Positions 1 to 39,686 of a stretch of 39,686 bases of DNA are shown here, piece by piece. The notes under the pieces are model-generated. The model saw only the letters and a list, made by a program, of their open reading frames with translations, ran no database searches and had not been told where the DNA came from. Source of the stretch: an uncultured bacterium (GTDB lineage: Bacteria > Verrucomicrobiota > Kiritimatiellia > RFP12 > UBA1067). The stretch's first letter is position 1. Each line of letters starts with the position of its first letter. The position numbers were made by a program, and so were the translations under genes. The stretch spans positions 1 through 39,686 of the forward strand of contig CADCOC010000020.1 of the NCBI GenBank assembly GCA_902802945.1. The letters run 5' to 3'.

Positions 1-1
1 G

Positions 2-178
2 AAGCTCTCGTACACGCCGAAGACGGGCATATTCAAGGGATCGTTCAAGGTGTATGCGATTCAGGGCGGGAAGCTGAAGAAGTTCACGGTCAAGGTGATT
101 GGCGTCGTCGTCGACGGGAAGGGCGAGGGTAGCGCAACGGGTCCGAATGGGATGAGGTTTGACGTGAGGGTGGAGTAG
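2..178 (+). CDS. C-terminal fragment of a secreted beta-rich protein (5' end outside window)
   Basis: An open frame runs from the window edge to a TAG at 176-178, giving the last 58 residues of a larger protein. The peptide is rich in alternating hydrophobic and polar residues with the pattern TPKTGIFKGSFKVYAI, then GGKLKKFTVKVIGVVVDGKGEG, as expected for paired beta strands. In my reading this resembles the closing module of large secreted proteins in Kiritimatiellota-like genomes, but I cannot name a family. The frame is clean, and the gene is followed at once by a block of palindromic repeats. Confidence 0.6.
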   Translation, partial: KLSYTPKTGIFKGSFKVYAIQGGKLKKFTVKVIGVVVDGKGEGSATGPNGMRFDVRVE

Positions 179-180
179 GG

Positions 181-309
181 GCGGCTCGCCCGGAGGGCTC
201 GCCCTCCCGCAACGGGCGGGACGCCCGTTGTCCCAGTTGCGGGCGAGACGCCCGCCACCCCGACAAGCGCGGCCTCTCCCGCAACGGGCGGGACGCCCGT
301 TGTCCCAGT
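181..309. repeat. Palindromic GC-rich repeat cluster (REP-like)
   Basis: Three perfect hairpins sit in this block. Hairpin A, 210-230, has arms CAACGGGCG and CGCCCGTTG with loop GGA. Hairpin B, 239-255, has arms GCGGGCG and CGCCCGC. Hairpin C, 282-302, repeats A exactly. A and C are each followed by TCCCAGT. The order hairpin A, TCCCAGTT, hairpin B, then CACCCCGACAAGCGCGGCC (256-274) is a unit of about 70 bp that recurs at 1213-1282; hairpin A alone recurs at 37255-37275. No gene is visible here. Confidence 0.85.
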
Positions 310-480
310 GCACCGCGAGAAGCGAGGCGGGGCGCGTTGGTCTGTGATTCAGAACGCGGTGCCGTCGCGCATGAATTCCGGAGGGCTCGCCCCACCCTTG
401 CAAGGCCGGGGCGGACTTGCCATGTCGGCGCGCTCGGTGATTGCGCTCTGGTGGCCGCGATTAGCGCGGCGATGGGTGTC
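310..480. other. Intergenic mosaic of degenerate repeats
   Basis: No supported gene lies between the hairpin block and the toxin stop codon. The stretch holds pieces of other repeat families: GGAGGGCTCGCCC at about 381-393 matches 193-204, CAAGGCCG followed by a GCGGACTTGCC run (about 401-421) is a degenerate relative of the cruciform element at 35855-35943, and GGCGCGCTCGGTGAT near 428 recurs near 1189. It looks like nested remnants of short mobile repeats. Confidence 0.55.
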
Positions 481-753
481 TCAGTCATAGTGCCCCTTGC
501 ACTGGAGGATCTCAAGCGCGTTTTCCTCAGGCGTTAGTGCGTTGATGCGGAAGACGATGCGGTCTGCCTGGTTGATGCGTACGCTCCACCAGCCGCTGAG
601 ATTTCCACGGAGCGGTTCGGGATTGCCGATGCAGGCCGTACCGTTACGGTCTATACTCTGGAGAAGCAAATTGATGCGTTTGAGCGTTTTGGCGTCTTCC
701 CTCTGCCAGGCAACATACTCTTCCCACGCACTTTCGTGCCATATCTTACGCAT
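481..753 (-). CDS. yoeB: Txe/YoeB family toxin (type II toxin-antitoxin)
   Basis: The 90-residue product aligns by eye with YoeB, a ribosome-dependent mRNA interferase that cleaves mRNA in the A site. The shared signatures are the start (MRKIWHESAWEEYVAWQ), NPEPLRGNLSGWWSVRI and the end GHYD. The catalytic residues known for E. coli YoeB are present: Glu46 in NPEP, Arg65 in ADRIVF, and the terminal His88-Tyr89; one extra Asp follows the tyrosine. I chose the inner ATG at 751-753 because upstream codons in the same frame have no family match, and this start overlaps the antitoxin stop by 8 bp, the usual arrangement for translational coupling. Confidence 0.92.
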   Translation of the reverse strand: MRKIWHESAWEEYVAWQREDAKTLKRINLLLQSIDRNGTACIGNPEPLRGNLSGWWSVRINQADRIVFRINALTPEENALEILQCKGHYD

Positions 754-1015
754 GAACCGGCTCCCCGGCTTCAAGCAGTTCATGCTCGGAGACATTTCGG
801 TGGGCGTCCATGTCGCGGGCGCGGTGCTCAAGTTCACGCATGTTGCTGTCGGAGTAGAAGGGGTCGCCCACTACTTCAAAGGGCAGTTTGCCACGTTGGA
901 GGGACTGTTGTATGAATATCGTAATTGCCACGGACATGTTCATGCCCATGCTCTTGAAGAGACGCTCGCCGTCAGTCTTGAGTTGGTCGTCTATTCGGAA
1001 ACTTACTTGTGACAT
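746..1015 (-). CDS. relB: RelB/DinJ family antitoxin
   Basis: The 89-residue protein starts MSQVSFRIDDQLKTDGERLFKSMGM, the ribbon-helix-helix pattern of RelB/DinJ antitoxins, with a helix MSVAITIFIQQSL and the typical KLPFEV segment. The family binds its own promoter through the N-terminal ribbon-helix-helix and blocks the toxin with its C-terminal half. A good Shine-Dalgarno AAGGAGA lies 7-8 nt upstream of the ATG. It precedes and overlaps the yoeB toxin, forming a two-gene operon with a strong promoter at 1045-1073. Pairing of a DinJ/RelB antitoxin with a YoeB toxin is a known mix-and-match type. Confidence 0.9.
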   Translation of the reverse strand: MSQVSFRIDDQLKTDGERLFKSMGMNMSVAITIFIQQSLQRGKLPFEVVGDPFYSDSNMRELEHRARDMDAHRNVSEHELLEAGEPVHA

Positions 1016-1044
1016 AATCTTCTCCTTGTTTGAAAACTGTGGTC

Positions 1045-1073
1045 ATTGTATCACGTTTGCTTGTCAATGTCAA
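1045..1073 (-). promoter_or_regulatory. Sigma70-type promoter of the toxin-antitoxin operon
   Basis: On the minus strand there is TTGACA (1068-1073), a 17-bp spacer, and TACAAT (1045-1050), preceded by TG to give the extended box TGATACAAT (1045-1053). This is the only promoter in the window with both consensus hexamers at ideal spacing. A second overlapping TTGACA (1062-1067) is too close to the -10 box to be used. The predicted start is about 1038, roughly 22 nt before the antitoxin ATG. Confidence 0.8.
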
Positions 1074-1126
1074 GCAGGTGAAGTCTAAAAGAAAGGTAAA
1101 GAAGGGATTTTAGGATTTTGAAAGTC

Positions 1127-1212
1127 CGCCGTCCGGGCGGCGCGCGCGGGGCGCGCGCCTTACCGTTTTGCGGCTCGCCCCACCGGGGGGCGCGCTCGGT
1201 GATCGCGCCCTA
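1127..1212. repeat. GC-rich palindromic repeats between toxin-antitoxin operon and thrC
   Basis: A perfect hairpin with arms GGCGCGCGC (1139-1147) and GCGCGCGCC (1151-1159) and loop GGG is followed by TTACCG. A related, slightly imperfect copy lies at 3107-3127, followed by CTACCG. The rest (GGGGGGCGCGCTCGGTGATCGCGCCCTACCG, about 1185-1215) shares a core with 428-452. These could slow or stop convergent transcription, but no U-tract is present. Confidence 0.6.
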
Positions 1213-2652
1213 CCGCAACGGGCAAGATGCCCGTTGTCCCAGTTGCGGGCGCGGAGGCCCGCCACCCCGACAAGCGCGGCCCTCCGCGCGGACGGCGGCG
1301 TCGATGCCGTCTACGTCCACGACCTGCTTCTGCGTGATCGGCGCATGCTCCATCGCCACAAAGGCGGGCGGCGGATTCGTGAGCACGTCGGTGCCGAACG
1401 CGCGGAGACACGTTTCCGGGAACTTGTAGGGCGTGGCCGTGGCGGCCACTACGCACGGCACGCCGTCTTTCGGATAGCCGAGCTTTCGTGCGACTGCCGT
1501 GGCGACAGCGGTGTGCGGATCAAGCACGTAGCCGCAGCGGTCGTGCATGAGGCGCATCTCGGCCTCGGTCTCCTCGGGCGTTGCGAAGGCACCGATGAAA
1601 TCGGCTTGGAGTTTAGCAGTGGCGGCAGGAGAGAGCGTGTAGCGTCCGGTGGCGGCGAAGTCGTCCATGAGCTTCTTCACGGCCGCACCGTCGCCATTGT
1701 TGACGAGCCAGAGAAGGCGCTCGACGTTGGAACTCTTGCGGATGTCCATCGATGGCGAGTTCGTGACGGTGAAGGTGGGGCCGGGGTCGTAGGTGCCGGT
1801 GGCGATGAAGCGCGTCAGGACGTCGTTCACGTTCGAGGCGCACAAGAACTTCCGGATCGGCGCGCCGAAGAGCGTCTTCGCGTAGTAGGCGGCGAGGATG
1901 TTGCCGAAGTTGCCCGAGGGCACAACCACGTCGAATATGCCTTCCACCTTGGCGGCCGCGTGCAGGTAGTAGGCGATCTGGGGCACGAGACGGCCGATGT
2001 TGATGGAGTTGGCGGAGGAGAGGGTGATGCCGGCGGCTTCGGCCTCGGCGCGAATCTGCGGGTCGGCGAAGATGCGCTTCACGGCGGCCTGGGCGTCGTC
2101 GAAGTTTCCGCGAATCGCGATGCCGTGTACGTTCGGGGCGGACGGCGTGGTCATCTGCAGGCGCTGGATGCGCGAGGTTCCCGTGTTCGGGAAGAACACG
2201 GCGATCTCCACGCCGGGGACGTTCGCGAAGCCCGCCATCGCGGCGGAGCCGGTGTCGCCGGAGGTGGCGGTGAGGATCAGCACACGCTTGCCCTGTGCGG
2301 CGGCGACCATCAGGACGGGCAGCACGGAGAGGGCCACGTCCTTGAATGCGCCTGTGGGGCCGTGGAAGAGCTCGAGGATCTTGAGACCGTCTGCGTCGAC
2401 GAGTGGAATGGGGTCGTCGGCGGGGAACTTCGCGAGCAGGTTGCGGATCGCGTCCTCGCGCACCGTCTCGGGCACGTCGTCAAAGAGCGAGCCCAAGGCG
2501 GCGCGTTCGGCGTCGGCGAGCGTGGCCCAGTCGACGCCGGTTGGGGCGGGGCGGGCGCTGGGGACGAACAAACCGCCATCGGGCGCAAGCCCGCGCAGGA
2601 TGGCATCAAGAGATGTTGCGGAGCAATTGGAACGCGTGCTGGTGAATGTCAT
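1210..2652 (-). CDS. thrC: Threonine synthase
   Basis: The 480-residue product converts O-phospho-L-homoserine to L-threonine with pyridoxal phosphate. The PLP lysine is Lys104 in HGPTGAFKDVAL, followed by the substrate/phosphate segments TATSGDTGSAA and PSGNFGNILAAYYAK, all standard for the family. The ATG at 2650-2652 sits directly against the stop of the ACT gene (2653-2655), so the two are probably co-translated. Residues up to about 456 look like normal threonine synthase; the last ~24 (EGRACRGGG through RASCPLR) are encoded by the repeat at 1213-1282 and match the same repeat translated elsewhere, so the native end was replaced or extended. The active site is far from the tail, so the enzyme is probably functional. 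Confidence 0.95.
   Translation of the reverse strand: MTFTSTRSNCSATSLDAILRGLAPDGGLFVPSARPAPTGVDWATLADAERAALGSLFDDVPETVREDAIRNLLAKFPADDPIPLVDADGLKILELFHGPTGAFKDVALSVLPVLMVAAAQGKRVLILTATSGDTGSAAMAGFANVPGVEIAVFFPNTGTSRIQRLQMTTPSAPNVHGIAIRGNFDDAQAAVKRIFADPQIRAEAEAAGITLSSANSINIGRLVPQIAYYLHAAAKVEGIFDVVVPSGNFGNILAAYYAKTLFGAPIRKFLCASNVNDVLTRFIATGTYDPGPTFTVTNSPSMDIRKSSNVERLLWLVNNGDGAAVKKLMDDFAATGRYTLSPAATAKLQADFIGAFATPEETEAEMRLMHDRCGYVLDPHTAVATAVARKLGYPKDGVPCVVAATATPYKFPETCLRAFGTDVLTNPPPAFVAMEHAPITQKQVVDVDGIDAAVRAEGRACRGGGPPRPQLGQRASCPLR
1213..1282. repeat. Copy of the ~70-bp palindromic repeat overlapping the 3' end of thrC
   Basis: This copy reads CCGCAACGGGCAAGATGCCC at its start and carries hairpin A (1216-1236, arms CAACGGGCA and TGCCCGTTG), TCCCAGTT, hairpin B (1245-1262, arms GCGGGC and GCCCGC), then CACCCCGACAAGCGCGGCC. 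It is nearly identical in order to 208-275. Hairpin A differs from the other copies by a paired change: the inner G-C pair is A-T here, so pairing is kept. The thrC stop codon (1210-1212) lies just beyond the repeat. Confidence 0.85.
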
Positions 2653-3090
2653 TTACTTCGCCTCTTCGAGGACGGACTTGTAGTCGAGTACGGGGTGTCC
2701 GGCGGCGGCGAGGGCGGCGCAGGCCTTTTCATTGTCGTCGAAGCGGAACACGAGCACGGCCTTCTCGCCGTGGTGGAACGCGAAGGCGTAGGAGTACTCG
2801 ATGTCGACCTTCGCGGCGTCGAGCACGTCGAGGATCTCGGCCATGCCGCCGGGGCGGTCGGGCACCGTGACGGCCACGACCTCGCGCATGTTCGCGACGT
2901 GGCCGGCGGCCTTCAGGACGTCGCGCGCCTTGTCGTGGTCGCTCACGATCATGCGCACGATGCCGAACTCGGCGGTGTCGGCGAGCGAGAGGGTGACGAT
3001 GGAGATGTCCGCGTTCGCGAGCGTGCGGCAGATGTTCGCGAGCTGGCCGGGGCGGTTCTCGAGGAAGACGCTGATTTGGTTGATGGTCAT
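2653..3090 (-). CDS. Tandem ACT-domain amino-acid-binding protein
   Basis: The 145-residue protein is two ACT domains in a row. The first (about 1-70) has the typical opening ISVFLENRPGQLANICRTLANADI; the second (about 71-140) has VAVTVPDRPGGMAEILDVLDAAKVDIEYSYAF. Stand-alone double-ACT proteins bind amino acids and regulate a partner enzyme. Genes of this kind are often found next to phenylacetate-CoA-ligase-like genes in anaerobes, and here it lies between the paaK-like gene (43 bp upstream) and thrC (directly abutting). A role as an amino-acid sensor for one of these neighbours is inference. The family assignment is strong. Confidence 0.9.
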   Translation of the reverse strand: MTINQISVFLENRPGQLANICRTLANADISIVTLSLADTAEFGIVRMIVSDHDKARDVLKAAGHVANMREVVAVTVPDRPGGMAEILDVLDAAKVDIEYSYAFAFHHGEKAVLVFRFDDNEKACAALAAAGHPVLDYKSVLEEAK

Positions 3091-3106
3091 TGATTTTCTC
3101 CTGTGC

Positions 3107-3127
3107 GGCGCGCGCGGGGCGCACGCC
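3107..3127. repeat. Short GC palindrome between paaK-like and ACT genes
   Basis: Arms GGCGCGCGC (3107-3115) and GCGCACGCC (3119-3127) with loop GGG form a hairpin with one mismatch, followed by CTACCG. It is the same element as 1139-1159. It sits in the 43-bp gap inside an operon, so it could change relative expression of the upstream and downstream genes. Confidence 0.6.
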
Positions 3128-3133
3128 CTACCG

Positions 3134-4474
3134 TTACTTCTTTCTGTTGTCGATGACGCGCTTGATCTTGCCTTCCGAGCGTGGAAGGGTGTTGGGCTCC
3201 ACGAGGGAGATCTTCGGCGTGAGGCCGATGATGGACTTCACGGCGTCGAGGACGCGCTTGCGGAGGTTCTCCATGTGGCGGATGTCGTCCGAGAACGCGG
3301 CGTCGGTGACCTCCACCTTGATCTCGAAGCGGTCGAGCGTGTCGGTGGACTCGAGCACGATCTGGTAGTGCGGGGCCACTTCGGGGACGCGGAGGAGTCC
3401 GGCCTCGATCTGTCCCGGGAACACGTTCACGCCGTGGATGATGAGCATGTCGTCCGAGCGGGCGGAGATGCGGTCCATCACGCGCATGGTGCGTCCGCAC
3501 GGACACTTCTCCGTGTGGAGGCGCGTGAGGTCGCGCGTGCGGTAGCGGATCATCGGCGTGCCGCAGCGGGAGATGGTGGTGAACACGAGTTCGCCGATCT
3601 CGCCGTCGGGGAGGGGCTCGAGCGTGTCGGGATCGATGATCTCGGGGTAGAAGTGGTCTTCCCAGATGTGGAGGCCCGTGCGGTGGGAGCAGGCGCCTGC
3701 AACGCCGGGTCCGGAAATCTCGGTGAGGCCGTAGATGTCGTGGGCGATGATGCCCGTCTCGCGCTCGATCGTCTCGCGCATCTCGTCGGTCCACGGCTCG
3801 GCGCCGAAGATGCCGTGGCGGAGCTTCGTGTCGCGCCGGAAGTCGACGCCCTGCTTCTTCGCCTCGTCCATGATGCGGAGGAAGTAGGAAGGCGTGGCGG
3901 CGATGGCGGTCACGCCGAGGTCGCGCATGAGCATGATCTGGCGTTCGGTGTTGCCGCCGGAGATGGGCAGCACGGCGCAGCCGAGTCCCTCGCCGCCGTA
4001 GTGGAGGCCGAGGCCGCCGGTGAAGAGTCCGTAGCCGTAGGCGACCTGGATCACGTCGCCCGCGCGGATGCCGTACATCGTGAGGCAGCGCATCGCGCCG
4101 TTCTTCCACACCTCGATGTCCTGCATCGTGTTCGGGATGCAGATGGGCTTGCCCGTGGTGCCGGAGGAGCAGTGGAAACGGACGATCTCGTCCATCGGCG
4201 CGCCGCGGAGTCCCATCGGGTACTCGTCGCGGAGGTCGGTCTTTTTCGAGAAGGGGAGCAGCTTGATGTCCGCGAGCGTCTTGATGTGCTCGGGCCTGAC
4301 GCCGCGTTCGTCGCAGCGCTTGCGGAAGAGGGGGACGCGCTCGTAGGCGTACTTCACCGTCCACTGCAGACGGTGCAGCTGGAGGGCGCGGAGGGGTTCG
4401 ACGGGCATGTAGTCCATCGCCGACACGGGATGCGTGGGCGAGTTGACGTCATGCGGTAGCTCTGGGTAGACCAT
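3134..4474 (-). CDS. paaK: Phenylacetate-CoA ligase-like AMP-forming enzyme
   Basis: The 446-residue product is an adenylate-forming ligase of the PaaK family: ATP plus an aryl acid plus CoA gives aryl-CoA. Visible signatures are the P-loop-like FHCSSGTTGKPICIP (about 100-114), the core YGYGLFTGGLGLHYGGEGLG, the segment DIYGLTEISGPGVAG, the zinc-type CPCGRTMRVMDR and the C-terminal SDDMLIIHGVNVFPGQIE. I chose the ATG at 4472-4474 because AAGGAA lies 7 nt upstream, a good -10 box is at 4503-4511, and the 49 codons upstream have no family match. In anaerobes such enzymes often handle aryl acids from aromatic amino acids, which fits the ACT gene behind it; the substrate cannot be told from sequence. 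Confidence 0.9.
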   Translation of the reverse strand: MVYPELPHDVNSPTHPVSAMDYMPVEPLRALQLHRLQWTVKYAYERVPLFRKRCDERGVRPEHIKTLADIKLLPFSKKTDLRDEYPMGLRGAPMDEIVRFHCSSGTTGKPICIPNTMQDIEVWKNGAMRCLTMYGIRAGDVIQVAYGYGLFTGGLGLHYGGEGLGCAVLPISGGNTERQIMLMRDLGVTAIAATPSYFLRIMDEAKKQGVDFRRDTKLRHGIFGAEPWTDEMRETIERETGIIAHDIYGLTEISGPGVAGACSHRTGLHIWEDHFYPEIIDPDTLEPLPDGEIGELVFTTISRCGTPMIRYRTRDLTRLHTEKCPCGRTMRVMDRISARSDDMLIIHGVNVFPGQIEAGLLRVPEVAPHYQIVLESTDTLDRFEIKVEVTDAAFSDDIRHMENLRKRVLDAVKSIIGLTPKISLVEPNTLPRSEGKIKRVIDNRKK

Positions 4475-4502
4475 AATGGTTCCTTTTGGTTGTGAAGCAC
4501 AT

Positions 4503-4512
4503 AGTATACCAT
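4503..4512 (-). promoter_or_regulatory. Extended -10 promoter of the paaK-ACT-thrC operon
   Basis: On the minus strand ATGGTATACT (4512 down to 4503) is an extended -10 box of the kind seen before most operons in this window. The predicted start is about 4496, leaving a 5' leader of about 22 nt with the Shine-Dalgarno AAGGAA. I see no convincing -35 hexamer. Confidence 0.65.
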
Positions 4513-4846
4513 ATTTCTGCGGAGGCCGCAGACCGATCCTCAAACTGTCACGATTCTGAATGTTCAAGTGTGGTTTACGGAAGTAAACGCAAGAACGGCT
4601 TGCGTTTAGTCCTTTGGTCACAGGGGATGGACGAGGGAAGGCGTAGACATCCTCCTTCCCTCCCCGGGGAGGGACTTGCGTTTAGTTCCGCGAACAGCCC
4701 TGCCGTCGCATGGTGAAACTCCGATGGTTGTCAAAAATGGCTCCGCTACCGCTCCGCCTGATGCTTGCGCACGCAGCAACCGCACAACCTTTTTTTCAGG
4801 GCCGCTATCCGTGTTCATCAAATAGCGCCCGCAAAACTCCGTTTTG
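4513..4846. other. Divergent intergenic region with palindromes
   Basis: No gene is supported between the two divergent promoters. The stretch holds a 23-bp inverted repeat (arms AAACGCAAG 4585-4593 and CTTGCGTTT 4599-4607, loop AACGG), a direct copy of its right half extended to CTTGCGTTTAGT at 4675-4686 (first copy 4599-4610), and a perfect 18-bp palindrome at 4657-4674 (TCCCTCCCC/GGGGAGGGA). The repeated CTTGCGTTT box with dyad symmetry could be an operator for one of the divergent units; alternatively these are remnants of short repeats. Confidence 0.5.
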
Positions 4847-4855
4847 TGGTATAAT
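4847..4855 (+). promoter_or_regulatory. Extended -10 box, probably giving a leaderless mRNA
   Basis: TGGTATAAT ends only 8 nt before the ATG at 4864. With a start about 7 nt after the box, the transcript would begin within a base or two of the start codon. No Shine-Dalgarno is present. No clear -35 hexamer is visible. Confidence 0.7.
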
Positions 4856-4863
4856 CTCCGCCG

Positions 4864-6306
4864 ATGAAAAATATACAAAAGCTTTCGTCGGCGCTGACGC
4901 GTCGCTGGTTCATTGGCGGCTTGGCCGCAGGTTTCGGGGCGATGCGCATCCCGCGCGTCTTCGCCGCACAGGGCGCGGCGTCGCGTCCAGGTGCGCGATT
5001 GAAAATCGGAGTCTTGAGCGACGTCCATATCAAGAACCCCGGCGACGAGGCCACATTCCTCAAGGCGCTCGCCTACTTCCGCGACAACGGCGCGGACGGC
5101 GTGCTGATCGCCGGCGACATCGCGGACACCGGCCGGGCCGCGCAGCTGAAGATCTGCGCGGACTGCTGGTACAAGACCTTCCCTGACGGCAAGGCGCCGG
5201 ACGGGCGTCCCGTGGAGCAGCTGTTCGTCTACGGCAACCACGACATCGACGGCTGGAACTGGAAGGCGAACGCCAACTTCTACAAGGAACATCCCGAACT
5301 GAAGCAGACCGATGCCATCGGCTTTGAGAAGAACCGCGCCCGCGTGTGGGAAGAGCTCTTCCACGAGAAGTTCGAGCCGATCTGGATGAAACGCGTCAAG
5401 GGCTACGCGGTCATCGGCGCCCACTGGGGCAACATCCAGATCGAGAATTTCATGAAGGAGCACGGCAAGGAGCTCGATCCGTCGCTTCCGTTCTTCTACA
5501 CGCAGCACGCGCATCCGCGCAACACCTGCTTCGGCTCGTGGGCGTGGGGACGCGACGACGGACGCTCCACGCGTGCGCTGAGTCCGTTCCCGAACGCGGT
5601 CGCGTTTTCGGGACACAGCCACTACACGCTCACCGACGAGCGGACCGTGTGGCAGGGCGCGTTCACGTCCGTGAACACCGCCTCCCTCAAATACGCCTCG
5701 ACCGACTACGCCCTTCGCGAAAACATGCCCGGCAACGGACACGGCTACCGCGGCGAGAAGCGCCGGCACCAGATGCCGAACCTCAAGACGTCGAATGGAC
5801 GCCAGGGCATGCTGATGTCCGTGTTCGACGACCATATCGCGCTCGAGCGCCGCGAATTCGTGACAGACAGGTCGCTCGGCGACGACTGGGTGATCCCGCT
5901 CCCCTGCGCGGAGCCGAAGCCGTTCGCCTACGCCGCGCACGCGAAGAAGCGCACGGCCCCGGAGTTCGCCGCCGGCGCGACGGCGAAGGCCGTGAAGGTG
6001 AAGGACGAGAAGCGGGGCGAGCTGATCGAGATCACCTTCCCGCCGGCACGTACGCAGGCGAAGTGCCGCGTGTTCGAGTACGAGGTCACGGCCACGCTCG
6101 TCGAGGACGACGTCGATCTCGTGCAGGCGCAGCGCCGCGTGATGGCGCCTGATTTCCATCTGCCGGAAACCGCCGAGGGGAAGTCCGGTACGTGCGTGTT
6201 CGCCGTGTCTGAACTCCCGCTCAAAGGCCGTTACCGTTTCGACGTGCGCCCCGTCGAATGTTTCGGACACAAAGGCGTGCCCATCCATGCCGAACTGGCG
6301 GTATAA
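4864..6306 (+). CDS. Tat-exported calcineurin-like metallophosphoesterase
   Basis: The 480-residue protein starts with a twin-arginine-like signal (LTRRWFIGGLAAGFGAM, about 11-27). It carries the full metal-binding set of calcineurin-like phosphoesterases: DVH at 53-55, GDIAD at 84-88, GNHD at 124-127, a middle histidine in GAHWG (187), and GHSHY at 250-254. Such enzymes use two metal ions to cleave phosphate esters, here outside the cytoplasm. The last ~180 residues are a beta-rich extension also found in the paralogue at 8755-10008. It opens an operon with a DUF4838 protein 43 bp downstream. The substrate is unknown; a sugar phosphate or phosphodiester of host or dietary origin is a guess. 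Confidence 0.85.
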   Translation: MKNIQKLSSALTRRWFIGGLAAGFGAMRIPRVFAAQGAASRPGARLKIGVLSDVHIKNPGDEATFLKALAYFRDNGADGVLIAGDIADTGRAAQLKICADCWYKTFPDGKAPDGRPVEQLFVYGNHDIDGWNWKANANFYKEHPELKQTDAIGFEKNRARVWEELFHEKFEPIWMKRVKGYAVIGAHWGNIQIENFMKEHGKELDPSLPFFYTQHAHPRNTCFGSWAWGRDDGRSTRALSPFPNAVAFSGHSHYTLTDERTVWQGAFTSVNTASLKYASTDYALRENMPGNGHGYRGEKRRHQMPNLKTSNGRQGMLMSVFDDHIALERREFVTDRSLGDDWVIPLPCAEPKPFAYAAHAKKRTAPEFAAGATAKAVKVKDEKRGELIEITFPPARTQAKCRVFEYEVTATLVEDDVDLVQAQRRVMAPDFHLPETAEGKSGTCVFAVSELPLKGRYRFDVRPVECFGHKGVPIHAELAV

Positions 6307-6349
6307 GGACGACCGATTTACTTTCATAACGAAAATACTGTTACGTACC

Positions 6350-8743
6350 ATGAAAACTACCAAATCTTTTTTCCTCCTGGCGGCATGTACATGCAGTGCC
6401 GCCTTTGCAGACACTGGCGTTGCGACGCTTGAAATAGCCGTGCGCGGACAACCGGCGGCGTACACGATCGTGATCCCTGAAAAGGCGAGACCGGTCGAGA
6501 AGTACGCGGCAGAGGAACTTCAGGGGTTCCTTGAACAGGTTACGGGCGTGAAGTTGCCCGTCGCCTCGGACGCCGCTCCGCTTCCGGCCAAGGCAATTCT
6601 GTTGGGCGAGACGAAGTATTCGCTTGCACTGCTGAGCGGCGGCCGTGACGGAGCACGGCCCTCCCGTTGCGGCGAGTTCGATCCGAAGACGCTCGGCAGC
6701 GACGGGTTCAGGCTGGCGGTGCGTCCGCCGTATCTTGTCGCCTACGGCTCGGCAAAACGCGGTGCGCTGTATGCGGCGTACGAAATCCTCGAGACCTACG
6801 CTGGATGCAGGTGGTACGCCTCGTGGCACAGCGTGATCCCGAAGAAGGGGAGCGTCTGCGTGCCCGCCAACCTCGACGACGTCCAGACGCCGGCCTTCGC
6901 CATGCGCCAGCCGTACTGGTACGACATCAACGGACACCGCGATCTCGCGGCGCGCCTTCGCGTGAACGGCTTCAACTGCACGCGCGGCGACGTCGACGCA
7001 AAGTACGGCGGCGACACGTTCCGCTTCGGCGGCGGACTTGGAAGCTGCCACACGTTCAATGGATTGCTGCCGCCAAGCATCTACTTCGACAAGCATCCCG
7101 AGTACTTCAGTCTCGTGAAGGGGAAGCGTCGCAAGGACCACACGCAGCTCTGCCTCACGAATCCCGACGTGCTGCGCATCGTCACGTCCAATGTGCTGGC
7201 GCGCATCCGCAAGGATCCCGGCGCGAAGTTCTACGGCGTGAGCCAGAACGACTGGTACAACTACTGCGAGTGCGAGAAGTGCGCGGCCATCGACAAGGAG
7301 GAGGAAAGCCACGCGGGAACGATGGTGCGCTTCGTGAACGCAATCGCCGAGGCGGTGGAGAAGGAGTTCCCCGATGCGGTGATCGAGACGCTCGCCTACC
7401 AGTACACGCGCAAGCCGCCGAAGAAAACGCGCCTGCGCCGCAACGTGGTGCCGTGTCTCTGCTCCATCGAGTGCGACTTCACGCGCCCGATTCCCGAAAG
7501 CCCGTATGCCGAGGACAAGTCGTTCATGAAGGACATCTGCGGATGGAAGACGCAGACCGACCAGCTCTATCTCTGGGACTACGTGACGGAGTTCCAGAAC
7601 TTCACGCTGCCGTTCCCGAACGTCTATGCGCTCAAGGGAAACCTGCAGTTCTTCCGCGACAACAACGTGAAGGAGATGTTCGCGGAGGGCGCCCAGATCG
7701 GTCGCCACGCGGAGTTCGCCGAATTGAAGGGCTGGCTGCTCGCGAAACTGATGTGGAACCCGGAGCTCGACGTGAAGCCGCTGATCGACGACTTCTTCGC
7801 CGGCTACTACGGCAAAGCCGCGCCGTTCATCCGCGAGTACTTCGAGGAGATGCACAGACGCCAGGCCGTCTGGTCGGCCGATCCCAAGAATCCGCTTCGC
7901 ATCTGGACAAGCGCGGCCTTCAAGTCGCTGGATGGCGAATTCGTCGAATGGGCGAAGCCGCTCTGGAAGAAGGCGGTCGATGCGGTGAAGGACGACCCGG
8001 CGCTGTCGTACAACGTGAGGATGTCCGAGTTTTCGTTCGACTTTCTGCGACTGGAACGCATGAATCCGAAGCCCATGCGCAAGGTGGTCCTCTTCGCGCC
8101 GTCTCCCGAGAACGACACCCGCATCGCGGAGGTCAAGGCGCTTACGCAGTCGCTTCTCGACAGGATGGCCGAGGCGAAGGACATCAGCCTCTCCGAGAGT
8201 CGGGCGCGGCACGATGCGCTCGTCGCCGGATGGAAGGCGTGTGTCTCGCCCTCCACCAACGCCGCCGTCAACGCCGTCGAGTCACAGCGTGCGGTGCTGG
8301 AGGAGCGCTACCTCAGTCTCTCGCGCCCCGGACAGTGGGGCGCGTTCGTGGATGATCCCAAGGCGGCGGACGGCAAGGCGCTCAAGCTCTTCAACACGCA
8401 TTTCGAGTGGTGCACCTCCTTCCCCATGGGCAAGGTTGCGTTCAAGCCGGGCGCAAAATACAAGTTGCGCGCGCGGGTGCGCGTAGAGAAGACGCGTGAC
8501 GGCGGCGAGGCGTTCTGGGCGGGGGTGTACGATTCCGTGACGAGGAAAGACGCCGGTATCATTCTTCCTCGGACGGATGCGATCAAGGATGCGGAATACG
8601 CCTGGTACGACGTCTGCACCTGGACGCCTCGCGCGGACGGAAGGGAATACTTCTGGATCGGCCCCGGCCGCTTCGGCGCGGACGGCAAGAGCAGCATCAA
8701 GGCCGTCTATCTCGACAAGGTGGAGTTGTCCATAGCCAAATAG
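6350..8743 (+). CDS. Secreted DUF4838 family protein, glycosidase-like
   Basis: The 797-residue product has a signal peptide (MKTTKSFFLLAACTCSAAFA). Next comes an alpha-glucuronidase-N-like domain (about 25-150, with EKYAAEELQGFLEQVTGVKLPV), then the DUF4838 core (about 190-480, with VSQNDWYNYCECEKCAA), and a C-terminal jelly-roll-like segment (about 660-797) likely to bind carbohydrate. DUF4838 proteins are thought to be glycoside hydrolases, but activity is mostly unproven. Residues about 97-108 (GGRDGARPSRCG) come from an in-frame hairpin repeat at 6641-6660 and interrupt the N-terminal domain. The start at 6350 gives a clean signal peptide; the frame is open upstream to 6287 but encodes no plausible protein there. 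No Shine-Dalgarno is seen. Probably one transcript with the phosphoesterases on both sides. Confidence 0.85.
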   Translation: MKTTKSFFLLAACTCSAAFADTGVATLEIAVRGQPAAYTIVIPEKARPVEKYAAEELQGFLEQVTGVKLPVASDAAPLPAKAILLGETKYSLALLSGGRDGARPSRCGEFDPKTLGSDGFRLAVRPPYLVAYGSAKRGALYAAYEILETYAGCRWYASWHSVIPKKGSVCVPANLDDVQTPAFAMRQPYWYDINGHRDLAARLRVNGFNCTRGDVDAKYGGDTFRFGGGLGSCHTFNGLLPPSIYFDKHPEYFSLVKGKRRKDHTQLCLTNPDVLRIVTSNVLARIRKDPGAKFYGVSQNDWYNYCECEKCAAIDKEEESHAGTMVRFVNAIAEAVEKEFPDAVIETLAYQYTRKPPKKTRLRRNVVPCLCSIECDFTRPIPESPYAEDKSFMKDICGWKTQTDQLYLWDYVTEFQNFTLPFPNVYALKGNLQFFRDNNVKEMFAEGAQIGRHAEFAELKGWLLAKLMWNPELDVKPLIDDFFAGYYGKAAPFIREYFEEMHRRQAVWSADPKNPLRIWTSAAFKSLDGEFVEWAKPLWKKAVDAVKDDPALSYNVRMSEFSFDFLRLERMNPKPMRKVVLFAPSPENDTRIAEVKALTQSLLDRMAEAKDISLSESRARHDALVAGWKACVSPSTNAAVNAVESQRAVLEERYLSLSRPGQWGAFVDDPKAADGKALKLFNTHFEWCTSFPMGKVAFKPGAKYKLRARVRVEKTRDGGEAFWAGVYDSVTRKDAGIILPRTDAIKDAEYAWYDVCTWTPRADGREYFWIGPGRFGADGKSSIKAVYLDKVELSIAK
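6641..6660. repeat. Hairpin repeat inserted in frame within the DUF4838 gene
   Basis: Perfect arms GGCCGTG (6641-6647) and CACGGCC (6654-6660) flank ACGGAG and are followed by CTCCCGTTGCGG, a relative of the repeat flanks at 203-214. It encodes an Arg/Gly-rich stretch unlike the surrounding protein, so it looks like a repeat that landed in the gene without breaking the frame. Confidence 0.55.
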
Positions 8744-8754
8744 TCGCGTAGAGT

Positions 8755-10008
8755 ATGAAGTGTTCACGCAGAGAGTTCTTTTCAGGAGCTTCGGCGTTCG
8801 CACTGGGTGCGAGACGGCTTTTCGCCGTGCCGCCCGGCTGGAAACCGTCGAAGAAGCCGATTCTGGTGTTGGGCGTCATCAGCGATACCCACATAAGGAC
8901 GATGCCCACGAGCGGACGGATTGACAGGGAATGGTCTGAAAAATACCTCGTCAAGGCGTTGACGCATTTTAGGGACGAGAACGTGGACGCGGTCGTGCAC
9001 TGCGGGGACTTCGCGCATCTCGGACAGGTCGAGGAGATGCAGGCTCACGCCGATGCCTGGAACAGGGCGTTCCCGAACAATCGCGCGCCGGCCGGACACG
9101 AGGTCGTGAAACTCTTCGTCGTGGGCAATCACGAGTTGCGGGGCAGCACCTACGGCGGCAAGGGGATGTTCGTCAGGCGACTCTATCCCGACCCGGAGGA
9201 GCGGGCGCTTCGACACGACTATCCGCCTAGTACGCTGCTCGCACGTATGAAAAAACATCCGAACGCCGTGGGGCTTTTCGGACATCTCCACTACAGCATC
9301 TCGAACTGGAGGAAAATCTTCCTTGCCGACGGCATGCCGTGGATTCAGGTCCCGTCCCTTCACGCGCATGGATACCCGGGACTCAGGGAAGAAGACCCAT
9401 GGCTCACGAAGCTCAAGATTGAAGGGATGGAGGCGGCAGGTTCCGTGCGGGCGCGGCAGGGGATGGTCATCCGCCTTTACGACGACATGATGGTCGTGGA
9501 GCGCCGTGAGTTCGGCGAGGGCGGCTCGCTTGGCGCAGATCGGGTGATGCCGTTCGGCAAGTACGATCCACATCCGTTCTCGTTGATGGAGTCGAAGAAG
9601 GTGATCGGCGAGCCGCAGTTCCGCGCAGGCGCAAATCTGGATGTGTTTTTGGACAGGATTGACAAGATTGAGGATGCCACAAACCATAAACCTGTGAATA
9701 CTGTCCAAGAAGACTCTACGTCTCTGCGCCTATGCGTGAAAATACCATTGGCCGACGGCAATCCGAATTCGCGGGTGTATGCGTATGAGGTTGTTGTTGC
9801 AGGCGATGTGCAGAAGCTGCACAAGGTCGTGTACGCAGCCGGGTGCAACATGGGTATTGGACACGAGCCGAACGGCGGCGTTACGGAACTGCTCATTCCA
9901 AAATCCGATCTGCCGTCTGGCAATACGCTGGCCTTTTCGGTCTGTCCGATCACTTCCCTCGGCACACGCGGCAAACCCCTGTCGGCGAAATGGACGTCAC
10001 CTCTCTGA
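8755..10008 (+). CDS. Second Tat-exported metallophosphoesterase, internally shortened
   Basis: The 417-residue protein is a paralogue of the 4864-6306 product. It has a Tat signal (CSRREFFSGASAFALGAR), DTH at 44-46, GDFAH at 84-88, GNHE at 124-127 and GHLHY at 176-180. The distance between GNHE and GHLHY is about 50 residues against 123 between the same motifs in the first copy: roughly 75 residues are missing, including the segments with GAHWG and QHAHP that should supply the middle metal-binding histidine. The join reads LYPDPEERALRHDYPPSTLL. The frame is intact, so the gene may still be expressed but its activity is doubtful. It lies 11 bp after the DUF4838 gene. The C-terminal beta-rich part is kept. 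Confidence 0.8.
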   Translation: MKCSRREFFSGASAFALGARRLFAVPPGWKPSKKPILVLGVISDTHIRTMPTSGRIDREWSEKYLVKALTHFRDENVDAVVHCGDFAHLGQVEEMQAHADAWNRAFPNNRAPAGHEVVKLFVVGNHELRGSTYGGKGMFVRRLYPDPEERALRHDYPPSTLLARMKKHPNAVGLFGHLHYSISNWRKIFLADGMPWIQVPSLHAHGYPGLREEDPWLTKLKIEGMEAAGSVRARQGMVIRLYDDMMVVERREFGEGGSLGADRVMPFGKYDPHPFSLMESKKVIGEPQFRAGANLDVFLDRIDKIEDATNHKPVNTVQEDSTSLRLCVKIPLADGNPNSRVYAYEVVVAGDVQKLHKVVYAAGCNMGIGHEPNGGVTELLIPKSDLPSGNTLAFSVCPITSLGTRGKPLSAKWTSPL

Positions 10009-10011
10009 CAG

Positions 10012-10176
10012 GCTGTAGGTGCGGCGTTTGGCGTCTCGCCGCTTAAAATGGCGTGCGTGAAATACAAGGTTCGCGCGTGCATCCGCGTGGGCAATGAGCG
10101 CGATGGCAAGAGTAACATCCAGGCGATCTACATCGACTGTGTCGAACATTCCCTCGTCAAACCATCCGATAACTGA
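10012..10176 (+). pseudogene. 3' relic of a second DUF4838 gene
   Basis: Reading in the frame of 10018, the peptide FGVSPLKMACVKYKVRACIR aligns with FPMGKVAFKPGAKYKLRARV of the DUF4838 protein at 6350-8743, then jumps at RDG to GKSNIQAIYIDCVEHSLVK, which aligns with the very end of that protein (GKSSIKAVYLDKVELSIAK). So about 70 residues are missing at the RDG point and everything upstream is gone. The piece lies directly after the second metallophosphoesterase, in the same relative position as in the first pair. This shows that the phosphoesterase-DUF4838 pair was once duplicated in tandem. Confidence 0.8.
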
Positions 10177-10193
10177 GCGCAACCTTACATCCC

Positions 10194-10377
10194 GTTCCGC
10201 ACCATAATCACACGGCAGTTCCACCCGCCCCGTTCCGCACTGTAATCGCACGGACCATCTTACACCACTGCGGTTCCGCACCGTAATCGCATGCAGCTCC
10301 CCTCACTCACACACCTCGTTCAGCACGTAATCACATGGTTCCCACGCTGCCTTCCGTTCCGCACAATAATCGTGCGC
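10194..10377 (-). repeat. Left array: five copies of a 22-bp repeat
   Basis: Five copies of GTTCCGCACCATAATCGCAC-like sequence lie at 10194-10215, 10232-10253, 10273-10294, 10318-10338 and 10356-10377, with starts 38, 41, 45 and 38 bp apart. Copies differ at a few positions (CCAT/CTGT/CCGT; the fourth is degenerate). The same core in opposite orientation forms the array at 11822-12054, and one copy lies at 37206-37227. There is no gene between 10177 and 10545. Confidence 0.85.
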
Positions 10378-10415
10378 AAGGCTCATCCGGAAAACAACTT
10401 GGGGCAAACCGATTT

Positions 10416-10470
10416 GTATGCATTCACATACATTTCCCATACAATTTTCATACATTTCCTGTGCATTCTT
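10416..10470 (+). promoter_or_regulatory. 11-bp tandem units, AT-rich, upstream of the orphan gene
   Basis: Three exact-length 11-bp units follow each other without gaps: CATACATTTCC (10427-10437), CATACAATTTT (10438-10448), CATACATTTCC (10449-10459). Degenerate units flank them (10416-10426 and 10460-10470). T-tracts repeated at about one helical turn are expected to bend DNA or to present a regulator with sites on one face. The block ends about 40 bp before the -10 box of the downstream gene and is strikingly AT-rich for this contig. Confidence 0.55.
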
Positions 10471-10506
10471 TTGACAGTTTACCCCCTATCTTCGGGACGT
10501 TGGACG

Positions 10507-10515
10507 TGGTAGAAT
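10507..10515 (+). promoter_or_regulatory. Extended -10 box of the orphan gene
   Basis: TGGTAGAAT fits the extended -10 pattern seen across the window. It overlaps a sequence GAATTATGGTGCCGGACC (10512-10529) that resembles the core GATTATGGTGCGGAAC of the flanking arrays with one inserted base, so a protein that binds the repeats could also cover this promoter. Confidence 0.5.
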
Positions 10516-10545
10516 TATGGTGCCGGACCAAAGAAGGAAATGCAC

Positions 10546-11565
10546 ATGAAAAAATCCGTCGAAGAGTACCTGGAAGACCGTGGTTGCCGCGTCGTGCGGC
10601 AGCCGGCGGAGCCTGCACCCTGCACGTTCGAGACCCTGGTAGACGGGTTCCTCGTGCACGTGCTGCGCCTCGACAGCGAGAGCTACCGGCGTGCGTTCTG
10701 GCGCGAGGCGTACCGCAACGGGCACACCATCGGACACGTCCCGCGCACGTTCGAGGCGTTCTTCAGGCGCAACGCGCACACGTTCGAGGAGAAAGTTTCG
10801 CTCCTCCTGGGCGTGGCCGCACTCTTCGGCGCCTACACGGTGGCGACGCTCCTCTACCGGCGGCTCTCGCTCATCGTCAAACGCCTCCGGCGCCCGACGT
10901 ACTACGAGCGCGAACGCGAACGGCGACAGAAGCTCGCCATCGCGCGGCGCGAGGTCCGCAAACACCACACGCTGAACCCGCATCCGACCTTCGACGCGAT
11001 CCGCGCGGCGCTCCGCGTTGCGCGTACTTCGCCCGAGTCCGCGATCCGCCTCGGGTCGCTCCTTGAGGACCTCGAGTGCTTCGTCGACAACACCCTCATC
11101 CACGACGCGCAGGGGCAGATCGTGGGACGTAGGGGCGGCATCAAACGCCTGCTCCAGCGCGAGGCGCCCGACCTCTTCGCGAAGTACTCCACGATCATGC
11201 GCTACAAGGCGACGGCAAAGCGCTTCCGCCAGGCGTGCGGCTCGGGCGAGCCCGTGCCCCCGGCGACGCTCCTGCCCACACAGGAGACTGCCGGCCCCGT
11301 ATCTACGCCCGCGCCGGAAGCCGCCGATCCCGCTCCCGATGGCCTCACGGACGAGATGTGGGCCAAGCTGGTTGCCCCGCGCGAAGTGGCGAGAACGATA
11401 CTGGAGGAGTGCGAGGGGACACTCATCTCGCTCGAGGCCGCGCTCGCGCTGCGGCTGGACCCGGACTGCATTCCCGCGACGGGGGAGGAATACGTGCGCA
11501 AGCCAGATGCTCCGCGCATCCCGCGGAAGGTCATCAGCTGGCTTGTCCGGCATCAGGTTGCCTGA
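10546..11565 (+). CDS. Unrecognised 339-residue protein with one membrane segment
   Basis: I do not recognise the family. Visible parts: an N-terminal acidic/aromatic region (1-80), a probable single transmembrane helix at about 84-103 (VSLLLGVAALFGAYTVATLL), a very basic charged stretch at 104-140 (RRPTYYERERERRQK), a compact helical core at about 150-232 with VGRRGGIKRLLQREAPDLFA and MRYKATAKRFRQACG, a Pro/Ala linker (235-265), and a helical C-terminus (266-339). The start at 10546 has AAGGAA at good distance; the ATG at 10540 is too close. The gene lies alone between two inverted repeat arrays, with AT-rich phased repeats and a -10 box upstream. The basic core could bind nucleic acid, which is a guess. 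Confidence 0.75.
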   Translation: MKKSVEEYLEDRGCRVVRQPAEPAPCTFETLVDGFLVHVLRLDSESYRRAFWREAYRNGHTIGHVPRTFEAFFRRNAHTFEEKVSLLLGVAALFGAYTVATLLYRRLSLIVKRLRRPTYYERERERRQKLAIARREVRKHHTLNPHPTFDAIRAALRVARTSPESAIRLGSLLEDLECFVDNTLIHDAQGQIVGRRGGIKRLLQREAPDLFAKYSTIMRYKATAKRFRQACGSGEPVPPATLLPTQETAGPVSTPAPEAADPAPDGLTDEMWAKLVAPREVARTILEECEGTLISLEAALALRLDPDCIPATGEEYVRKPDAPRIPRKVISWLVRHQVA

Positions 11566-11821
11566 CGCCATCTCCCTCAAGTCTCATTGACCCAAAGTCA
11601 TTACTCAAAAATATAATACGCCTACTATCGAATATGGTTCACAAATCTTCATTGCCAACATTGTTCACAAATCACAAATCTCAATTGTAGGAAGGGTGGA
11701 TTCCCTCATAAGCCGCAGCGCGTAAGGGCGCGCGCCCTCTACCTCTCTACGTCATTGCACAATACTTCCAATTGAGGTGTCCCTCAATTGTGCAACCATG
11801 GTATAGAGGGGGCTTACGCGT
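11566..11821. other. Intergenic region with hairpin, no gene seen
   Basis: The stretch is AT-rich at first (11580-11690) and contains two near copies of GTTCACAAATC (about 11635 and 11662). A perfect hairpin with arms CAATTGAGG (11769-11777) and CCTCAATTG (11782-11790) and loop TGTC follows; it has no U-tract after it. GGGCGCGCGCCC (about 11727-11739) resembles the GC palindromes at 1139 and 3107. No open frame looks coding. Confidence 0.5.
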
Positions 11822-12054
11822 GCGATTATGGTGCGGAACGGAATGGGTGGAGACATCGCACGATTATGGTTCGGAATGCGGTGTGGGGCCGTACGATTAC
11901 GGTTCGGAATGCGGTGTGGGACCGTACGATTACGGTACGGAACAGATGAGTTTCTGGGGGTGATATCATGGTGCGGAACGTGGTGGGAGGATGTAACGTG
12001 CGATTATGGTGCGGAACAGAGCGAGGGGCTGGTGGTGATATTACGGTGCGGAAC
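11822..12054 (+). repeat. Right array: seven copies of the same repeat, opposite orientation
   Basis: Cores of GCGATTATGGTGCGGAAC type lie at 11822-11839, 11860-11877, 11893-11910, 11926-11943, 11962-11979, 12000-12017 and 12037-12054, spaced 33-38 bp. Copies two and three share nearly their whole 33-bp unit, so part of the array grew by tandem duplication. The core is the reverse complement of the left array repeat (10194-10377), so the two arrays point away from each other around the gene at 10546-11565. Confidence 0.85.
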
Positions 12055-12175
12055 GAGGGGGCATGATTTTATGGGGTTGCGCGATTTTCACGGTAATTTT
12101 TGCGCGAAATTGACTGCGAAGTTCTTGGGGTTTGATACAATACCCGCGCAGTCCAAAAAAATCAAGGAGGCCGAT

Positions 12176-13016
12176 ATGGCGAAAAACCGTGAAATCAGTT
12201 CATGTGTGACGGGTACTTTCAAGAAGGGGGTACGGATTCCGCGCATTTATCTTGCATCAGCCCTTGCGCTGGCGCAGTCGGTTTTGCAACGGCCCGAGAC
12301 GTGGCGTGGCAGCCGCAGAACGGCTCGACCGACATCAGCTCCCAGAACAACTGGAATGGCAACACCCGTCCGGGCAATGGCGACTACATGATGTTCGGCA
12401 ACGGCAATCTCGGCGGCGACTATACGGTGACGATACCGGCCGCGACGGCTCGCCGGCGGAAGCTTCATCAAGCTCCGCTCGGTGAACGTGGCCCAGAAGG
12501 ACAATGACCCCGACCTCCAGGTGTTCGGCGGGAAGATGTCCGAGAACGACGAGCACAACTACGGATGGGACGTCGCGGAGTTCGTGAAGGACTGGGGCTT
12601 GACGGAGATCGCGATCCCGCTCGTGACGAAGAACCCCGACGGCACGATGGGCTTGCCGTTCATCGACAAGGGATTCCGCGCGGACGGCAAGTCGCGTTCT
12701 TCGCGCGGAAAGATCGACTGGTCCCGGACGAGGAGGCCGCCTACAGGGCCGCGCGCAGGCGCGCCCGTACCGCGCTCGCGTCGGAGAGCGTGCTCGGCAT
12801 CCGCGCGACGGTCAAGGACGTGCGCGAGGCGCGCCAGGCGCTTGGCGGGAAGGTCGTGGCCGACAAGTCGAAGCTCGCGCGCTTCGAGGCGTACCTCTTC
12901 AACGACACCGGCAAATACGCGCCCGAGCCGTCCGACGGTATCGCCTGGAACAACGACACCGGCGTGAAGATGACCGTCCGCAACGTGCAGGTCCTCACCG
13001 ACCGCCCGGCCCGCTG
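12176..13016 (+). pseudogene. Frameshifted gene for an exported protein
   Basis: A strong start is present: AGGAGG 5 nt before the ATG and an extended -10 box TGATACAAT at 12133-12141. The reading then changes frame at least three times. Frame one gives a signal-like start (MAKNREISSC to LASALALAQSV). After about 12275 a second frame continues with ARDVAWQPQNGSTDISSQNN and YMMFGNGNLGGDYTVTIPA, a beta-strand passenger-like piece. From about 12445 a third frame gives LAGGSFIKLRSVNVAQKDND to FRADGK, and from about 12690 a one-base shift gives VAFFARKDRLVPDEEAAYRA to VLTDRPAR and a stop at 13014-13016. The last two parts form one domain that I cannot name. Several independent breaks argue for decay rather than a single sequencing error. 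Confidence 0.65.
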
Positions 13017-13102
13017 ATTTGCCGCATAAAACAAGAGATGTCTCCACTTTGACGCATCATGATTGACAGCTAATTTTGCGGCTTGTATGCCACAAGGGAA
13101 TG

Positions 13103-13111
13103 TGGTAAAAT
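13103..13111 (+). promoter_or_regulatory. Extended -10 box of the small zinc-finger gene
   Basis: TGGTAAAAT fits the window-wide extended -10 pattern. The predicted mRNA has a long 5' leader of about 100 nt (13118-13218) with self-complementary GC stretches, unlike the very short leaders of other genes here. Confidence 0.5.
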
Positions 13112-13218
13112 GCCGCTGTTTTCAGGCGCGAAGAAGTTTTGAGAGGCTGCGCGCTGGTGCTGCTTTCCTGTTCCTCGCGGGAAGGGGGCATAAATTGGAA
13201 CAGAAAGGAAACGTTGAT

Positions 13219-13542
13219 ATGAAAAGGAAAGTACTGGTTGTTTTCGGTGCATTGTGTCTTTCAGTGCTTGCCACGCTTGCCGCCCATACGGTGCAGCACT
13301 TCTATTGCAAGTACTGCGGTTACAAGTCCTCTTCGGTAAGGAGCCTCACCGCATCGCTATGCCAGCGACATCCAAATGGTCCTGGAGCTGGACGCCATGC
13401 CCTTTACGAAGGCGGGGAAAAGTCAAGCTACACATGCAAGTACTGCGGACTGAAATCGTCGGCGATCAACTCGCTCACGTCGTCAAAGTGCCAGCGCCAT
13501 CCAAACGGCCCCATGAAAGGCCGCCACGAGCCCGCGTTGTAG
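13219..13542 (+). CDS. Small exported protein with two zinc-finger-like repeats
   Basis: The 107-residue product has a signal peptide (MKRKVLVVFGALCLSVLATLAA) followed by two copies of a 43-residue unit. Each unit has C-x2-C-x14-C-x2-H: Cys30, Cys33, Cys48, His51 and Cys73, Cys76, Cys91, His94, in the setting CKYCG, SLT, CQRHPNGP, GRH; a further histidine follows in each (His60, His103). The pattern predicts binding of one zinc ion per repeat. A zinc finger on an exported peptide is unusual. I chose the ATG at 13219 because AAAGGAA lies upstream and the signal peptide begins there. It stands 44 bp before the sugar phosphate isomerase gene and may share its transcript. No known function. Confidence 0.8.
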   Translation: MKRKVLVVFGALCLSVLATLAAHTVQHFYCKYCGYKSSSVRSLTASLCQRHPNGPGAGRHALYEGGEKSSYTCKYCGLKSSAINSLTSSKCQRHPNGPMKGRHEPAL

Positions 13543-13586
13543 GATGTCGTAATGTCCGTGAGATATTAAAGAACAGGAGCAATAAC

Positions 13587-14450
13587 ATGAAAAGAAGAGA
13601 ATTCATTATCGCGCTGGGAGCGGCCTGTGCCGTGCCGGCTTTCGGACAGGGAAAAGGCGGCAAGGCAATCGCCGTGCAGCTCTACTCCATCGGGACGTAC
13701 ATCCATAAGAACGGACTCGACAAGGCCCTGGCGGAGGTCGCGAAGATCGGCTACAAGGCGGTCGAGTTCAACACGTGCTTCGGCAAAAGCGCGGCGGAGT
13801 TGAAGCGGACGCTCGCCGCGAACGGCCTTACCGTCTGCGGCGCGCACGTCCATAAACGCGACTTCGGTCCGGGCCGCATCAAGGCGGCGTGCGAGTACCA
13901 CCTCGGATTCGGCAACAACCTGCTCGTCTGCGCCGGCGCGGGGAATTTCCCGCGCAAGGGCGAGGACGTGGACGAGTTCATGAAGCGCCACGTCGACTAC
14001 TACAACGTCGCCTCCGAGACGGCCGCGAAATACGGCTGCAAGATCGGACTCCACAACCACACGCCGGAGTTCGACATCACGATGAAGGACGGCACGACCT
14101 ACTTCGACTACTTTTTCTCGCACACGCGCAAGGAGGTCTGCATGGAACAGGACGTCGGCTGGACCGCCTGCACCGGACGCGACCCCTGCGAGCAGTGGCG
14201 CAAGTATCCCCACCGCTCCATCACCATGCACGCGAAGGAGGACAACGGCCGGCGCAAGCGCATGGACACCTTCGACGGTATCCTCGGACATCCCCCGGTG
14301 AACGCCAAGGGCGTCGATTGGCCCAAGGTCTCCGCCGCTGCGGACGCCGACGGCGTGAAGTGGTGGATTGCCGAGTGCGAGGTCAGCCTCGACTCCCTCG
14401 TGCCGATCACCGAGTCTTTCAAGTTCCTCCAGCGCCTCGGTCGCTGCTGA
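13587..14450 (+). CDS. Exported sugar phosphate isomerase/epimerase (AP-endonuclease-2 TIM barrel)
   Basis: The 287-residue protein has a Tat-like signal (MKRREFIIALGAACAVPAFG) and a TIM-barrel of the xylose-isomerase-like/AP endonuclease 2 superfamily. Likely metal ligands and catalytic residues lie at the usual strand ends: Glu60 (GYKAVEF), His156/His158 (GLHNHTPEF), Asp189 (EQDVGWT), His215 (TMHAKED) and Glu263 (IAECE). AGGAG lies 7 nt before the ATG. It is followed 24 bp later by a MocA-type oxidoreductase and then GH2. In gut bacteria such exported pairs can act on 3-keto-glycosides, with the oxidoreductase making the ketone and the barrel enzyme eliminating the aglycone. That role here is inference. 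Confidence 0.85.
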   Translation: MKRREFIIALGAACAVPAFGQGKGGKAIAVQLYSIGTYIHKNGLDKALAEVAKIGYKAVEFNTCFGKSAAELKRTLAANGLTVCGAHVHKRDFGPGRIKAACEYHLGFGNNLLVCAGAGNFPRKGEDVDEFMKRHVDYYNVASETAAKYGCKIGLHNHTPEFDITMKDGTTYFDYFFSHTRKEVCMEQDVGWTACTGRDPCEQWRKYPHRSITMHAKEDNGRRKRMDTFDGILGHPPVNAKGVDWPKVSAAADADGVKWWIAECEVSLDSLVPITESFKFLQRLGRC

Positions 14451-14474
14451 AAATAATAAACAGGAGAAAAACAA

Positions 14475-15839
14475 GTGAATACGACAAGAAGAGAATTCAT
14501 TGCGGGCGGCGCGGCCGCTGTGGGAGCGGGATCTGTTTTCGCCGGCGCTGCCTTGCCGAAGGTGCGCATCGCGGCGATCGGCACGGGCGGACGCGGACAC
14601 ACCGACCTGCACAGTTTCCTGCGTTCGGGCCTCTGCGAGATTTCGTGCGCGGCCGATGTCTATGCCCCCAACCTCGAATGGGTGCGCAAGGAGCAGCCGC
14701 AGGCGAAGATCTACGCCGACTACCGGAAGATGCTCGCCGAGTGCGCGGGGCAGTACGACGCCGTCTCGATCATGACGCCCGACCATTCGCACGCCGTCGC
14801 GTTCTTCGAGGCGAGCAAGTACAACGTGCCCGTCTATTGCGCGAAGCCGCTTGCCCACACGATTGACGAGACGCTTGCGATGATGCGCGTCGCGCGCGAG
14901 AAGAAGATCATCACGCAGGTGAGCCACCACGGCAACTCCGAACCCGGCACGCCGCTTCTGCGCGAGTGGATGGAGAGCGGAATCTTCGGCAAGGCCCTGG
15001 AGGCGCACATCTACTGCTGCGGGCCGAACGGCTACTACATGGAGCCGCCGGAATGGGCCAACCAGCCGGCAGAGCCGCCCAAGGGACTGGACTGGGAACT
15101 CTGGCAGGGACCCGTGAAGCGCCGTCCGTACATCAAGGGACTCGTGCCGAGGGGACGCTGGCGCTCGTGGGCGATGTACGGCGAGGGCTGCCTCGGCGAC
15201 TGGAGCTGCCACCTGATCGGACCCGTCGCCACCGCGCTTGACCTCGACATGCCCACGGCCGTGACGATGGACGACGAACGCGGCTTCGACCCGAAGAAGA
15301 CGCCGTTCTCGTTCCCGCATGCGGCGCACTACAAGTTCGAGTTCCCCGCGAAGGGGAACCGGGGACCGTTCATCTACCACTGGTACGAATGCATGCGTCG
15401 CGCGCCGCGTCCCGCCGCCTACGAGCCCGAGCTGCCGTTCGACACGGTGAAGTCGCGCTGGTGCGGCGGCTATCTCGTGTGCGAGAAGGAGACGCTGATG
15501 TTCGGCGCGACGGGCGCCTCCGGCCTGCGCGTGATCCCTCATTCGCACATGAAGGCCATCAAGCCGCATCTGCCGCCGAAGAAGTACCCGCGCTACAAAG
15601 ACCACTGGGCCGAGTTCCTCCAGGCCGTCCAGCAGAAGCGTCCCGCGAACACGCCGTTCGAGATGGGCGGCAAGTTCACGATCATGGGCTTCATGGGCAT
15701 GATCGCCACACGCTTCCCCGGACGCCGCCTCACGTTCGACCCCGTGACGATGCGCTGCACGAACATTCCCGAGGCGAACGCGCTCATGGGGCCCGATTGG
15801 ACCGACGCCGCCCGCGCCGAGTACGGACGTTTCCTGTGA
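14475..15839 (+). CDS. Exported Gfo/Idh/MocA family oxidoreductase
   Basis: The 454-residue protein begins at a GTG (14475) with AGGAG 8 nt upstream and a Tat signal (TTRREFIAGGAAAVGAGSVFAG). It has the NAD-binding GTGGRG (36-41), the lysine motif YCAKPLAH (Lys124; the usual EKP reads AKP here) and the catalytic-type GDWSCH (241-246). The family oxidises or reduces sugar hydroxyls with tightly bound NAD(P); Tat export is typical because cofactor is loaded in the cytoplasm. Its stop overlaps the ATG of the GH2 gene (tgATG), so the two are translationally coupled. Substrate unknown. Replacement of the Glu in EKP by Ala is worth checking but occurs outside the transferring Lys. Confidence 0.88.
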   Translation: MNTTRREFIAGGAAAVGAGSVFAGAALPKVRIAAIGTGGRGHTDLHSFLRSGLCEISCAADVYAPNLEWVRKEQPQAKIYADYRKMLAECAGQYDAVSIMTPDHSHAVAFFEASKYNVPVYCAKPLAHTIDETLAMMRVAREKKIITQVSHHGNSEPGTPLLREWMESGIFGKALEAHIYCCGPNGYYMEPPEWANQPAEPPKGLDWELWQGPVKRRPYIKGLVPRGRWRSWAMYGEGCLGDWSCHLIGPVATALDLDMPTAVTMDDERGFDPKKTPFSFPHAAHYKFEFPAKGNRGPFIYHWYECMRRAPRPAAYEPELPFDTVKSRWCGGYLVCEKETLMFGATGASGLRVIPHSHMKAIKPHLPPKKYPRYKDHWAEFLQAVQQKRPANTPFEMGGKFTIMGFMGMIATRFPGRRLTFDPVTMRCTNIPEANALMGPDWTDAARAEYGRFL

Positions 15840-17548
15840 TGCGTATGATGAAACAGATCTGCATGATTGTGGCCGTGGCGACACTGTGCGCCGCGACGTG
15901 CCTGGGCGCCATCGACCTGAACGGGTCGTGGGAGTTCCGCTTCGAGGAGGGCAAGACGCTCGAGACGTCGAGCGGCGCGGATTTCGCCGCGACCGACAGG
16001 ATGTCCGTGCCGGGATGCTACGACATGCAGCCGAAATGGCTCTGCAAGCGCGGCACCGGTCTCTACCGCCGGACGTTCAGGCTGGAGAAGCCCGTTGAGG
16101 GCGCCTGGATCGTCGTGGACGGGATGGGTCTGCGCGCGAAGTTCGCTGTAGACGGGAAGCAGGTCGGCGGAATCCAGCCCTATCCATGGGCCAGGTTGGA
16201 GATTCCGACCGGCCCGCTTGGAGCGGGCGAGCACACGGTATTCGCCGCCGTCGACAACGTGCTGGACTGGGACACGCAGAAGCTTGCGCTTCCGAATTAC
16301 GACTTCTATCTCTACGGCGGGTTCTTCCACGGCGTGTCGCTCTCGCTGGACAACCGCAAGCTCTTCGTCCGGACCCGCGACTACAAGACAGGCACCGTTG
16401 AGATTGAGGCGGTGAACTTCGGGAAGCGCGACTTCGAGGGAAAACTTCTCTTCGACGGCAAGAACGAGGTCGTGGCCGTGTTCAAGGACGGCCGCGCGAC
16501 GGTGAAAGTTCCGGATTTCAAGCTCTGGTCGCCCAAGTCGCCGAATCTCCATACCGTGTCGTTGGACGGCGACGTGTCCGCTCGATTCGGCATCCGCGAG
16601 ATCAAGGCCGAGAAGAAACGGCTGTGGCTGAACGGAGAGGTGCTGTTCCTCAAGGGGGCCAACAGGCACGAAGCCCATCCGCAGTTCGGCGCGGCCACGC
16701 CGGAGGTGCTGATGGTCCAGGACATCCAGCTCCTGAAATCCCTGAATGGCAACTTCTTCCGCGGCAGCCACTACCAGCAGTGCCAGCGTTTCCTCGACTA
16801 CTGCGACGAGATGGGGGTGCTCGTCTGGGATGAGTCGCTCGGCTGGGGCAACAATTCCAGGCAGATGTCCGACGGCGAGTATTTCCGCCTTCAGGTGGAG
16901 CAGACGCGCGAGATGGTGCGTGCGAGCTTCAACCACCCGTCCGTGATAATCTTCGCGTTCCAGAACGAGAACCAGTCGCAGACGAAGGCCGGGAAGAAGC
17001 TGAACGACGCGCTCATCGAGGCGATCAGGTCCCAGGATTCGGGCCGTCTCGTGACGTTCGCCTGCAACCATAACGACAACGACATCTCGAACGCGAACAC
17101 CGATCTCGTGTCGTTCAACGCCTATCCCGGGTGGATCGGGTCCGACGCCGGCACCCTCGAAAACCAGAAGCGCCTCATAGACGAAACGGTGACGAAGATC
17201 GTCAGGCGTTACCGCACGCTCTATCCCGAGAAGCCGATCATCGCCTCGGAGATGGGAACTGTCGCCATCTATGGCCACCATGACCCGGCGGCAGGACAGG
17301 GCACCGAGGAGTTCCAGTATCATTACGACAAGGACGTCATCGACCGCATCTTCGCCGATCCGGAGCTGTCCGGCCTTGCGCTGTGGCATTTTGCCGACGC
17401 CCGCACCTACCACCGCGGAGGGTCCAACATCCGCGTGAAGCTGCTGGCGGAGAACCTGGCCGGGCTGTACGACGGATACCGCAGGGCGAAGATGTCCACG
17501 CAGGTCGTCCGCGAGGGATTCTCCCGCAAGGCCGCCGGCGAACAGTAG
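15839..17548 (+). CDS. Exported glycoside hydrolase family 2 (beta-galactosidase-like)
   Basis: The 569-residue product has a signal peptide (MRMMKQICMIVAVATLCAATCLG), a sugar-binding jelly roll (about 25-170), an immunoglobulin-like domain (about 172-255) and the TIM barrel (about 260-550). The acid/base glutamate is Glu377 in IFAFQNENQS and the nucleophile is Glu471 in IIASEMGT, as in GH2 enzymes. It cleaves beta-linked sugars (galactose, glucuronic acid or mannose; not decidable by eye). The start overlaps the MocA stop by one base; ATG at 15845 or 15848 is also possible. It is shorter than classic LacZ (about 1000 residues), like beta-glucuronidase-sized members. With the isomerase and oxidoreductase it forms a three-gene sugar-processing operon. 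Confidence 0.88.
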   Translation: MRMMKQICMIVAVATLCAATCLGAIDLNGSWEFRFEEGKTLETSSGADFAATDRMSVPGCYDMQPKWLCKRGTGLYRRTFRLEKPVEGAWIVVDGMGLRAKFAVDGKQVGGIQPYPWARLEIPTGPLGAGEHTVFAAVDNVLDWDTQKLALPNYDFYLYGGFFHGVSLSLDNRKLFVRTRDYKTGTVEIEAVNFGKRDFEGKLLFDGKNEVVAVFKDGRATVKVPDFKLWSPKSPNLHTVSLDGDVSARFGIREIKAEKKRLWLNGEVLFLKGANRHEAHPQFGAATPEVLMVQDIQLLKSLNGNFFRGSHYQQCQRFLDYCDEMGVLVWDESLGWGNNSRQMSDGEYFRLQVEQTREMVRASFNHPSVIIFAFQNENQSQTKAGKKLNDALIEAIRSQDSGRLVTFACNHNDNDISNANTDLVSFNAYPGWIGSDAGTLENQKRLIDETVTKIVRRYRTLYPEKPIIASEMGTVAIYGHHDPAAGQGTEEFQYHYDKDVIDRIFADPELSGLALWHFADARTYHRGGSNIRVKLLAENLAGLYDGYRRAKMSTQVVREGFSRKAAGEQ

Positions 17549-17692
17549 TGCGAGACGAAGATCGACGCCGCATGGGGGCGCTCCGAGGCCGTCAAGATCA
17601 TAAGTCCCGAGCGCAAGCGCGCGGCATGGGGACCAGAGGCCCAGATGCGTGCCTCCTTCAGCAAAATCCGCGCCCAGCTGTCGCCCAACTAG
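17549..17692 (+). pseudogene. Open 47-codon stretch in frame after the GH2 stop
   Basis: Directly after the GH2 TAG the same frame stays open to a second TAG at 17690-17692 and encodes a protein-like peptide (CETKIDAAWGRSEAVKIISP, then ERKRAAWGPEAQMRASFSKI). Base use matches the coding neighbours. It looks like the stump of a deleted gene whose end fused behind GH2, or a former extension of GH2 cut off by the TAG. No start or Shine-Dalgarno of its own is seen. Confidence 0.45.
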
Positions 17693-17739
17693 GGTATTTT
17701 TGATTTTTTTCTGCTGTGTGGCGGTGAACCACAAAATTA

Positions 17740-17748
17740 TGATATACT
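17740..17748 (+). promoter_or_regulatory. Extended -10 box of giant secreted protein 1
   Basis: TGATATACT is preceded by AAATTA, as is the corresponding box of the second giant gene (22247-22255). The distance from the box to the shared leader is identical in both genes (10 nt), so the promoter and leader are one conserved unit. Confidence 0.7.
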
Positions 17749-17758
17749 ACTTCCAAAC

Positions 17759-17797
17759 TTTGCGCCCCATTGTCGAGTGGCTTTGGTGTCCGCGAGG
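17759..17797 (+). promoter_or_regulatory. Conserved 39-nt mRNA leader, copy 1
   Basis: The sequence begins TTTGCGCCCCATTGTC and ends CGCGAGG. It matches 22266-22304 at 35 of 39 positions without gaps, while the DNA between it and the two start codons is unrelated. It should start within a few bases of the mRNA 5' end. GTCC-GCGA-GGAC at 17788-17799 can form a small GNRA-capped hairpin here. It may be a cis-regulatory RNA or a binding site for an RNA or protein. Confidence 0.6.
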
Positions 17798-17825
17798 ACT
17801 TTTTGATTCGATAAGGAACAACAAC

Positions 17826-20800
17826 ATGAAAAAACTGTTGGCTCTCCTCACCGCTGCAATTGGTGCAGTTACGGCATTCGCCGACGGCGAATCGCTTGCC
17901 GAGACGGGTGGATACGTGCCCGTCAATGCGCCCGGTCTCGCGTTTAAGAACATCACGCTCGCCGATCTCGGCACGACCTGGTTCCCGTCAGTTACAAAGG
18001 GCGGCGGCTGGGCTGGCGGCGAAGCCAAAGTGCCGCTTGTCCTGCGAACGGAGGAGACGAGCGACGGCGTGCTCACCGCCGTAAAGTATCAGGCGCAGTG
18101 GAACGACGGCGGATATCTGAAGTGCGCGACCATCCGATTCACGAATGGAGAAGGCGGCGTGTATGCGCAGACCGTCTATGCCAAGTACACAGAAAGTGGC
18201 GTCGCCGCCGCCTATCTCACGGACTTTTCAGGAGGGACACAGGCTTCCTGCGCCGCGAGCGCGTCCGCCAATGGATACGGCTTCTGCAACCTGAAATTGC
18301 ACCAAAAGGGAGACCTTGAATCCATCAACATCAATTTCATCAGCGGTGAGGGGGCGAAACTTTGGACTTCCGATTCCGTCGGGCTTGCGGGTTATGCCGT
18401 CGGCGGAATGTTCTGGAGCCAGATGCTCGGCGGGAACAACAACACGCTACCGAGCGTGACCGCAGTCGGCAACGACAACGGGGCGTTCTATGCGGCGGTT
18501 TCTTCGCACGTGCGCATCTCGGGAACGCGCGGTACGTGGTCGTACGGCGGCTACACGGCGGCGAGCGACGTGCGCCACGGGTACATCGACGACGATGTTA
18601 ACAATTCCACGCCGACCATCACGATCTCCAACATCCCGTTCGACAGGTACAAGGTCATTGTCTATTGTTCCACGGACACCGGAGACGCCCGGTTCGGCTA
18701 CGTGTCGATCAATGGCGTGAACTACACTTCGACGAATACGGAGAAAGCGAATTCTGGCGATTTCGCAACCGTCGAGGGCACGGCGTCGTGGGGCAAGACG
18801 CAAGTCACGGGGGCGCCCATCGTTGGCGTGAACTGTCTTGTTTCGCCTGCGACGTCCGCACGGACGCTGACCGTCGTGGGGCACCGCATAAGTGCAGCTG
18901 AGCGCGGTTGCCTCGCGGCCATCCAGATCGTGAAGACGACCGAAGCCGCAGCCAACGAGTATTTGCTTGAGGTGACGGGCGACGTGACGTGGTCCGACCT
19001 CACCGACTTCACGGGCGGGGCGGCGAAGCGCATCTACGTCAACAACGACTACGGCGCGGCCACGATCACCTTCGACACCGCGGTTCAGGCGGCGGAGCTC
19101 GTCCTGACGGGCAGCGGCAGCACGGCACTGAAGTTCAATGACGCCGCGTACAACCAGATTACGGAATTCGGTTTTACGGGTCTGACGGGCGAAGTCGTGA
19201 TCGACGACGTGATCCGCGAGGCCGCCACGTTCACGCCGCCAGCGACCGGTACGCTGCGCTACAAGGGAACGGCGACGCTGACAGCTGCCCCCTACAATTC
19301 CGGCACGGTGGCGTTCCCGGTCGTCATCGATCAGCCGATGAGCATGAGCGAGTTCCAGCTGGCGGACGTCAAGACACTTTACGGTTTCGGCCCCAGCTGC
19401 AACGCCACGTTCTCGTCGCGTTTCGTTCTCGGTAACAACTCCGGTGCAAACCAGACCGTTACGCAGTACGGTGGTAGCATTGTGGTGAACGGGACTTCCG
19501 GTCCTGGCACACTCAACCAGGCGTCCGTGCTGCTTGGCCATTGGGGTGGCCTTACCGTCAATTTCAATACCTGCGGCGGAACCTTCACGGCATCGGGAGT
19601 CGCTGCCCGTCTCGGCCACACCGGAAAGTGCTATTGGACGATCGGCGACGGGGTGAGCGATGATTTTACTGCGAGGGTGACTTTGAAGGGCATTGTCAAC
19701 GAAAGTGCAGCCAACAACAATGGCGGTGTGGGATCGAAAGTCATCCTGCAGCAGGGTGGCACGCTCAACATCGGTTCGGATGGCATCAGCCTGCCAAACA
19801 GCTCGGTTCATTTCGCCGGCGGTAAGCTCTCCCTGGCGGGCACGGCGATATCCGCCCAGACAATCGAGGCCGTGGATGGAACCGATACGGAAATCGAGGC
19901 AAACACGGTGTCGGATCCGCCGGAGGCCCAGAGTACGCCTGTTTCGATTGTGTCGCCGATTTCCGGTTCCGGAAACATTACGAAGACCGGCAGCGGGACG
20001 CTGCGCATTTCGACTACGGCCACGGCCTCGGGGGAACTGGTGGTGCGCGAGGGCACGCTGGAATTGAGCGATGACGCGACGTGGGGCGGAAATCTCTCCG
20101 TCGGCGGAGGTGCCACCCTGCACATCAACCGTACGTCTGTGGATCCAACTTCGTCTCTCTATCTCAAGGTGTGCGAAGGCACGTTGTCGCTTGACGAGAC
20201 ATCGGAAACGCCGCCTGTCATCATGGTGAACGAGAGTCCTATTGACACGGACAGGTGGCAGCTGCTGGAAGGAACGGGAACATTCGTTAACAAGTACTTG
20301 AACGGCTACACGACAACGGCAACGGCGGATTTCGCGTTCAGCACCGCCGAATGGTACAATGCCCTGGGCAACTTGGCCGAAACCATTTCCTGGGAGCAGG
20401 AGCAGATCACGCAGATCACGGTGGATGCGGAGAATACTGAACCGGCCGTCGCGACGGTGGATGTCTGCGCCGCCAATGGGGATGCGGTTCCCCTGAACAA
20501 GTTCAAGGTCAAAGGATCGGGCGACCTTACGTTCGTCGCCGGAAAACAGGGGGGCGGCCCTCGCGCCAAGATGGGTGCAGTCGATGCCGATGAATATGAC
20601 TTCTCTGAATCGACGGGCCGGATTGACTACACGCTGCCGACGGGTGCTGCGCCCGTCATTTCCGGAACGAACACGGTCGTTTCCGGCGGCGGGTCGGGTA
20701 CGCCGACAGTGGTGGCGGGACAGACCCTCACGCTCGGCCCCTGGGGGGGGACTGAGGATGATACGACGTATACGTGCGACCTCTTCAGCCCTGCGGTTGG

Positions 20801-22130
20801 TTCGACGCTGATCTTCGCTCCTGGCGAAGGGAAAATACAGAAATCTCGTGGGTTCGGCGGCACCAACGTCGGGACGACGATTGGCGTCACCAACGGTACG
20901 CTTGTGGTTGACATGGCTGGCGCCGGCGAGTCCGTGTTCTTCGGTGCCAACTCCGTCCGGATCGACGCCGGCGGTATATTGAGCTTGGAGGCCAAGGACG
21001 CCCTCGGCTACAACAATGCCCACGGCCTGACGATCAACAAGGGCGGTGTTCTTTCCGTCAAGGTGCGCGACACGCTCAAGCGTACCGTGACCCTGAACGG
21101 CGGCACGATCGAGGTGCAGGGCGAGGAAAGCGGTCGGTCGCTCGATTTCTTCAGTGGCAACATCATAAACGTCACTGCAAACTCGTCCATTTGGGCAGTC
21201 GACAACGGGGGCGTGTCGAATCCGACCATCTGGTTCCGCAATGGCACGTCGGTCATCAACATCGACGACGGCGTAACGCTATCAAACAACATCACGTACG
21301 CATCGACTTCGAGCGGCGAGTCGAAGGGCGGTGTGACCGTTCGCGGCACGATGAACCATGGTAACGGCAACGGTATGATGGCGATGAACGGGTTCAATGG
21401 CAATCCGCTTACCTTCGTGGGACTCGCGACGATTGGTGAAAACGGCAAGCCGGCCATGTACGCGCTCAACTGCGAGCACCAGAACGGCACGTATGTCGTC
21501 AACGCCGGCAGCCGTCTGATGGGGTCTGGCTCGATCACGGGCTCGGGCGGAGTGACGCTCTCGGCGGCGAATTCCAAGATTTGCGGGGCGCTTACCGTGA
21601 ACAACGTGACGGCGGCGGCGGGCGGCACGTTCGGCGACCAGTGGAATCCCGTTTCCGCGATGGTGTCCGGCACGCTCTTCACGGCGGGCACCCAGACGAT
21701 CCAGAACGGCTCGCTCACGATTGGTGCGAACTGCGCAGTGACGAACGCCTCCGGCGTTGCCAATACTTCTGATGCGACGTTCAGCGTCGCGGCGGACGGC
21801 AACCTCGTCCTCGGCAAGTCGGTGTCCGTCAGCGGGCTGTCCGTCGCCGACGGCGGCACGGTGACCATTGCGGCCGCGCGTACCGGCTCGGCGAAGCTAA
21901 CGGTTGCCGGCACGGCCACGTACAACGGCGCGGTGAATATCGTCGTGGACTTCGGCACCGCGAACGTTCCGGGCGGATTCAGAGTGCCGCTTCTGGAGGC
22001 GTCGAATCTTCCCGCACCCTCCAACGTGTCCGTCACCGACAACGTCGGCGCGCACAAGTGGCGCACGGAGGTCATCGGGAACGTCCTCTGGGCGATGTCC
22101 GACGGCTCGTTAACCATCCTCATCCGGTAA
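17826..22130 (+). CDS. Giant exported beta-strand-repeat protein 1 (autotransporter-passenger-like)
   Basis: The 1434-residue protein has a signal peptide (MKKLLALLTAAIGAVTAFA), then a region unique to it, a domain at about 222-372 shared with the next giant protein (RISGTRGTW to GCLAAIQIVK), and long beta-strand repeats. A passenger-associated repeat of the PATR type is clear at about 712-766 (NITKTGSGTLRI, LVVREGTLEL). The end (about 1390-1434, GNVLWAMSDGSLTILIR) is short and contains no beta-barrel. So it is probably a right-handed beta-helix surface or extracellular protein exported by another route than classical autotransport. AAGGAAC precedes the ATG at 17826. Adhesion or glycan binding is a guess. 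Base use matches the neighbours. Confidence 0.8.
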   Translation: MKKLLALLTAAIGAVTAFADGESLAETGGYVPVNAPGLAFKNITLADLGTTWFPSVTKGGGWAGGEAKVPLVLRTEETSDGVLTAVKYQAQWNDGGYLKCATIRFTNGEGGVYAQTVYAKYTESGVAAAYLTDFSGGTQASCAASASANGYGFCNLKLHQKGDLESININFISGEGAKLWTSDSVGLAGYAVGGMFWSQMLGGNNNTLPSVTAVGNDNGAFYAAVSSHVRISGTRGTWSYGGYTAASDVRHGYIDDDVNNSTPTITISNIPFDRYKVIVYCSTDTGDARFGYVSINGVNYTSTNTEKANSGDFATVEGTASWGKTQVTGAPIVGVNCLVSPATSARTLTVVGHRISAAERGCLAAIQIVKTTEAAANEYLLEVTGDVTWSDLTDFTGGAAKRIYVNNDYGAATITFDTAVQAAELVLTGSGSTALKFNDAAYNQITEFGFTGLTGEVVIDDVIREAATFTPPATGTLRYKGTATLTAAPYNSGTVAFPVVIDQPMSMSEFQLADVKTLYGFGPSCNATFSSRFVLGNNSGANQTVTQYGGSIVVNGTSGPGTLNQASVLLGHWGGLTVNFNTCGGTFTASGVAARLGHTGKCYWTIGDGVSDDFTARVTLKGIVNESAANNNGGVGSKVILQQGGTLNIGSDGISLPNSSVHFAGGKLSLAGTAISAQTIEAVDGTDTEIEANTVSDPPEAQSTPVSIVSPISGSGNITKTGSGTLRISTTATASGELVVREGTLELSDDATWGGNLSVGGGATLHINRTSVDPTSSLYLKVCEGTLSLDETSETPPVIMVNESPIDTDRWQLLEGTGTFVNKYLNGYTTTATADFAFSTAEWYNALGNLAETISWEQEQITQITVDAENTEPAVATVDVCAANGDAVPLNKFKVKGSGDLTFVAGKQGGGPRAKMGAVDADEYDFSESTGRIDYTLPTGAAPVISGTNTVVSGGGSGTPTVVAGQTLTLGPWGGTEDDTTYTCDLFSPAVGSTLIFAPGEGKIQKSRGFGGTNVGTTIGVTNGTLVVDMAGAGESVFFGANSVRIDAGGILSLEAKDALGYNNAHGLTINKGGVLSVKVRDTLKRTVTLNGGTIEVQGEESGRSLDFFSGNIINVTANSSIWAVDNGGVSNPTIWFRNGTSVINIDDGVTLSNNITYASTSSGESKGGVTVRGTMNHGNGNGMMAMNGFNGNPLTFVGLATIGENGKPAMYALNCEHQNGTYVVNAGSRLMGSGSITGSGGVTLSAANSKICGALTVNNVTAAAGGTFGDQWNPVSAMVSGTLFTAGTQTIQNGSLTIGANCAVTNASGVANTSDATFSVAADGNLVLGKSVSVSGLSVADGGTVTIAAARTGSAKLTVAGTATYNGAVNIVVDFGTANVPGGFRVPLLEASNLPAPSNVSVTDNVGAHKWRTEVIGNVLWAMSDGSLTILIR

Positions 22131-22161
22131 CGGCACCACAACTTGCTGTTGTACGCTTGCT

Positions 22162-22200
22162 GTCTCCCCTCGTGGTACATCCGCCATACGAGGGGGAGAC
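22162..22200. terminator. Imperfect hairpin after giant protein gene 1
   Basis: GTCTCCCCTCGTGG (22162-22175) pairs with CCATACGAGGGGGAGAC (22184-22200) with a small bulge. An A-rich, not U-rich, stretch follows on the plus strand, so it is not a classical intrinsic terminator; it may protect the 3' end of the mRNA. Confidence 0.4.
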
Positions 22201-22246
22201 AAAAATTAAAATATTTTCCACCAGATGGCGTTTGGCGGGGAAATTA

Positions 22247-22255
22247 TGGTATAAT
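22247..22255 (+). promoter_or_regulatory. Extended -10 box of giant secreted protein 2
   Basis: TGGTATAAT preceded by AAATTA. It lies 10 nt before the conserved leader, exactly as in the first giant gene. No clear -35 hexamer; the region upstream is AT-rich (22201-22220). Confidence 0.75.
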
Positions 22256-22265
22256 ACAGTCTACC

Positions 22266-22304
22266 TTTGCGCCCCATTGTCCGGTGGCTATGGTGTTCGC
22301 GAGG
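22266..22304 (+). promoter_or_regulatory. Conserved 39-nt mRNA leader, copy 2
   Basis: The second copy of the leader described at 17759-17797. Differences are at leader positions 17, 18, 25 and 32. CCAT (leader positions 9-12) can pair with ATGG (24-27) in this copy, but only CCA/TGG pairs in the other, so the structure is not proven by covariation. Confidence 0.6.
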
Positions 22305-22331
22305 CAGCTCAAACCTAAAAGAGGAAAAATA

Positions 22332-25300
22332 ATGACGACAAAACTGCTTAAAGGGGCGTTGACACGCATTGCCGCAACGGCAATCGCCGCCGTGTTCTTC
22401 ACCCCTGTTGCCTCCGCCGCAACGTCCAGTGGTGACATGGATAATCCTGTCACCGGCGAAACGAAAACATACGACTACAAATACGTTGGAAGCGGGACGT
22501 GGACTGCTTCGGATTGGCAAGATGCCAATGGCGCTGCTCTTGCCGCCGCACCTGGTACCGACAATTCAAATCTTTGGGGTTCGATGTTGGTCAACTGCTC
22601 GGATCCAATTTCAGTTGCGCAACTCAATGGCTGGGAGTTGCAGCTGGGCGTTTTTGGCGGAGCGAACGTTACTGTTGGAGAACTCGGCTACTGGACAGGA
22701 AGCGAATCCTGCTTCGCGGCGGTCGATAATGCTTCATCCCTTACAATCTCGGCAACTACAGGGAAAAACTGGAACAACACTGTCAAATTCTATGTCGCGA
22801 ACCGCAGCGGCATCACGTTCACCAGCGCTTTTGCTCCGGCTAATCCTAACGGAACCGGCAACATCAACTACTATCTTAAGGGATCGGGTTCCGTTACATA
22901 TTCGGATTCACTCGGCGGTGGCGTTGGTCATGTGATCAAGCAGGCGGATATTACGCTTTCTGGTACCTCGCAGATTGCTTACAAGCCGCTCGTATCGTTC
23001 ACATCGACCACCAAGACGTTCACCGCTGACGCGATAATCAAGCGCCTCAATTCCAGCGGCACGGACTTGGGTAACGACGCACGTCTTACTTCGGTAACGT
23101 CCGGCTATACAACTACTCTCACGACCGCTGACTCTGTCGGCACGTGCCAACTCGTCCAGACTTCCACGGGCATCGACCTCTACTGGGTTGACGGTGACCC
23201 CGCCAATCTGCCCGCTGCTACGGTTTACAAGCCCTCCATCAACATCAACTTCACGCATGACACAGCTCTTACGACCTCTGCTGATGTCGGTCTCGGCGAA
23301 TATGCCATTCCGGGCACTTCATGGAACAATCTTGTCGGCAACAACGGTTCGCTTTCGGCGTTGAACGCCGCCGATTCTTCTGGTGCTACATGGGCAACTG
23401 CGGCAAGCGTCACTATTTCAGGCACGCGAGGAAGTTGGCGCTGCAACAACCTCACGGCGGCATCCGATCTTCGCCAGGGCTACATCGATGAGGAGGCCGG
23501 TAATCCAACCCCCACTGTCACCGTCAGCGGAATTCCGTTTGAAAAGTATCGCGTGGTCGTCTATACAGCCACTGACACAGCAAATGTCAAATTCGGTTAC
23601 ATTACCATCAACGGCAAGAATTACACGTATGTTGGCGACGCACTTACTGAAGGTACCACGTCCTGGGGTGCCTCTGGCGCGAAGGACTCGGCCGAGCCGA
23701 TTGCTGAAGGCACCAACGTCCTTGTTTCGACTGTAATGCTCGGTTCGACGCTCACTGTTGTCGGGCACAGGAGCGGAAATGACCGTGGTTGCATCGCGGC
23801 TATCCAGATTGTCGAGTATGTTCCAGAGATAGGCGAAAACGATTTGAAGATTATTGTCCCTGGCGATACGACCTACACGGTCAACGAGACAAAGGAGCTG
23901 TCCGGCACGGTTTACGTGGTCGGTAGTGGTACGCTCACCCTCAACGGTTCCGCCAAGATTACCGCCGCAACCATCGACGTTGGCCCCAACGTTACGATGA
24001 ACGTCAACGCCGACCGCCTCGACGGCACCACCTTCGCAGGCTCTGGTACGGTTGTGTATGATGGGACTGCCCCTGCCACGGGCAAGGGCTGGACAGATTC
24101 CGACAACTGGGCTGGTACGGTCTGGCTGAAGAATTATGCAATTGCCGGACTTGATCCGGGTGATTTTGCTAACGCAAGATCTACACTGCGTCTGTCGCTT
24201 TGCACAGGCTATTTCAATAACGGCGACAACACCAAGACTTGCGCAGGAACGCTTGATCTTCAGAATGATACTGGATCTTATGCATTTTCTGTCGACAATG
24301 GATGGTCCACGAACGGCAAAACGATATTTGCCAAACTGACAGGTTCCGGCACACTTGGTGTTCAGACAAAGGATATTGCTCAGCGCTATGTATTCAAGGA
24401 TGCTTCAGGGTTCACAGGGACTGTCAATCTAGCGGGGCGTCCGCTACGAGTGATTTTCGGTGATGGAGAATCCCTTAGCCCTGAAGAAGGCTCAATTACT
24501 GTTGCTACAGGTGCTACGGTTACCATTGCATCCGGTAAGACATGGACTGCGAATAAAAACGGATTTGCCGTGAATGGTACGCTCAACGTCGATGGAACCT
24601 TGGCCAGTTCTCATACGACAAAGGCTGTGAGTGGCTCCGGCACGGTTGTGTTCACCGGCAGGGAGCCTACGCCAACTGGTAATGCGTGGTGGAAGAATTC
24701 CGCTTGGACGGGTACGGTTGAGATTAAGAACGCGACTCTGGCGAAAAACATCCATCTTGCCGACTATGGCAATACTGGATCAAAGGTTTGCATGAATGGA
24801 TCGTCTGCATATCTTCATGTTCAGAGTACCGGCAATCATGACATTGGCGAGTTGATCATTGGTAGCGATGGCTTTACCCAGGGCGGACTTTATTCTTCAG
24901 GGACGGTTTCCATTGTTCTCCCTTGCAAAGTTACTGGGACGGGAACATACAGCCTGACTGCGAGTGGTGGCGCTTTAAAGACGGTTTCCCTGAAGGGTGA
25001 CCTTTCGGAATTCAATGGAGCACTCTCGGCAACTGGAAACAACTGCCGTTTCGTTGTGGGGTCTACGACCCGGACTTTTGCTACAGGTTCAATAGTTGTC
25101 GGTTCAGATAAGGTCTTGAAAATCGCGAAAAACATAAATCCCACTGGCGGATTGTTCGTTGATGAAGGCGGTAAGGCTGTCATTTCTGGTGATGGATTTG
25201 TGTGGACAAGTGCAGGCATTACAGCTGATGGTGTTGTTTCGGTTACGAGTCTTGGCGGAAACATTGGCGGCGGCACTGCCGTAACGGTTGGTGATTCGGG

Positions 25301-26096
25301 CGTGTTTGAGGTGACTCGTTCTGATAGTTCTACTAATGACGATGGTGGTACTGATTATTCTCGTGTGACTGGTACAGGAATCATCCGGTTCGCCGGAGAC
25401 GGTTTTACGGTAATCTCACAGAGTATTCCGACAGCCCTTACGTTTGCAGCAGAGAAGGCGAATGGTTCTGTTGTGCCCATTGCGGGAGCCACGATAGGTA
25501 GTCTAACCGGTAGCAAGGGTTTTCGTTCTGACTGGGGCAACAATGGAGAGGGCGGTCGATACTTGACGATAAAACAGTCCACGGATACCGTTTGGGATGG
25601 GTCAATTTGTGTGGGTGGTGCTCATAGGTTGACCGGTGTGATCGTTGATCCGGGCGCGAGTTCTACTGGCACTCTTACTATGACTGCAACACAGACAGCC
25701 TCATCGACACTAACAGTCAACGGTTCCGTCAACCTCACGGGCACGTGGGTTGGTGCGACGACGGTTGCGGGTACGTTCGGCGGTACGGGTACGCTCTCGG
25801 GCAACCTCACGCTCACGGACGGCGCAACGTTCAAGGTGGACGACGCCACCAAGTACTTTAAGGTAAGTGGCGGATTGACGGCGGGTTCGGGCACAATCAC
25901 AGTAGACCTTCCCGCCGGAACAAAAACGACATTCCCTGATGGTGTCAAGCTCATGGACGTTACAGGAACGATAACCACAGGAGCGACGTTCAAAGTCCGA
26001 ATCGGTGGCGTGGAGAAGAGTTCGGTTGTCGTAAAGATGAAGAATGGTAGCCTCAAGGCCGTGTCGCTTCCCGGTACGAAGATCATCTTTAGATAA
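22332..26096 (+). CDS. Giant exported beta-strand-repeat protein 2
   Basis: The 1254-residue protein has a signal peptide (MTTKLLKGALTRIAATAIAAVFFTPVASA). Its residues about 356-500 match the shared domain of protein 1 (TISGTRGSW, AASDLRQGYIDEEAGNPTPT, GYITINGKNYT, GCIAAIQIVEY). An internal duplication is visible: GTVVYDGTAPATGKGWTDSD near 572 and GTVVFTGREPTPTGNAWWKN near 770, each followed by W-x-GTV. Beta-strand repeats fill the rest. The C-terminus (GSLKAVSLPGTKIIFR) has no barrel and ends in a short hydrophobic stretch plus Arg, as in protein 1 (LTILIR). AGAGGA precedes the ATG. From about 24100 to 25700 the gene uses clearly more A/T-ending codons than its neighbours, which hints at a mosaic origin. 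Confidence 0.8.
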   Translation: MTTKLLKGALTRIAATAIAAVFFTPVASAATSSGDMDNPVTGETKTYDYKYVGSGTWTASDWQDANGAALAAAPGTDNSNLWGSMLVNCSDPISVAQLNGWELQLGVFGGANVTVGELGYWTGSESCFAAVDNASSLTISATTGKNWNNTVKFYVANRSGITFTSAFAPANPNGTGNINYYLKGSGSVTYSDSLGGGVGHVIKQADITLSGTSQIAYKPLVSFTSTTKTFTADAIIKRLNSSGTDLGNDARLTSVTSGYTTTLTTADSVGTCQLVQTSTGIDLYWVDGDPANLPAATVYKPSININFTHDTALTTSADVGLGEYAIPGTSWNNLVGNNGSLSALNAADSSGATWATAASVTISGTRGSWRCNNLTAASDLRQGYIDEEAGNPTPTVTVSGIPFEKYRVVVYTATDTANVKFGYITINGKNYTYVGDALTEGTTSWGASGAKDSAEPIAEGTNVLVSTVMLGSTLTVVGHRSGNDRGCIAAIQIVEYVPEIGENDLKIIVPGDTTYTVNETKELSGTVYVVGSGTLTLNGSAKITAATIDVGPNVTMNVNADRLDGTTFAGSGTVVYDGTAPATGKGWTDSDNWAGTVWLKNYAIAGLDPGDFANARSTLRLSLCTGYFNNGDNTKTCAGTLDLQNDTGSYAFSVDNGWSTNGKTIFAKLTGSGTLGVQTKDIAQRYVFKDASGFTGTVNLAGRPLRVIFGDGESLSPEEGSITVATGATVTIASGKTWTANKNGFAVNGTLNVDGTLASSHTTKAVSGSGTVVFTGREPTPTGNAWWKNSAWTGTVEIKNATLAKNIHLADYGNTGSKVCMNGSSAYLHVQSTGNHDIGELIIGSDGFTQGGLYSSGTVSIVLPCKVTGTGTYSLTASGGALKTVSLKGDLSEFNGALSATGNNCRFVVGSTTRTFATGSIVVGSDKVLKIAKNINPTGGLFVDEGGKAVISGDGFVWTSAGITADGVVSVTSLGGNIGGGTAVTVGDSGVFEVTRSDSSTNDDGGTDYSRVTGTGIIRFAGDGFTVISQSIPTALTFAAEKANGSVVPIAGATIGSLTGSKGFRSDWGNNGEGGRYLTIKQSTDTVWDGSICVGGAHRLTGVIVDPGASSTGTLTMTATQTASSTLTVNGSVNLTGTWVGATTVAGTFGGTGTLSGNLTLTDGATFKVDDATKYFKVSGGLTAGSGTITVDLPAGTKTTFPDGVKLMDVTGTITTGATFKVRIGGVEKSSVVVKMKNGSLKAVSLPGTKIIFR

Positions 26097-26203
26097 TCCA
26101 AACGCTTCCTAAAGGTCGGTTGGTTAAGAAGGAATTCTTCATAATCATCAAGTAGGATGCACAACGGTACGACGATAACCATCAAGTAATCGAACGATTA
26201 CCC

Positions 26204-26243
26204 AACACCCCCGTGCGTTTTGCGTGCGGGGGTGTTTGTTTGT
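26204..26243 (+). terminator. Intrinsic terminator after giant protein gene 2
   Basis: Arms AACACCCCCG (26204-26213) and CGGGGGTGTT (26227-26236) form a perfect 10-bp stem, followed by TTGTTTGT. This is the clearest rho-independent terminator in the window. It isolates the giant gene from the downstream nuclease-like gene. Confidence 0.8.
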
Positions 26244-26293
26244 GGCTGAAAGCACGAAGGTTTGCTGTTCATCCGTGCAAGGACGCAGATTTT

Positions 26294-26302
26294 TGGTATA
26301 AT
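26294..26302 (+). promoter_or_regulatory. Extended -10 box, leaderless transcript predicted
   Basis: TGGTATAAT ends 7 nt before the ATG at 26310, so transcription should start at or next to the A of ATG. No Shine-Dalgarno is present. Confidence 0.7.
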
Positions 26303-26309
26303 TAGCGGC

Positions 26310-28028
26310 ATGGAAAAAGTAGCGACAGCGACAGGCGCACGGCGCAGGCTGCTTCCGCTCCCGGTCGGCAAGAGCGACTGGGAGTACGTGGCGGCACAGA
26401 ACTACTGCGTCGACAAGACCCTCTTCATCCGCGACCTTCTTGCGACGGACGCGGGAACAGTGCTCTTTACGCGCCCGCGCCGTTTCGGCAAGACGACCGC
26501 GATGCAGATGCTCAAGTGCTTCTTCGAGAAGCGCGGCGTGAACGAGCCGGATGTGCGTCATCTCTTCGAGTCGCGCGCGATTGCGCACTGCGAGGACGCG
26601 GACGAATGGATGGCCGAGCAGGGGAAGTACCCCGTCATCTACCTCACGTTCAAGGACCACAAGGCGCTCAGGTGGGACGAAGCGTATGAGCGACTCGCAA
26701 TCGATATCGGCAAGGAGTTCCGGCGGCATTCCGAATGCATGGAGTCTCTTCCCGCCGACGGCAGGGAGCGCAGGGATTTCATTGACATCCTCGAAGGGAG
26801 GGCTTCCCCCGCCGTTTTGGGGAATTCGCTTAGCCTTCTGGTAGATGCGCTCCACCGCCACCACAGGGAAAATGTATTCGTGCTGATCGACGAATACGAT
26901 GCGCCGGTGACCACGGCTTCCATGAATGGATACTACAATGAGATGGTCGCGTTCATGCGCACGTTTCTGCCCGGTGCGCTGAAGGACAACGAGCACGTTA
27001 AGATGGGCGTGATGACGGGCGTGCTGCGCATCGCGAAGGAGGGGATGCTCTCGGGGCTCAACAACCTCAAGGTGTTCACCGTGTTCGACGAACCCTTCAG
27101 CGAGTACTTCGGCTTCTCGGAGGACGAGGTCGAAGAGATGGCGCGGTACTACGGGCGCGAGGACAAACTCCCCGAAATCCGCTCGTGGTACGACGGGTAC
27201 GTGTTCGGTGGGCGTGAGGTGTACAATCCGTGGAGCGTCCTCTACTATTTCGACGCGGGCTGCGTGGCGAAGCCGTACTGGCTCGACACCAGCTCGAACG
27301 ACATCATCGCCGAGCTGGTCGAGACGCTTCCATTCGATATGGTCGATATACTGGAGGAGCTTCTGTCCGATTCGGAAGAGCCTCCAGTTGTTCCAATGGC
27401 TGAGGAACTTGGGCCCTACCAGTACATTCGCAATACGCCGCAAACGCTCTACGCGCTTCTCGTCTCCGCCGGATATCTGAAACCCGTGGGGCCGATCATC
27501 TCCGGGTGCTGCGAAGTGGCCATCCCCAACCGGGAAGTGCAGGGCGTCTTCACGATGGACATCCTGAGCAAGTTCAGGAAGGACAGCGGGCAGAGCAGGC
27601 GCCTGCGGGCCGTTGAGACGGCGTTCTATCGCCGTTCCCCGGAGGCGTTCAAGCGATGCGTCGAGGAATTTCTCCTGGAGTCCGCAAGCTACTTCGACGC
27701 ATCCGCCGAGGGATTCTACCACGGGCTCGTCCTGGGGATGATCTCGTTCATGCGCGACGTTTACGTGATCACGTCCAACCGCGAATCGGGCTACGGCCGT
27801 TTCGACATCATGCTGAAGCCGCGCACGGAACACCGCGACTTCCCGGCCGTCGTGATCGAGGTGAAGGCGGCGAAAACCGAGGCGGACGACCTCGACGCGC
27901 TCGCCCGCGAGGCGCGCCGCCAGATCGACGAGAAGAACTACGCCGCATCGCTCGTCACGGAGGGCATCACCGACATCATGAAGTTCGGCATCGCGTTCTT
28001 CGCCAAGTGCGCCGCCATTGCAAAATGA
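26310..28028 (+). CDS. AAA-ATPase-like / PD-(D/E)XK nuclease superfamily protein
   Basis: The 572-residue protein has the layout of the AAA-ATPase-like plus DUF1703-type family common in gut anaerobes. The N-terminal ATPase has VDKTLFIRDLL (34-44), the P-loop-like RPRRFGKT (55-62) and the Walker B VLIDEYDAP (191-199). The C-terminal part has the PD-(D/E)XK pattern RFDIMLKP then VVIEVKAAK (about 497-522), ending with QIDEKNYAASLVTEGI. The family is often multicopy; its role is unproven, with nucleic-acid cleavage linked to mobile elements or defence proposed. Start chosen at 26310, 7 nt after the -10 box. The next gene begins 37 bp later. All key motifs are intact. Confidence 0.88.
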   Translation: MEKVATATGARRRLLPLPVGKSDWEYVAAQNYCVDKTLFIRDLLATDAGTVLFTRPRRFGKTTAMQMLKCFFEKRGVNEPDVRHLFESRAIAHCEDADEWMAEQGKYPVIYLTFKDHKALRWDEAYERLAIDIGKEFRRHSECMESLPADGRERRDFIDILEGRASPAVLGNSLSLLVDALHRHHRENVFVLIDEYDAPVTTASMNGYYNEMVAFMRTFLPGALKDNEHVKMGVMTGVLRIAKEGMLSGLNNLKVFTVFDEPFSEYFGFSEDEVEEMARYYGREDKLPEIRSWYDGYVFGGREVYNPWSVLYYFDAGCVAKPYWLDTSSNDIIAELVETLPFDMVDILEELLSDSEEPPVVPMAEELGPYQYIRNTPQTLYALLVSAGYLKPVGPIISGCCEVAIPNREVQGVFTMDILSKFRKDSGQSRRLRAVETAFYRRSPEAFKRCVEEFLLESASYFDASAEGFYHGLVLGMISFMRDVYVITSNRESGYGRFDIMLKPRTEHRDFPAVVIEVKAAKTEADDLDALAREARRQIDEKNYAASLVTEGITDIMKFGIAFFAKCAAIAK

Positions 28029-28065
28029 TTTTACGAAAGCAAGAGTGATAAAAAGGACTGACAAA

Positions 28066-30315
28066 ATGACAAGCAGAAGAATGTTTCTGAAGGGCGTCGG
28101 CATTTTAGCCGCAGCGCTCGTCTCGTTGGCGGGATGCGTGGGGCCGGGATCGGGGCAATCGGCCGGATCGGCCGGAGAAAAGCCGTTGCGCGTGGCGGTG
28201 TTTGTGGACAAGGGAGCGCGCAACTGTGGTGTCTTTCGCTGGCTTGAAATCACGACGCGCATGAAGAATGCCGTGGCGACGCCGGTTGACGGCGAGGCGG
28301 TGCGCGCGGGCGCGCTTGACGCGGCGGACGTCCTCGTGATGCCCGGCGGCTCGTCCGTCACCGAGGCGAAGTCCCTTGGCGCGGAAGGGCGCGAGAAGGT
28401 GAAGGATTTCATTCGGCAGGGCGGCGGATACGTCGGCACGTGCGCCGGGTGCTGTCTCCTCATGGAGCCGGCGAATCACCATCCGGACATGTTGCATCTG
28501 ATCCCGTTCAAGTTCGGTCCGTCCGGCGGCAAGGCGGACATGTCGATCGCCTTCAACGAGCGAGCCACCGCGCTCGCGGGCATCAAGAAGGGTAAGGTGA
28601 GCGTGCGGTATTCGGAAGGCCCCGTGCTACTCCCGTCAACGCCGGTCGAGGGTGCCAACATCGATGTCGTTGCGACGTACGACAGCGATCTCAACTCCAT
28701 GGGCGAGAAGGAGCGTCCGTCGCGGGCAGGCTGCGCGGCGGCGGTTGCCGGGACGTACGGTAAGGGACGCCTCTTCGTCTTTGCCGTCCATCCGGAGTAC
28801 GATGTGGACGACCACTTCCTCCTGAAGGGCGCGTTCCGGTACGTGACGGGGCGGAATGAGTTCGAATGGGATTATCCGCAGCGTCGGCGCGGACAACTTG
28901 TCGTCGGTTTCATGTGCGATGACTCGTTCGGGGTGGAGACGGCGCGGCTTATCCAGCGGCTCGTCACGAACGGCGAGTTCGACGTCGTGCCGCTCAACAA
29001 GAAGGAAGTCGAGTCCGGCGGGCTTCGGAACGTGGATGCGGTGCTTGCGCCCGATGGTGTTGGGGCGGCCACGCTCAAGGCGAGTCTCGGCGGCGACAAC
29101 GCGGGGCGCACGAAGGAGTTCCTTGCGCGCGGCGGACGTGTCTTCGCCTGGGGCTGTGCGGCGGAGGTTGCCGGTAAGCTCAACCTCGGCGTGACGTGCG
29201 TGGCGGACGCGGAAGCCGCGCTCGCGGCGCTGCGCGCGTTCGCGGCGGAGCCGGTTCCCGTTCCCCATTCCCCGTTGCCCGCGAAAGTGGCGAAGCCAAT
29301 CCGCGCCGGCATCTACCAGGACCCGAACAACTCCAATATCATCATCGCCCGGCTGCTCGCGCTCGCGCCGGAATACGAATTGAAGTTCCTTTCGCCGGAG
29401 GACTACGTCAACGGCGGACTCGACACCATCGACATCATCGTCCAGCCCGGCGGCGGATGCACCTCGCAGTACAAGGCGCTCGGCGAAAAGGGCGCAGAGG
29501 CGCTCAAGCGCTTCGTGTTGAACGGCGGAAAGTACTATGGTGTCTGCGCCGGCGCGTTCATGGCGCTGCAGCAGTCGCGTCCGAATAGGCCGCGCCTCGG
29601 ACTCGCACCGTTCAAGGGCGACGACCCCGCGCACTACCGCGGTTCCGCTCCGATCAGGGTGAAGTTCACGGAAGAGGGACAGAAGGCGCTTAAGGGCGTC
29701 GGGAAGTCGCGCACCGTGGTGTATGCGGGTGGCCCCGCGCTCGTCCCGGGCAAGCCGGTGGCGGATTCCGACATCAAGATCCTCGGCAGCTACGCCGGAC
29801 GGAAGATCAGCACGACGAACGGCAAGCCGGTGGAGGACATGCTCGGCAAGGGCGCGTTCGCCGGCGGACGGGCAGGAAAGGGCAAGGTGTTCATTTCGTG
29901 TCCGCACCCCGAATTTGAGGAGAAGAACCACGACATCGTGCGGAGCGGAATCAAATACCTCACGGGCGTCGCGCCGTCGCCGGTCTACCTGAACAGGACG
30001 CGCGGCGCGCTTGCGCTCCGGTACCGTTCGTCGGACAAGGCGTCTGCGGAGTTCCTGTTCGGGACGCTCCTGCGCGACAGCCGTTTCTACGTGTGGCCCG
30101 GGAAAAACGCAGGGATGCTTGCGCACCTTGACGCGGTCGTCCTCACGGACAAGACCGACGCAGACGAGGCGAAGGAAATGAACGCCTTCATCGCGCGCGG
30201 CGGAAGGGTCGTCGCAGTATGCGACACGCCGGAGAAGCGCAAGGCCGCCGAACTGCTGAAGGGCGCGGTCGTTGTCGGGTCCTACGATGGCGTGATCGCC
30301 GCGCTCCTCAAGTGA
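28066..30315 (+). CDS. Exported lipoprotein with two BPL_N (GATase1-like) domains in an ABAB layout
   Basis: The 749-residue protein has an RR-type signal (TSRRMFLKG) that also carries a lipobox, SLAGC, with Cys24 as the lipid site. Two class I glutamine-amidotransferase-like domains of the BPL_N type follow (about 40-265 and 410-635). Each keeps a full potential triad: Cys126 (GTCAGCC) with His242/Glu244 (VHPEY), and Cys494 (GVCAGAF) with His614/Glu616 (PHPEF). A smaller domain (about 277-395 and 645-749, each with FxARGGRVxA) follows each, so the gene is an internal ABAB duplication. The linker EPVPVPHSPLPAKV (395-408) is encoded by a low-complexity repeat at 29254-29280. AAGGA precedes the ATG. 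Role unknown; a cell-surface hydrolase or ligand binder is likely. Confidence 0.82.
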   Translation: MTSRRMFLKGVGILAAALVSLAGCVGPGSGQSAGSAGEKPLRVAVFVDKGARNCGVFRWLEITTRMKNAVATPVDGEAVRAGALDAADVLVMPGGSSVTEAKSLGAEGREKVKDFIRQGGGYVGTCAGCCLLMEPANHHPDMLHLIPFKFGPSGGKADMSIAFNERATALAGIKKGKVSVRYSEGPVLLPSTPVEGANIDVVATYDSDLNSMGEKERPSRAGCAAAVAGTYGKGRLFVFAVHPEYDVDDHFLLKGAFRYVTGRNEFEWDYPQRRRGQLVVGFMCDDSFGVETARLIQRLVTNGEFDVVPLNKKEVESGGLRNVDAVLAPDGVGAATLKASLGGDNAGRTKEFLARGGRVFAWGCAAEVAGKLNLGVTCVADAEAALAALRAFAAEPVPVPHSPLPAKVAKPIRAGIYQDPNNSNIIIARLLALAPEYELKFLSPEDYVNGGLDTIDIIVQPGGGCTSQYKALGEKGAEALKRFVLNGGKYYGVCAGAFMALQQSRPNRPRLGLAPFKGDDPAHYRGSAPIRVKFTEEGQKALKGVGKSRTVVYAGGPALVPGKPVADSDIKILGSYAGRKISTTNGKPVEDMLGKGAFAGGRAGKGKVFISCPHPEFEEKNHDIVRSGIKYLTGVAPSPVYLNRTRGALALRYRSSDKASAEFLFGTLLRDSRFYVWPGKNAGMLAHLDAVVLTDKTDADEAKEMNAFIARGGRVVAVCDTPEKRKAAELLKGAVVVGSYDGVIAALLK
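29254..29280 (-). repeat. Low-complexity GGGGAA(C/T) repeat inside a coding region
   Basis: Plus strand GTTCCCGTTCCCCATTCCCC; the complementary strand is units of GGGGAAC/GGGGAAT. The same motif lies on the plus strand at 35615-35644 in another gene. Both are in frame and both fall in protein linkers. Confidence 0.6.
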
Positions 30316-30353
30316 ATGCAAGTCTTTGAAGTGTATTTTGTGGCAACAAAGGA

Positions 30354-32195
30354 ATGAAGAAGATTAATCTGATCGGCGTTGCGATTGTTGTGGCGGTGTG
30401 CGCGGCCATCCCGTCGTTCGCGGCGGAGCGTCTTGCCTCGTATGGCGGAATCTACCCGCACCTCGCGATGTTCAACGACGAGGGCGAATGCGGCACGGGC
30501 GCGGTCGTGCCGTGGGCGGGCGACCTGTGGGTGGTGACGTACGCCCCGCACGCGCCGACGGGGTCTTCGGACAAGCTCTACCGCATCCGTCCGGACCTGA
30601 CGCGCGAGACGTTCTCCGGTTCCGTGGGCGGAACGCCCGCGAACCGCATGATCCACCGCGAGACGAACCAGCTGCTGATCGGTCCCTACGTGATCGACGC
30701 GAAGGGGAACGTGCGCGTGGTGTCGCCCGCGCAGATGCCCGGACGCCTCACCGGCGCGGCGCGGCACCTGACGGATCCCGCGAACAAGGTCTATGTGGCG
30801 ACGATGGAGACGGGCCTCTACGAACTCGACATGCGCACGCTCGCCGTCAACACGCTCATCCGCGAGAACGGCATGAACGACAATAAAATCACCGCCTGCC
30901 TGAAGAGGGCGGGTCTGTCGTGGCCGGACGGCTGGGCGTCCGCGCCGCGCACGCGCGTCCCCGGCTACCACGCGAAGGGACTCGCGAGCGGGTTCGGGCG
31001 CGTGTTCATTTCCAACAACGGCGAGAACAGCCCCGCTGCGCGCCGCAACCCGTTCGTTCCGTCGGGCGTCCTCGCCTGGTGGAACGAGCAGGGGAAGGAC
31101 TGGACGACGATCCGCCGCTGCCAGTTCACGGAGGTGACGACGCCGGACGGCATCTACGGCAACGAGCATCCCGGGACGAATCCTGTCTGGGCGATGGGCT
31201 GGGACGCAAAGAGCGTGATTCTCGGCGTGACGACGAACGGCGCGGAATGGGCGTATTACCGTCTCCCAAAGGCGTCGCACTGCTATGACGGCGCGCACGG
31301 CTGGAACACCGAATGGCCGCGCATTCGCGATGTCGGGTTCGGCGACGGCACGCTGCTCGCCACGATGCATGGCACGTTCTGGCGTTTCCCGAAAGGCTTC
31401 TCGCCGGCGAACCCGAACGGCATACGTCCGATTTCCACCTACCTGAAGGTAATCGGGGATTTCTGTCGGTGGGGTGATCGGATTGTGTTTGGGTGCGACG
31501 ACCAGGCAAAGAACGAATTCCTTGGCAAGCGCGGACTCAAGAAAGGCTCACCGCGCGTCGAGCGGTCGCAGTCCAACCTGTGGTTCGTCAAGCCGGAAGA
31601 GCTGAAGAGTTTCGGCCCGCCGTCCGGCGAGGGGTACGTGTGGCTGAAGGAGTACGTCAAGGCCGGGGACGTCTCGGAACCGTTTCTCCACGCGGGGTAT
31701 GAATCAATGCGCTTCTCGTTCACGCGCGCGGACGGCACGCCCGTGCGCCATGAGCTGTTGCACGAAGGGGACTGGGTGCGCGTGAAGTGTCTGGAGGATG
31801 CGGCCAGTGCCACAGCGCAGTTCCGTTACGGCCCCGCGCCGTGCAAGATACCGGAACTCGATGCGAAGAATCCGTACATTTCCGTCAAGGACGACCACGG
31901 CAAGGTTTGGCGTTTCCCCAATGTGAACGGTGATACGAACGTGGTCTGCCGCGAACTTGCGACTGAGCGCGACCTGCTGTATGTCGGCGGCGTGTGGTAC
32001 GAGCTGCCGGCGGAGAACGCCGGCGGATTCGCGGTGCTGCGTCCGATCGCGCTCACGGACGCGCCGGTGAAGTCGCTACGTGGCGCGCGCGGGCTCGTGT
32101 ACCTCAACGAGAAGCCGATGCCGATTGACGGCCTGTGGTCAAATGGCACGGCCCCCGCCGCCTATTGGCTGTGGGAGAAACACGGGCAACGCTAG
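30354..32195 (+). CDS. Secreted protein, propeller-like, function unknown
   Basis: The 613-residue product has a signal peptide (MKKINLIGVAIVVAVCAAIPSFAA). The rest shows repeated blade-like segments with aromatic and glycine turns (YIVTY-type strands; LYRIRPDLTRETF, VYVATMETGLYELDMRTL, LASGFGRVFISNNGENS, WAMGWDAKSVILGV, LLATMHGTFWRFPKG), which suggests a beta-propeller of six or seven blades up to about 470, then a beta-rich C-terminal domain. I cannot name a family. Start at 30354 is 38 bp after the lipoprotein gene; the AAAGGA is too close to the ATG to be typical. Context with a sugar kinase and permease suggests recognition or cleavage of a glycan. Confidence 0.75.
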   Translation: MKKINLIGVAIVVAVCAAIPSFAAERLASYGGIYPHLAMFNDEGECGTGAVVPWAGDLWVVTYAPHAPTGSSDKLYRIRPDLTRETFSGSVGGTPANRMIHRETNQLLIGPYVIDAKGNVRVVSPAQMPGRLTGAARHLTDPANKVYVATMETGLYELDMRTLAVNTLIRENGMNDNKITACLKRAGLSWPDGWASAPRTRVPGYHAKGLASGFGRVFISNNGENSPAARRNPFVPSGVLAWWNEQGKDWTTIRRCQFTEVTTPDGIYGNEHPGTNPVWAMGWDAKSVILGVTTNGAEWAYYRLPKASHCYDGAHGWNTEWPRIRDVGFGDGTLLATMHGTFWRFPKGFSPANPNGIRPISTYLKVIGDFCRWGDRIVFGCDDQAKNEFLGKRGLKKGSPRVERSQSNLWFVKPEELKSFGPPSGEGYVWLKEYVKAGDVSEPFLHAGYESMRFSFTRADGTPVRHELLHEGDWVRVKCLEDAASATAQFRYGPAPCKIPELDAKNPYISVKDDHGKVWRFPNVNGDTNVVCRELATERDLLYVGGVWYELPAENAGGFAVLRPIALTDAPVKSLRGARGLVYLNEKPMPIDGLWSNGTAPAAYWLWEKHGQR

Positions 32196-32205
32196 TTCGG
32201 GAAAG

Positions 32206-32238
32206 CTGCTAAAGCAGGTTTTTATCCTGTTTTTTGTT
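32206..32238 (+). terminator. Possible intrinsic terminator
   Basis: CTGC-taaa-GCAG (32206-32217) followed by GTTTTT, and CAGG (32215-32218) pairing with CCTG (32226-32229) followed by TTTTTTG. The stems are short, but the U-tracts and the fresh promoter just downstream (32267-32275) support a transcript end here. Confidence 0.45.
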
Positions 32239-32266
32239 TTCCATATTGATTTTCCCGCTTTGGAAA

Positions 32267-32275
32267 TGGTATTAT
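32267..32275 (+). promoter_or_regulatory. Extended -10 box of rbsK, leaderless transcript predicted
   Basis: TGGTATTAT ends 9 nt before the ATG at 32285. No Shine-Dalgarno is visible. Confidence 0.65.
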
Positions 32276-32284
32276 TTCCGCGCC

Positions 32285-33184
32285 ATGAGAAAAATAGCAG
32301 TCATTGGATCGACAAACACCGACATGGTGATAACCGGGAAGCGCATCCCCGTTCCGGGCGAGACCGTGAGCGATGGGCATTTCATGATGAACCCCGGCGG
32401 CAAGGGCGCGAACCAGGCCGTCGCGGTCGCGCGGCTCTCCGCGAAGAAGGGTGCCTGCCTCTTCGTCGCGAAGGTCGGCGACGACGTGTTCGGACGCGAC
32501 ACGGCGGCCCGCCTCAAGAAGGACGGCATCGCGGCGCGCCTGATCGTCGACAAGAAGGAGCCGTCCGGCACGGCTCTAATCCTCGTCGACGCGAAGGGAC
32601 AGAACGTCATCTCCGTCGCGCTCGGCGCGAACGGCACGCTCTCGCCCGCCGACGTCGCGCCATACGCGAAGGAAGTTGCGGACGCTGCTGCTCTCCTGAT
32701 GCAGCTCGAGACGCCGCTTGAGACCGTGTCATGGGCTGCGAAGACGGCGCACGACGCGGGCGTGCCGGTGATCCTCAACCCCGCGCCGGCTCGGAAGCTG
32801 CCGAAGGCTCTCTATCCGCTCATCGACTGGATCACGCCGAACGAGCCCGAAGCGGAGATTCTCACGGGCGTGAAGGTGACGGACGCAGCGAGCGCCGCGA
32901 AGGCGACGGCCGTACTCAAAAAACGCGGCGTCAAGCACGTGCTCATCACGATGGGCGTGAAGGGCTGCTACTGCGGCGACTGCGGGAAGGTGTTCCCGGC
33001 GAAGAAGGTGAAGGCGGTCGACTGCGTCGCCGCAGGCGACACCTTCAACGGCGCATTCGCGGTGGCGCTCGCGGAAGGGCGGCCCGTCGCGGATGCGGTC
33101 GCCTTCGCGCAGAAGGCGTCCGCGATCTCCGTCACGCGTCCCGGCGCGCAGGCGTCCGTGCCGTACAGGCGAGAGGTCGTTTAG
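32285..33184 (+). CDS. rbsK: Ribokinase (PfkB family sugar kinase)
   Basis: The 299-residue cytoplasmic enzyme has the PfkB-family signatures: GSTNTDMV at the start, NPGGKGANQAVAVARL (36-51), KVGDDVFGRD, ILNPAPA (163-169), ITPNEPEAEILTG (183-195) and the catalytic VAAGDTFNGAFAVAL with base Asp252. These are the ribokinase rather than fructokinase or adenosine kinase versions; phosphorylation of ribose or a related pentose at O5 is expected. A small cysteine-rich loop, GCYCGDCG (227-234), is unusual. It is followed 46 bp later by a sugar permease, so the pair probably takes up and phosphorylates one sugar. Confidence 0.9.
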   Translation: MRKIAVIGSTNTDMVITGKRIPVPGETVSDGHFMMNPGGKGANQAVAVARLSAKKGACLFVAKVGDDVFGRDTAARLKKDGIAARLIVDKKEPSGTALILVDAKGQNVISVALGANGTLSPADVAPYAKEVADAAALLMQLETPLETVSWAAKTAHDAGVPVILNPAPARKLPKALYPLIDWITPNEPEAEILTGVKVTDAASAAKATAVLKKRGVKHVLITMGVKGCYCGDCGKVFPAKKVKAVDCVAAGDTFNGAFAVALAEGRPVADAVAFAQKASAISVTRPGAQASVPYRREVV

Positions 33185-33187
33185 GTT

Positions 33188-33229
33188 TGAGGACAGAAGA
33201 CGAAAGACAGAAGACAAAGGAGAAAAGAA
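33188..33229 (+). repeat. Purine-rich low-complexity spacer
   Basis: Nearly pure purine stretch with three loose units of the type GA(A)GACAGAAGAC. It fills the gap between rbsK and the permease and contains the Shine-Dalgarno AAAGGAG. Similar purine-rich filler inside genes lies at 35615-35644. Confidence 0.6.
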
Positions 33230-33230
33230 G

Positions 33231-34250
33231 ATGTACTATTGCAGCAACTACACGCTGGCCGTCGCCTTATGTGTCGTCACCATGTTCTGCTGGGGCAGCT
33301 GGGGCAACACCCAGAAGCTGGCTGGGAAGACCTGGCGCTTTGAACTGTTCTACTGGGACTACGTGATCGGAATCGTCCTCTTCTCGCTTCTTGCTGGATT
33401 TACGATGGGATCGTCCGGCGGTGGCGCGTGGAGCTTCGTCGAGAACCTCAAGTCAAGTTCCACGTCGCAATGGATTTGGCCGTTCCTCGGCGGCATCGTC
33501 TTCAACGCCTCGAACATCCTCCTTTCCGCCGCGATCGCCGTGGCGGGAATGTCGGTGGCGTTCCCCGTCGGCGTCGGGCTCGCGCTTGTGGGTGGAACGG
33601 TTGCCAACTGGTTTGTCGACGGGAAGGGCAATCCGTACCTGATCTGGATCGGCCTCGCGGTCATCGTCGCTTCTATCGTCTGCAATGCGCTTGCGTTCAA
33701 GGCGAAGCAGACGGCGTCTGGCGGCGCGTCCGACGCATCGTCCGTGAAGAAGGGGCTTTTCCTCGCGATATTCGCCGGCCTTCTCATGAGTTGGTTCTCG
33801 CCGCTGGTCAATCGCGTTGTCGACATGGGCTTCACGAATCCCGCGCCGGCCGATGGGCGCATGACGCCCTACACGGCGTTCTTCGTGTTCACGCTCGGCG
33901 TTCTGGCGTCCAACTTCGTGTTCAACACGATCATGATGAAGAAGCCTGTCTCGGGTGAGCCGGTGAACGGCGCCGACTGGTTCAAAGGCGGATTGCCCGT
34001 CCACCTCGTCGGCATACTCGGCGGCTGCATCTGGGCGACAGGCACGTTGCTCTCGTTTGTCACCGCCGGCACGGCGGGCGCGGCGATTGCCTACGCGCTC
34101 GGACAGGGCGCGACGCTTGTCTCGGCGCTTTGGGGAATCCTCGTGTGGAAGGAATTCAAGGGCGCTCCCAAGAAGTCGGGGGCGCTCAACCTCGCGATGA
34201 TCCTTCTCTTCCTCGTCGGGCTCGCGCTCCTCGTCGCGGCAGGACAGTGA
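33231..34250 (+). CDS. Sugar permease of the DMT/GRP (RhaT/GlcU-like) superfamily
   Basis: The 339-residue protein has about ten hydrophobic segments evenly spread, starting with YTLAVALCVVTMFCWGSWGN, a typical first helix of glucose/ribose-porter and L-rhamnose-transporter-like permeases, and ending LAMILLFLVGLALLVAAG. WGSWGN and the repeated five-plus-five helix layout support this. Such carriers use proton or sodium symport. It follows rbsK closely with a good Shine-Dalgarno, so it is probably the uptake partner for the kinase substrate. In related bacteria the annotation is often only multidrug DMT transporter, so the substrate claim is inference. Confidence 0.82.
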   Translation: MYYCSNYTLAVALCVVTMFCWGSWGNTQKLAGKTWRFELFYWDYVIGIVLFSLLAGFTMGSSGGGAWSFVENLKSSSTSQWIWPFLGGIVFNASNILLSAAIAVAGMSVAFPVGVGLALVGGTVANWFVDGKGNPYLIWIGLAVIVASIVCNALAFKAKQTASGGASDASSVKKGLFLAIFAGLLMSWFSPLVNRVVDMGFTNPAPADGRMTPYTAFFVFTLGVLASNFVFNTIMMKKPVSGEPVNGADWFKGGLPVHLVGILGGCIWATGTLLSFVTAGTAGAAIAYALGQGATLVSALWGILVWKEFKGAPKKSGALNLAMILLFLVGLALLVAAGQ

Positions 34251-34276
34251 GGGTTTGCTCACAAATGGGATAGCCC

Positions 34277-35767
34277 ATGAAAAGGGTTGCCGTTCTCATC
34301 TCGTGCGTAGCGTCCATCGCGGTGGCCGCCGTTGAACCGTGCAGGGTCAAGGTGGTGGACGACGAGAACGGCTGGCCGGTGCCGCTCGTGTTCCTCATCA
34401 CCACCCACGGGCAGGTATACGTCACGGACAACGCCGGGGTGGCGGCGATCGACTCGCCCGAGCTCATGGGCCGCGAGACGTGGTTCACGGTGAAGAGCCA
34501 CGGGTACGGAAGGAAGAAGGACGGCTTCGGCAACGCCGGATTCCGCTTCGTGCCGCGTCCCGGCGGCGAGCACGAGGTGAAGGTGACGCGCTGGCAGATC
34601 GCGAAGCGCCTCGGCCGCGTGGGCGGCGCGGGACTCTTCGCCGAAAGCCAGAAGTGCGGGCTGCACCTGGACGCCCGCGAGAGCGGCGAGTTCGGACGCG
34701 ACAGCGTGCAGACCGCGCTCTACCGCGGGCGCGTGTTCTGGCTGTGGGGCGACACGAACATGCAGAACTACCCGCTCGGCATCTTCAACGTCACCGCCGC
34801 CACCACGCCCGCGCCGGCGTTCGCGCGTCCGGTGCCGCCCGTCGATCCGCAGTACCGGGGCTTCACGAACGAAAAGGGACGGTTGCGCGGCGTGATCAAA
34901 CGGCAGGGCGGCGGGCCGATCTGGATCTTCGGTCTCGTCACGCTCACGGACGCGAAGGGCCGCGCGCATCTGTGCGGCGCGTGGAGCCAGATCAAGGAGT
35001 TCTGCACGCCCGAGAAGAACGGACTCTGCGAGTGGGACGATGCAAGCGAGAGCTTCACGATTGTCAAGACCGTCTGGACGCGCTCGCAGGAGCGTCCCAA
35101 GGCCCCGCGCATACCCGACGGCATGGTGTGTCGGCACCGTGACGCCAACGGGAAGAAATGGCTGCTTTTCGGCAATCCGTTTCCGTTTCTGCGGATTCCG
35201 GATTCGTACGAGGCGTATCTTGACGAGTCGAAATGGGGGAAGGTGGAGAAACCGAAAACGATCCGCGCGCGCGACGGGTCGGAGGTGACGCCGGCCGCCG
35301 GGCACATGGCATGGAGCGGTTACAGGAAGAAATACGTCGCGATCGTGCAGCAGAAGTTCGGGAAGCCTTCCGCCTTCGGCGAGGTGTGGTACGTGGAAAG
35401 CGCGTCACCTTACGGTCCGTGGGAAAACGCCGTCAAGGTGGTCACGCACGACAACTACACGTTCTACAACCCTGTGATCCACACGGAGGGGTGCGATCCC
35501 AATTCGTCCGTGCTGCTCTTCGGCGATGTTGAAATCGAGGGCGTGACGGTCGTGGGAGAGTCGAAAGGACTTTCGTTCTGGCTCTCCGACGACGGAGAGG
35601 AATGGCGCAAGGTTGGGGAACGGGGAATGGGGAACGGGGAACGGAGAGTGGACCTGCGCAAGGATTCACCGTCCGCGAAGTTCGTCAAGGTCGGCTTCGA
35701 GCCGGGCGTCGGCAAGAAGTCGCTATCGCTCAAGAAGATACTTGTGTACGGGAAAAAGCTGTATTGA
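34277..35767 (+). CDS. Secreted propeller-like (DUF4185/GH43-like) protein
   Basis: The 496-residue product has a signal peptide (MKRVAVLISCVASIAVAA), a small transthyretin-like domain (about 20-100: VKVVDDENGWPVPLVFLITT, YVTDNAGVAAI), and a five-bladed-propeller-like region (about 110-440: LFWLWGDTNMQNYPLGIFNV, VWYVESASPYGPW, TFYNPVIH). The GDTN and YGPW segments recall DUF4185 and GH43-type proteins that bind or cleave glycans. The C-terminal end (about 460-496) is a coiled tail. GERGMGNGERRV (about 449-460) is encoded by the GGGGAAC repeat at 35615-35644 and was probably inserted. It is 26 bp after the permease, the last gene of the cluster. No named activity can be given. Confidence 0.7.
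   Translation: MKRVAVLISCVASIAVAAVEPCRVKVVDDENGWPVPLVFLITTHGQVYVTDNAGVAAIDSPELMGRETWFTVKSHGYGRKKDGFGNAGFRFVPRPGGEHEVKVTRWQIAKRLGRVGGAGLFAESQKCGLHLDARESGEFGRDSVQTALYRGRVFWLWGDTNMQNYPLGIFNVTAATTPAPAFARPVPPVDPQYRGFTNEKGRLRGVIKRQGGGPIWIFGLVTLTDAKGRAHLCGAWSQIKEFCTPEKNGLCEWDDASESFTIVKTVWTRSQERPKAPRIPDGMVCRHRDANGKKWLLFGNPFPFLRIPDSYEAYLDESKWGKVEKPKTIRARDGSEVTPAAGHMAWSGYRKKYVAIVQQKFGKPSAFGEVWYVESASPYGPWENAVKVVTHDNYTFYNPVIHTEGCDPNSSVLLFGDVEIEGVTVVGESKGLSFWLSDDGEEWRKVGERGMGNGERRVDLRKDSPSAKFVKVGFEPGVGKKSLSLKKILVYGKKLY
35615..35644 (+). repeat. GGGGAA(C/T) low-complexity repeat inside a coding region
   Basis: Four units of GGGGAAC/GGGGAAT followed by GG. In frame, it encodes GERGMGNGER. The same repeat in the other orientation is at 29254-29280. 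Confidence 0.7.
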
Positions 35768-35854
35768 CCATCTGCGATTTTGCGGGGACGGGCGATGATT
35801 ATAGTCCGGTAAGAGCGGATATTTGTATTGGTGGCAATGGTGGCATTTGAGCTC

Positions 35855-35943
35855 GTTGCAAAACCCGATGTGGCAAGGGCGCCCTCGCCCTTGCAGCAAG
35901 GCCGAGGCGGCCTTGCCACATCGTACACGCATGGTTTTGCAAC
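35855..35943. repeat. 89-nt cruciform element with two inner hairpins
   Basis: Outer arms GTTGCAAAACC (35855-35865) and GGTTTTGCAAC (35933-35943) pair over 11 bp. Next come CGATGTGG (35866-35873) and CCACATCG (35916-35923), 8 bp. Inside are two perfect hairpins: CAAGGGCG/CGCCCTTG (35874-35893) and CAAGGCCG/CGGCCTTG (35897-35915). All stems are perfect; only one side has a 9-nt bulge (35924-35932). It lies in the 242-bp gap after the propeller gene and has no open frame. It could be a non-autonomous mobile repeat or a structured RNA. Confidence 0.75.
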
Positions 35944-36009
35944 TGCCTCATTTGTGAACAATCGCAATTGTGCCGACAAGTGTGCAAGTTATTGTTGAGC
36001 AACGACTTA

Positions 36010-36390
36010 TTATGCGAGTCCGTCGCTGATTAGCGAGGATATGTCGACGAGCGCATCGAAATACGCATTTGCCTTGACAATCGGCAGAAGCCGGCCTTCG
36101 TAAACAAGTGCCGTCCGTACGGAGATTCCGCGAGGGATGGAAAGCCTGGCGACTTTTTCCATAACCTCCCTCTCGACCTCTTCCCCTATTTCGGCTTTTC
36201 GCTTTATCTCGACGACATACACCGACTTGCGCGTCTGGAGGAGGAGGTCGATCTGGCATCCGCCGTTTCTGGAACTCGTCTTGCGGAAGGGTGAGGCCGA
36301 AAGTATCGGGACAAGATACATCTGGAACGAAATCTGCAAATGCAGATTTCGTTCCACCGCCTTCGCAAGAAGCCTTACGAGCCGGTCACG
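36010..36390 (-). pseudogene. C-terminal scrap of an ATP-binding protein with PD-(D/E)XK-like end
   Basis: Only the last ~125 residues survive (NLHLQISFQMYLVPILSASP through KANAYFDALVDISSLI). The part RNGGCQIDLLLQTRKSVYVVEI with the following KRK is the D-x(n)-ExK core found at the end of a common AAA ATPase family with a C-terminal nuclease-like domain. The ATPase half and any start are gone; the piece ends at a TAA (36010-36012 on the complementary strand) and abuts the regulator relic at about 36390. It is not expected to be expressed as a working protein. Confidence 0.7.
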
Positions 36391-36878
36391 CGGGACGCGT
36401 GACTTTACTCGATGAGCGGACGACCAACTGCGCGTCGAGAAGGATGGCGCGCGGGGCGAGGTCGGGGTTGCGGATGCGCTGGAGGAGCGATTCGACGGCG
36501 GTCTCAGCAAGCAGTTTCACTGGCTGGCGGATCGTGGTGAGCGGCGGGTTGAGCAGCTTCGCGATCTTCGCGTCGTCGAATCCGGCCACGCGCACCTTGT
36601 CCGGCACCTTGAAGCCGAGCGTCCCCAGCGTCTGGAGAAGCTGCGCCGCGAGCGGGTCGTTGCGGCAGACGAAGGCGTCCGGAACCGCTGCGCGACTCCA
36701 GCAGACCCTCGCGCTTCAGTTCCCGGAGCGCGCGCTCAACGGTCGGGCGGCTTGCGCCGAACCTGCGCGCGAGCGCCTCCTCGCTCGGGAAGCGTTCGTG
36801 CGATTCGTATTTGCCGTTCAGGATCTCGCGCTTGAGCGTATCCGCCACGGCAAGATATTTTGCGCTACGTTCGGTCAC
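36386..36878 (-). pseudogene. GntR-type regulator with sensor domain mostly deleted
   Basis: From a GTG at 36878 the first ~70 residues form a complete GntR winged helix (YLAVADTLKREILNGKYESH, FPSEEALARRFGASRPTVER, ALRELKREGLLESRSGSG). Near 36670 the reading must change frame to continue with DAFVCRNDPLAAQLL, then KVRVAGFDDAKIAKLLNPPL and TTIRQPVKLLAETAVESLLQ, which is the end of a LacI/PurR-type sugar-binding domain. About 150-200 residues of that domain are missing. The original was a GntR-HTH plus PBP regulator, likely for a sugar gene. A truncated HTH protein with a foreign tail (stop at 36504) could still be made and bind DNA. Confidence 0.75.
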
Positions 36879-36884
36879 GGCGCA

Positions 36885-36893
36885 AGTATATCA
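36885..36893 (-). promoter_or_regulatory. Extended -10 box of the regulator relic
   Basis: On the minus strand TGATATACT ends 6 nt before the GTG at 36878, a leaderless arrangement. Confidence 0.6.
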
Positions 36894-36996
36894 TTTCGTC
36901 GTATCGCCGTGGTTGCAGAAACGCCTCCACCGAGAAAAACCTGCCAATGCAGCTTTTTCGGCAAGGTGCGGAAAGAGTCGCAATTCTTTTGAGTTA

Positions 36997-37197
36997 TTAC
37001 GCGAGTGCGCCGCCAATCAGCGAGGATATGTCCACGAGCGCGTCGAAATAGGCATTTGCCTTGACAACCGGCACACTTCGGCTGAAGGGCGGCACTATCT
37101 CGACTTCGCTTGCTGCGTTTACCGACATGGTATGAGATGTCCTTCGCATTTCGGCACAGATGCCAGAAGAGGACGTTCTCGAGTTTGTGCCCGAGAG
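36997..37197 (-). pseudogene. Second scrap of an ATPase gene of the same family
   Basis: Two pieces in different frames: LGHKLENVLFWHLCRNAKDI plus SYHVG (about 37117-37197) and SRSVPVVKANAYFDALVDIS plus SLIGGALA (36997-37080). The last part is nearly the same as the end of the scrap at 36010-36390 (IVKANAYFDALVDISSLI), so both descend from paralogous ATP-binding proteins. The DNA at 37010-37060 and 36010-36080 is clearly duplicated. A repeat copy (37206-37227) sits 9 bp beyond the scrap. Confidence 0.65.
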
Positions 37198-37205
37198 GTG
37201 TGATC

Positions 37206-37227
37206 GTTCCGCACCGTAATCGCACGC
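37206..37227 (-). repeat. Single copy of the array repeat
   Basis: GTTCCGCACCGTAATCGCAC is followed by GC and equals the third copy of the left array (10273-10294) except at the end. It lies at the edge of the ATPase scrap, 28 bp from a REP-like hairpin, and shows that the repeat is dispersed in the genome, not confined to the arrays. Confidence 0.8.
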
Positions 37228-37254
37228 GGGTGTCGGGGTGGTTTTGGTGAGGGG

Positions 37255-37282
37255 CAACGGGCGAGACGCCCGTTGTCCCAGT
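37255..37282. repeat. REP-like hairpin upstream of gyrA
   Basis: Arms CAACGGGCG (37255-37263) and CGCCCGTTG (37267-37275) with loop AGA, followed by TCCCAGT. Same element as 210-230, 282-302 and 1216-1236. It ends about 33 bp before the gyrA -10 box and so occupies the -35 or upstream region. Confidence 0.8.
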
Positions 37283-37314
37283 AAGTCGGCGCACTTGCGC
37301 GCGGACGCGTAAAA

Positions 37315-37323
37315 TGATATAAT
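37315..37323 (+). promoter_or_regulatory. Extended -10 box of gyrA
   Basis: TGATATAAT. Predicted start near 37330, leaving a leader of about 27 nt. No Shine-Dalgarno before the ATG at 37357, as often in this group. Confidence 0.65.
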
Positions 37324-37356
37324 ATCCACGCTGAAAAACAACACGAAAGCGCATAA

Positions 37357-39600
<2,244 letters not shown>

Positions 39601-39686
39601 TAGAGAGTTGGGCTTTATCTGAACAAGTCCTTCTCTCTTTATTGAATCATTATTAGGCATTTATTTCCTCTTCTTTTTCTCCTTTT

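Follow-up and report, generated by a model that had tools for sequence, protein, structure and literature searches.

REPs are hairpin-forming palindromes, usually present in more than 100 dispersed copies per genome, and RAYTs are Y1 (HUH) transposases of the IS200/IS605 type. The RAYT genes are flanked by two inverted REPs (PMC2817692). Similar to this arrangement, in the clade of genes represented by the locus described here, a gene lies between inverted short repeats and further copies of the repeat are scattered in the genome. The locus is contained in a stretch of 39,686 nucleotides from an uncultured bacterium (contig CADCOC010000020.1; hereafter the window). In open-licence PMC papers, nothing was found on repeats of this kind in Kiritimatiellae. 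Based on the results presented below, we consider it somewhat probable that the locus represents one of the copies of a small selfish single-gene mobile element, whose protein recognises its own promoter-proximal site.

Repeat arrays and promoter region

The core of the repeat, ATTAYGGTNCGGAAY, is matched 13 times in the window when up to two mismatches are allowed, versus an expectation of 0.62 and a maximum of 3 in 100 shuffles. The upstream array (10194-10370, minus strand, with its outermost edge at about 10192) contains four copies with at most one mismatch (viz. 10194-10208, 10232-10246, 10273-10287 and 10356-10370). The first-pass annotation had counted five copies on this side at a spacing of about 38-45 bp; the spacing stands, but the fifth copy, GTTCAGCACGTAAT at about 10318-10331, is degenerate. 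The similarity of the paralogous cassettes L051, L052 and L276 to the window cassette starts at 10192. As the earlier reading had it, the downstream array (11825-12054, plus strand) has seven copies, which start at 11825, 11863, 11896, 11929, 11965, 12003 and 12040 (spacing 33-38 bp), and either array is the reverse complement of the other, with a single gene of an unrecognised family in between. A lone dispersed copy is also present far from the cassette, at 37206-37220 on the minus strand.

Between the left array and the gene, a promoter-like region can be read from the sequence at 10471-10515 (plus strand). It includes TTGACA (10471-10476) and TAGAAT (10510-10515), which at 33 bp apart do not have the normal sigma-70 spacing, and the TAGAAT box has the extended -10 motif TGG. 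The repeat-like sequence noticed earlier at the -10 box is a leader copy of the repeat with two mismatches (10514-10528, plus strand), which is opposite in orientation to the upstream array and shares the last two bases of TAGAAT; it could alternatively be promoter sequence. It is found at the identical position, -32, in L070 and L267. Repeats of CATACATTTCC with an 11-bp period lie between the left array and the promoter (10422-10465) and also 5' of L051, L052 and L059; they are maybe a second binding element.

In 19 cassettes or cassette fragments, the sites upstream of the gene comprise 53 on the minus strand and 3 on the plus strand, all three of the latter being the leader copy at -32, and those downstream comprise 68 on the plus strand and none on the minus strand. 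The array spacing is 38.6 +/- 3.3 bp and its phasing with the DNA helix is weak (R 0.53), so that the cooperative binding suggested earlier from the spacing is possible, but the helical phasing behind it is not pronounced. The longest perfect stem in the window copies is 2-6 bp and hence they are not palindromic; a subset of the divergent sites is palindromic (mean stem 4.7 vs 3.6 in shuffled sequences). Two other identities were considered for the arrays and rejected: a CRISPR-like array, as the inter-repeat sequences in the array of genome G026 are repeats themselves and nothing outside the core is constant among the copies of the window, and recognition of single-strand hairpins, as the window copies do not form good stems.

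The encoded protein and the neighbouring genes

The gene (ATG at 10546 to stop at 11565, plus strand) encodes a protein of 339 residues, P0001, which has no Pfam match and belongs to an undescribed family. Conservation in this family is concentrated in residues ~115-245, and the invariant residues, which include R116, R127, R134, R135, D175, D181, R195, Y214, Y220 and K221, do not spell out a known catalytic set; in alignments A2 and A3 the invariant acidic residues are too few for an obvious DDE triad and there is no invariant histidine. A conserved core domain (residues 134-245; 10945-11280, plus strand) is delineated by these alignments and by AlphaFold2 models (pLDDT 82 and 88, core 88), in which it is made up of helices, a beta hairpin and a helix-turn-helix-like pair. 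The lack of a recognised catalytic domain is counted as evidence against the mobile-element reading.

A hydrophobic helix resembling a membrane span is present at residues ~84-102 (10795-10851, plus strand), as expected for the membrane-anchored protein that had been proposed. However, only 27 of 53 family members have such a helix and the predicted membrane anchoring is not a trait of the family. The proposal that the cassette sits between two decayed genes also holds in part. The pieces of the right-hand neighbour (12448-13030) have internal deletions relative to G013:C24 and G012:C113, which carry extra sequence between the counterparts of these pieces, and as judged from this comparison the downstream gene looks decayed; however, the upstream neighbouring ORF, although it lacks ~185 bp of the sequence of its relatives, still has an open frame.

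Distribution of the protein family

The named matches to homologues are gut or rumen metagenome-assembled genomes labelled Kiritimatiellae, Lentisphaerae, Verrucomicrobia or uncultured bacterium. In an even survey across the phylum, the family was found in 8 of 194 genomes, all of the same class, and two of these genomes carry at least 24 copies each, where 24 is a lower bound as this was the number of candidates scored per genome. Further, the genomes are drafts, mostly metagenome-assembled, and because multi-copy genes break such assemblies the copies counted are minimum numbers, and contig ends coincide with some of the junctions. The family is an undescribed one of the Kiritimatiellae. For 53 of its members, profile searches of Pfam, NCBIfam and PHROGs gave no match. 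The PADLOC defence models gave only single-member hits with E >= 0.02. With the core-domain structure, the best Foldseek match had an E of 4.0 and the best VIA-align match a Z of 2.9 (72 residues, rmsd 4.6); neither the full-length nor the core model had a convincing match in PDB, and the full-length model had none in BFVD, by which a new fold is not proven. A phage or plasmid origin was rejected, as neither collection gave a tblastn match. By eye, the helix arrangement with a G-x-W-x-x-W-L / T-x-x-x-Y-M pattern is like that of DUF3102 (PF11300); however, homology to this domain was rejected, with an hhalign probability of 3.4% over 17 columns only and no hmmscan hit.

These copy numbers bear on the suggestion, also made in the first-pass annotation, that the locus is a segregation-type element. 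A segregation or nucleoid-organising system, in which the protein acts together with centromere-like arrays, would agree with the geometry of the arrays and with a basic, possibly membrane-attached protein. However, the protein has no similarity to ParA or ParB, its gene is present in 1 to at least 24 copies per genome, and mostly single sites accompany it, which together make this explanation highly improbable.

Association of the site with the gene

By an expectation-maximisation search, the site motif AAGATTT..TCCGCACCRTAATCTCA was found 5' of 53 of 63 divergent homologues, at a constant distance from the start codon, versus 0.15 in shuffled sequences; the starting motif had been picked out by eye, and shuffles and the fixed position served as controls. 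Homologues that consistently lack a nearby repeat are thus not the pattern seen. Arrays on both sides are a feature of the clade of the window, and most homologues have a single upstream site instead, so that the expectation of homologues always flanked by arrays is incorrect for most of them. In a wider scan, 63 upstream sites were in the direction of the gene and none in the opposite direction, and most of them are 75-97 bp short of the point, 20 bp inside the gene, at which the scanned stretch ends. Downstream copies of the site among 65 homologues are mirrored in 10 and in the same direction in 5. The tandem repeats upstream of homologues L072, L077, L079 and L050 were rejected as related features, being unrelated simple arrays.

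The distance between sites is also correlated with that between core proteins (Mantel r 0.68; permutation maximum 0.14), and the corresponding r is 0.05 for the 24 bp upstream of the site and 0.39 for the 24 bp downstream. This co-divergence supports recognition of the site by the core domain, without proving it, because the correlation is in part due to the common descent of the gene and its promoter.

These observations are also what one would expect if the proteins are DNA-binding autoregulators, each paralogue repressing or activating its own promoter through the upstream site. The position and orientation of the site, just 5' of the -10 box, are fixed, and the site and the protein diverge together. 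According to this explanation, the duplications are old and gene conversion keeps the copies alike, only the operator and the coding part are conserved, and the arrays are titration or high-occupancy operators. Autoregulation would not require the mirror-oriented arrays on the downstream side, and the edges of the copies, described below, also bear on it.

Cassettes and dispersed sites

The genome from which the window comes (5.8 Mb, 300 contigs) has 61 exact repeat sites and the reversed-pattern control has none. Sixteen of these sites are in three gene cassettes, viz. that of the window and those on contigs C183 and C29, whose genes are 84-91% identical to P0001 and have the same outward arrays on either side. 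The remaining sites stand alone or form small solo clusters (C3, C58 and C99), some of them inside larger dispersed repeats, and most of the dispersed single sites do not adjoin a family gene. Several pairs of sites are alike on one side (0.7-1.0 over 50 bp) and unrelated on the other, with the switch at the repeat. Another observation concerns L103, whose upstream half is as in L098 and downstream half as in L091, the switch being exactly at the site, as if joined. In L008, L020, L092, L093, L097, L102 and L105 the site is joined to the palindrome CACATATCGCGATAWGTGA in a dispersed intergenic repeat, of which several copies are alike only downstream of the site. The genome also contains a divergent paralogue of 232 residues (L058, G000:C1:25338-25682), which has no array nearby.

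Among relatives, cassettes with both arrays are present in G005, G006 and G007 in addition to the three loci of the own genome, and partial ones at contig ends in G010 and G013. Where a gene of the array clade is present, the exact site CCGCACCRTAATCTCA is found 5-32 times per genome; genomes of the same genus without such a gene mostly have none, with one site each in G012 and G014. G008 has 6 such sites, and G026, which belongs to another genus, has 33. In G026, a tandem array of ~12 copies with a 53-bp period (L227, on contig C82, positions 1805-2590) lies downstream of a divergent homologue, many clustered intergenic copies are found elsewhere in the genome, and this downstream array is independent of the arrays of the window clade. 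Across 21 other genomes, each with 0-9 exact copies, 22 of 57 exact sites are within 1.5 kb of a family gene. The repeats are linked to the gene, as the first-pass annotation supposed, yet they are not confined to the window locus.

By analogy with REPs and RAYTs, the protein may now mainly copy short repeats throughout the genome, and movement of its own gene would be rare. The inverted repeats around the gene together with dispersed solo copies, the dispersed sites in genomes with an array-clade gene and their absence from most congeners without one, and the homologue of G026 with its array and clustered intergenic copies would all be accounted for in this manner. However, profile searches identified no tyrosine (Y1/HUH) transposase, the repeat copies of the window are not palindromic, and solo copies are few in most genomes with homologues; we therefore regard this possibility as improbable, though less so than a role in segregation.

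Edges of the copies and presence or absence of the cassette

Three copies in G067 (93-97% identical) and two in G076 (95% identical) abruptly lose their similarity at the outer edge of the site, and those of G075 do so at an outer degenerate site. In G162, at least 24 copies extend from the site to the stop codon and their surroundings are otherwise unrelated. One example of this kind is the closest pair, L350 and L352, with a third-position identity of 88.7%, in which the similarity is confined to the stretch between 52 bp before the ATG and 11 bp after the stop; it starts at a CAAGGA..TCCTTG site followed by CATTT, and further G162 pairs show the same behaviour at their edges. We also note that the members in G162 and G174 (e.g. 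L341-L360), at least 24 copies per genome, constitute a sub-family with a membrane-like helix, of which the 5' edge is at the CAAGGA..TCCTTG site and the stop codon forms the 3' edge. In the case of L354, the element has its left flank in common with G174:C315, and its right flank is found on another contig of G174.

The cassette of G007 (on C219) is missing at the corresponding place of a near relative, G006:C157, where flanks of 96% and 91% identity enclose 81 bp vs ~2.1 kb; the difference includes ~230 bp beyond the left array, is not precise to the base and does not polarise gain versus loss. No target-site duplication was seen. The window cassette, at 97% identity, has a counterpart in G013 with the left flank in common, and those on C183 and C29 have flanks in common with the copies of G010 and G013. 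As judged from these flanks, which the three cassettes of the own genome have in common with G013 or G010, the lineage is at present of low activity and movement is slow. The missing target-site duplication, the imprecise empty site, the common flanks and the location of most dispersed single sites of the own genome away from a family gene also count against the mobile-element reading. An empty site for the window cassette was sought and rejected, as the left gene is present in G010 and G009 and the cassette is not, but the DNA that follows is different; comparisons through the flanks of L063, and of three G162 loci with G174, were also rejected as not clean.

The autoregulator explanation is in agreement with the matching of the own-genome cassettes at shared flanks in G013 and G010. 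However, there is no similarity in the flanks of copies with ~89% third-position identity, the edges of copies of 93-97% identity are exactly at the site and the presence of a cassette is polymorphic, and in view of these results autoregulation alone appears rather unlikely, although it is the strongest of the alternatives.

Proposed explanation and its significance

A single-gene mobile element is the best-supported and most economical model. Of the interpretation in the first-pass annotation, the selfish cassette of a protein with its own sites is the part with most support, as the gene-array unit recurs at several loci of the genome and its relatives, family members in general are accompanied by the site, which is where copies end, and one locus has a counterpart that is empty. 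In the mechanism we propose, the novel core domain of ~110 residues would recognise the short site at the 5' end of the element beside the promoter, and the protein bound there may keep the expression of its own gene low. The same binding would mark the DNA to be moved or copied, for which the element may have a cut-and-join chemistry or may make use of host enzymes. Within the clade of the window, the site has been multiplied into outward arrays on both sides, which would raise the local occupancy by the protein, and solo sites have spread through the genome. More tentatively, and with less confidence than in the element itself, we suggest that these genes represent a new kind of transposable element, a unit from site to stop codon moved by a protein without a known catalytic fold and reaching at least 24 copies per genome, of which one clade has mirror arrays and solo sites, REP-like but independent of tyrosine transposases.

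The results suggest that a class of gut bacteria on which little work has been done contains a large family of self-spreading genes without annotation. A recognition site of its own in combination with no known transposase domain would imply either a new chemistry of movement or a borrowed host enzyme. The site-protein pairs, which co-vary over dozens of subfamilies, lend themselves to working out how DNA is read by the domain. The element also provides a second, independent case for testing the dependence of short dispersed repeats on a nearby gene.

Comparison with known systems

A protein beside clustered short sites is also seen in ParB-parS and iteron-type systems; however, the protein has no sequence match to these in Pfam and is encoded in many copies per genome. 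The likeness to simple insertion sequences is closer, as there is one gene, with sharp ends, multiple near-identical copies and a presence/absence difference. Unlike insertion sequences, there is no recognised transposase domain and no target duplication was seen, and most copies are without a two-ended terminal inverted repeat, the 3' edge in G162 being the stop codon. Compared to REPs and RAYTs, the protein is unrelated to the IS200/IS605 Y1 transposases by profile search, and the window clade has long arrays, and most relatives one site, in place of two REPs. Thus, the element works like a REP/RAYT or insertion-sequence unit but belongs to neither.

Follow-up and report, generated by a model that had tools for sequence, protein, structure and literature searches.

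In a gut-type bacterium, two adjacent genes whose products are giant secreted proteins begin with closely similar 40-nt leaders which, as sequence comparison indicates, are under purifying selection and which, according to folding models, most likely form a 5'-terminal stem-loop in the RNA. The leader is a local two-gene feature of this genome and not a genome-wide regulatory RNA. We tentatively favor the interpretation that promoter and stem-loop stem from an old tandem duplication and have been selected, and that the stem-loop would protect the long mRNAs from 5'-end-dependent decay.

The leader copies and their genes

The window, that is, the whole stretch of DNA analyzed (39,686 nt), belongs to a genome referred to here as G000; G010 and G013 are other species of the same genus. 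An earlier note on this DNA had described two 39-mers, 17759-17797 and 22266-22304, and their coordinates, their ungapped identity at 35 of 39 positions and their start 10 nt past the -10 hexamer (TATACT and TATAAT) were all reproduced. The conserved block is, however, 40 nt long, since C17758 and C22265 belong to it (Table 1). When the gene 1 region was compared with the whole genome by BLAST, the second copy was recovered with an E-value of 5.9e-12 over 64 nt, including the promoter. Judged by the spacing from the -10 box, the block probably forms the extreme 5' end of both mRNAs. The remaining type A UTR is kept in G013 and G010 and has no relation to gene 2.

Table 1. Coordinates of the paired genes, their promoters and their leaders in the window
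Feature	Position	Strand	Remarks
Gene 1 promoter	17708..17757	+	extended -10 TATGATATACT; -35-like GGCGGT
Type A conserved 5' leader hairpin (predicted)	17758..17797	+	the earlier 39-mer plus C17758; predicted mRNA 5' end within about 2 nt
Remaining type A 5' UTR	17798..17825	+	ACTTTTT...AAGGAACAACAAC, Shine-Dalgarno AAGGA
Gene 1, secreted beta-strand repeat protein, 1434 aa	17826..22130	+	TIGR02601 repeat; ATG 17826
Gene 2 promoter	22226..22264	+	extended -10 TATGGTATAAT
Type B conserved 5' leader hairpin (predicted)	22265..22304	+	
Gene 2, secreted protein, 1254 aa	22332..26096	+	domain in common with gene 1; ATG 22332

Both gene products have N-termini resembling signal peptides, which differ between type A and type B genes. 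The notion that the coding regions share only one domain agrees with the single strong domain found, which links residues 166-390 of the gene 1 product to residues 302-516 of the gene 2 product at 47% identity. In addition, a short hydrophobic-arginine tail (LTILIR, FTILIR, LSILIR, LLIRIR, KIIFR) ends all six giant proteins examined and is possibly a C-terminal sorting or secretion signal. Elsewhere in the window, a glycoside hydrolase family 2 gene (within 15389-17703) ends with a TAG at 17546-17548, possibly a premature stop, followed by about 50 in-frame open codons up to the next TAG, and REP-like repeated hairpins (CAACGGGCGGGACGCCCGTTGTCCCAGT) lie at 204-237, 276-309, 1210-1243 and 37254-37282.

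Distribution of the leader

A pattern search allowing up to three mismatches found two copies only in the 5.8-Mb genome, a count that holds for this assembly, 93% complete by the tool's estimate, and a covariance model built from five copies again found two. Among 98 genomes searched, true copies occurred in just two others, both of the same genus: two in G013 and one in G010. These five copies scored E-values of 1e-14 or better with the covariance model, nothing elsewhere fell below 0.003, and the weaker matches that were inspected were located in unrelated sequence; matches with three mismatches in G076 and G079 look like chance and were not accepted as leader copies. An exact scan of an 84,980-species collection with a 20-base core recovered those two relatives again, the MAG RUG10619 and a Lentisphaerae MAG, and in addition two single matches, which we take as chance. 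No match was found in the viral contigs, phages and plasmids searched, and no Rfam family was matched at gathering score. Genes that carry the same domain (on contigs C30 and C65 of G000, and gene 0 of G013) have leaders different from the 40-nt block.

Copies were found solely in G000, G013 and G010, and within the range of these searches the element is therefore restricted to a single locus family in a single genus. The earlier proposal of a regulon-wide cis-acting RNA is therefore rejected for this genome assembly: the search of this genome and its relatives, which the note had recommended, placed the 39-mer not before several unlinked genes of one genome but in two adjacent copies, their same-genus orthologues and one G010 gene.

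The shared promoter

The extended -10 pattern AAATTATGNTATAMTA has 16 matches in the genome against 0 for the reversed control, and the genes behind it, read from their translated starts, include some that we take to be adk, coaD and hisS. AAATTATGNTATAMTA is thus the general promoter of this genome, found at many unrelated genes, and its sharing by gene 1 and gene 2 is not special; the matching extended -10 boxes emphasized in the earlier note are real but mostly not specific to this pair. At these strong promoters the start codon often lies about 8-12 nt past the -10 box, as in the adk-like and coaD-like genes, which suggests many leaderless mRNAs. Homology with G013 upstream of gene 1 starts at 17708. 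Further upstream, a stretch around GGCGTT is partly common to gene 1 and gene 2, and between the G013 type A region and the type B region of the window BLAST detects homology over 79 nt, from about -40 to +39.

Age and constraint

Both genes have orthologues with leaders in G013, where, as in G000, gene 1 has leader subtype A and gene 2 has subtype B. The duplication is therefore older than the split of these two species and the leaders have not been homogenized since, which upholds the view that simple recent duplication does not explain the identity. Between species, the leaders differ at 2 of 78 positions and the flanking non-coding DNA at 25 of 154 (Fisher p 0.0019). Between the paralogues, 4 of 39 leader positions differ, compared with 5 of 10 in the stretch from the -10 box to the leader and 19 of 28 between leader and ATG, where the DNA is indeed unrelated, as claimed before. 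This pattern is not what a recent block copy would leave, and it is expected if the -10 box and the leader are both under selection. Sequence comparison thus confirms the shared segment as conserved, constrained and located at the predicted mRNA 5' end. In this natural example, selection on a short stretch at the mRNA 5' end stands out cleanly, because its surroundings have diverged.

Conservation of this kind could also reflect plain inheritance, in which short conserved 5' UTRs are normal for giant genes and a duplication passed one on with no special common function. The giant genes of contigs C30 and C65, which share the same domain, are in keeping with this: their 5' UTRs are near-invariant in G000, G010 and G013, although synonymous differences (pS) are mostly 0.2-0.4. 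Their predicted folds are weak at most, and conservation alone is therefore no proof of a hairpin. This control indicates that a conserved 5' UTR is usual for these giant genes, whereas two genes sharing one is unusual. Against plain inheritance, the surroundings of the paralogues are now unrelated but leader and -10 box are not, which implies that something in the leader itself is held, and we regard this alternative as improbable.

Predicted structure

For the gene 1 leader alone (44 nt), the minimum free energy fold is a hairpin spanning 17758-17797 with 28 of 44 positions paired, and its ends coincide with those of the conserved block. All ten columns that vary among the five copies, which comprise only three distinct leader sequences within 17758-17797, are unpaired in this fold, and every paired position is the same in all copies. 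Of the 3884 dinucleotide shuffles that formed 14 or more pairs, none left all variable columns unpaired. In type B, some substitutions add pairs. The covariation test recommended earlier detected none, because no pair varies across the five copies. The predicted stability is ordinary, with z-scores of -1.4 and -0.5 for the two 44-nt leaders, and 1926 of 20,000 shuffles were as stable as the real gene 1 sequence.

In longer modeled transcripts the hairpin remains dominant in type A. When the coding sequence is included in type B, the model favors base pairs between GCGCCCC and the GGGGCG of codons 7-9, an interaction which would form later in transcription. The predicted hairpin leaves one unpaired 5' base if transcription starts where the -10 spacing alone places it.

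A conserved 5' module before changing bodies

The G010 gene combines the leader, remaining UTR and signal-peptide start of gene 1 with an unrelated body. Its promoter is separated from the leader, which is best explained by insertion of a transposon with the terminal repeat CCTGAATCCGTGAAGG and a 7-bp target duplication (ATACTAT) between -10 box and leader. The end of contig C150 consists of the gene 1 promoter and one transposon end (G010:C150:15237-15336), and the start of C241 carries the other end (L093:1-105). Once these flanks are joined, a join that we infer, promoter and leader align with those of gene 1 in the other species. The assembly broke inside the transposon, and owing to the target duplication a GATACT hexamer still stands at the original distance. 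Two other readings of this locus were dropped: that the G010 promoter is unrelated to that of gene 1 and only the RNA is conserved, since it is the transposon that parts promoter from leader, and that the promoter is invertible, as the repeat has both promoter and leader on one side and the 7-bp duplication fits a transposon.

Between species, gene 1 has a pS of 0.23 and gene 2 one of 0.62. Within gene 2 (window 22332-26096 compared with L058) it rises from 0.28 in the first 100 codons to over 0.6 in the body, and the gene therefore looks mosaic. Gene 2 between species and the G010 gene are candidate body exchanges behind a constant 5' module. The upstream neighbors of the giant genes at three loci differ among G000, G010 and G013, and in most comparisons homology there sets in a little before the promoter, as though each gene travelled with its promoter. 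In this genus, the 5' modules of giant secreted-protein genes stay conserved, and the bodies and genomic neighborhoods of these genes change. We consider it unlikely that the leader is a lineage-specific cis-acting RNA which couples the tandem giant genes and, together with the signal-peptide start, makes up the constant module behind which bodies swap.

Possible functions of the leader

In the explanation that we tentatively favor, a tandem duplication before the split of G000 and G013 would have supplied both genes with leader and promoter, and purifying selection would have preserved the leader as everything further downstream, from the remaining 5' UTR through the signal peptides to the bodies, diverged or was exchanged. 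The stem-loop, leaving about one unpaired 5' base on an mRNA of about 4 kb, may hinder 5' pyrophosphate removal and attack by RNase E/G and so stabilize the mRNA; possibly it also sets ribosome access. In E. coli, 5'-terminal structures are known to stabilize mRNA, and both RppH and RNase E depend on an unpaired 5' end (PMC3997798). An RNase E/G is encoded here as well (PF10150 at G000:C61, E 3.3e-98). A stabilizing stem-loop is favored because the predicted hairpin would begin near the second transcribed base, as in the known design of 5' stabilizers, and because RNase E/G is encoded.

We rank this stabilizing role above a role in binding a trans-acting regulator, either a small RNA or a protein, that would co-regulate the paralogues; in that case sequence, not stability, would be selected. 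Such a binding site would account for the near-invariance of the block, some unpaired bases included, and for the core that subtypes A and B retain despite an unrelated remaining UTR; it is nevertheless rather unlikely, given that the genome offers only two targets, that no known RNA family matches, and that complementarity to the bacterium's own 16S rRNA is no better than for shuffled leaders. Pairing between leader and 16S rRNA, expected from the E. coli molecule, was dropped, as the 16S rRNA of this genome differs and the duplex energies equal those of the shuffled controls.

The homology that continues from the promoter (-40) into the leader would also fit a composite promoter-operator, in which the block is a DNA operator for a transcription factor and overlaps the start site. 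The stretch from the -10 box to the start has diverged (5 of 10 positions) and the block has not, the end of the block is the end of the predicted stem, and no clear dyad symmetry beyond the hairpin is apparent by eye, so that we judge an operator quite improbable. Transcription attenuation, in which the 5' stem would compete with a terminator (GUCC-GCGA-GGAC-U5) in gene 1, is very improbable. The GTCCGCGAGGACTTTTT string is retained in all three type A copies, but the four-pair stem is weak (-5.8 kcal/mol) and missing from the terminator-scan listing. The earlier suggestion of anti-termination or attenuation accordingly suits gene 1, with its GUCC-GCGA-GGAC-UUUUU, and fails for gene 2, which lacks the U run. 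Two further candidates were discarded: a common translation-initiation string, AAGGAACAACAACATGAA, showed no clear enrichment (8 compared with 4 in controls), and a reading frame that runs through the leader, whether an upstream one or an N-terminal extension, is interrupted in G013 by in-frame stops before both genes.

Comparison with known systems

In our limited literature search we found no report of RNA-based regulation of surface proteins for this uncultured group. To our knowledge, the leader has no sequence relation to the 5' stem-loops of E. coli ompA and papA. As in these two (PMC3997798), the mRNA codes for a surface or secreted protein and would start with the predicted hairpin, and a 5'-end-sensing RNase E/G is encoded in the genome. 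The leader differs in its marginal thermodynamic stability.

The proteins themselves recall the autotransporter-associated beta-strand repeat proteins (PF12951 / TIGR02601), insofar as one TIGR02601 repeat in gene 1 exceeds the curated cut-off. They depart from them in that PF12951 stays under its cut-off, and in that the family libraries searched gave no match for gene 2 and no beta-barrel domain.

In the vsp genes of Mycoplasma bovis, a conserved 5' module likewise precedes variable surface-protein bodies, with a conserved UTR of 70 bp and an adjacent tyrosine recombinase (PMC3365025). In both systems, paralogues for surface proteins have divergent bodies behind a non-coding 5' stretch that is conserved, and type A conserves the signal-peptide start as well, as found in the G010 gene. 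Here, in contrast, there are two tandem genes, the A and B signal peptides are unlike each other, and around the locus the genes inspected gave no sign of a site-specific recombinase or an inversion. The present leader and its giant genes belong to this vsp-like kind, in which a conserved 5' module stands before variable bodies, with fewer genes.
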